Shown here piece by piece: positions 1 to 42,099 of a stretch of 42,099 nt of DNA. Position numbers and translations under genes: made by a program. Within the stretch, counting starts at the first letter, position 1, and each line of letters opens with the position of its first letter. The stretch is from Caldifarciminota bacterium. Lineage in GTDB: Bacteria > Hydrothermota > Tepidihabitantia > SM23-42. Location: the NCBI GenBank assembly GCA_014859085.1, contig JACUUY010000007.1:1-42099 (forward strand), in the 5' to 3' direction. The notes beneath the pieces are model-generated. The model saw only the letters and a program-made list of their open reading frames with translations, was not told the DNA's origin and made no database searches.

Positions 1-1
1 G

Positions 2-2221
2 TCCAACTACTTCGTCCTGCTCAACCAACGGTTTGTCAGCGCGGCCAGATATGAGGAGAATCTTTCTGCGATCGAGCAGGGCCTGGCGTGTCTGGGGATC
101 CCGGAAGAGACGATAAGAGTGTTCCAGAAGCGCAGCAACATGATCATCGAACTGGGCCGCAAATTGACCGAATACGAAGGTTTTGAACTGCCGTTATTCA
201 TCGGGCACAAGAAACACGGCATGCCGGTCCCGCAGGCGCTCCTTGAGAAATGTCCAGCAGAAGTGATCGCGCTGATCGAGCAGGCGACGGCCCGAAAGCA
301 TATAAACGCCTACAGCAAGGAGTTGCGCCAGGTTTCATTCGCGGTCGACGTATTTCTTGCCGTGCACAAGAATGTCATTGGCGCCCGGGTCGAGACGTTA
401 TTGCCGGATCTGCTCTCGGACGTAGAGCGGCTCGGGTTCACCAGCATCCGCGACGCGGTCGGGAAGATCCCCAGGATCTATCTTGACTACCTGTCCCCGG
501 CTTCGCTGGCTAAGGTGCTCAGGAAGATCGCCACGATGCTGCGTGCTGTGAGAGGCAAGCTGACCGAGGAACTAACCAGCATCAATCTCTATTCGACCAG
601 GATCAAGGAACAGCTCGAGGGGCTCTATCTCGAGACGAGTCAGGGGCTGCGTGAAATCATCGAGCAGGACGTCACGCAGGGCGCCGAGACAAGCGCCATC
701 ACGGAGAAAGTATCCAATCTGTTCTCGAGATTGGACCGCATGTTCGTGGGTAACATATACCATCTCAAGGATTATCAGCGAAGGAAGGACGAAATACTCG
801 GCAGCCTGAAAGAAGAGGAGGATCTCAGGCATCGCGCGGAAAACCAGCCGCCGGACACGGCAAAACCGATAAGCGAAATTTTCGATGAATACATGTACAT
901 GTACAAGTTCGGCCCGCTGACCAGAGAAGAAAGAAGGATCCTGGTCAGATCCCTGACCTCGGAGCTGGAAGAGATGTACCGCAAGAAGAGCCGGTCCATC
1001 GAGATGCTGAAGAAATTCGAGAAACGCGGCCTGATGTCGTTCGACCTTGATTTTGATGGACTCGTTGATACCTACAATTCGTTCATCAAGCGAACGATCG
1101 TGCCCGGCTACATCGGCCAGTGTTTTTTCAATCTGGTCACCTGCTTGCCGCCGCTGGAAAACGAGGCGCCGAGGTCGAAGGTCGATATCGCCAACCTGAA
1201 GACCGTTTTCCTGACCGGGAACAACATCTTGGAGTTGAAACCGAAGAAGGCTCCATACCCGCCCGAGATCGCCGGCTATGGTGACCGCTACCGCAAGTGT
1301 GTCACGATACTGGTCTACGATATCAGAGGCTCATCCTACATGGGCATCAAGTTGAACGATGCGGTCAAGGAGCACCGGATCAAGTGCAAGTTCGCGAAGG
1401 AGATGGCGCAGGTCGTGAAGAAGTATGATGGATTTCTGCTCAAAGACACCGGCGACGGCGGGCTCGTTTGGTTCTCCGAAAACTCGGGGTCGCTGTACAA
1501 CTACTTGTATACCGAGTCGGTCACGGGGAAGGGAACGAAGCTGCGGTATTCGATATGCTCGGGCGGCGAGTGCGACATCATACCCGCGGTCGACGCGGCC
1601 AAGCGCGCGGTGTTGTGCGCGCGGGACATCGTGCAGCGGGCCGAGGAATTCATCCGGGCGAATTTCGTGCATTATCGCGAGTGGTTTGCCGATGTTGCCG
1701 AGCGCACGCTTGAGCTGGACGGCATAACGTATTCGCTGCTGCCGCCTGAGTTCAAGAGCCTCTTCCGCATCGGTGTGGGCATTGCCTCGGGCGTGCCGGA
1801 CCGGGATGTTATCTTCGCGCCCAACTCCTACGGCGATCCGGACTTGGTGGGCCCGGTGCTGGCCGACGCGAATCTCTACTCGCGGGAGAGGCAGCCCGGC
1901 CGGTCGGTCATCATCTGCGACCTGCCGACCCTGGCGAACCTCGTTCTCAATGCCGAGGGTTTCGATTATCCGCTCGATGAAAAAAACTTTGACAAGTATT
2001 GTGAGATGCTCGCCCAGATGCGCGGCAAGACGCACGGTTACAACTTCGCCGACCAGAAGATATCGGTCATGCCCAAAGGCATGCATCTGCTTGGTGAACT
2101 GAACAAGAACCGGGCCGTGGTGGATGCCCTTATCGACGACATTGTCATTGACGAGCACCTGAATATCTACGACCGCGATAATAAGCGGATCAAGATGCTG
2201 TACGAAGTCCTGACCCTTTAA
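2..2221 (+). CDS. Class III adenylate/guanylate cyclase-like protein, 5' truncated by window edge
   Basis: Frame stays open from nt 2 through the ORF-track start at 119. C-terminal half has CVTILVYDIRGSS and LLKDTGDGGLVWF (two metal Asp positions) and DANLYSRE (N-x3-R). Confidence 0.75.
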   Translation, partial: SNYFVLLNQRFVSAARYEENLSAIEQGLACLGIPEETIRVFQKRSNMIIELGRKLTEYEGFELPLFIGHKKHGMPVPQALLEKCPAEVIALIEQATARKHINAYSKELRQVSFAVDVFLAVHKNVIGARVETLLPDLLSDVERLGFTSIRDAVGKIPRIYLDYLSPASLAKVLRKIATMLRAVRGKLTEELTSINLYSTRIKEQLEGLYLETSQGLREIIEQDVTQGAETSAITEKVSNLFSRLDRMFVGNIYHLKDYQRRKDEILGSLKEEEDLRHRAENQPPDTAKPISEIFDEYMYMYKFGPLTREERRILVRSLTSELEEMYRKKSRSIEMLKKFEKRGLMSFDLDFDGLVDTYNSFIKRTIVPGYIGQCFFNLVTCLPPLENEAPRSKVDIANLKTVFLTGNNILELKPKKAPYPPEIAGYGDRYRKCVTILVYDIRGSSYMGIKLNDAVKEHRIKCKFAKEMAQVVKKYDGFLLKDTGDGGLVWFSENSGSLYNYLYTESVTGKGTKLRYSICSGGECDIIPAVDAAKRAVLCARDIVQRAEEFIRANFVHYREWFADVAERTLELDGITYSLLPPEFKSLFRIGVGIASGVPDRDVIFAPNSYGDPDLVGPVLADANLYSRERQPGRSVIICDLPTLANLVLNAEGFDYPLDEKNFDKYCEMLAQMRGKTHGYNFADQKISVMPKGMHLLGELNKNRAVVDALIDDIVIDEHLNIYDRDNKRIKMLYEVLTL

Positions 2222-3612
2222 TGCTGGCAATAGTATTCGATCCTGACCACCTCAGATTGACGACGATCTCAAGGAACCTCCGTGAACTTGGAATGGACAA
2301 CTTGAGCGCGGTCAGGGTCAGCGACCTGCGCCGGACCGTCCGGGGGAAAGAATTCGATATTCTCTTCCTGGATGTTGCGGCATCGGCACTACTGGAGCAG
2401 TTCGGTAAGCAGCATCAGGATGTGCCGGTCATCCTGATGGCCGAGCGGAACGCGGTCATCAACTACGAAAAAGCGATCTACGCGGGCGTCACCGGGCTTT
2501 TGCTTCGTCCGTACCGCAGTGATATTCTCAAGAAGATCGTAGATAAGGCAATTCGACAGAGGAAGGAGATCATCAACGGCCGAGCGACCGTCCTGTCGCT
2601 GAAGCAGAAGGTGCAGTTGCTGCAGACCCTTAACGAAGTGGTGCAGGCGATAAACTCCTCTCTTTTGCCAAAGGAGATCTTCAACACGATCCTGACCAAG
2701 GCCGCGGATTTGATCAAGGCCGAGGGGTGGTCGGTCTTGCTGCTTACTGAGAGCGGCGACGAACTGGTCTTCGAGGCGGCATCGGGCAAGGTGGGCAAGA
2801 AGATCCTGGGCATGAGGTTGAAGGTCGGGCAGGGCGTTGCGGGATGGGTGGCGCGCTACGGCAAGTCATTGATCATCCCCGACGTGTCGAAGGATCCAAG
2901 GTTCTATTCGGGCGTGGACCAGAAGACGAAATTCACAACAAAGTCAGTCCTCTGCGTGCCGATGAAGAGCCGTGACCGCATCATCGGCGTGGTCGAAGTC
3001 GTCAACAAGATCGGCGGCGAAACCTTTACGCAGGACGAGTTCGAGATCTTTGAGAATGTCGTGGCGCACCTGACGATCGCGCTGGAAAAAGCCCAGATGT
3101 ACCGGAGGATGGAAGAGGCGAGCCAGCTGGATGATCTCACACAACTTTATAATATACGCCACTGCAATCAATTCCTCGACAATTTTCTGATCGAGCGCCG
3201 AGACACGAAGGGCGTGATTTCCCTGATCTTCCTCGACATTGATTTCTTCAAGCTGGTCAACGACAATTTCGGCCACCTGGTCGGCAGCGAAACGCTGAAA
3301 TTAGTCGGCGAGCGAATGTCCCGCGTGGTCCGCAGGAACGATCTGATCGTGCGTTACGGCGGTGACGAGTATATCGTGCTGCTGCCGAATACGGACAAGA
3401 AAACGGCGGTGACGATCGCCGAACGGATAAGAATAGCGATAAGCCGGACGCCTTTCTATGCGTTCGGCAACAAGAAATTCAGCATCACCGCGACCTCGGG
3501 CGTGGCGACGTATCCCGATGATGCGAAGAACCGGGACAACCTGATCGGCAAGGCGGACAAGGCGATGTATGAAGGTAAGATGTCCGGCCGCAACAAAGTA
3601 GTACTGGCCTGA
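2221..3612 (+). CDS. Diguanylate cyclase: degenerate receiver + GAF + GGDEF
   Basis: RYGGDEYIVLLP with upstream RRND (RxxD I-site spacing); GAF-like central region; receiver-like N-terminus with LLLRPYR replacing the usual K-P. Start overlaps the previous stop (TAATG). Confidence 0.9.
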   Translation: MLAIVFDPDHLRLTTISRNLRELGMDNLSAVRVSDLRRTVRGKEFDILFLDVAASALLEQFGKQHQDVPVILMAERNAVINYEKAIYAGVTGLLLRPYRSDILKKIVDKAIRQRKEIINGRATVLSLKQKVQLLQTLNEVVQAINSSLLPKEIFNTILTKAADLIKAEGWSVLLLTESGDELVFEAASGKVGKKILGMRLKVGQGVAGWVARYGKSLIIPDVSKDPRFYSGVDQKTKFTTKSVLCVPMKSRDRIIGVVEVVNKIGGETFTQDEFEIFENVVAHLTIALEKAQMYRRMEEASQLDDLTQLYNIRHCNQFLDNFLIERRDTKGVISLIFLDIDFFKLVNDNFGHLVGSETLKLVGERMSRVVRRNDLIVRYGGDEYIVLLPNTDKKTAVTIAERIRIAISRTPFYAFGNKKFSITATSGVATYPDDAKNRDNLIGKADKAMYEGKMSGRNKVVLA

Positions 3613-3663
3613 CCCACTAACGCCGATTCCAATACAAAATCCCGGCAAGCATGATCCTTGAAA

Positions 3664-3807
3664 CTCGATACTGGATACAATATGAAGCATAGCGTAGGAG
3701 AGCGCACGGCGCAGCATCGCGGCACGCGCTGATTGAACCCGTGCACCGATATGATGAGCTTGAAGCCGTAGGGAGGGCGTGGATGTAGAATGTAGAGATT
3801 TGACCCC
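3664..3807 (-). repeat. Dispersed intergenic repeat, copy A (begins GGGGTCAAATCTCTACATTCTACAT on minus strand)
   Basis: Aligns over about 150 nt with 6786-6942; shared ends gatactggata... and ...tgtagaatgtagagatttgacccc. Confidence 0.8.
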
Positions 3808-3863
3808 ATGGCAGAAGAAACAAGGATGGCTTAGGAAGATTATTTCTGAGGAAAACCGCCCTA

Positions 3864-3891
3864 TTGAAAGGTCTCGCTGTCTCTGTATAAT
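3864..3891 (+). promoter_or_regulatory. Sigma70-type promoter TTGAAA-N16-TATAAT upstream of CBS gene
   Basis: TTGAAA 3864-3869, TATAAT 3886-3891; ATG begins at 3898. Confidence 0.75.
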
Positions 3892-3897
3892 ATTCGT

Positions 3898-4389
3898 ATG
3901 AACATCGAAGAGCTGCCCGTATCCGCGATAATGAGAAAAGACACGCACACGGTGACGCCTTCGACCACGTTGTGGCAGGTGATCGAGCTCATGCGCCAGA
4001 CCAATCATCACATTCTCCCGGTGGTCGATGACGACCAGACCCTGCTGGGGATCGTGAACTATCGCGGGATCCTCAATATCTTCCGCCCCTTCTCAAAGTC
4101 GGTCAGCGAGATAGTCGAAAGAATGCCTTTTGTCGAGAAGATCGACGACGAAGATCTGAACCTGCAGCTGTCGCCCGAGATGGGCACGTTGATCCTGGTG
4201 GCTGATATCATCAATACGAACTACATTACGATCGAGGCGAACAAGACTGTGCGTGAGGTGCGGCGCCTCATGCGGCTTCACGGCGTCGAAACCATTCCCG
4301 TCGTGTCAGGCAAGAAGCTGGCGGGCATTCTGTCATTGCTGGACATCTTGGTTTATATCTTCAAAGAATACGATATTCTTCAGAAGTGA
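3898..4389 (+). CDS. Tandem CBS-domain protein
   Basis: 163 aa with two CBS-like repeats (VSAIMRKDTHTVTPSTTLWQVIELM; ITIEANKTVREVRRLMRLHGVETIPVV). Confidence 0.85.
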   Translation: MNIEELPVSAIMRKDTHTVTPSTTLWQVIELMRQTNHHILPVVDDDQTLLGIVNYRGILNIFRPFSKSVSEIVERMPFVEKIDDEDLNLQLSPEMGTLILVADIINTNYITIEANKTVREVRRLMRLHGVETIPVVSGKKLAGILSLLDILVYIFKEYDILQK

Positions 4390-5561
4390 ACGACCTGCTT
4401 AGCGCCGGCCTGATCCTGCTGTTGGGTTTTATCGGCGCGCGCGCGCTGAGAATCATACACCTGCCCAGTGTAACCGCGTTTCTGCTCGTCGGCATTGTCA
4501 TCGGCCCTCAGGTCCTGGGCGTCGTTACGCCGCAGATCTTCGGTGCTTCGGAGTTCATATCCAATCTCGTGCTGGGATTGATCGCCTTTGGCCTAGGCGA
4601 GAGCTTCCGCTTCGACAAGGTCCGCCAGGGCATGAAGCAGGTTATGTGGATATCGATCATTGCCGCGCTGGGTGCCTGGCTCCTCGTCTCCGCGGCATTG
4701 CTCGTGTATTTTGCCATTGCCAGACTTCCCCTCTATCCGGCAATCGTCCTGGGCGCGGCGGCCGCGGCCACGGCGCCGGCGGCGACGGTCTTGGTGATCC
4801 GCGAATACCGCGCCGGCGGTCCGGTGACCGATCTCCTCCTGAAGGTGGTGGCGATCGATGACGCATGGTGTTTGATCATCTCCGCGGTGGTGATCGCCGT
4901 GGGCAATGCCATGCGCGCCGATGTCTTTGAATGGTCTATAGTCTTCACCGGCCTGGGCGAGATATTCGGAGCGCTCCTGATTGGTGCGGTCCTGGGCTAC
5001 GTTGCTTCGCGGCTGAGCAGATTCGTGCGCACGAACGAAGAGCTGCTGATCTACATGCTGGGTGCGCTTCTGTTCAATGTCGGGCTTTCGATCGCGCTTG
5101 AGATCTCCGTGCTGCTGTCGGCCATGGCCATGGGGTTTGTCATGGCCAACACGGCCCGCGAAAACGACCGGTGCTTCGAGGTTCTGCGTTCCGTCGATAC
5201 GCCGCTGTACATCGCGTTCTTCATCGTTTCCGGCGCCCACCTTGATTTCAAGCTGCTCTACACGCTGGGGATTGCGGGGATCCTGTACGTGCTATTCCGT
5301 ACGGCCGGCAAGGTATGGGGCGCCAGGCTGGGTGCGAAAGTAAGTGGCGCGCCCAGGAGTGCCGCGGACTGGCTGGGCTTGAGTCTTACGCCGCAGGCCG
5401 GCGTGGCCCTGGGTGTCGGGCTTATGGCCAAGGCAAGTTTTCCCGAATACGGAGATTACATATTCACGATCATTGCCGCGACATCGGTGATCTTTGAACT
5501 GGCCGGCCCGCTGCTCACGAAATACAGTCTCGTCAAGGCCGGGGAGATCGCGCGCAACTGA
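4386..5561 (+). CDS. Sodium/proton antiporter, CPA2-like
   Basis: 391 aa, multiple TM helices; AAAAATAPAATVLVIREY and VVAIDDAWCLI motifs. GTG start overlaps the CBS stop (GTGA). Confidence 0.85.
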   Translation: MNDLLSAGLILLLGFIGARALRIIHLPSVTAFLLVGIVIGPQVLGVVTPQIFGASEFISNLVLGLIAFGLGESFRFDKVRQGMKQVMWISIIAALGAWLLVSAALLVYFAIARLPLYPAIVLGAAAAATAPAATVLVIREYRAGGPVTDLLLKVVAIDDAWCLIISAVVIAVGNAMRADVFEWSIVFTGLGEIFGALLIGAVLGYVASRLSRFVRTNEELLIYMLGALLFNVGLSIALEISVLLSAMAMGFVMANTARENDRCFEVLRSVDTPLYIAFFIVSGAHLDFKLLYTLGIAGILYVLFRTAGKVWGARLGAKVSGAPRSAADWLGLSLTPQAGVALGVGLMAKASFPEYGDYIFTIIAATSVIFELAGPLLTKYSLVKAGEIARN

Positions 5562-6724
5562 ATAGTATATTCGGTATCGCCCTCATCATTATTGCCGCGT
5601 ACGCGGGCGCCAAGCTCCTGCGCCGCGTTCATTTCCCCGCCGTGACCGCCTATCTGTTGGCCGGAATTCTCATCGGGCCGCGGTTGCTCAATTTCATACC
5701 GCCGAACCTGATGGCGGCGTCTGATTTCATCTCCAATCTGGTGCTGGGGATAATCGCTTTTTCACTCGGCGCCAATTTCAAGATCGAGCAACTGAGAACC
5801 GGGGGCAAACCGGTGCTGTGGATTTCGGTATTGGAGGCGGGGTGCGCCTGGTTGGTCGTCACGATTGTCATGGTCGTGTACCACCTGCTCAGCGACCTGC
5901 CGGTCCATCCGGCCTTTGTGCTGGGCGCGGCGGCCGCGGCCACGGCGCCGGCCGCGACCGTGATGGTGATCCGAGAATACCGGGCCAGCGGTCCGGTGAC
6001 GGAAATGCTCCTGCGCGTGGTGGCGATCGACGACGCGTGGTGTCTTATCTTCGCCGCTCTGGCGATCGCGGCGGCGAACGCGATGAGCATGGGTGTGTTC
6101 AACGTCCGCGTCCTCTTCGGCGCCTTTGCCGAGATCTTTGCCGCGCTGATCCTGGGGGGGGTCCTGGGTATCGTTCTGTACGCGGCGGCGCGTTTCATCC
6201 GGACGGTCGAGGAAGTGCTCGTCGTCACGGTCGGCAGCATTCTCCTGGCTGTGGGGCTGGCGATGCAATTGCATCTTTCGCCGTTGCTGACGAACATCGC
6301 TTTCGGGTTCATCGTGGCGAATGTCGTGAAGGACAGCGATGTTTTCTTCGTGAATCTGAGGAAGATCGACATGGTTTTGTTTCTCGGTTTCTTTGTGCTG
6401 GTGGGCGCGAACCTCGAGATCGGTCTCTTGCCCAAAGTCGGCGTGATGGGCGTGCTCTATATCGTGTTCAGGGTCATCGGCAAATTCGCGGGCGTCCGGC
6501 TTGGCGCATACATATCGAGGGCCGACGCTAAAGTGGGCAGATACCTGGGTTGGGGTCTGGTGCCGCAGGCCGGCGTTGCGCTGGGCGTGGCCCTTAGCGC
6601 CAAGACGCTGTATCCGACATACGGCGGGATAATATTCACGACGATAACCGCCACGACCGTAATATATGAACTAATCGGTCCGATCGCGGCCAAGTACGGA
6701 TTGAGGAAAGCAGGAGAGATCTGA
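5558..6724 (+). CDS. Sodium/proton antiporter, CPA2-like, paralogue of preceding gene; probable CTG start
   Basis: ORF-track start is GTG 5642, but the in-frame extension LNSIFGIALIIIAAYAGAKLLRRVHFPAVTAYLLAG aligns with the N-terminus of the upstream paralogue. No ATG/GTG/TTG lies between the in-frame stop at 5495-5497 and 5642. Confidence 0.75.
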   Translation: MNSIFGIALIIIAAYAGAKLLRRVHFPAVTAYLLAGILIGPRLLNFIPPNLMAASDFISNLVLGIIAFSLGANFKIEQLRTGGKPVLWISVLEAGCAWLVVTIVMVVYHLLSDLPVHPAFVLGAAAAATAPAATVMVIREYRASGPVTEMLLRVVAIDDAWCLIFAALAIAAANAMSMGVFNVRVLFGAFAEIFAALILGGVLGIVLYAAARFIRTVEEVLVVTVGSILLAVGLAMQLHLSPLLTNIAFGFIVANVVKDSDVFFVNLRKIDMVLFLGFFVLVGANLEIGLLPKVGVMGVLYIVFRVIGKFAGVRLGAYISRADAKVGRYLGWGLVPQAGVALGVALSAKTLYPTYGGIIFTTITATTVIYELIGPIAAKYGLRKAGEI

Positions 6725-6785
6725 TCTCAGATTCCAAATCCGAAATTCTGAACAATCTCAGATTACTTATGCCAGATTGCAAAAC

Positions 6786-6942
6786 TAGGTACTGGATAGA
6801 TTATGAAGCAAAGCGCATAGAGCATAGGGCAAGAAACCACACGGCGCAGCATCGTTGCACTTGCTCGTTGAACCCATGAACCGGTATGATGAGCTTACAT
6901 TTGGAGTAAACGTGCTGATGTAGAATGTAGAGATTTGACCCC
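6786..6942 (-). repeat. Dispersed intergenic repeat, copy B
   Basis: Same ends and interior as copy A (gcacggcgcagcatcg, tatgatgagctt, tgtagaatgtagagatttgacccc). Confidence 0.8.
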
Positions 6943-7028
6943 GGCAACGCTGAATGATAGTAGCGGGAAACCGACGACAACAGGTATGTGATTGCGGAAA
7001 CCCTTAGGTTGATGCGTTGATAGGAAGA

Positions 7029-7103
7029 TCGGGGCGATCGGATTTGAACCGACGACCTCCAGCACCCCAAGCTGGCGCGCTAAGCCAACTGCGCCACGCC
7101 CCG
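7029..7103 (-). tRNA. tRNA-Pro (anticodon GGG)
   Basis: Minus-strand CGGGGCG...CGCCCCG-A acceptor stem; anticodon arm CCAGC-TTGGGGT-GCTGG; T-arm GTCGG-TTCGAAT-CCGAT. CCA is not encoded. Confidence 0.95.
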
Positions 7104-7110
7104 ATAGGTC

Positions 7111-7138
7111 ATTATAGCGAAAGGCCGGGCCGTGTCAA
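7111..7138 (-). promoter_or_regulatory. Promoter TTGACA-N16-TATAAT for tRNA-Pro
   Basis: Minus strand: TTGACA 7138-7133, TATAAT 7116-7111; tRNA 5' end at 7103. Confidence 0.85.
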
Positions 7139-7279
7139 GCAGGGGCGTCACCCGTTATACGGCATTGTTCCAGGGCATGGCCGCCCGTACCGTATGATAA
7201 GCACGAAGCACTAAATCCGAAATCCGAAACAAATCCGAATATCTAAATTCTAAACAACAACTGGTTAAATCGCGAGGGC

Positions 7280-7361
7280 AGCGGTCCTGCACCGTGTGGG
7301 CTGTTGCGCTATGCTCCATGCTCTATGCGCTTTGCTTCATATTGCATCCAGTATCGAGTAT
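7280..7361 (+). repeat. Dispersed repeat, truncated copy C (opposite orientation to A and B)
   Basis: atgctctatgcgctttgcttcata (7318-7341) is the exact reverse complement of 6802-6825. Confidence 0.7.
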
Positions 7362-7420
7362 CCCCGGCCTCGCACAGCGAAGCGGGGCGGGCCAGTATCA
7401 AGGATCATTCGAGTGTCTAT

Positions 7421-7840
7421 TCAGGTAATTTTCCGTCCCGTGGTCGTGGTGGTCAGTTTGCCGTGCTTGACGCCCCTGGTGCTCAGCAGCCGGTCGGCGA
7501 TCTTCTTTATCACGTTTCCCCTGCCCTTGACCACGAGCACTTCGAGGCAGTTGTGCTTGTCCAGATGGATGTGCATCGTGGAAAGAACGTGCTTGTGATA
7601 CTCGTGCTGCAGGGCGGTGAGCGCTTCGGTGAGTTCGTGGACATCGTGACTGTAGACGAGCGTGATCGAACCCACGGTCTCTTCATTGGTCAGCTGCCAT
7701 TCCTTCTGCACGAGCCGTTCGCGTATCAGGTCCCGGATCGCCTCAGAACGGTTGCGGTAGCCGGTTTCCTTGATCAACCGGTCAAAACTCTTGAGCAGAT
7801 CTTTGTTCATCGAAACGCCGAATCTTGTTGCATCAGCCAT
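7421..7840 (-). CDS. nikR: Nickel-responsive regulator NikR
   Basis: 139 aa: RHH N-terminus TRFGVSMNKDLLKSFDRLI and ACT-like HEYHKHVLSTMHIHLDKHNCLEVLVVKG with Ni-ligand His/Cys pattern. Confidence 0.93.
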   Translation of the reverse strand: MADATRFGVSMNKDLLKSFDRLIKETGYRNRSEAIRDLIRERLVQKEWQLTNEETVGSITLVYSHDVHELTEALTALQHEYHKHVLSTMHIHLDKHNCLEVLVVKGRGNVIKKIADRLLSTRGVKHGKLTTTTTGRKIT

Positions 7841-7887
7841 GTGACTCCCTTGTTGATTTAAGTATGATTATGACCAAAACGCGCTCC

Positions 7888-9138
7888 CTACAATTTTGAA
7901 CGCACTTCGCGCGGGATCGACCGGTAAATCAAGACCGTGAAGATCAGGATCGCCACCAGAAGAACGCCGACGAAACGTATGATCATGAAAGGTAACACGA
8001 CAGTCGATACCACGCCGACCGCGACGGCCCAGATCACGAAGGTGAGGTTTGCGATGAACTCCTTGGTTGCGAAGATCCGGCCGCGTATGCCCTTTGCCAC
8101 TTCTTCCTGGAGGATCGTGTCCTGCGCGATGCCGATGAACGAATAGACGATACCGATGACAAAGGCGACCACGTACAAAAAAAACGGCGAGATGAAGAAC
8201 GGGCCGAGGAGAAAGAAGACGGCGATGAACGCAATGCTGTAGATCAGGATGAGTCCGCGGCTCACGTGGCGGCCGAAATGGCCGATCAATACCGCGCCGC
8301 AAAGCATACCGACGCCGATGATGCCGCCGAGCAGGCCCACGCCCGGCGTGCCCATGTTGAATTCCTGCTGCACGAGATAGATCAGTACCGTGTAGGCGAC
8401 CGCCGACACGAACGGCAGCACGATCACCGAGGTCATGACGAGGATGACCATGCGGTCCCTGAGGAGCAGCAGGCCGAGTTCTTTCAGATCGTTAACAAAA
8501 GTGTTGAAGGATTTTGTCAATTCCCTGGAAAGAGAGAAATCAACGGGTCGCACCGGCTCGAAGAGACTTTTTGCACCCATTGCCAGAACGAGCAGCCCGG
8601 CAATGAGATGGGTCGAGGCGTCGATGAAGAACCCCGCCTGCCAGCCAACCCAGTGGATGAGATAACCGCCGCCCACCATGCCGATGAAAGTCGCGACGCG
8701 CGCCATGGTTACGATAAGGGCGTTGGCCGAGACGATCTGGTCGTACGGCACGAGATCCGGGATCACGCTGTTCTTGGAGGTGTTGTTGAAAAGGTCGAGC
8801 GAGAAGAACAGGACGACCAGTATCCAGATGGGCACGACGCTCTTCGTCAGGACGATGAAGAAAGGCGTGACGAAGATCAGGAGCGCCTGGATCAAGTGGC
8901 ACCGGAACATGATCGTCTGCTTGTTGCCGTGATCGATGAAGACACCGGCAAACGGCGACAGGATCACGATCGGCAGCGAGAATGTGACCGAGAATTCGCT
9001 GAAGGCGGAAATGCGGCCCGGGAACATGACGCCGATCAGGGTAATGATGACCATGTGGGTAAGACGGTCACCCAGCTGCGAGACCGTGTTCGATAGGCCG
9101 AGGAAGAATATACCTCTGCGCCGCAGGAGGTTGAACAT
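7888..9138 (-). CDS. MFS transporter
   Basis: 416 aa, about 12 TM helices, MFS-like loop patterns. Confidence 0.85.
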   Translation of the reverse strand: MFNLLRRRGIFFLGLSNTVSQLGDRLTHMVIITLIGVMFPGRISAFSEFSVTFSLPIVILSPFAGVFIDHGNKQTIMFRCHLIQALLIFVTPFFIVLTKSVVPIWILVVLFFSLDLFNNTSKNSVIPDLVPYDQIVSANALIVTMARVATFIGMVGGGYLIHWVGWQAGFFIDASTHLIAGLLVLAMGAKSLFEPVRPVDFSLSRELTKSFNTFVNDLKELGLLLLRDRMVILVMTSVIVLPFVSAVAYTVLIYLVQQEFNMGTPGVGLLGGIIGVGMLCGAVLIGHFGRHVSRGLILIYSIAFIAVFFLLGPFFISPFFLYVVAFVIGIVYSFIGIAQDTILQEEVAKGIRGRIFATKEFIANLTFVIWAVAVGVVSTVVLPFMIIRFVGVLLVAILIFTVLIYRSIPREVRSKL

Positions 9139-9476
9139 TACAGGGGGATCACGCAGATGAACCGCATGGGCTGGCGCGTATGATTGACGAAACTGTGGTC
9201 TTCGCCGGCCGGCACGAAGATCGCGTCACCTGCTCTGACCGGGATCTGTTCGCGTCCGTTATCGAGGACGCCCTGACCTTCAACGATGAAGATCTCGTGC
9301 TCGGTATCCTCGTGTTGATGGAGCGGTATGATCCCGTCGGGCTGGAGCGTGAACAATCTCATCGCGTACCGCTGAGCGCCCTGATCTTTGCTTATCAGCC
9401 AGCGGACCGTGCACCCTTTTATCCCCGCAAGGCCGGATGGTTCTTCTTTAACTTCGGTGAAATGTCTTTTTATCAT
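9138..9476 (-). CDS. Small cupin-domain protein
   Basis: GIIPLHQHEDTEHEIFIVEGQG...VRAGDAIFVPAGEDHSFVNH cupin motifs. ATG at 9476 preferred over the TTG at 9485. Its stop overlaps the MFS start. Confidence 0.85.
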   Translation of the reverse strand: MIKRHFTEVKEEPSGLAGIKGCTVRWLISKDQGAQRYAMRLFTLQPDGIIPLHQHEDTEHEIFIVEGQGVLDNGREQIPVRAGDAIFVPAGEDHSFVNHTRQPMRFICVIPL

Positions 9477-9584
9477 AATATCCAAGGGTATTCAAAAGGC
9501 GTGCTAAGTCAAGGGTACGACCGGGATAATGCGCATCCCGCCGGTTTGGAGGTTACACGGCAAGTGCTACAACAATATGGATAT

Positions 9585-10823
9585 CTATTCGGTTGTGCTG
9601 AGAAACGGCGACCAGGCCGGCGCATTCGCCGTGATGCCGCTGGTCAGTTTGCGCAGTCTTGACCCGTCCCAGTTCATAGTGTAGAGCTCATACTGGCCAG
9701 TCCGGTTCGATGTGAAGACGATGTGCAAACCGTCTGGTGACCACGACGGCTCTTCATTGTTGCCCAGGTAGGTGAGCCGCAGCGGGCTGAAATCGGTCGG
9801 ATCCGTGACGTATATCTGCTGCGAGTTGTCTTTCTCCCGCGACACGTAGGCAATGATGTCGCCGCGCGGCGACCAGCAAGGCGAAGTGTTGTAATTGCCG
9901 TGAAATGTCAGACGCCGCACGTTGCCGCCGTGCGTGTCCATGACATAGATTTGCGGGTTACCCGAACGGTCCGAGACAAAGGCTATCTCGCGGCTGTTGG
10001 GCGAGAAGGTCGGTGACGTGTCGATCGCCGAGTTGTAGGTCAGCCGGTGCAGCTCGCCGGTGGTGAGGTCGAGGAGATACAACTCGGGATTGCCGTCCTT
10101 GGACAGGCTCATGCATATCTTTGTTCCGTCCGGCGACCAGCAGGGCGCGAAGTTCAGGCCTTTGAACGAAGAGAGCGCCTTGGTCTCGCGGGTTGACAGA
10201 TCCTTGAGATAGATCTTCAAGCGGTCGTCAGTATAGGATGAGAACAGGATACGCGTGCCTTCAGGCGACCAGGCAGGGAAGAGGTTTAAATTATTGTTGC
10301 TCGTGATCGACGCGAAGTTGTAACCGTCGTAGTCGATCATGCCGATCTCCTTGCCAGCTGCGGTCCGGTAGGAGAAAACGATCCGGGTCGAGGCAATGCC
10401 CTTTTCGCCGGTCAGAATGTTGATCACTTCATCCGCGATGGTGTGCGCGGTCCTCCGTGCATCTTCTCTCACCTCATAGCTTCGTTCTGAAATCCTCTCG
10501 CGGCTGTCATAGTCTTCCAGGCGCACAGAGATTTTTTCATTCGCCGCGACCGCCTTGAGGATCACGCTCTCGGTGCCGGTTGCCAGATATGCGGTGTCGG
10601 TGAGGACATCGAAATAGAGGGAGTATTCCAGGTCGTTCTTCAGAACATCCTCGATCACCGCGACCCGGCGTCCGAACTCGCTCCCGGGCGCAGTGGACTG
10701 GAGCACGAAAGGTTCAACGACGAGCCGTATTTTGCCGCCGCCGTAATCGGTGAGCCGCAGATAGACGTCCTGCGCCTGCATCCAGCATGCGGCGGCGAGC
10801 ATGATAGCGGCCAGTCGTCTCAT
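9585..10823 (-). CDS. tolB: Tol-Pal system beta-propeller TolB
   Basis: Repeated FSPNSREIAFVSDRSGNPQIYVMD / WSPDGTKI propeller units; signal peptide; gene context. Confidence 0.93.
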   Translation of the reverse strand: MRRLAAIMLAAACWMQAQDVYLRLTDYGGGKIRLVVEPFVLQSTAPGSEFGRRVAVIEDVLKNDLEYSLYFDVLTDTAYLATGTESVILKAVAANEKISVRLEDYDSRERISERSYEVREDARRTAHTIADEVINILTGEKGIASTRIVFSYRTAAGKEIGMIDYDGYNFASITSNNNLNLFPAWSPEGTRILFSSYTDDRLKIYLKDLSTRETKALSSFKGLNFAPCWSPDGTKICMSLSKDGNPELYLLDLTTGELHRLTYNSAIDTSPTFSPNSREIAFVSDRSGNPQIYVMDTHGGNVRRLTFHGNYNTSPCWSPRGDIIAYVSREKDNSQQIYVTDPTDFSPLRLTYLGNNEEPSWSPDGLHIVFTSNRTGQYELYTMNWDGSRLRKLTSGITANAPAWSPFLSTTE

Positions 10824-11440
10824 CTTGCGGTCAGGAATTCCAGGTGGACTTTCAAATAATCGTCGACGAACTCATCGGGCAGGGGCGGTAGCGATCTCGT
10901 GACAATCACGGCGCGCATCGCGGTTTCGTTGTAGATCTCGTTGCCCGAGGTCTCTTCGAGCCGCACGCCGTATATGTTGCCGTCCTTGTCGACCTCAAAA
11001 TAGATTACGCTTTTGAGTATGACATCCTGGTCGCGAAACGGATTATGCCAGTTCTTGCTGATCCGGTTGAGCAGGATGTTCAGGTAGTACGAGTAAGTGA
11101 AGCCGCGGCCGCTGCCCGTGTAGACCTTCGGCTTTATGTCGGGCAGGCCGGTCTTGACCACTTCTACGGCTTTTTTCTCGACCGGTTTCTTGGCCGGTTC
11201 TACTTTTTTTTCTTCCTTCTTGGGCGGGACTTTCTCTTCTAACTTTTCTTCGGGTATGATCTCGTGTATTTCTTCGGCCGGTTGTTCAGGGCTGATCACC
11301 CTGGGTTGGGGCAGGGGAGCAAGGCTGACCCTGTAGACCTCCAGGTTCGGCATTGGCTGTAGATGGGCGCGGCCCGATATGAATATGGCGGACAAGACCA
11401 CGCCGTGCAGCACAACAGACATAATGTGGAAGCGGTTCAT
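10820..11440 (-). CDS. tolA: TonB/TolA-family energy transducer
   Basis: N-terminal TM, Pro/Glu/Lys-rich linker (EKVPPKKEEKKVEPAKKPVEKK), TonB-like C-terminus; ATGA overlap with tolB. Confidence 0.8.
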   Translation of the reverse strand: MNRFHIMSVVLHGVVLSAIFISGRAHLQPMPNLEVYRVSLAPLPQPRVISPEQPAEEIHEIIPEEKLEEKVPPKKEEKKVEPAKKPVEKKAVEVVKTGLPDIKPKVYTGSGRGFTYSYYLNILLNRISKNWHNPFRDQDVILKSVIYFEVDKDGNIYGVRLEETSGNEIYNETAMRAVIVTRSLPPLPDEFVDDYLKVHLEFLTAR

Positions 11441-11832
11441 CCCTGCGGTATTTCAGCCACCAGCCCCAGTTCTTTGACACCCGCCTTGCGCATCCGGCCC
11501 ACGATCTCCACGACGAAGCCGTAGTCGACCTCTTTGTCCGCGCGTAGGTAGATGATGATGTTGGGCGGTTTACTGCTCAGGATCTGACGGATCCTCGTCT
11601 CAAAGTCGTCGATGGCGACCCGGTCATTATCGACGAATATCTCCTTTTCCTTGTTTATCGAAACCGTCACGCCCTCTTCATCGTGGGGCAGGGAAGCATC
11701 AGTGCGGGGCAGGTTGACATCTATGCCCGGTGTCATCATCGGCGCGGTGATGATGAATATGACGAGCAGCGTGATGCTGACGTCGGCCAGCGATGTCATA
11801 TTGATCTCGGAAATCAACCCCTTGTTGTTCAT
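11437..11832 (-). CDS. tolR: ExbD/TolR family protein
   Basis: EINMTSLADVSITLLVIFIITAPMMTPGIDVNLP. Confidence 0.93.
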   Translation of the reverse strand: MNNKGLISEINMTSLADVSITLLVIFIITAPMMTPGIDVNLPRTDASLPHDEEGVTVSINKEKEIFVDNDRVAIDDFETRIRQILSSKPPNIIIYLRADKEVDYGFVVEIVGRMRKAGVKELGLVAEIPQG

Positions 11833-12533
11833 TGGGACAGAGTGAGCAACTCCTTGCGGAGGTTGGCATAGATTTCGCTGATGAATTTGTCGAGTTCGTT
11901 GCTGAAATTATTGGTGCGGCTTCTGAATATATTGTAGAAGATCAGCGCCGGGATCGCGACGAGCAGCCCGTACACCGTCGTGATCAGGGCGTCAGAAATG
12001 CCGGGCGCGACGATCGTGATGTGCGCCGAGCCGCGGGCGCGGATCTCCAGGAACGCCAGCATGATGCCCCATACGGTTCCCAGCAGTCCCAGGAACGGGC
12101 TCACGCTGACGAACGTGCTCAAGGCCGGCAGGGAAGCCTCCAGGCGCGCGATCTCGTCGGTCTTCGTTCGCTCCATGGCCAGGCGGACGTTGTCGCTGAG
12201 TTCATTGATGAAGGTGTGTTCTTTCGGCGTTTCCTTTTGATGCATAAGATGCGCGCTGACCCGCACTTTCAGCCGCTTGAACTCTTCGAGCCCGCTGGCG
12301 AGAATGCGGCCGCAGGGGTTATCGGTGAGCTGAATGCCGAAGTTACCCCATTCTTTCATTTCCTTGTGGAAGGCGTAATTCGCCATAAACCGGTTGGTGC
12401 TCCGCCTGACCTTGCCGAAATCGAAGAGTTTCTTGAGGAAGATCCCCCAGGACCATATCGAAAAAATAACGAGAATGACCATTATGGTCTGAGCCGCCGT
12501 GCTCGACTCAATGAAGATCCTGAATATGTTCAT
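11829..12533 (-). CDS. tolQ: MotA/TolQ/ExbB proton channel family protein
   Basis: FVSVSPFLGLLGTVWGIMLAFLEI...ISDALITTVYGLLVAIPALIFYN. Confidence 0.93.
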   Translation of the reverse strand: MNIFRIFIESSTAAQTIMVILVIFSIWSWGIFLKKLFDFGKVRRSTNRFMANYAFHKEMKEWGNFGIQLTDNPCGRILASGLEEFKRLKVRVSAHLMHQKETPKEHTFINELSDNVRLAMERTKTDEIARLEASLPALSTFVSVSPFLGLLGTVWGIMLAFLEIRARGSAHITIVAPGISDALITTVYGLLVAIPALIFYNIFRSRTNNFSNELDKFISEIYANLRKELLTLSQ

Positions 12534-12535
12534 TA

Positions 12536-13246
12536 TTATTCTAGTTTATCCCGGGCCAGAGCCGCTTCCGGTGAATTGGGGAAGTCTTTAATCACCTGAT
12601 TGTAATAGAAGCGCGCGGTCTTGGTGTCCTTGCCCTGCTCGTAGATGAGCCCCATGCGGTAGAGCGCGGTCGGCACGCGCGTGCTCTTCGGATATTTGCC
12701 CAGCAATTCCTGGAACGCATCGACCGCTTTCTGCAACTGGCCGAGCGCGGCGTATGATTCACCGATCCAGTAAAGAGCATTATCGACGAGCGGGCCGTCC
12801 GCGGCCGCTTTCTGGTATGCCCGGAATCCGTCGATCGCCTCCTGGTAATCGCCCTTCACGTAGTTCTTGTAGGCGGATTCGTACAGGACGCGGCTTTCCG
12901 GGCTGACCTGCGCGATGGCTTCGGAATCGGCGACCGCCCGTTGAGCCGGGCCGATCTTGCTGTAGAGCTGGCTGATCTGCGTTTCCGATTCGCCCAGCCG
13001 GTCATTGAGCATGTCGAATTTCCGGCTCAGTTCATTGGTCTTTGTATAGAGATCGGTGCGCAGCTGTGCGATCTCGACGGTCTGCGCAACGATCAGGCTG
13101 TCCATCTTCCTGGTGTAGTATCTCAGGCTGTCGAGCTGCCAGCCGTAGTTGTTGAAACGCTGGCGGCTTAAGCAACTCGTGCTGGTAGTAGCTACCAGCA
13201 CGAGCAATAGTAAAGGTAGAGAAACGCGCGGCATTCTCATCCGCAT
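12536..13246 (-). CDS. ybgF: Tol-Pal associated TPR lipoprotein YbgF/CpoB-like
   Basis: Lipoprotein signal LLLLVLVATTSTSC, coiled coil, TPR repeats (VLYESAYKNYVKGDYQEAIDGF). Start revised from 13513 to avoid antisense-frame overlap with pal. Confidence 0.85.
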   Translation of the reverse strand: MRMRMPRVSLPLLLLVLVATTSTSCLSRQRFNNYGWQLDSLRYYTRKMDSLIVAQTVEIAQLRTDLYTKTNELSRKFDMLNDRLGESETQISQLYSKIGPAQRAVADSEAIAQVSPESRVLYESAYKNYVKGDYQEAIDGFRAYQKAAADGPLVDNALYWIGESYAALGQLQKAVDAFQELLGKYPKSTRVPTALYRMGLIYEQGKDTKTARFYYNQVIKDFPNSPEAALARDKLE

Positions 13247-13274
13247 TAGTGGAGACCGTGCTTCGTGTCCGCTA

Positions 13275-13733
13275 TTATCTCCTGAATTCACACCTGCGGT
13301 TCTGTTCGAGCACTTTCGGGTCAAGCGGTCTCTCTTCACCGTAACTGACCGTGGAAAGCCGTGCTGAAGACACGCCGAGCATGACCAGATAGTCGTGCGC
13401 CGCTTTGGCGCGCCGCTCGCCCAGTGCAAGATTGTATTCGGCGGTGCCGATCTCGCAGCAATGGCCTTCGATCGTGATATTGGCTTCCGGGTAGAGTTGA
13501 AGCATCTGCGCATTCTTCTTCAACGCTTCGGCCGCATCGGCGCGGATGTCGGATTTGTCAAAGTCGAAGAAAATGCGCTGCATCTCGAACGGCGGCCGGG
13601 TCGGCTCCTCAACTATTATCTCAGGGGGAGCTTCTTCGACTTCTTCGACAGGCTGTACCACTTGTTTCTTCGGGCACCCCATCACCATCAGCAAAGCAAT
13701 GATTATTGGTAAGCCCAGCTTCACGTAGCGCAT
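13275..13733 (-). CDS. pal: Peptidoglycan-associated lipoprotein Pal (OmpA-like)
   Basis: Lipobox LLMVMGC; IFFDFDKSDIRADAAEALKKNAQML...ITIEGHCCEIGTAEYNLALGERRA. Confidence 0.92.
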   Translation of the reverse strand: MRYVKLGLPIIIALLMVMGCPKKQVVQPVEEVEEAPPEIIVEEPTRPPFEMQRIFFDFDKSDIRADAAEALKKNAQMLQLYPEANITIEGHCCEIGTAEYNLALGERRAKAAHDYLVMLGVSSARLSTVSYGEERPLDPKVLEQNRRCEFRR

Positions 13734-13766
13734 AAAACCTCCTGTTTTGGTGCTTGCCTCAACACC

Positions 13767-13794
13767 ATTATAACTAAGATAAGCATATTGTCAA
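13767..13794 (-). promoter_or_regulatory. Promoter TTGACA-N16-TATAAT for the pal-tol operon
   Basis: Minus strand: TTGACA 13794-13789, TATAAT 13772-13767; AGGAGG precedes the pal ATG. Confidence 0.8.
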
Positions 13795-13901
13795 GCAAAA
13801 GCGTCCGCGAATGCGCAGGCGTTAGGATCGGGACCGGTGAATTGTGTGGCGCGCCTGTTCGGTCCGCGCCGCAATGTTCAGAGCCAGGGACTGATCACCG
13901 G

Positions 13902-16900
13902 TCAGAACGAGCCGGTTATCTTCGCCGACATCAGATGGGTTGTCGACGCGCGGATCAGCATGTTCGCTTCGTAGTCGATCTGCAGGTACAGGAATGCGAG
14001 CATATTCAGATATACGCTGCAGCCCGGGATGAGCGAGTTGCTGATGCCGCTCGTGGATTTCTCCTGCCGCCGTGCGGCGAGGCCGACATTCACGTACGAC
14101 CGGCGGCCGAACCTCATAAGGGTTTCCGCGCGGATGCTCGCTTCCGAATCCCCGGTCTGAACCGTCGCGTAATCATTTCTGGCAACCCGCAGATTCCCGC
14201 TCAGTTTAGTCCGCAGCGCAGCCGACCACGGTTTTGTCCACTCCAGATACGTGTTTGTTGTGGTCTGCACGGGATAGAGCCGGCTCTCGGTCCGGCTGAA
14301 GACGGCGGCCAGCAGGCCGACCCGTGCCAGCTCGTACTCGGCTCTTATTTCATCCGCGTACGTTATCCGGAGAACGGGCGCGGCAAAACGTCCGCTGCCG
14401 CTGTTGTTGACCGTACGTTTGAGCTGCAGGCTGAGATTGGCGAATGGCAGGAGGAATATCTTGGCGTAGGTGCTGTGCAGGTCGGTGAGCGTTGCGATGT
14501 TGTCCTCAACCGGGTTCAGGACGAGAAGGGGCAGCGTGCGGTCCCGCGCCAGGTCATCGAGATACTCGTCAAAATTGCGGCCGCGGCCAAACGACAGATT
14601 GACGACGCTGAGCGGCGCGTACCAGCGTCCGGGCGCGATATTCAGGTTGTTCAGCAAATACGTGCGGACCGACATGTCTTTTGATGGAGCAAGGAAGAAT
14701 GTCTCACGCTTGTGCTGGTAATTGCCGGTGTAACTAAGTCCGGGCACTGCATCGAAATTGAGCGCAAGGCGGACCTCGTTCTCGTCCTTTTCCCGGTCGT
14801 CTTCGCGGCTGCGGCGGATACCGTGCGCGTAGAGATCGATGGATACCGGCAGGCGCAGCGCCGCATTGGCCGTGACCGTGTAGTCGAAGACGCGCTTGCG
14901 GTCTTCGCCGCCGAAATCGAAGAGATCATCGCGCATTGACGATGCGAGCCGGATCCTGTTGCCGGAGAGCTGGAGCGCGTAGTTCGCGTTGCCCTGGATA
15001 CGGAAATTCTCGTGGTCCGGCAGTACATTCCGCGCAATGAGCAGCGAGCCGTTCGGCCACGCCGGGTTCAGGTATGCGATCATCCCGGATATATGATCGG
15101 TCCGGTTCGGCTCGTTCAGGGAATCGACGAGCGACTCCCGGCGCAGGCTCGCTTTCAAACGCACATGATCGAGCGGCTCGATGCCCAACGATACCGCGCC
15201 GCTATGCTCGATGCGGCCGTATGGCCGCTCGTTCAGGCCGAAGGCTTCAAAGCCGTCTGACCAACCGCGGTAGTTCGCGTTCAGGGTGAGCGCCCGGTAG
15301 TTGGCAACGAGCAGATGATCCTGTGCATGATCCTTATCGTCGTTGACCGCGATCTGAGGCACGAGCATTATCGAGTTATCGGCCGGGCCGCTCTGATATT
15401 TGCCGGAGAGATGGAAGATGTTCTCACCGGCAACTGCGCTGTAGCCGGGCGCTATATTGATCCTTTCGCCGATCTCGAGGTTCGGCTGGACCGAATAGAA
15501 GGGGTCGGTGCGTGTCTTCTCGATCGAGATGTACTGCACTTCGACTTCGCTGAAATCGGAGACCACGCTCTCGCTCAGGAACAGAACGATGCCCGATGTG
15601 TAGTCGATGCTGTAGTGGTCGTTGCGGGCCATCAGCGCGCCGTCCACGAAGACTTTTTCACTGCCGATCATTACCGGCCTGGCGCTGAGCGAATAGAAGA
15701 CCGACTGGGTAAAGAAGCGGTAATCCATCGTGTACGCATGAAGCTGCTGTTCGTATACCGCGTCCGGGAAGGGCCGTCCATCGGGAAAGGTCAGGTAGCC
15801 AAGGCGGTAATTGACGAATTCCGGGTCGACGAGCCCGTCATCGTCGTTGTCGATCCCGAAATCGCCCAGAGAATGGGCCGTGCCCAGGGTATCGAGGATG
15901 CAGAGCTCCAGCGACCCGGGTACAATGTTGGGCCCGAGCGCGTATATGTTGACGAGCAGGTTATCGCGCACGAGATCGGACTGGATGACGAATTCCTGCC
16001 CGTTGATCCACAGGACGATGATGTCGTCATCGCCGGCCGGGTTGAGAAGCGCTATGATGCCCCTATCGTGGTCGATATAGTAACCGATACCGTTGACCAG
16101 CGGGTCAAAATCTCCGGTGATCCCGGCGACCGTGAACCCGATCCGCGTATCGATCTCGTTCGTTTCGGCCATGCGGTCGTCAATGAATACCGTGTCCGAG
16201 CCGTTACGGTCGACCAGATAGATTCCCGGTATTTTGTAGAACGCGTTCTTCGCGTAGTCGATATCCATCACCGTGTTCTCCTGCTCGAACGAACGGCCGT
16301 AGAAGAAATCGTTCTGGTGGCTCGATTTCAGCTGCCCGGCCTGGAGCATGACGCTCTGGCCGCGGTGGCGCAGTCTTGCGTTCGCGCCGAATGTCGAGAA
16401 TGCGGGCACGAGTTTGAATTCGTAGTACTCGGATTCGATGAAACCGCCGTTGGCGCGGTAGAGAAAGTCAGGCTCGAGGCCGCGGTAGCCGAAGCCGTAC
16501 AGGGTATCTTCTTTGTTCGTGTCATCATAGTAGGCCGCCAGCGTCCGGGCGCTCGCGTGCTGGCCAAGCAGCCGGAGGTTTAGCGTCGAGTAATCCCGCC
16601 AGTAAACGCTGTCCGTCACGACGCTCGATACGGAGTAGTACGTCCTACCCTGCAGCTTCAGGTCGAGGTCAGGCATCGCGCCGAAGTGCAGGCCCGCCTC
16701 GTCGTAGCGCAGGATCCTCGTGCCCAATGCACTGACCGGTTCCAGCTCCTCGACCTGCCAGATACGCGTGTTTTTATTATAGTACTGTATCGCATCATGC
16801 CCGATCGCCAGGATATGGTTCGCGGCTTCATAAGCATCGATTATCGTATCGTTGAACATGCCGCTGGCGCGGTTGTGGATAACACGCGTCTTCTCGGTCC

Positions 16901-17741
16901 AGTCGTAGAGCGCCAAACCCTGGTCCGTGGCGAAGGCGATGCAGTTTGAAATTCTTGAACTGACCGATATCCCGCTGATCGTGCCCAGCCCCCCGGCTTC
17001 AACGAACGCGCCCCAGCGGTTGGTCGCCGGATTGTACAGATAGACCCGGCCGCCGCTGACCACGAAGAGCGAATCGTCCACGTTTGCGTAGTCATCGACC
17101 GGGAGCGCCGCGTGTTCGGCCCACGATCCGGTATTTCTTTCGTAGGCGACGAACCCGTCGTCGGCCAGGAACCAGATCCTCGATTTCGTGTTGATTATGT
17201 GGTAAAAGCCGTGCTTTGACGCTGCTTGCATTTCCTCGATGCGCGCGAATTCATGGTCGTACCGGCGGATGGACTGGTGGGCAGCGATCCAGAGATAGTT
17301 CTGATCATGAAGGATGTCCTGCGCCGGCATTCCGTCGACCGTTTCCCATGTCTCCGTAAACTTGTCAAATCTATGCAGGCCTGAATCACCGGCGACCCAT
17401 ACATATTGGTCGTCGAAGGCGAGGCCGTTGACCCGGCCGGGGATCTCGTACGCCCGCCAGTCTGCGAGCCGGATGTCGGCCGATGCCAGACCGCTCCCGG
17501 TTGCGGCCCAGAGAATACCCTGATCGATCCCCAGAACGTGGACCTCATTATCAGGCAGGCCGTGGGCGGTCGTGATACTCTTCCAGGTCGTCGCATTGCG
17601 GTCAAAGGTATAGATCCCGGACTCCGTCGTCACAAAAATGTATTCGGACGCGTAGCGCAGGTCCATGCCGTCGAGTATCACCGGATTGCGCGCGATCTGC
17701 TTCTGTGAGAAGCCGAAAAAGAAGAGTAAGAGCGGGATCAA
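13902..17741 (-). CDS. Large exported protein: N-terminal beta-propeller-like region, long C-terminal barrel-like region
   Basis: About 1280 aa. TTG start at 17741 overlaps the polyferredoxin stop (TTGA) and opens a signal peptide (IPLLLFFFGFSQKQIA). Propeller-like repeats (GIDQGILWAATGSGLASADI); C-terminus of alternating aromatic strands. Confidence 0.75.
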   Translation of the reverse strand: MIPLLLFFFGFSQKQIARNPVILDGMDLRYASEYIFVTTESGIYTFDRNATTWKSITTAHGLPDNEVHVLGIDQGILWAATGSGLASADIRLADWRAYEIPGRVNGLAFDDQYVWVAGDSGLHRFDKFTETWETVDGMPAQDILHDQNYLWIAAHQSIRRYDHEFARIEEMQAASKHGFYHIINTKSRIWFLADDGFVAYERNTGSWAEHAALPVDDYANVDDSLFVVSGGRVYLYNPATNRWGAFVEAGGLGTISGISVSSRISNCIAFATDQGLALYDWTEKTRVIHNRASGMFNDTIIDAYEAANHILAIGHDAIQYYNKNTRIWQVEELEPVSALGTRILRYDEAGLHFGAMPDLDLKLQGRTYYSVSSVVTDSVYWRDYSTLNLRLLGQHASARTLAAYYDDTNKEDTLYGFGYRGLEPDFLYRANGGFIESEYYEFKLVPAFSTFGANARLRHRGQSVMLQAGQLKSSHQNDFFYGRSFEQENTVMDIDYAKNAFYKIPGIYLVDRNGSDTVFIDDRMAETNEIDTRIGFTVAGITGDFDPLVNGIGYYIDHDRGIIALLNPAGDDDIIVLWINGQEFVIQSDLVRDNLLVNIYALGPNIVPGSLELCILDTLGTAHSLGDFGIDNDDDGLVDPEFVNYRLGYLTFPDGRPFPDAVYEQQLHAYTMDYRFFTQSVFYSLSARPVMIGSEKVFVDGALMARNDHYSIDYTSGIVLFLSESVVSDFSEVEVQYISIEKTRTDPFYSVQPNLEIGERINIAPGYSAVAGENIFHLSGKYQSGPADNSIMLVPQIAVNDDKDHAQDHLLVANYRALTLNANYRGWSDGFEAFGLNERPYGRIEHSGAVSLGIEPLDHVRLKASLRRESLVDSLNEPNRTDHISGMIAYLNPAWPNGSLLIARNVLPDHENFRIQGNANYALQLSGNRIRLASSMRDDLFDFGGEDRKRVFDYTVTANAALRLPVSIDLYAHGIRRSREDDREKDENEVRLALNFDAVPGLSYTGNYQHKRETFFLAPSKDMSVRTYLLNNLNIAPGRWYAPLSVVNLSFGRGRNFDEYLDDLARDRTLPLLVLNPVEDNIATLTDLHSTYAKIFLLPFANLSLQLKRTVNNSGSGRFAAPVLRITYADEIRAEYELARVGLLAAVFSRTESRLYPVQTTTNTYLEWTKPWSAALRTKLSGNLRVARNDYATVQTGDSEASIRAETLMRFGRRSYVNVGLAARRQEKSTSGISNSLIPGCSVYLNMLAFLYLQIDYEANMLIRASTTHLMSAKITGSF

Positions 17742-19249
17742 TTGTCGGTGATGAATCCGGCGGGAAGATCTTCTTCTTTCTCCTCGCACGCGCGCCGCCG
17801 GATCTTTTCTTCAGTGATGTAAGGATCGTAGCGCATACGTTCCTCGCCGATGGAGAAGATCTCGATCGCGGCGCGGCCTTCGATCGGGCAGCGCGCTTCG
17901 CACAGACCACAACCCGTGCAGATCTGTTCGTCGATGAAAGGTCTGAGCAGCGTCGTGCCGCGGATCGTTTCGCTGAGCGAACTGATGGCGCCGTAGGGAC
18001 ACGCCTCGTCACAGATCAGACAAACGCGGTCCTGCTCCCAGGCAATGCACCGCGTACGGTCGATGACCGCCGTGCCCATCTTGGCGTAGGTCTTTTCCTC
18101 CGGATCCAGCTTCCGGATCGCGCCGGTCGGGCACACCTGGCCGCACATGCTGCAGTTCTTTTCGCAGCCGCCGATCCGGGCAGCGAGCCGCGGCGTCCAC
18201 AGGCCGCCAATGCCCGCTTCCAGGACACATGGCTGCAAGCCGTTGGTGGGGCAGACCTTCATGCACTTGCCGCAATGGATGCAGGCGTTGAGAAAATCAC
18301 GTTCGGGGATCGACCCTGGGGGCCGGATGAGCCGGTCCGAGAGTCTCTGGTGGAGCAGTGTCCGGGCAAGCGGGGCGCAGATGATGGACGTTCCCAGCGC
18401 GCCGATCAAGTGCCGGCGGCTCAGGTCCATGGTTGACGGAGACGGAGCGGGGGCGAGCCGGTACCGGAACACGGCCGGCGGGCATTCGTATACACACCGC
18501 AGGCAATCTATGCATTCTGCGGCGTCGATCCGCGCATGCTCGACGGAGATCGCGCCGGTCGGACAGATGTTCTCGCATACGCCGCACCCGGTGCAGCCGG
18601 CGCCGAAGGAAAACTTGAAGACCGCGAACTTCGAACACAATGCGAGCAGCCCGCCGAGCGGGCACAGATTGCGGCACCAGAACCGCTCGCTGAACAGACT
18701 GAGGCCGAGGATGGTCGCGAGTACCAGGAGCGCGAGCGCCGATTCCGTGTAGACCTGCGGTGATCCGAGATGGACAAAGCCGGCGAGGAAGGTGGCGACC
18801 GGATAGAAGATGAGGGTCAGGGAACGCTCGAGGATGACGAGCGGCTCGAAGAGATGGAGGAACGAGACGGACAGCACGGCCGCCGCGACGAGGAATATCA
18901 ATATGAAGTACTTGACGGGGCGCAGTCCGGATGCGTGCGTGCGCTTTCTCCTGACGAACGAATCCGCGATGTCGATGGTTGTGCCCAGGGGGCAGATGAA
19001 CCCGCAGAAGAAACGGCCAAAGACGAGCGTTGCCGCGATCACGAAAAGAGCCAGGAGAAAAGCGCTGGCGACCGCGCGCAGGGCAATACTGACGATGAGC
19101 AGGATGAGCGGGTCGAACCTGAAGAACAGATTCTGGAACGTGACCGGTAGCGGGTAGCGGGTCTCGATGAATGCCAGGACGAACAGGCCGAGAAAGAGCA
19201 GCTGGATCACCCAGCGGATGGTGCGTACTTTCGTGCCGCTCACCTTCAC
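17738..19249 (-). CDS. Fused NapH-like membrane polyferredoxin + NapG/MauM-like 4Fe-4S protein
   Basis: N-terminal TM region with CGFICPLGT and CRNLCPLGG; then CTGCGVCENICP, CIDCLRCVYECPP, internal SRRHLIGALG, CIHCGKCMKVCP, CSMCGQVCP, CLICDEACP, CTGCGLCEARCP. Confidence 0.88.
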   Translation of the reverse strand: MKVSGTKVRTIRWVIQLLFLGLFVLAFIETRYPLPVTFQNLFFRFDPLILLIVSIALRAVASAFLLALFVIAATLVFGRFFCGFICPLGTTIDIADSFVRRKRTHASGLRPVKYFILIFLVAAAVLSVSFLHLFEPLVILERSLTLIFYPVATFLAGFVHLGSPQVYTESALALLVLATILGLSLFSERFWCRNLCPLGGLLALCSKFAVFKFSFGAGCTGCGVCENICPTGAISVEHARIDAAECIDCLRCVYECPPAVFRYRLAPAPSPSTMDLSRRHLIGALGTSIICAPLARTLLHQRLSDRLIRPPGSIPERDFLNACIHCGKCMKVCPTNGLQPCVLEAGIGGLWTPRLAARIGGCEKNCSMCGQVCPTGAIRKLDPEEKTYAKMGTAVIDRTRCIAWEQDRVCLICDEACPYGAISSLSETIRGTTLLRPFIDEQICTGCGLCEARCPIEGRAAIEIFSIGEERMRYDPYITEEKIRRRACEEKEEDLPAGFITDN

Positions 19250-19275
19250 GCGTCCGCGGTTGTCAGGTACCCGGC

Positions 19276-20199
19276 TCAGACCTTACTTTCCCTGATCTGC
19301 ATCTTCGCGGGATCGATCTCGCCCAGGCCGAGTCCGGCCGCGGCCCGGATATGCTTAACCTGGTTCCCGGTCCAGGCCTTGCCGTACCACGGGGCGAGCC
19401 CCACCGTGTAGGAATCGACGGCCACCGGATCGGTTCCCGCGACGACCTTGTCGAGGATCAGTGTTTTGCCCGGTCCGCCCGGTCCGCCCGTGGTCAGGGC
19501 GCGCGTCGCGTCGATCAGGGTCAGCCCGGGTTTGATCACGGTCCCCAGTTCGGCGATCGCCTGATCCAGCGCCACGCGGTGGAGATAGCCGCGGTCCCAG
19601 ATCAATCCCATGAGAGCCTTGAGGCCAAGGCTCACGCCGGTCGCCGAGTGCGACTTCGCGACGGGCATGTTGACCAAGAGGTCGGCGTCCTGGATCGCCT
19701 TGGCGATCTTGATCTTGCTCAATTCCGTGTCCGTGCCGCGCGGGACGTCGATCTCGGCGTACTGGCGTTCCTGCTGCAGGGTTACGAGCGAGACCTTCCG
19801 GTCAATGATCGCCTCTTTGATACCACTCCGCTCGACGCAGAGTTCGGCCTGGTGGATCGTGTGATCCATGACGATGACCCTCGAGGCGCCGGCCTCCAGG
19901 CACAGCTCGACCATCTGTTTCACGACCAGGGGATTCGTGGTCGTGCCGCAGTCGTTGTTCGAAGAGAACGAAAGATTGGGCTTGATGCAGATGACGCCGC
20001 CCGGTTTGATGAACTTATCGATGCCGCCGACGAGGTCGACCGCGGCCCGGACGAGTTTCGAATTGTCGCCCCCGGCAACGCCGATGAGCGGACCCGAACC
20101 CGCGGGCCGGTCGGCGCGCATCAACGACTTGGGCAGCAGCGCGGCGAGCGCGGCACCGGCGCCTATCTTGACGAACTCGCGGCGTGTTATCTTTTCCAT
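19276..20199 (-). CDS. DUF362 protein with Tat signal
   Basis: MEKITRREFVKIGAGAALAALLP Tat leader; DUF362-like core (KPGGVICIKPNLSF...VVKQMVELCLEAGASRVIVMD). Start moved from 20247 to the Tat Met. Confidence 0.85.
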   Translation of the reverse strand: MEKITRREFVKIGAGAALAALLPKSLMRADRPAGSGPLIGVAGGDNSKLVRAAVDLVGGIDKFIKPGGVICIKPNLSFSSNNDCGTTTNPLVVKQMVELCLEAGASRVIVMDHTIHQAELCVERSGIKEAIIDRKVSLVTLQQERQYAEIDVPRGTDTELSKIKIAKAIQDADLLVNMPVAKSHSATGVSLGLKALMGLIWDRGYLHRVALDQAIAELGTVIKPGLTLIDATRALTTGGPGGPGKTLILDKVVAGTDPVAVDSYTVGLAPWYGKAWTGNQVKHIRAAAGLGLGEIDPAKMQIRESKV

Positions 20200-20200
20200 G

Positions 20201-20764
20201 CTACTGTTCCGGATCCGCGGTCGTTCGTTGTATGGCCTCGGAGACATTCAATGCGAATAATTTTGCGATATTCTGCGCTTCGGTCGTTGCGTCGTTGATC
20301 GTGATGTCAACGTAGAACCGGCCGTGCCAGAATTCGATGAGATAGTATCCCACGAGGATTTCACAGCGCGCTTCGATCCCGGCATGGCCGGTCTCGGTCC
20401 ACGGTATCTCGCTGCCGGTTTCGAGGCGGCTGTCATGGTAGACCGCGCAGGCATTGATCGTGTCGCCCATGTCAAATGCCCTCACATCGACCGTCCTCGG
20501 CGTGCCCTGAACCTCACCGCCAAACTCCTGGAACGCGCACTTGACAAAGCCATGGTCAACGAAGACCACGCCCTCGCCATCGATCAGATCCCAGAGCTGC
20601 GTTTCGTTCTCGGCGATCTCCATATCGCCGGTCCTCGACCAGCCGCTGATCTCATTGTCAACCGGGATCAGGTCAACGACATCGACGAGTCCCGGTCCTG
20701 TTCCGCTCTCGGTGCAGCAGAGAAAGATACATGCCAGGAAAAGAAATATGATCGGTTTCCTCAT
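20201..20764 (-). CDS. Lipoprotein, DUF6599-like
   Basis: MRKPIIFLFLACIFLCC signal; pattern GWSRTGDMEI...LWDLIDGEGVVFVDHGF...VDVRAFDMGDTINACAVYH. Confidence 0.65.
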   Translation of the reverse strand: MRKPIIFLFLACIFLCCTESGTGPGLVDVVDLIPVDNEISGWSRTGDMEIAENETQLWDLIDGEGVVFVDHGFVKCAFQEFGGEVQGTPRTVDVRAFDMGDTINACAVYHDSRLETGSEIPWTETGHAGIEARCEILVGYYLIEFWHGRFYVDITINDATTEAQNIAKLFALNVSEAIQRTTADPEQ

Positions 20765-20772
20765 TATGCCTC

Positions 20773-22089
20773 CTAACGTAGAATCGTGATTTTCTTCATT
20801 GTGCTGCGGCCGTTGTTCATGATCCGGATGAAATAACTGCCGGCGGTCAATTCTTTCTTTATCATATACTCGATTCGGTGGGTTCCGGCCGCCAAGGTTC
20901 CGTTGAAAATGATGTCCTGCGTGCGGCCGGCAGCATCGATCAGGTCAATGCGGATCGTTGACAATGCAGCCGGGGAATAAATTATGGCCGTTCTGGTGCG
21001 GAACGGATTCGGCGTGACCTGTGCCGGACCGCCCGGCGAATCCGCTTCATTGAAGCCGCCGATCCCGGAAGGGTTACTGATCTCAATGAGGTTGACGTCG
21101 GTCGTGCCGAGGTTGTAGGGAGCGGCCGCGGCGGTCAGGATGTGCGGCGCCGAGATCGTTGCATACCCCAGCCTGACGCGCTCTTCGTTTATCAGCACCT
21201 GGCCCTGCCAGTCGCAGGCGACCGTGTCGAGACTCATCAGGAGCTTGTTGGTGATACAGTTGGGCGGCCCGCTCGGCCCCCAATTGACCTTGGCAAAGAG
21301 CCCGTCGACGATGAATATCTTCTGGATGTTATTGGGCGTGACCACGTCGCGTATCTGCTGATTGACGGCCGGGATGTGCGGGTTGCACGTGTAGTTGGTG
21401 CTGTGCAGGGATCCTGGATTGTGCACTGAGCCGTAGTGGTTCTTCATGGTCAGCGTCACCTGCGCGCCGTTGTGGTCTTTCATGACCGCGGTATTGACGA
21501 GAAAATCCGCCATCTGCGTCAATATCCGGCTCGGATAGCTGGTCACGCCGTAGACGTTGAAGGGCAGGGTGTAATCATACCCAACACCGGAATGGTTCGT
21601 ACCGAAACAGCGTGCCGTATCCGGGTTGCTGCCGTCGTAGATCGTATAGCCGGCCTCGACGAGTTCCAGGTCGGTGCGGTCCCAGACGATTACGTTATTT
21701 TTCGGGAAGTGCACGCTGCCGAACTGCATCTGTCCAAGGCCGTTGATGATGCAGTCCACGAACTCTGGATGGGCCGGTAGATATTCATTTATGGCGTTTA
21801 TCTTGATCCCGATGATACTGTTCTCGATGATGCCCGGAAAGACCGATTTCCATGCCTCGCCCACGTCATTGATCCCGGTCAGCTGTTTTATCGAAGCGTC
21901 CATCATGATTTGAACGACCGGTTCGTTGATCGAGCTGCCGCTCGTCGCGTTCTCATCAAAGCACTGTACTACATCGCTGGCGCGCCCGAGGCTCCGTGTT
22001 TGCGCGCCGAACAGGTCCGGCTTGAGCATCAGACCGAGGGCGCCGGCGCCGCAACATCTTATAAAATCGCGCCTCGATATTCCTTTCAT
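20773..22089 (-). CDS. DUF362 protein with Tat signal and C-terminal T9SS-type sorting-like domain
   Basis: MKGISRRDFIRCCGAGALGLML; DUF362-like core; C-terminal IRIDLIDAAGRTQDIIFNGTLAAGTHRIEYMIKKELTAGSYFIRIMNNGRSTMKKITILR. Confidence 0.8.
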   Translation of the reverse strand: MKGISRRDFIRCCGAGALGLMLKPDLFGAQTRSLGRASDVVQCFDENATSGSSINEPVVQIMMDASIKQLTGINDVGEAWKSVFPGIIENSIIGIKINAINEYLPAHPEFVDCIINGLGQMQFGSVHFPKNNVIVWDRTDLELVEAGYTIYDGSNPDTARCFGTNHSGVGYDYTLPFNVYGVTSYPSRILTQMADFLVNTAVMKDHNGAQVTLTMKNHYGSVHNPGSLHSTNYTCNPHIPAVNQQIRDVVTPNNIQKIFIVDGLFAKVNWGPSGPPNCITNKLLMSLDTVACDWQGQVLINEERVRLGYATISAPHILTAAAAPYNLGTTDVNLIEISNPSGIGGFNEADSPGGPAQVTPNPFRTRTAIIYSPAALSTIRIDLIDAAGRTQDIIFNGTLAAGTHRIEYMIKKELTAGSYFIRIMNNGRSTMKKITILR

Positions 22090-22108
22090 CGAAACCCCAT
22101 CAGACCCA

Positions 22109-22136
22109 ATTCTACCCGGAAACCCTTCTGTGTCAA
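22109..22136 (-). promoter_or_regulatory. Promoter TTGACA-N16-TAGAAT for the DUF362/polyferredoxin operon
   Basis: Minus strand: TTGACA 22136-22131, TAGAAT 22114-22109. Confidence 0.65.
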
Positions 22137-22174
22137 TGAACAAGGACACAAGGGGCGGCATTGCCGGCTTTGGC

Positions 22175-22203
22175 TTGACACCACAGAGTTGAAGTAGTAT
22201 AAT
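22175..22203 (+). promoter_or_regulatory. Promoter TTGACA-N17-TATAAT for small lipoprotein
   Basis: TTGACA 22175-22180, TATAAT 22198-22203, AAGGAGG SD, ATG 22223. Confidence 0.85.
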
Positions 22204-22222
22204 CGACCATCAAGGAGGTACG

Positions 22223-22591
22223 ATGAGATTACTCACTGCAATGATCGCGGTGCTGGTCGTTTCGTTTGTTTCGATCTCGTGCGCAGCGCGTGACGTTACC
22301 GGACCGGGCAGGGAGTTCGTCGAGATGCTCGTCCGGGGCGATTATGCGGCGGCGGTGGCGAAATTCGACGCGACCATGAAGGGCGTGATGCCGGAAGCGG
22401 AACTATCCATAGCCTGGCTTTCCCTGCTCCAGCAGGCCGGACCCTTCCAGCAGATCGCCGGCGTCAGCCAGACAAAAGAACAGGGGCATGACGTCGCATA
22501 CGTAAGATGCGACTTTGAAAAGACCGCGGTCAATGTGAAGGTCGTCTACAATGCCAATATGGAGGTGGCCGGGCTCTGGTTCGTGCCGTAG
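22223..22591 (+). CDS. Small lipoprotein, DUF3887-like
   Basis: 122 aa, lipobox-like VSISC; FVEMLVRGDYAAAVAKFDATMKGVMPE. Confidence 0.7.
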   Translation: MRLLTAMIAVLVVSFVSISCAARDVTGPGREFVEMLVRGDYAAAVAKFDATMKGVMPEAELSIAWLSLLQQAGPFQQIAGVSQTKEQGHDVAYVRCDFEKTAVNVKVVYNANMEVAGLWFVP

Positions 22592-22674
22592 CGGCGGCGC
22601 GCTCCGCATGATAACGGAGATGGAAAGATAGATTTCGGAGATAGCGTACAGTGTGGCGCGACGTGATATCGTTC

Positions 22675-22702
22675 TTGACGAATGGGGAAAAATCATTATA
22701 AT
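22675..22702 (+). promoter_or_regulatory. Promoter TTGACG-N16-TATAAT immediately upstream of guaB
   Basis: TTGACG 22675-22680, TATAAT 22697-22702; ATG at 22708. Confidence 0.8.
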
Positions 22703-22707
22703 TGACA

Positions 22708-24171
22708 ATGGTAAGCGTCAATATCAAAGAAGGTCTCACATTTGATGATGTACTGCTCGTACCCCAGTATTCGGAAGTCCTGCCCAACGAATGCAGCGTC
22801 GCCACTAAATTCTCCCGGAATATCAATCTGAACGTGCCCATTGTCAGCGCGGCAATGGACACGGTCACCGGATCGGCAATGGCCATAGCCCTTGCCCAGG
22901 AGGGCGGGATCGGCGTCATCCACAAGAACATGACGATCGAGGCGCAGCAGTCCGAGGTGAAGAAGGTGAAGCGCGCCGAAAGCGGCATGATCATGGACCC
23001 GATAACGGTCGGCGAGGAGGCATCCATTCGTCTGGTCAATGAACTGATGGATAAATACTCGATATCCGGCGTCGTCGTCGTGGACAAGAACAACCGGATC
23101 AAGGGCATCCTGACCAACCGCGACATCATCTTCGAGGACGATCTCGAGCGCCAGGTCAAAGAAGTGATGACTCATGAAAAATTGATCACCGCGCCCGAAG
23201 GCACGAGCCTCGAGAAAGCGCAGATGATACTGAAGAAACACCGCATTGAGAAGTTGCCCATCATTGATAAATCCGGGAAACTCAAGGGATTGATCACGAT
23301 CAAGGACATAGTGAAGAAGATGGAGCACCCGAATGCCACGGTCGACAAAATGGGCCGGCTGCGGTGCGCCGCGGCGATCGGCACGGACCGCCGCACCGAA
23401 GAACGCGCCGCGGCCTTGGTCGAGGCCGGGGTCGATGCGATCGTCATCGACACCGCGCACGCCCATTCCCGCAGGGTCATCGAACTTGCCCGGCGGCTCA
23501 GGAAGAAACTCGGTAAGGTGCAGCTCGTGGTCGGCAATATCGGGACCGCGGAAGCGGCACGGGAACTCGTCAATCTGAATGTCGACGCGATCAAGGTCGG
23601 CATCGGGCCGGGTTCGATATGCACGACCCGGGTCGTGGCCGGCATCGGCGTTCCCCAGATCACCGCTATCCTCGATTGTGCCCGGGTTGCGGCGAAACAG
23701 AGGATACCGGTCATCGCCGACGGCGGCATCCGCTATTCGGGCGATATCGTCAAAGCCCTGGCGTCCGGGGCATCGAGCGTGATGACCGGCAATCTCTTTG
23801 CCGGCACTGAGGAGAGTCCGGGCGAGACGATCCTGCTCGAAGGCCGGCGCTACAAAGAGTACCGGGCAATGGGTTCGCTGGGCGCGATGTCGCGCGGTTC
23901 GGCCGACCGTTATTTTCAGGAAGGCGCGAAGAAGTTCGTGCCCGAGGGCGTCGAGGGAAGAGTGCCGTACCGGGGTCTGGTCCGGGAAGTGATATTCCAG
24001 CTCGTGGGCGGCGTCAAGCAGGGCTTAGGTTATTGCGGAGCAAAGAACATAAAAGAGCTGCGGGCGAGAGCGAAGTTCGTCCGGATCAGCGTTGCCGGGC
24101 TGAGGGAGAGCCATCCGCACGACATCACGATAACCAAAGAGTCGCCCAACTATGAAATCAAACTCATGTAG
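22708..24171 (+). CDS. guaB: Inosine-5'-monophosphate dehydrogenase
   Basis: GLTFDDVLLVPQYSEVLP, CBS pair, GIGPGSICTTRVVAGIGVPQ catalytic Cys loop, GADGGIRYSGD-type motif. Confidence 0.97.
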   Translation: MVSVNIKEGLTFDDVLLVPQYSEVLPNECSVATKFSRNINLNVPIVSAAMDTVTGSAMAIALAQEGGIGVIHKNMTIEAQQSEVKKVKRAESGMIMDPITVGEEASIRLVNELMDKYSISGVVVVDKNNRIKGILTNRDIIFEDDLERQVKEVMTHEKLITAPEGTSLEKAQMILKKHRIEKLPIIDKSGKLKGLITIKDIVKKMEHPNATVDKMGRLRCAAAIGTDRRTEERAAALVEAGVDAIVIDTAHAHSRRVIELARRLRKKLGKVQLVVGNIGTAEAARELVNLNVDAIKVGIGPGSICTTRVVAGIGVPQITAILDCARVAAKQRIPVIADGGIRYSGDIVKALASGASSVMTGNLFAGTEESPGETILLEGRRYKEYRAMGSLGAMSRGSADRYFQEGAKKFVPEGVEGRVPYRGLVREVIFQLVGGVKQGLGYCGAKNIKELRARAKFVRISVAGLRESHPHDITITKESPNYEIKLM

Positions 24172-24904
24172 CAAGCCATTTGCAACGATCGCGCCCTACT
24201 ACGACCGATTGATGTCCTTCGTGAATTACCCAGGCTGGATCGCCTACATCGAGAAGATAATCCAGTTGAGCAGCGTGAAAGAGAATGTCATCGTCGACCT
24301 TGCATGCGGCACCGGCGTCTGTCTCCAGTTATGGGCCGAAAAAGGGTACGAGGTGATCGGTCTGGACCGGTCGTTCGCGATGCTCGAGGTCTGCCGGGAG
24401 CGGGTCGTCGGGCAGGGCAATGTCCTTCTGATAAACGCCGACATGCGGGATTTCGCGTTGGCGCGGCCGGTGGGCGTGATCACGTGCCTCTACGACAGCC
24501 TGAATTACCTCCTGGCCGACGCCGACCTGCTCGGTTGCTTCCGCAGCGTGCACGAGGCGCTGCGCGACGACGGTATCTTCATCTTTGACATGAACACGAT
24601 CCATTCCTTGCGGGACGAGTGGGGCAACAACACATTCCAGCGCCGCGACGAGGGGCTGTTGTCGGTCTGGTCCAACCGGTACGATACGGATGCGAATATT
24701 TCCTCGCTGAACATAACCCTGCACGTGCGCCGCAACGGCCAGGAGATGATCCTGGAGGAGTTCCATCAGGAGCGGGGCTACCCCCTCTCGGTGATCGAGG
24801 ATCTGCTCCGGGAGGCGGGGTTTGATTGCTCGCTCTACCGGCATCTGACTTTTACCCCGGCGTCGGAATTCGACCTGCGCGTCATGGGAGTGGCGAGAAA
24901 ATGA
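24152..24904 (+). CDS. SAM-dependent class I methyltransferase
   Basis: VIVDLACGTGVCLQLWAEKGYEVIGLDRSFAMLEVCRER. Confidence 0.88.
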   Translation: MKSNSCSKPFATIAPYYDRLMSFVNYPGWIAYIEKIIQLSSVKENVIVDLACGTGVCLQLWAEKGYEVIGLDRSFAMLEVCRERVVGQGNVLLINADMRDFALARPVGVITCLYDSLNYLLADADLLGCFRSVHEALRDDGIFIFDMNTIHSLRDEWGNNTFQRRDEGLLSVWSNRYDTDANISSLNITLHVRRNGQEMILEEFHQERGYPLSVIEDLLREAGFDCSLYRHLTFTPASEFDLRVMGVARK

Positions 24905-26124
24905 TGATCGCGGATCTGCACATACATTCGCGCTACTCGCGCGCCACTTCGCAGGAGATGATCATCCCGAAGATCGCCGAGTACGCGAAGCTCAAGGGTA
25001 TTGGCATGGTCGGGACCGCGGATTTCACGCACCCGGCATGGGTAAAAGAACTCAAACAATATCTGAAACCCGGCGACGGCGTTTATGAGTATGACGGCGT
25101 GAAATTCCTGCTCAACGTCGAGGTGAACAACATATACACCAGGAACGGCCGGCTGCGCCGGCTGCACAATATCATCTTCGCGCCGGATTTTGACACAGTC
25201 GAAAAGATCACCGGATATCTGGGCCGGTACGGCAAGCTGGAATCGGACGGCAGGCCCATCCTGTCGCTCGACACCTATGACATGCTCAAGGCGCTGCTCG
25301 ATATCTCCCCCGATATCTTTCTCGTGCCGGCGCATATCTGGACGCCCTGGTTCTCGCTGTTCGGTTCGAACTCCGGCTTTGATTCGATCGACGAGTGCTT
25401 TGGCGATCAGAAGGAACGGATCTTCGCCATGGAGACCGGTTTGTCTTCAGACCCGGCAATGAACTGGCGGCTTTCGGTCCTTGACCAGTACACGCTGATA
25501 TCGAACTCAGATGCCCATTCGCCGACTCGGTTGGGCCGCGAGGTGAACGTCTTCAGCCGGGATTTGAATTATTTCGAATTGCGCGAGGTATTGATGAAGA
25601 AAGACCGCGGGATCTTTCTCTACACGATCGAGTTCTACCCCGAGGAAGGTAAGTACCATTATGACGGCCACCGCAAGTGCGATGTCCGCCTGTCGCCCCG
25701 CGAATCGCGGTTCAACAATAACCTTTGCCCGGTATGTTCACGGCCCCTCACGATCGGGGTCCTGCACCGGGTCGAGAGCCTGGGCGACCGCGACGAGGGA
25801 TACTTGCCGGAGAATGCCATTCCGTTCAAGAACCTCATTCCGCTCGAAGAGATCATTGCCGAAGCAATGGGAGTTGGCCGTGATACGGTCGGCGTGAAGA
25901 ATGAATACCGTAGATTGTGCGGTATCTTTGGCAGCGAGTTTGAGATACTGCTCAACACATCGATCGAGGACCTGCGCAGCAACGCGCAGGAGCGGGTCGC
26001 GCTCGGGGTCGAGCGGACCCGGCGCGGCGACCTGATCATCAAGCCGGGTTATGACGGCGAGTTCGGCACGGTCCGGATCTTCGAGGAGCAGAAGTCGGCC
26101 GAATCCCAGATGAGCCTCTTTTAG
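24901..26124 (+). CDS. Endonuclease Q-like PHP-domain DNA repair nuclease
   Basis: MIADLHIHSRYSRATS PHP motif, GTADFTHPAW, SNSDAHSP, Zn-binding CDVRLSPRES...CPVCSRPLTIGVLHRVESLGDR. ATGA overlap with methyltransferase. Confidence 0.85.
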   Translation: MMIADLHIHSRYSRATSQEMIIPKIAEYAKLKGIGMVGTADFTHPAWVKELKQYLKPGDGVYEYDGVKFLLNVEVNNIYTRNGRLRRLHNIIFAPDFDTVEKITGYLGRYGKLESDGRPILSLDTYDMLKALLDISPDIFLVPAHIWTPWFSLFGSNSGFDSIDECFGDQKERIFAMETGLSSDPAMNWRLSVLDQYTLISNSDAHSPTRLGREVNVFSRDLNYFELREVLMKKDRGIFLYTIEFYPEEGKYHYDGHRKCDVRLSPRESRFNNNLCPVCSRPLTIGVLHRVESLGDRDEGYLPENAIPFKNLIPLEEIIAEAMGVGRDTVGVKNEYRRLCGIFGSEFEILLNTSIEDLRSNAQERVALGVERTRRGDLIIKPGYDGEFGTVRIFEEQKSAESQMSLF

Positions 26125-26206
26125 AAATGCAACACTCCAACCTGGTGCATTTTGTTGACTTTTGACCAAAAGTGTAAAAGTTTATGCCTGTCCCCGGGCG
26201 GGGATA

Positions 26207-27055
26207 TCAGGATGCGTTCGCGTAGCCGCCAAGACAGCACACGAGCCGCAGTATACGGTAGAATTCAAGGATGTCCTTTACCCTGAAAATGACCTTTCGT
26301 CCCCCTGTTCGCTTGACACCTGGTATCAATTCCACCAGATCAGTGATAAGGGTACTTGCCAGATCGATCTCGGCCCGAATCGGCACCTTGAACCTGAAAA
26401 CCTTCAGTTTACTGGTCTTCTGAATGACGCGCGCGGCTTTGGTCTCAATTTCAGTTTGCACATCCTTTGGATGGCGGCACTGCGCGGCAAATCTGGAAAT
26501 GCCTTCTTTCGTTACTACGGTCTCAACGCCCGGGCCGAAAAATTTCCTGATCTCCGCAATCAGATGGTTATCGCCGGCAACGAGGCCAGGCGGCACGCCA
26601 TAATACCCGGCCAGCGCCGCATTTATTTCACTCTCACCTACGTACTTTCCGTTGATCTTGATGTTATAGATCGATGCCGAAGAATACGTGTGTTCCATTC
26701 CTGCGTATCGGGTGCCGGCCATGGCATGATAGCCGATGAAAAAAACCACGCCATATTGCCGGCCTATACCATGCATCATGTAGTACTTGCGCGGTGTGCC
26801 TCTAACGACTATCACACCGGTCTCGAGTTCATCAAGGAATAGGTTCTCGCCCGATGCATGCGAATCGCAAATTGTGATTTGACCGGTATTTTTACCGCTG
26901 TTTCGGATGCCGCGGATCGCCGCGTTCACTTCCTGGGTTGCGATCCGGCGCGCGCGTTCATAGTCCTTTGAATCTGTTTTCATCTCGCGCCACGATGAAA
27001 CCCCGCTGATGCCCTCGATATCGAAGGAGATGAACACGTTTATTTTCTTGCTCAC
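26207..27055 (-). CDS. M55 family D-aminopeptidase (DppA-like)
   Basis: INVFISFDIEGISGVSSWREM...ICDSHASGENL...FFIGYHAMAGTRYAGMEHTYSS. Confidence 0.9.
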   Translation of the reverse strand: MSKKINVFISFDIEGISGVSSWREMKTDSKDYERARRIATQEVNAAIRGIRNSGKNTGQITICDSHASGENLFLDELETGVIVVRGTPRKYYMMHGIGRQYGVVFFIGYHAMAGTRYAGMEHTYSSASIYNIKINGKYVGESEINAALAGYYGVPPGLVAGDNHLIAEIRKFFGPGVETVVTKEGISRFAAQCRHPKDVQTEIETKAARVIQKTSKLKVFRFKVPIRAEIDLASTLITDLVELIPGVKRTGGRKVIFRVKDILEFYRILRLVCCLGGYANAS

Positions 27056-27060
27056 AGATG

Positions 27061-27088
27061 ATTATACACCCGCGGGGGGCGCTGTCAA
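27061..27088 (-). promoter_or_regulatory. Promoter TTGACA-N16-TATAAT immediately upstream of M55 peptidase GTG
   Basis: Minus strand: TTGACA 27088-27083, TATAAT 27066-27061; GTG at 27055-27053. Confidence 0.8.
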
Positions 27089-27149
27089 TGCGACACGACC
27101 GGCAGCCCGAACACGTAACCGTCAGGTTCTCCGCAATGATCACGGGTCA

Positions 27150-27177
27150 TTGACAGCACCTGGTTCAGAACTATAAT
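27150..27177 (+). promoter_or_regulatory. Promoter TTGACA-N16-TATAAT for small membrane protein (possibly addBA)
   Basis: TTGACA 27150-27155, TATAAT 27172-27177. Confidence 0.8.
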
Positions 27178-27202
27178 AATGATGAATATAGGAGGCATAT
27201 TC

Positions 27203-27376
27203 GTGACATACATCCTGATCGCCCTGGCCGTGGTCGTCGTGCTGTGGCTCGTATCGGTCCTGATCGCGCACCTCGACCGGCAGTCGCGCGAGCGGCTCAT
27301 TAAACGTAACCTGAATCAGCGCCGGCGGGAAGAAGAGGCAAGGGAACGGGGAAACCGGCCGTCGTTCATGAGATAG
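27203..27376 (+). CDS. 57-aa single-TM membrane microprotein with basic tail
   Basis: AGGAGG 7 nt before GTG 27203; TYILIALAVVVVLWLVSVLIAHLDRQSRERLIKRNLNQRRREEEARERGNRPSFMR. Start revised from 27179, which abuts the -10 box. Confidence 0.6.
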   Translation: MTYILIALAVVVVLWLVSVLIAHLDRQSRERLIKRNLNQRRREEEARERGNRPSFMR

Positions 27377-27450
27377 GCCGCGTGGCAGCCCGGGATTTGC
27401 CGGTCGTCCATTCTCTCCGCACGCCGCGTAATTTAACTCGTTAATATTCA

Positions 27451-30237
27451 ATGGCTTCGGACACGATGCCCCTCGAAGGCCGCGTCAAGATCATTCCGAT
27501 CGAACAACCGTTCCTCAGAGTCCTGGCCGGATACGTCAAAGAGAGATTCGGTTCGCGCGCACCCGACTTCTCGGACGTGCTCATGGTCTTCCCGTCCCAG
27601 CGCAACAAATTCTATTTCCGCCGGTATCTGCTCGAGACGGCTGGACGGCCCGGTATCATGCCGCCGGTGATGAAGACCCTCGACGAGCTCGTCGAGTATT
27701 GCTACGAATGCCTGGGAGGAAAGCCGGGCATGGTGCTGCACGGCATCGAGCGCAATCTCCTGCTCAAGTCCACGATCGACCGGCTCAAAGTGGAGTTCTG
27801 GAAAGACCTGCCCTTTCTCCGGTTCGTCGCGGTCGGCAACCGGTTCCTCGATTTCATCGACGAGATGGCCCAGGAACGTGTCACGTTCGAGAGCATCGAG
27901 CGCGAGACCGAGCTCGGCCATTACCCCGAAAAATACGTCCAGAACGAACTGCCGGTCCTGAAGAGAATATATGAGGAGTACCGCGACGCGCTGAAGCAAA
28001 GTGGCTACCAGGATCCTGTCGACGTGAACACGACCAGCCTTGAACGCTTCGACGCGGCATGCCTGGAGCGTAACCGGCACGTCATGATCTGCGGACTCGC
28101 AGCGACGACGGCGGTCGAGGCCGGCCTCATAGAAAAGATCCTCTGCGGGCTGCCCTCAGAACTCGTGCTCCATTCGTGCCGGCCGGACGAACTCGAAGGC
28201 ATGAACGACCCGGGGAAGCCGTTCTACATTCACAATAAGCTGCTCCGCGGCATGGGCGTCGATATCCCGCGGATCGGATGGCTCCGCGGCGAATCCGTTG
28301 CCGAACCGGTCGTTCACGTCAAGGAGCTCAAGAGCGAGACCCAGCAGACCCTTCACCTTCATTCGGTCATCAGTGCTTGCGCGGCAAAATACCAGGACCT
28401 GCGCCGCATCGGCATCGTTCTCGCCGACGAGTCGATCATGTATTCGGTGCGCGAGACCCTGAGGATATGCGGCATACCTTACAACCTTTCGGCCGGCCTG
28501 CCCATCGCGCAGTCGGTGCTGTATTCTTTGCTCGGACAGCTCTACGAAGTGATACGCAGCGATTACCACTACGAGGAGTTCTTTGCCTTTATCCGTCACC
28601 CTCTTTTCAAGAACGCCGTCATGAACGGCCAGACCCTGCGTCCTCTGATCTACGGCCTCGAGAACTTCATGATCGCGCAACGTCTCAACTTCTTCGAGAG
28701 GGACCGCGTCTATGAAGACCGTTTTGACCCACTCATCGGCCTGGTGCATCGCGGGATATCGCGCGCGCTGGCCGATCTGCCGCTCCAATATTATGTCGAG
28801 GGTCTCCTTGATTACCTGAACGAGCTGCTGGGCTATAATAAGCCGCTGCTCGAAACGAATCCGCCCGATATCAGCGAGCTGTTCGATCAGCTCCACCGCC
28901 TCTCGGCCTTGCGCATGGCCGCACAGATACCGGCGCGCGGCGCCGACATGCTTGAATTCATATTGTCGGTCCTTGAGGGACAACGGTACCGCGTCGAGGG
29001 CGATCCCATGCGCGGCGTTCAGATCATCGGATCGCTCGAGGCGCGCAACCTCGACTTTGATTGCCTCATCGTGCCTTCGATGAACGAAGGCGTGTTTCCG
29101 CGGCGCAGCGAGAAGGACATGTTCATCAACCAGGAAGTGAGGGGCCGGGTCGGCCTGCCCGTGACCCAGGAGCGCGAGAACCTATATTACTATTACTTCA
29201 CGGCGTTGCTTAAAGGAAAGCGCGAGGTGTATCTCTCATACGTCGCCGAGCAGGACAAGGAGGTCGCTTCACGCTTCATCAACCTGGCCCTGCCCAACAT
29301 TGCCAGGGACAACGCGCAGGCCAAGCTTGCAGCGACAGCTTTCAAAACGGCGCGGCGGGCCGTGAACAAGAGCCCGGATATCAGCAAAGGCCTGTATCAG
29401 TACCTGCAGAACAGCGGGTTGAGCCCGACCGCGCTGTCCGACTACCGCAAGTGTCCCTACCGGTATTTCCTCAGGTTCATCCTCAGGATAAGCGAACCCG
29501 ATGAAATAACCGAGGAGCCCGGCCCGGCCGAATGGGGCGAGATCGTCCACGGCGCGCTGAAGCAGTTCTACAAGATCCGCTTTCCCGACGGGTTTGTCGA
29601 AAAGGACCTGGACCGGGCGACGGCGGCTATGGACGAGGAACTGGACGAAGCACTGCGGAGGAACCGGAACCTCGCCAGGAAACCCCATGCATCGGCCCGT
29701 CTGGATCTCAACCTGTACAAGCGCAGGATGCGTAATTTTTTGAAGCGCGAGATCGAGCGTTTCCACGAGGGCTTCGCGATACACCGGTCCGTGCTCGAGA
29801 AGAAGGCCGTGCATCACCTGGCGATCAACGCGGCGCAGGTCGTCTTTTCCGGCTACATCGACCGGGTCGACGTGCTCGACGGCAAGTACTACATAATCGA
29901 TTACAAGACCGGGAAAATACCGGAAAGGAAGAATTTCGAGATCGGCGATGATTTCAACGAGTTCCAGCTGCCCCTGTACGCGCTCATGTTTTCCATGGAG
30001 CAGTTCGAAATGATCGGCGGCATGATGTACTACGAGATCGGCCGGGACTCGAGGACGGTCGATATCGTCAAGGGGCAGGACGCGGCCGCGTACCTGAATG
30101 ATTTCCGGCAGAAGATACTCGTGCCCACGATCAAGGAGATGCTCGATCCGGAAGTCGCTTTCTACCAGACCGCGGATGACGATCATTGCCGTCACTGTCC
30201 TTACGCCCAGATCTGCGGAGCAGAACATGGCCGGTAA
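27451..30237 (+). CDS. addB: AddB-like PD-(D/E)XK nuclease subunit
   Basis: FPSQRNKFYFRRYLL N-terminus without Walker A; YRKCPYRYFLRFIL; YYIIDYKTGKIP; CRHCPYAQICG (Fe-S Cys). Confidence 0.85.
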   Translation: MASDTMPLEGRVKIIPIEQPFLRVLAGYVKERFGSRAPDFSDVLMVFPSQRNKFYFRRYLLETAGRPGIMPPVMKTLDELVEYCYECLGGKPGMVLHGIERNLLLKSTIDRLKVEFWKDLPFLRFVAVGNRFLDFIDEMAQERVTFESIERETELGHYPEKYVQNELPVLKRIYEEYRDALKQSGYQDPVDVNTTSLERFDAACLERNRHVMICGLAATTAVEAGLIEKILCGLPSELVLHSCRPDELEGMNDPGKPFYIHNKLLRGMGVDIPRIGWLRGESVAEPVVHVKELKSETQQTLHLHSVISACAAKYQDLRRIGIVLADESIMYSVRETLRICGIPYNLSAGLPIAQSVLYSLLGQLYEVIRSDYHYEEFFAFIRHPLFKNAVMNGQTLRPLIYGLENFMIAQRLNFFERDRVYEDRFDPLIGLVHRGISRALADLPLQYYVEGLLDYLNELLGYNKPLLETNPPDISELFDQLHRLSALRMAAQIPARGADMLEFILSVLEGQRYRVEGDPMRGVQIIGSLEARNLDFDCLIVPSMNEGVFPRRSEKDMFINQEVRGRVGLPVTQERENLYYYYFTALLKGKREVYLSYVAEQDKEVASRFINLALPNIARDNAQAKLAATAFKTARRAVNKSPDISKGLYQYLQNSGLSPTALSDYRKCPYRYFLRFILRISEPDEITEEPGPAEWGEIVHGALKQFYKIRFPDGFVEKDLDRATAAMDEELDEALRRNRNLARKPHASARLDLNLYKRRMRNFLKREIERFHEGFAIHRSVLEKKAVHHLAINAAQVVFSGYIDRVDVLDGKYYIIDYKTGKIPERKNFEIGDDFNEFQLPLYALMFSMEQFEMIGGMMYYEIGRDSRTVDIVKGQDAAAYLNDFRQKILVPTIKEMLDPEVAFYQTADDDHCRHCPYAQICGAEHGR

Positions 30238-33200
30238 GATCGAGAATATCGCCATGATCTCGGCCGCCGGTTCGGGCAAGACGCACGCCCTGACAAAGCG
30301 GTTCTTGCAGCTGTACCTCCACGACCGCGGCTACAAGCTCGGATCTCTGTACGCGATCACCTTTACCAACGCCGCGGCCTTCGAAATGAAGAACCGCATC
30401 CTGCGCTACCTCGACGTCCTGTGCACCGGGACCGCGGCACCGGACCGGGAGAACGAAAAGGACGTACTGGACCATTTCAAGTCGATGTTTCCGGACATCC
30501 AGAGACGGGCCGCGCGCAGAAGGAATGAGCTGCTGGGTAATTTCTCGGATCTGCATATCTCGACGTTCCACAGTCTTTTTGCCTCCTTTTTGTCCTGCAT
30601 TCCGTTTGCGGCGGGCATAATGCCCGATCATTCGATAATCGACGAGCCCAAAGAGAAATTGATCCTCGCGAAAGCGGTTGACCAGATCCTGAACAGGGCG
30701 CTCGTCCAGGAAAAGGTGCTGGGCCCGCTCATCGAACTGATCGAGCAGCGCGACGGGGCCGTCAAGAAAAGCATCGATACCTTGTACCACAGCCTCGTAC
30801 CCTGGATGCCGCACCTCGAAGCGCTGGTTCGGCGCGAAGCGCAGATAAGGAAGGCGGCTGCCGATCGCACAATGAAAGCCGCATCATGCCTCGGTGAGAT
30901 TGTGGAGTACGTGGCCGGTCATGCCGAGGCCGCGCACGCGAAGTCAACGGGCAAGATCGATTCCAATTTCGAGAAACTACTCGACAAGATGCGCGAATTC
31001 GCGGATGATCCCGAGGCCCGTCGGCTCGAGCCGGTGCTCAAGCACTTCCTGGTCGACGGGGTCCTCGGCAAGAGATACGTCAGGAGTTTTGTCGCGCGGC
31101 TCGAAGAACCGGACCGCTTCGTGCGGCTCGTTGAGAGGGCTGCCGAGGAGCTGAAGCGATGCATCGAGGTCCTTTCTGAACGGGAGATGCTGATAAACTT
31201 CAAGCCGGTGATCCAGCTCAACGAGGCGTTCCGCGCCGAGAAGCAAAGACTAAGCGTTCTCAGTTTCAGCGACATCGAGGATTTCACGCGATCGCTCCGC
31301 GCGAAGCTGGAGACCGATTACCTCTATTTCCGGCTTGGCTCCAGGATGGATCATCTGATGATCGACGAGTTCCAAGACACGAGTTTCCGCCAGGTCGAGA
31401 TCCTCGAGCCGATCATGGATGAGATAACATCGGTCAGCCCGGAGGAGAAGAGCCTGTTTTACGTCGGCGACCCCTACCAGGCGATCTTCCGCTGGCGGGA
31501 GGGTGCGCCCGAGCTGTTCGACATCCTGAAGGCCAAATACCACGGCAGGATAGAAAGCAGGAAATTGTCCGTGAACTTCCGCACAACCAGAGAGATCATA
31601 GAGTTCGTCAACAAGATCTTCGATAAGGACGATGAGGTCAAGCCGGGCAACGAGGGCGGCTGGATAAGGATCGAAGAACTGGGCGCGTTCGACAGCAAAG
31701 ACGAGGGCGAGGACGCCGTGATCGGTCGGACCTGCGAGATCGTCGAGACGCTCATCAAAGACCACGGTTACGCGCCGGACGACATCGCGATCCTGACCCG
31801 CACCAATGAATTCGCGTCAGATCTGGCCAAAGCCCTTTCCACCGCGAAGATCCGCTGCGCGAGCCGTTCGCGGGCGAGTATCCTGGACGAGCCCGATGTC
31901 CGGTTCGTGCTCCATCTCCTGAGGTTCCTGGACAACCCGCAGGACGACTTCAGTCTGTTCCATGTCCTCCTCGCCGCGCCCGGCGGCCTGGACGAAGACA
32001 AGATCCGGCGGCTGCGGACCGGGACGAAGACCCTTTACCTGGCGCTGCTCGATCACCGACCGGACTGGACGATCACCGCGCGCCTGGGGAAACTGCTCGG
32101 CCAGGTCTATTTCAGGAATCCGTACGAGATCATCTTCCAGGTCATGCAGGAGTTCTCTTTGAAGATCTCCTACCCGCTGGCGACCCTGCTTGATGCGGCG
32201 CTCGGATACTCGGCAGATGAGCTCAACTCCCTGAGTGCGTTCGTGAACTGGTTCGAGTATCACGGCCGGTCGATCGAGGTCAAGGAGACGCACACGGTCG
32301 GCGTGCAGATCATGACCGTGCACCGGGCAAAGGGCCTGGAATTCGAAATCGTGCTCATCCCGGAAACCAACTGGGATGTGAGCCAGCCCGAGAACGCGCA
32401 GCTGTTGTTCTCGTACCGGGCAGACACGGCGCGGCCCGACAAGATCTACTGGCGCAGATACGGGAAGTACCTAGCCAACCTGATCGAAGCCGAGCAGGAG
32501 CGGCTGAAAAGGGACGCGCTGAACCTGCTCTACGTCGCCCTGACCCGCGCCAAGAGCGGGGTCTATGTGCTGGGATGCGAGACGCCCAGGGCCGGCATCG
32601 GTTTCTGGCTTGAAACAATGCACGCGAAATTTGCCGGTGCGACTTTGCCGTCCGACGCCCTACCGAAGCGCAGGACGGCGGCGGCCGGGGAAAAGACCGT
32701 GCCCTATGATGTCATGCTGCTGGAGCAAGGCCCGGTGATCAAGGAGGAGCGCTCGACCTACTCGCCGACCGAGCGGGGCGTGGAGATCATCGAACCCGGC
32801 CGCAGGGCTGGCATGGAATTCGGTAAGCTCGTGCACCGCGCGTTGAGCTGGGTGGAGTGGCTTGACGGACGCGACATCGCCGAGTGCGCGGCGCTGGCCA
32901 CCGAGTATGCCGAGAGCGTTTTTTCCCGCTCCGCGGACGACACGCGCGACATCGAGGCGCGGCTCGTCCCGCTCATCACGGAAACGCTTTCAGACCCGGA
33001 CCTGCGACCTGTTTTCTATCAAGACGGCCGCGATGTGGCATCCAAGAACGAGCTTTCGATATATTTCGAGGATAAGAAAAAAGACGTCGCGGGACAGATC
33101 GACCGTCTCGTCATCGGCCCGGATGAGGTGGTGATCGTAGACTACAAGACCGGCGCAGAAAGTCAGGATTACACTGAGCAGATGCGAACCTACAAGAGGG

Positions 33201-33289
33201 GCATCGAGCGTATCTTTCCGGGCCGGAGCGTGCGTACCCTGGTCGTGTATCTGGAAAAACCACGCGGCGCAAAGATTGTGGAAACATAA
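30227..33289 (+). CDS. addA: UvrD/AddA-like helicase-nuclease
   Basis: ISAAGSGKTHALTKRFLQL, LMIDEFQDTSFRQVEIL, VGDPYQAIFRWREG, TVHRAKGLEFEIVLIPE, VVIVDYKTGAES. Confidence 0.9.
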   Translation: MAGKIENIAMISAAGSGKTHALTKRFLQLYLHDRGYKLGSLYAITFTNAAAFEMKNRILRYLDVLCTGTAAPDRENEKDVLDHFKSMFPDIQRRAARRRNELLGNFSDLHISTFHSLFASFLSCIPFAAGIMPDHSIIDEPKEKLILAKAVDQILNRALVQEKVLGPLIELIEQRDGAVKKSIDTLYHSLVPWMPHLEALVRREAQIRKAAADRTMKAASCLGEIVEYVAGHAEAAHAKSTGKIDSNFEKLLDKMREFADDPEARRLEPVLKHFLVDGVLGKRYVRSFVARLEEPDRFVRLVERAAEELKRCIEVLSEREMLINFKPVIQLNEAFRAEKQRLSVLSFSDIEDFTRSLRAKLETDYLYFRLGSRMDHLMIDEFQDTSFRQVEILEPIMDEITSVSPEEKSLFYVGDPYQAIFRWREGAPELFDILKAKYHGRIESRKLSVNFRTTREIIEFVNKIFDKDDEVKPGNEGGWIRIEELGAFDSKDEGEDAVIGRTCEIVETLIKDHGYAPDDIAILTRTNEFASDLAKALSTAKIRCASRSRASILDEPDVRFVLHLLRFLDNPQDDFSLFHVLLAAPGGLDEDKIRRLRTGTKTLYLALLDHRPDWTITARLGKLLGQVYFRNPYEIIFQVMQEFSLKISYPLATLLDAALGYSADELNSLSAFVNWFEYHGRSIEVKETHTVGVQIMTVHRAKGLEFEIVLIPETNWDVSQPENAQLLFSYRADTARPDKIYWRRYGKYLANLIEAEQERLKRDALNLLYVALTRAKSGVYVLGCETPRAGIGFWLETMHAKFAGATLPSDALPKRRTAAAGEKTVPYDVMLLEQGPVIKEERSTYSPTERGVEIIEPGRRAGMEFGKLVHRALSWVEWLDGRDIAECAALATEYAESVFSRSADDTRDIEARLVPLITETLSDPDLRPVFYQDGRDVASKNELSIYFEDKKKDVAGQIDRLVIGPDEVVIVDYKTGAESQDYTEQMRTYKRGIERIFPGRSVRTLVVYLEKPRGAKIVET

Positions 33290-33403
33290 CTGACTTACTC
33301 AAATTCAAGAAAGACAGCATAAATATTCGATAGTTGATACTGGACACTGGACAGGACGAGGCCGGATGCGCTTGTATGTTGAAGTATTATGTGAACTCGG
33401 CTC

Positions 33404-33431
33404 TTGACATCTCCGGATATATAACTATATT
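33404..33431 (+). promoter_or_regulatory. Promoter TTGACA-N16-TATATT for histidine kinase operon
   Basis: TTGACA 33404-33409, TATATT 33426-33431. Confidence 0.7.
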
Positions 33432-33542
33432 TATGAAAACGATGACGACGACGATAATTTCGCCCAAGCCGAAATATATCGCAATGTCCGTTCGCGTGCA
33501 CGAGGATCGATCCAAGGTTCTGACTCGCAAACTACTCGGGAG

Positions 33543-34772
33543 ATGAGAAACGATCAGAGAAAGTCGGAGACAGAACTCTTGAAGGAATTGATCGAAGCGC
33601 GCCGGCCGAACGTTGACGAAAACGCAGCGCGCCGGCTTGAAGAAGAACACACGCGATTGAAGGCAAGCGAAGAAAAATTCCGTAATCTGTTCCAGCATTC
33701 GAACGAAGCGATTTTCATCCTTGATCTCAACGGCCGGGTACTCGATGCCAATCAGAAACTCCTGGCGCTTTTCGGCTACCGCCCGTCTGAGATCGCGGCG
33801 GTCACGATCTATGATCTTGTCGACGCCGCAGAAGAAAGCAGATACCGCAGCGCGCTGCAGGCGCTAACCGGCGAAGGCTCGGCCGTATTCGAGATCGATC
33901 TGAAGCGCAAGAACGGTCAGATCTTTCCAGCCGAGGTGTCGGCGAGCACTTTCGCGATCGGCCGCGCTAAGGTCGTCCAGGGCGTCGTGCGTAACATCAG
34001 CGAGCGCAAGCGCGCCGAAGAGGAATTGAGAAAATACCGCAAGCATCTTGAGGCGTTTGTCGCGCAGCGTACGGATCAGCTCGAAGCGGCAAACAAGGAA
34101 CTCGAGTCGTTCGCCTATTCGGTCTCCCACGACCTGCGCGCGCCGCTCAGGGCAATGGAGGGTTTTGCCAACGCGCTGCTCGAGGATTATGCGGACCGGC
34201 TCGATGAGACCGGCCGGGACTATGCGCGCCGCGTCGTTGCCGCGGCCGAGCACATGGACATATTGATCCAGGATCTGCTGTCGTACAGCCGGCTCAGCCG
34301 CAGCGAGCTGAAACCGGCCGCGGTCGACCTGGACAGCGTTCTGGGCGAGGTGATGCACCAGTTCAGCGCGGACATAGAAAAGACCAGCGCCCAGATCAGG
34401 ATCGAACGGCCATTGCCCGCGGTCATGGGTGACCACGCGACGCTCGTCAATGTCCTCTCGAACCTTCTCTCCAATGCGATCAAGTTCGTCGAACCCGGGG
34501 TCAGACCCCGCATCAATATCCGGGCCGAGGAAACGGGCACCAGGGTCCGCCTATGGGTCGAGGATGCGGGGATCGGCATCGCGCCGGAATATCACGACCG
34601 CATTTTCCGGATCTTCGAACGGTTGCAGGGGGTCGAGAAGTATCCGGGAACCGGGATCGGCCTGGCGATCGTCAAGAAAGGTCTGGAGCGCATGGGCGGC
34701 CAGGTCGGCGTCGACTCCGCTCCGGGCCGGGGCAGCAAGTTCTGGATCGAACTGCGCCTGAAAGGATTCTGA
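33543..34772 (+). CDS. PAS-domain sensor histidine kinase
   Basis: PAS EEKFRNLFQHSNEAIFILDLNGRVLDAN; H-box FAYSVSHDLRAPLRAMEGF; HATPase_c motifs VEDAGIGIAPEYHDRIF, GTGIGLAIVKK. Confidence 0.93.
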   Translation: MRNDQRKSETELLKELIEARRPNVDENAARRLEEEHTRLKASEEKFRNLFQHSNEAIFILDLNGRVLDANQKLLALFGYRPSEIAAVTIYDLVDAAEESRYRSALQALTGEGSAVFEIDLKRKNGQIFPAEVSASTFAIGRAKVVQGVVRNISERKRAEEELRKYRKHLEAFVAQRTDQLEAANKELESFAYSVSHDLRAPLRAMEGFANALLEDYADRLDETGRDYARRVVAAAEHMDILIQDLLSYSRLSRSELKPAAVDLDSVLGEVMHQFSADIEKTSAQIRIERPLPAVMGDHATLVNVLSNLLSNAIKFVEPGVRPRINIRAEETGTRVRLWVEDAGIGIAPEYHDRIFRIFERLQGVEKYPGTGIGLAIVKKGLERMGGQVGVDSAPGRGSKFWIELRLKGF

Positions 34773-35215
34773 TGGCGGCGACCGACTACACGATCCTGCT
34801 CGTTGAAGACGACCACAACGACGTGCTGCTCATCAAGCGCGCCTTTCAGAAGGTGAACATCGCGAACCCGATAATCGTCCTGGGCGACGGCGAACAGGCG
34901 ATCTCTTATCTCGCCGGCCGCGAGCCGTACGCGAACCGCACCCTGCCGATACTCGTTCTGCTCGACCTTAAACTGCCCCGCAAGTCGGGCCACGAGGTGC
35001 TCGAGTGGCTCCGCCAGCAGCGGCGGCTCAAGCGCCTGCCCGTGGTTGTCTTGACCGCGTCGAGCGAATCTTCGGACATAAATCGCGCCTATGATCTGGG
35101 TGCCAATTCCTACCTTGTCAAACCCGTGACCTTCGACGCGCTGGTCGAAATGGTGAAGACGCTCAACATGTACTGGCTGATAATGAACCGAAGCGCGGAT
35201 GTGAGCAATGAATAA
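34772..35215 (+). CDS. Response regulator, Rcp1-like single receiver
   Basis: TILLVEDDHNDVLLIKRAFQKV...LVLLDLKLPRKSGHEVLEWLR...SYLVKPV; start overlaps the kinase stop by 1 nt. Confidence 0.9.
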   Translation: MAATDYTILLVEDDHNDVLLIKRAFQKVNIANPIIVLGDGEQAISYLAGREPYANRTLPILVLLDLKLPRKSGHEVLEWLRQQRRLKRLPVVVLTASSESSDINRAYDLGANSYLVKPVTFDALVEMVKTLNMYWLIMNRSADVSNE

Positions 35216-37367
35216 GGATGATAAGAGAATTGACGGCATGGGCAATATTCTTAAAACAATAATTGTCATCGATGACAATCCTGATGACCGGGCGCTTACG
35301 GTCCGCGCGCTGGCGCTCGATTTTCCCGGCGTACGCATCAAACAGATCCGGACTATCGATGATTTCGAAGCAGCATTGAAGCAAGGTGATTTTGACCTGG
35401 TCATTACCGATTACAAGGTGCACTGGATCGACGGCATCCAGGTGCTGCGCCGGGTGAAGGAGGTCCATCCAGAATGCCCGGTGATCATGTTCACCGGGAC
35501 CGGCAACGAGGAGGTCGCGGTCGACGCGATGAAGGCCGGGCTCGATGATTACGTGATCAAGTCACCCAGGCACTTCGTGCGTTTGCCGGCGGCCGTGCAT
35601 TCGGTCGTGGACCGGCGGATGCAGCGTAAGGCAAAGGAGAAGGCCGAAGCGCGCTACCGGACCCTCTTCGAGGATGTGCCGGTCGGTCTATACAGCGCGC
35701 TGCCCGACGGCAAGATACTCGAAGCCAATCCCGTGATGGTCCAGATGTTCGGGTATCCGGACCGTGAATCCATGACCCGGATGAATCTCGCGGACCTGCA
35801 TTTCAGCGCCGAAGACCGCGCCCGTTGGCTCAATGTCATCCAGCAGGACGGTTTCGTGCGCAACTTCGAGTCCCTCATGCGCCGGCGCGACGGCTCTGTC
35901 TTCTGGGTCAGCGAGAACGCGCGCGCGGTGGTCGATCCGGGCGGCAAGACGAACTACTTTCAGGGCAGCATGGAAGACATCTCCGAACGGAAATACGCGG
36001 ACGAAGCGCTGCGCGAGAGCAAGGAGCGGTACCGGCTGCTGTATGAATACGCGGGTAATGCGATCTTCACTTATGATCTAAATTTCAAACTGATCGACGT
36101 GAACAAGATAGCCTGTGATTTCACGGGCAAGCGCCGGGAAGATCTGATCGGCAGGAATTTCCTCGAACTCGACATTATCTTCAAGGAAGACATCGCGGCG
36201 GTCAAGAAGGACAGCGAGCAGCTCTGTGCCGGCGCCAAGAATCAGGTCGTGGTGAGCAAGGTGCGCTTCAAGCACGCCGACGGCCGGTATTCGATCATGG
36301 AAGTGAATGGAACCGCCATTTACAAAGAGGGCAAGATCGTGGCGATAACCAATGTCTGCCGCGACATCACCGAACGCGAGCGCCTGCTCATCGCGCTCGA
36401 GGAGAGCGAGGAGAAATACCGGACCCTTGTCGAGCATTCAAGCGACGGCATTTTCATCTACGCCAACAGCAATTTCACTTTCGTGAATGACCAGTTGTGC
36501 AAGATAACCGATTACACGAAGGAAGAACTGTACAACACGGACCCGTGGAAGATCATTTATCCTAACGACCGTGACAAGGTGAAGGACATGGACCTGCGCC
36601 GGAAAATGGGCGAGGCAGTGCCCAGGGCCTTTGATGTGCGCATCGTGACCAAGCATGGTGACGTCAGGTATTGCGAGTTCGCGGTGACGCGGATCGTGTA
36701 CCAGGGCGAGGAGGCGAATCTCGTGTCGGTACGCAACATTACGGACCGGAAACAGATGGAGGATGAGCTGCAGCTGAGTCTGGTCAAGCTGGAGAAGACG
36801 ATCCAGAACACCCTTCAGGCGATGGCAAAGATCCAGGAAGCGCGGGACCCGTACACGACCGGCCACCAGCTGCGCGTCGCCGCACTCGCCCAGGAGATCG
36901 CCAAGGAGATGTACCTGCCTGAAGAGTGGGTGCGGGGCATCCAGGTCGCGGCGTTGATCCATGACATCGGTAAGATCTACGTGCCGGCAGAGATCCTGAG
37001 CCGGCCGAGTAAGCTGACCCTGTCTGAATTCGCGCTCGTCAAGACGCACCCGAGCGTGGGTTACGATATCTTAAAGACGATAGAATTCCCCTGGCCTATT
37101 GCCGACGTCGTGCTCCAGCATCACGAGCGTCTCGATGGTTCGGGATATCCGCGCGGCTTGAAGGCGGGCAATATCATGCTCGAGTCGCAGATCCTTGCCG
37201 TTGCCGACGTCGTGGAAGCAATGTCGTCGCACCGGCCATACCGACCGGCGCACAGCCTCGACGTGACCCTGGACGAGATATCCAAGAACAAGGGCCGGCT
37301 TTACGAGGCGGACGTGGTCGATTCCTGCCTGTGGCTCATCACGGGCAAAGGATTCAAGTTCAACTAA
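35208..37367 (+). CDS. Receiver + PAS (x3) + HD-GYP phosphodiesterase
   Basis: IIVIDDNPDDRALTVRAL receiver; repeated PAS; LIHDIGKIYVP, HHERLDGSGYPRGL. Confidence 0.93.
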   Translation: MNKDDKRIDGMGNILKTIIVIDDNPDDRALTVRALALDFPGVRIKQIRTIDDFEAALKQGDFDLVITDYKVHWIDGIQVLRRVKEVHPECPVIMFTGTGNEEVAVDAMKAGLDDYVIKSPRHFVRLPAAVHSVVDRRMQRKAKEKAEARYRTLFEDVPVGLYSALPDGKILEANPVMVQMFGYPDRESMTRMNLADLHFSAEDRARWLNVIQQDGFVRNFESLMRRRDGSVFWVSENARAVVDPGGKTNYFQGSMEDISERKYADEALRESKERYRLLYEYAGNAIFTYDLNFKLIDVNKIACDFTGKRREDLIGRNFLELDIIFKEDIAAVKKDSEQLCAGAKNQVVVSKVRFKHADGRYSIMEVNGTAIYKEGKIVAITNVCRDITERERLLIALEESEEKYRTLVEHSSDGIFIYANSNFTFVNDQLCKITDYTKEELYNTDPWKIIYPNDRDKVKDMDLRRKMGEAVPRAFDVRIVTKHGDVRYCEFAVTRIVYQGEEANLVSVRNITDRKQMEDELQLSLVKLEKTIQNTLQAMAKIQEARDPYTTGHQLRVAALAQEIAKEMYLPEEWVRGIQVAALIHDIGKIYVPAEILSRPSKLTLSEFALVKTHPSVGYDILKTIEFPWPIADVVLQHHERLDGSGYPRGLKAGNIMLESQILAVADVVEAMSSHRPYRPAHSLDVTLDEISKNKGRLYEADVVDSCLWLITGKGFKFN

Positions 37368-37461
37368 CCCTCGCGCACAGATTCCCTGAATGTTTTATGC
37401 CCCCGCAGGAGCAGGTCGGTTTGTGTAATGTGCGTGTGATGATTTTGTTGCAGGAGAAGAC

Positions 37462-38490
37462 TTAGCACAAAATGTTGCGTTCCTCCAGGTACTCGGGTGA
37501 CAGCACGCCTTCCGATATCAGTTGCCGCTTGGATTGTTCGAGACTTTGCATGCCAAACTGACGCCCGGTTTGAATCACCGAGTCAATCTGGAATGTTTTC
37601 TCTTCTCTGATCAGATTGCGGATGGCTTGGTTCGCGATCATGAGTTCGAAAGCCGCGATGCGGCCAGTGTTGTCTTTGCGCGGATACAACCTTTGCGCGA
37701 CGACGCCGCGCAGCGATTCCGCGACCTGGAGTCTTATCTGATGTTTCTGATCGCTGGGGAAAATATCGATGATTCTGGTGATGGTTTTTGGCGCGCTCGA
37801 GGTATGGAGCGTACCGAAGACCAGATGACCGGTCTCCGCTGCAGTCAGCGCCAGCGATATTGTTTCCAAGTCGCGCATTTCGCCCACAAGGATGTAATCC
37901 GGGTCTTCTCTCAGCGCACTTCTCAGGGCGTTGGCGAATGACTGGGTGTTGGTTCCAATCTGTCTCTGGTTCACGACACACTTGTTCGATTTGTGGATGA
38001 ATTCTATTGGATCTTCGATTGTTATGATGTGCCCACTCTTATTCTCATTCACGTAGTTGATCATGGATGCCAGGGAGGTGGACTTGCCGCTGCCCGTGGG
38101 TCCGGTCACGAGGATGAGTCCGTTCTCAAGATCGATCATTTCCCTGAGTGTCTTGGGCAGGTGCAATTCCTCCATGGTCGGTATCCTCTCCGGGATTATT
38201 CTGAATACGGCGCCCAACCCCTGGCGTTGCTGGAACACGTTGGCCCTGAATCTCCCCTCAGGGTTTTCAATCGAGAAATCAATTTCATTTTCTCTTGTCA
38301 GCTGGTCGATCTGTGCATCGTTCAGCAGTTGATTTATTAGATTTTCGGCGACATCCTGCGTAATGCACTTGCCATCCACCTTACGCATTGCACCGTGGAC
38401 CCTCACCATGATCGGTGAACCGGCACTGATATGCAGGTCGCTCGCACTTGCCGCTACGGCATATTTCAGTAGTTGCTGCGTTTCACTCAT
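37462..38490 (-). CDS. pilT: Type IV pilus twitching ATPase PilT
   Basis: LLKYAVAASASDLHISAGSPIMVRVHG, LVTGPTGSGKSTSLASMINYVN, ALREDPDYILVGEMRDLETISLALTAAETGHLVFGTLHTSSA. Start revised from 38595. Confidence 0.93.
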   Translation of the reverse strand: MSETQQLLKYAVAASASDLHISAGSPIMVRVHGAMRKVDGKCITQDVAENLINQLLNDAQIDQLTRENEIDFSIENPEGRFRANVFQQRQGLGAVFRIIPERIPTMEELHLPKTLREMIDLENGLILVTGPTGSGKSTSLASMINYVNENKSGHIITIEDPIEFIHKSNKCVVNQRQIGTNTQSFANALRSALREDPDYILVGEMRDLETISLALTAAETGHLVFGTLHTSSAPKTITRIIDIFPSDQKHQIRLQVAESLRGVVAQRLYPRKDNTGRIAAFELMIANQAIRNLIREEKTFQIDSVIQTGRQFGMQSLEQSKRQLISEGVLSPEYLEERNILC

Positions 38491-38980
38491 GATGTCCCTC
38501 GCTCGTTTCTTTGATTCTGATTTCAATATTCGCGGTAACCGTTTTTCTGACGACATTCCCCGATTTGTCGCTGAATTCCATAATGGCCTGATCATCGAGC
38601 ACGCTCAGAATTGTGCTATCTGTGTCCTTTCGCGCGAGCATGGGTTCGATCCTTTGTGCCGCAAAGAACTTCTCCAAAAGTTGAGTGATTACGCCGACCT
38701 CCGCCCCTGAGACGACTATTTCCTTGGCCGTATATGCTTTCAACTTCTGTATTGCACCGGTATCGGTTGGATCGCCCAGGGCAAAGTATATCCGGTCGTC
38801 CGCTTGGTAAAGGGGTAGGAGGTTGTTTTCACGCAGTAATTTTTCGGGAAACCTATTGACCAGCGCGTTGTCAAGCATGTCAGGGGTCAGTTCGACGAAC
38901 GGCATGTTGGCCTGTTCGCTTAGAAACCATATGAGCTCTTTTGCCGATATGTAACCAAGTTCGATCAGAATTTCACCCAA
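38483..38980 (-). CDS. MshEN (GspE N-terminal) domain protein; ORF-track form starting downstream of an in-frame TAG
   Basis: RLGEILIELGYISAKELIWFLSEQANMPFVEL matches the MshEN RLGxxL...G.I....L...L..Q motif. Confidence 0.75.
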   Translation of the reverse strand: MGEILIELGYISAKELIWFLSEQANMPFVELTPDMLDNALVNRFPEKLLRENNLLPLYQADDRIYFALGDPTDTGAIQKLKAYTAKEIVVSGAEVGVITQLLEKFFAAQRIEPMLARKDTDSTILSVLDDQAIMEFSDKSGNVVRKTVTANIEIRIKETSEGHHE

Positions 38981-38998
38981 TCGCCTATTTTCTTTCTT

Positions 38999-39076
38999 CT
39001 ATCTTTCGAGAGCCTCATCCAATCGGGCCTGGTCGATGATCCCGCTTCTGACAAGCATTTCGCCGATAAGGGACAT
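38999..39076 (-). other. In-frame N-terminal segment of MshEN gene (MSLIGEMLVRSGIIDQARLDEALER) ending in TAG
   Basis: Translated codon by codon. Same frame as 38483-38980, ATG 1 nt after the response-regulator stop, first half of the MshEN repeat. Confidence 0.8.
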
Positions 39077-39077
39077 A

Positions 39078-39491
39078 CTACCTCCCGATGAGTTCGGTGA
39101 TTCTGGATTTGAGCGACTCGATATCGATCGGCTTGGTGATGAAGGCCGCGATGTCCGAAGTTTTGACGACGATGTCGTCTTCCATCAACGGGTAGGCGGA
39201 GCAGATGATGATGGGCACGTTGCTGTCGCGTTCGCGGATGCGCTCGATGGCTTCAAGACCGTGGACCTGCGGCATTTTTATGTCAATGATGATCAGATCG
39301 ATGTGTTCCTTCGTCGCCAGCCGCAACGCGTCACGGCCGTTCGCCGCTTCGACGATGTCGTAGCTGTCCTGAAGCGCCTCGGCCAACAAGAGCCGTATCG
39401 GTTCCTCATCGTCACAAATCAATATTCTTTTCTTGGTTAAACCGGGTTCAAGCACCGGAGCATCATCTCCGGCTGGGTTGATTGGCGTCAT
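39078..39491 (-). CDS. Response regulator, single receiver
   Basis: RILICDDEEPIRLLLAEAL...LIIIDIKMPQVHGLEAIERI...AFITKPIDI. Confidence 0.92.
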   Translation of the reverse strand: MTPINPAGDDAPVLEPGLTKKRILICDDEEPIRLLLAEALQDSYDIVEAANGRDALRLATKEHIDLIIIDIKMPQVHGLEAIERIRERDSNVPIIICSAYPLMEDDIVVKTSDIAAFITKPIDIESLKSRITELIGR

Positions 39492-41068
39492 TTGTCCTCC
39501 TGTGTTGGCAGATACACGCGGCAGGTTGTCCCCTTGCCTTCCTCGCTCTTGATCTCGATCTTTCCCTGGTAATCGTCGACGATCTTCTTGACGATGGCGA
39601 GGCCGAGACCCGTGCCGCGGCTCTTGGTCGTGAAGAACGGCGTGATCAGGTTCTGCATGTTCTCGGCGGATATCCCCCGGCCGTTATCCACGATCTCGGT
39701 GACGATCCAATTTTTTGTCTTGCTGAACCTTACCACGATCTTGGGGTCTTTGTCCATGGCTTCGACGCTGTTGGTGATGATGTTCGTAAAAAGGCTCTTC
39801 AAAGACTCTTCCTCGCCCCTGACCACGGCGCCGGCCGTGCCGTCGATGAAGACGCGGACATTCGCGATGTCCTCGGTGATCTCGGTCATGAGCCGGTGCA
39901 GGTCGATTTCGACCGCGCCCGAGCGGGTTCTGGTGCGCGCGAACGTGAGGATGTCTTCAATTATGTGATTTATCCGGCGGGTACCGCGGTGGATCTCTTT
40001 GCTGAAGGCTTCGATTTTCTCAGGATCGCGCGTGTAGCTCAGGAGTTGAGAGAAGCCGTCGATTGCGGTCAGCGGATTGCGGATCTCGTGGGCGACCCAG
40101 GTTGCCATCTTGCCGAGGTATGACAGCCGTTCTGCGTGCTGGAGTTTTCTTTCCAGTTCCTTGACTTCGGTAAGATCACGCAGGATCCCGACACAGCCGG
40201 ATAATTCAGTATTCGGCGAGTGCATCGGCGACAGGGAAAGGCCGATCGGAACGAGTTCATTATCTGCATTCCGGATCGAGATCTGCAACCGCTCCATTGA
40301 TCTGTTAGTGTTCATTGCCTGTGCCATCTTCTGCCACAGCATGTCGAGGCTCTGGGTGCTTTTGATATTTCTGCCCGTGAGGTCTCTTTGATCGACGCCC
40401 AGGACACGTGCGGCCTCGGGGTTGATCGTCGTGATCGTGCCGTCGTCCTTGACGACGATCACGCCGCTCGCGACGCAGTTGATCACCATCTCGCTGTAGC
40501 GCCTCAGTTCGGTTTCCTCGGCCGTGATCCGGGCGACCTCGTCTTCGAGTTTGCGCGCTGATGTCTCCAACTTCCTCCTTTCCATGATTTCGCGCCTCGT
40601 CGCCGTTGCCCAGTAGCTGCTGATGAGCGATACGATGAAGAGAAACGGTACTTTGATCAGGATCGCCGAGTCCATGAGCGAAACGCCGGGATTGAAACGG
40701 TAGACGAGCCAGGTGTACACGATGCTGGCAACGATTGCGATAGGTATGCTGCCGCGGATATCCTGGGCGAACGAAGCGATGAAGATTATGAGAAAGAATA
40801 TCAGATAGAAATCGGTCTGTATCCCCTGCGACAGATATATCGCCAGAGATACGGCAACGAGGTCGGTCAGAAAGATGGCAAAAGAGACGGCCGGCACCGC
40901 AAATTTCGTTTCCGGTATTAAATATAGTGCGAGGTTTGAAATGAAATATGCCAGGGCCACCGCATATCCGGGCGAGGCAATGTTCAGGTCGCGTTCCGAG
41001 TATGTCATGACGAGTATCGTGGACAGGATCAGAACGAAACGCAGCAGCAGTAGAGTTCGTTTCTGCAA
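39488..41068 (-). CDS. Membrane PAS sensor histidine kinase
   Basis: N-terminal TM helices; PAS; WVAHEIRNPLTAIDGFSQLL; VDNGRGISAENMQNLITPFFTTKSRGTGLGLAIVKKIV. Confidence 0.93.
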   Translation of the reverse strand: MQKRTLLLLRFVLILSTILVMTYSERDLNIASPGYAVALAYFISNLALYLIPETKFAVPAVSFAIFLTDLVAVSLAIYLSQGIQTDFYLIFFLIIFIASFAQDIRGSIPIAIVASIVYTWLVYRFNPGVSLMDSAILIKVPFLFIVSLISSYWATATRREIMERRKLETSARKLEDEVARITAEETELRRYSEMVINCVASGVIVVKDDGTITTINPEAARVLGVDQRDLTGRNIKSTQSLDMLWQKMAQAMNTNRSMERLQISIRNADNELVPIGLSLSPMHSPNTELSGCVGILRDLTEVKELERKLQHAERLSYLGKMATWVAHEIRNPLTAIDGFSQLLSYTRDPEKIEAFSKEIHRGTRRINHIIEDILTFARTRTRSGAVEIDLHRLMTEITEDIANVRVFIDGTAGAVVRGEEESLKSLFTNIITNSVEAMDKDPKIVVRFSKTKNWIVTEIVDNGRGISAENMQNLITPFFTTKSRGTGLGLAIVKKIVDDYQGKIEIKSEEGKGTTCRVYLPTQEDK

Positions 41069-41401
41069 GGGGCTCCTCCTTCAAAACGCCAACGCGCCGC
41101 CCGGCCGGCACCCTATCCGGTGCAGCAGTCCATGTCGTGCGGTCTGTCCGGCAGCGCTTCAGAACCTATAAACACGCTCCCGTTGCTATTGATCAGAGCG
41201 GTCCGGCATATATCTGCGGACCGCAGCGCGATAGGCACAGGACGATGCAATGCCACGCAGCGTTCGTGTGCCGGCGCGCGCTACTCGATTTGGTCGACCA
41301 CCTCGTGTCGCCATCGGTATGAATGTCTGCAAAATTTCCGGGCAAATGCTTCTTCGCGGGATCACCGCGCCGCTTTGTTTTTGACATTTCGCGTGCCATG
41401 A

Positions 41402-42043
41402 TTAATTGCTGGGTATGGTTAACACGCCCTGATGCAAGCCCTTGCCGTTCCCGGTTCCGGTACTTCCGTTCTCGAAATTCGGGTCACCGAGCAGCGTGTG
41501 CTTGCTGAACGTCTTGATGAAATTGCCGTTATAACCGTTGACGCCGAGATCGAGGAAGATATTGGCGACCATCGGGTCGAACTGCGCGCCCCGGACCTTG
41601 CTGATTTCCTCGCGTGCCTCCTGATCGCTGAGCCGCTTGCGGTAGGGACGGTCCTCGGTCATTGCCGAATACGTGTCGCACACCGAAAGAATCCGGGACT
41701 GAATCGGAATTCTGTCACCCTTAACATTTTTGGGATAGCCACGCCCATCCCAACGTTCATGGTGGTATAGGATCCAGTCCCGGATTTGGCGGAGCCCCTT
41801 GATGGGGTCAATTATCATTACGCTCTGCTTAGGATGGAGTTGAATGACCTTCCATTCACTGCTCGTCAGGAAACTTGGTTTCTGAAGAATGCACTCGGGC
41901 ACCGCGATCTTGCCGACGTCATGGAGCAGGCCGGCAAATTTGATCAATTCCAGATCCTGGCCCGTGAAGCCGATCGCTTCGGCGACGGCCGAGGCGAGTT
42001 TGGCGACCTGGAGCGAGTGGCCCCGCGTATACGGATCGCGCAT
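41402..42043 (-). CDS. HD-GYP domain phosphodiesterase (5' part uncertain)
   Basis: MRDPYTRGHSLQVAKLA, LLHDVGKIAVPECIL, HHERWDGRGYPKNVKG. Confidence 0.85.
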   Translation of the reverse strand: MRDPYTRGHSLQVAKLASAVAEAIGFTGQDLELIKFAGLLHDVGKIAVPECILQKPSFLTSSEWKVIQLHPKQSVMIIDPIKGLRQIRDWILYHHERWDGRGYPKNVKGDRIPIQSRILSVCDTYSAMTEDRPYRKRLSDQEAREEISKVRGAQFDPMVANIFLDLGVNGYNGNFIKTFSKHTLLGDPNFENGSTGTGNGKGLHQGVLTIPSN

Positions 42044-42099
42044 TTCAATTGCCTGGACGAGCGAGCGGTCACGGCGGACGAGCTAGCCCGGCACGACCA

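Follow-up and report, generated by a model that had tools for sequence, protein, structure and literature searches.

The MshEN domain has been described as a pair of 24-residue motifs, RLGxx(LVI)(LVI)xxG(LVI)(LVI)xxxxLxxxLxxQ, with a spacer of 5 residues between them (PMC5013675). We compared the N-terminal domain of V. cholerae MshE (PF05157, 5htl) with a gene on the minus strand of the window, the window being the whole stretch of 42,099 nucleotides (42 kb) analysed here. The two have in common a 24+5+24 arrangement of motifs followed by a C-terminal domain, and the family profile matches PDB chains of MshE (5htl, E 3e-20) and also of PilB and PilF. They differ in that the window protein is not the N-terminus of an ATPase; judged from its sequence, the predicted product of about 197 codons is a standalone MshEN protein. 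Its spacing follows the published layout exactly, with motif I at residues 3-26, the spacer at 27-31 and motif II at 32-55. Motif II differs from MshE in having Tyr42 at one hydrophobic position and otherwise fits the consensus; in motif I, Arg is replaced by Leu3 and Leu by Ile4, and a TAG codon stands in place of the final Gln. At the first position of RLG most orthologues have Arg, and in MshE the motif I Arg contacts c-di-GMP. An earlier note on this DNA had placed the TAG at the last Gln of the first of two tandem RLG motifs. The spacing and the position of the stop, which is equivalent to Gln32 of V. cholerae MshE (PMC5013675), bear this out, but motif I does not have the RLG form, as Leu3 replaces its first Arg.

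The interrupting TAG (39001-38999, minus strand) is codon 26 of the 197-codon MshEN gene and is in frame. Codons 1-25 (39002-39076), which encode motif I minus its final residue, begin with an ATG at 39076 that is preceded by a strong Shine-Dalgarno sequence, GGGAGG, and lies one base after the TAG stop (39080-39078) of the response regulator gene. Past the interrupting TAG the frame remains open for 171 codons, to a TGA at 38485-38483. This second part (38483-38998) comprises the spacer, motif II, the C-terminal domain and a variable tail, and is recognized by the profile comparison with 5htl and by Pfam PF05157, which matches residues 57-142 only, downstream of the TAG (55 bits against a cut-off of 23.1, E 8e-15). 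The coordinates reported earlier for the ATG and the TAG were reproduced. So was the claim that the frame and the motif carry on to either side of the stop: the 25 codons before it and most of the 171 after it align almost without gaps to 13 full-length orthologues, a match beyond what chance would give. The TAG is the single lesion detected in a gene that is otherwise intact.

MshEN is the third gene of an operon conserved across genera of candidate division WOR-3, with the order HK-RR-MshEN-PilT (window 37462-41068, minus strand). The other three genes are intact. They encode a PAS histidine kinase with a weak PilS-like transmembrane match (39488-41068), a response regulator receiver protein (39078-39491) and a PilT-type ATPase of 342 amino acids (37462-38490), whose ATG overlaps the end of MshEN (ATGAGTGA) and has its own Shine-Dalgarno sequence. 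A convergent gene on the plus strand (35208-37367) encodes a protein with response-regulator, PAS and HD domains. Most of the sister genera in which the locus covers this neighbourhood show the same HK-RR-MshEN-PilT order; the exceptions are G025, in which the kinase and regulator are inverted, and G008, in which the kinase match is on another contig. Elsewhere in the window, one of the genome's nine GGDEF domains is encoded at 3124-3597, within gene 2221-3612; the presence of GGDEF diguanylate cyclase genes implies that c-di-GMP is probably made.

Homologues of the MshEN gene were sought first in 41 relatives, then in the taxonomic family and then in the phylum. The copies found, in the same taxonomic family and order, number 21, of which 13 are full-length orthologues (44-51% identity) and 8 are shorter. 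The matches from the named collection are candidate division WOR-3/Stahlbacteria genomes, and the relatives are metagenome-assembled; a contig scan with the single MshEN protein as query gave no match. Codon 26 is Gln in 21 of the 21 related copies, and none has a stop there. The alignment to homologues that the earlier note had called for shows the column to be invariant in 13/13 full-length orthologues, and the 8 shorter copies agree. Stops in the copies G022:C64 and G011:C3 were considered as candidates for a conserved stop and rejected, as they fall past query residues 144 and 136, respectively, the ends of the stop-free alignments, and not at codon 26. Contig G011:C3 also carries three shorter standalone MshEN copies (about 150 amino acids each) within about 14 kb (L035, 1625-15878). 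A premature stop where every related copy has Gln, in a gene that is intact in those relatives, is the mark of a pseudogene or nonsense allele.

The known systems in which TAG is recoded, of the pyrrolysine or suppressor type, resemble the window in having an in-frame TAG within a conserved frame. The window differs from them in several respects. RF1 is present in the genome (461.7 bits), and TAG serves as an ordinary stop for the response regulator directly upstream and for 5 of the 16 window genes listed. No PylS match exceeded its cut-off (the best, PylS_Nterm, reached 13 bits against 51), and no relative shares the stop. A suppressor tRNA, for which the earlier note had suggested a search, was not recovered: no CUA anticodon occurs among the 40 tRNAs over cut-off plus a tRNA-Sec call. 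This set is incomplete, Asn-GUU also being missing, so a suppressor tRNA could lie in an assembly gap. On the combined evidence of RF1, PylS, the tRNAs and the normal use of TAG, an alternative genetic code or pyrrolysine was rejected. We found no paper on the genetic code and stop codons of WOR-3. The tRNA-Sec call is that of ARAGORN for a tRNA-SeC (UCA) in the window's own genome (L091, G000:C233, 26-119), which raises the possibility that TGA, and not TAG, is recoded in this genome.

The RNA fold after the TAG has a z of -2.7. This value is not unusual, as 3 of 57 other windows of the operon reach it, and an RNA element after the stop was set aside accordingly. The fold bears on the earlier proposal that the stop gates a c-di-GMP sensor, with programmed readthrough or tRNA suppression inserting an amino acid and so regulating the amount of full-length MshEN. 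Besides the fold, the unbroken frame and conservation on both sides of the TAG and the diguanylate cyclase genes, with the c-di-GMP they probably supply, would agree with such a scheme. However, the stop occurs in no relative, RF1 is present while PylS over cut-off and a CUA tRNA were not found, the adjacent response regulator and several other window genes end in TAG, and comparable folds occur in the same operon. The idea of a gated sensor is weakened further because the motif I Arg, the c-di-GMP contact in MshE, is also lost in this copy. We regard it as very improbable. A variant restricted to this lineage, in which low, regulated readthrough makes full-length MshEN, and PilT via its overlapping start, dependent on the efficiency of termination, is extremely improbable.

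The sequence downstream of the TAG encodes the larger part of the protein, with the entire C-terminal MshEN domain recognized by Pfam. Translation might restart there, at a TTG (38978-38980) or at a later codon, to give a shortened product that lacks motif I but is still active, for example towards PilT. The TTG, named in the earlier note as a point of reinitiation, is 18 nt past the stop and near enough to reinitiate. It has no Shine-Dalgarno sequence, however: the calculated energy, -2.8 kcal/mol, is close to the random median (-2.6) and far from that of the true ATG at 39076 (-11.6). A start at this codon would fall within motif II after its Arg, so that the product would lack motif I altogether as well as the first residue of motif II. 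The comparison with relatives also argues against a downstream start, since all of them keep motif I. Restart at the TTG or beyond is thus a poor prospect, to which we give little credence.

In six genomes of the same genus (G001 and G003-G007) the kinase is kept at 66-73% identity, and the genes run HD2-HK-RR, followed directly by the convergent RR-PAS-HD gene; about 154-661 bp replaces MshEN-PilT. No close MshEN orthologue was found in these six genomes, tblastn detected no MshEN remnants in the gaps, and the best PilT matches are paralogues of only about 50% identity. In a tree of HK and RR the window genome groups with G005 inside the genus, with an ultrafast bootstrap of 94 for the branch separating the two from all others. 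As six genomes lack the pair and the window genome nests among them, MshEN-PilT is dispensable in the genus, and under vertical descent the nesting requires three or more separate losses of the pair. Alternatively, the pair may have been lost once and later regained at this position, from a donor outside the sampled genomes. Third-position G+C is 0.57 for MshEN and 0.64 for PilT, versus 0.70-0.81 in the other window genes measured; across the sister genera there is no consistent difference between MshEN and HK. The low values could fit repeated loss or loss and regain alike. MshEN and PilT are missing together from these six genomes, which suggests that they function together.

Of the options raised earlier, the evidence favours two, a recent nonsense mutation and an assembly error. 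Both are compatible with the rate at which the gene has diverged. The window MshEN is somewhat more diverged than the other orthologues, and so, equally, are its intact neighbours; the mean distance, divided by that of the other taxa, comes to about 1.1 for MshEN and for HK and 1.2 for RR and for PilT. At otherwise invariant columns it departs at 3 of 35, as does G015. Relaxed selection on MshEN was therefore not apparent, either as a further lesion or as acceleration relative to the intact neighbours, and an older pseudogene was rejected for want of relative-rate acceleration. Since MshEN has diverged no faster than the genes around it, the stop is either young or a one-base assembly error. 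The same lack of a second lesion or of acceleration is also expected if the true base differs or if the protein is still made. We label the gene a nonsense allele and not an old pseudogene, because signs of relaxed selection, which a very recent mutation would not require, were not seen.

Across the window, the TAG is the sole in-frame stop among the same-sense genes that align to the same-genus genomes G005 and G003; the remaining stops in this comparison are in antisense matches or are a gene's own end. The TAG is in this respect a singular event in the window. Gene order along the window agrees with that of the aligned genes in G005 and G003, and a mis-binned or chimeric contig was rejected for this reason. 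The genome is in 252 contigs and, like its relatives, metagenome-assembled, so that the stop might have arisen in assembly or in sequencing, or come from a minority strain, with the true or majority gene lacking it. The lack of other damage to the gene, its unaccelerated divergence and the fact that one substitution is the sole lesion seen would fit such an error. However, a random error in the consensus is a rare event and would here have had to strike a codon one step from a stop, no other damage is visible in the window, and a real mutation would be unsurprising in a gene that is dispensable in the genus. We consider an error or strain variant rather unlikely.

The probable explanation is a recent nonsense mutation, with loss of function, early in the loss of a dispensable gene pair. 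A CAG-to-TAG transition would be the simplest single-base route to it. Ribosomes would then terminate at codon 26 through RF1 and release a useless 25-residue peptide. PilT has a ribosome-binding site of its own and may still be produced, perhaps in smaller amounts, since the overlapping start suggests translational coupling with MshEN. The lineage of the window would thus stand at an early step of the same MshEN-PilT loss that the rest of the genus has undergone. The locus resembles an ordinary bacterial pseudogene or nonsense allele in having one early in-frame stop in an otherwise intact, dispensable gene that is absent from related lineages. It differs in that no further lesions have accumulated yet and that the inactivation is putative. 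The TAG thus most likely represents ordinary gene decay rather than a new coding trick.

The stop codon itself matters little, be it an ordinary nonsense mutation or an error of one base. A useful by-product of its analysis is the operon conserved in WOR-3, with a standalone MshEN protein encoded between the kinase and response regulator on one side and the PilT motor on the other.
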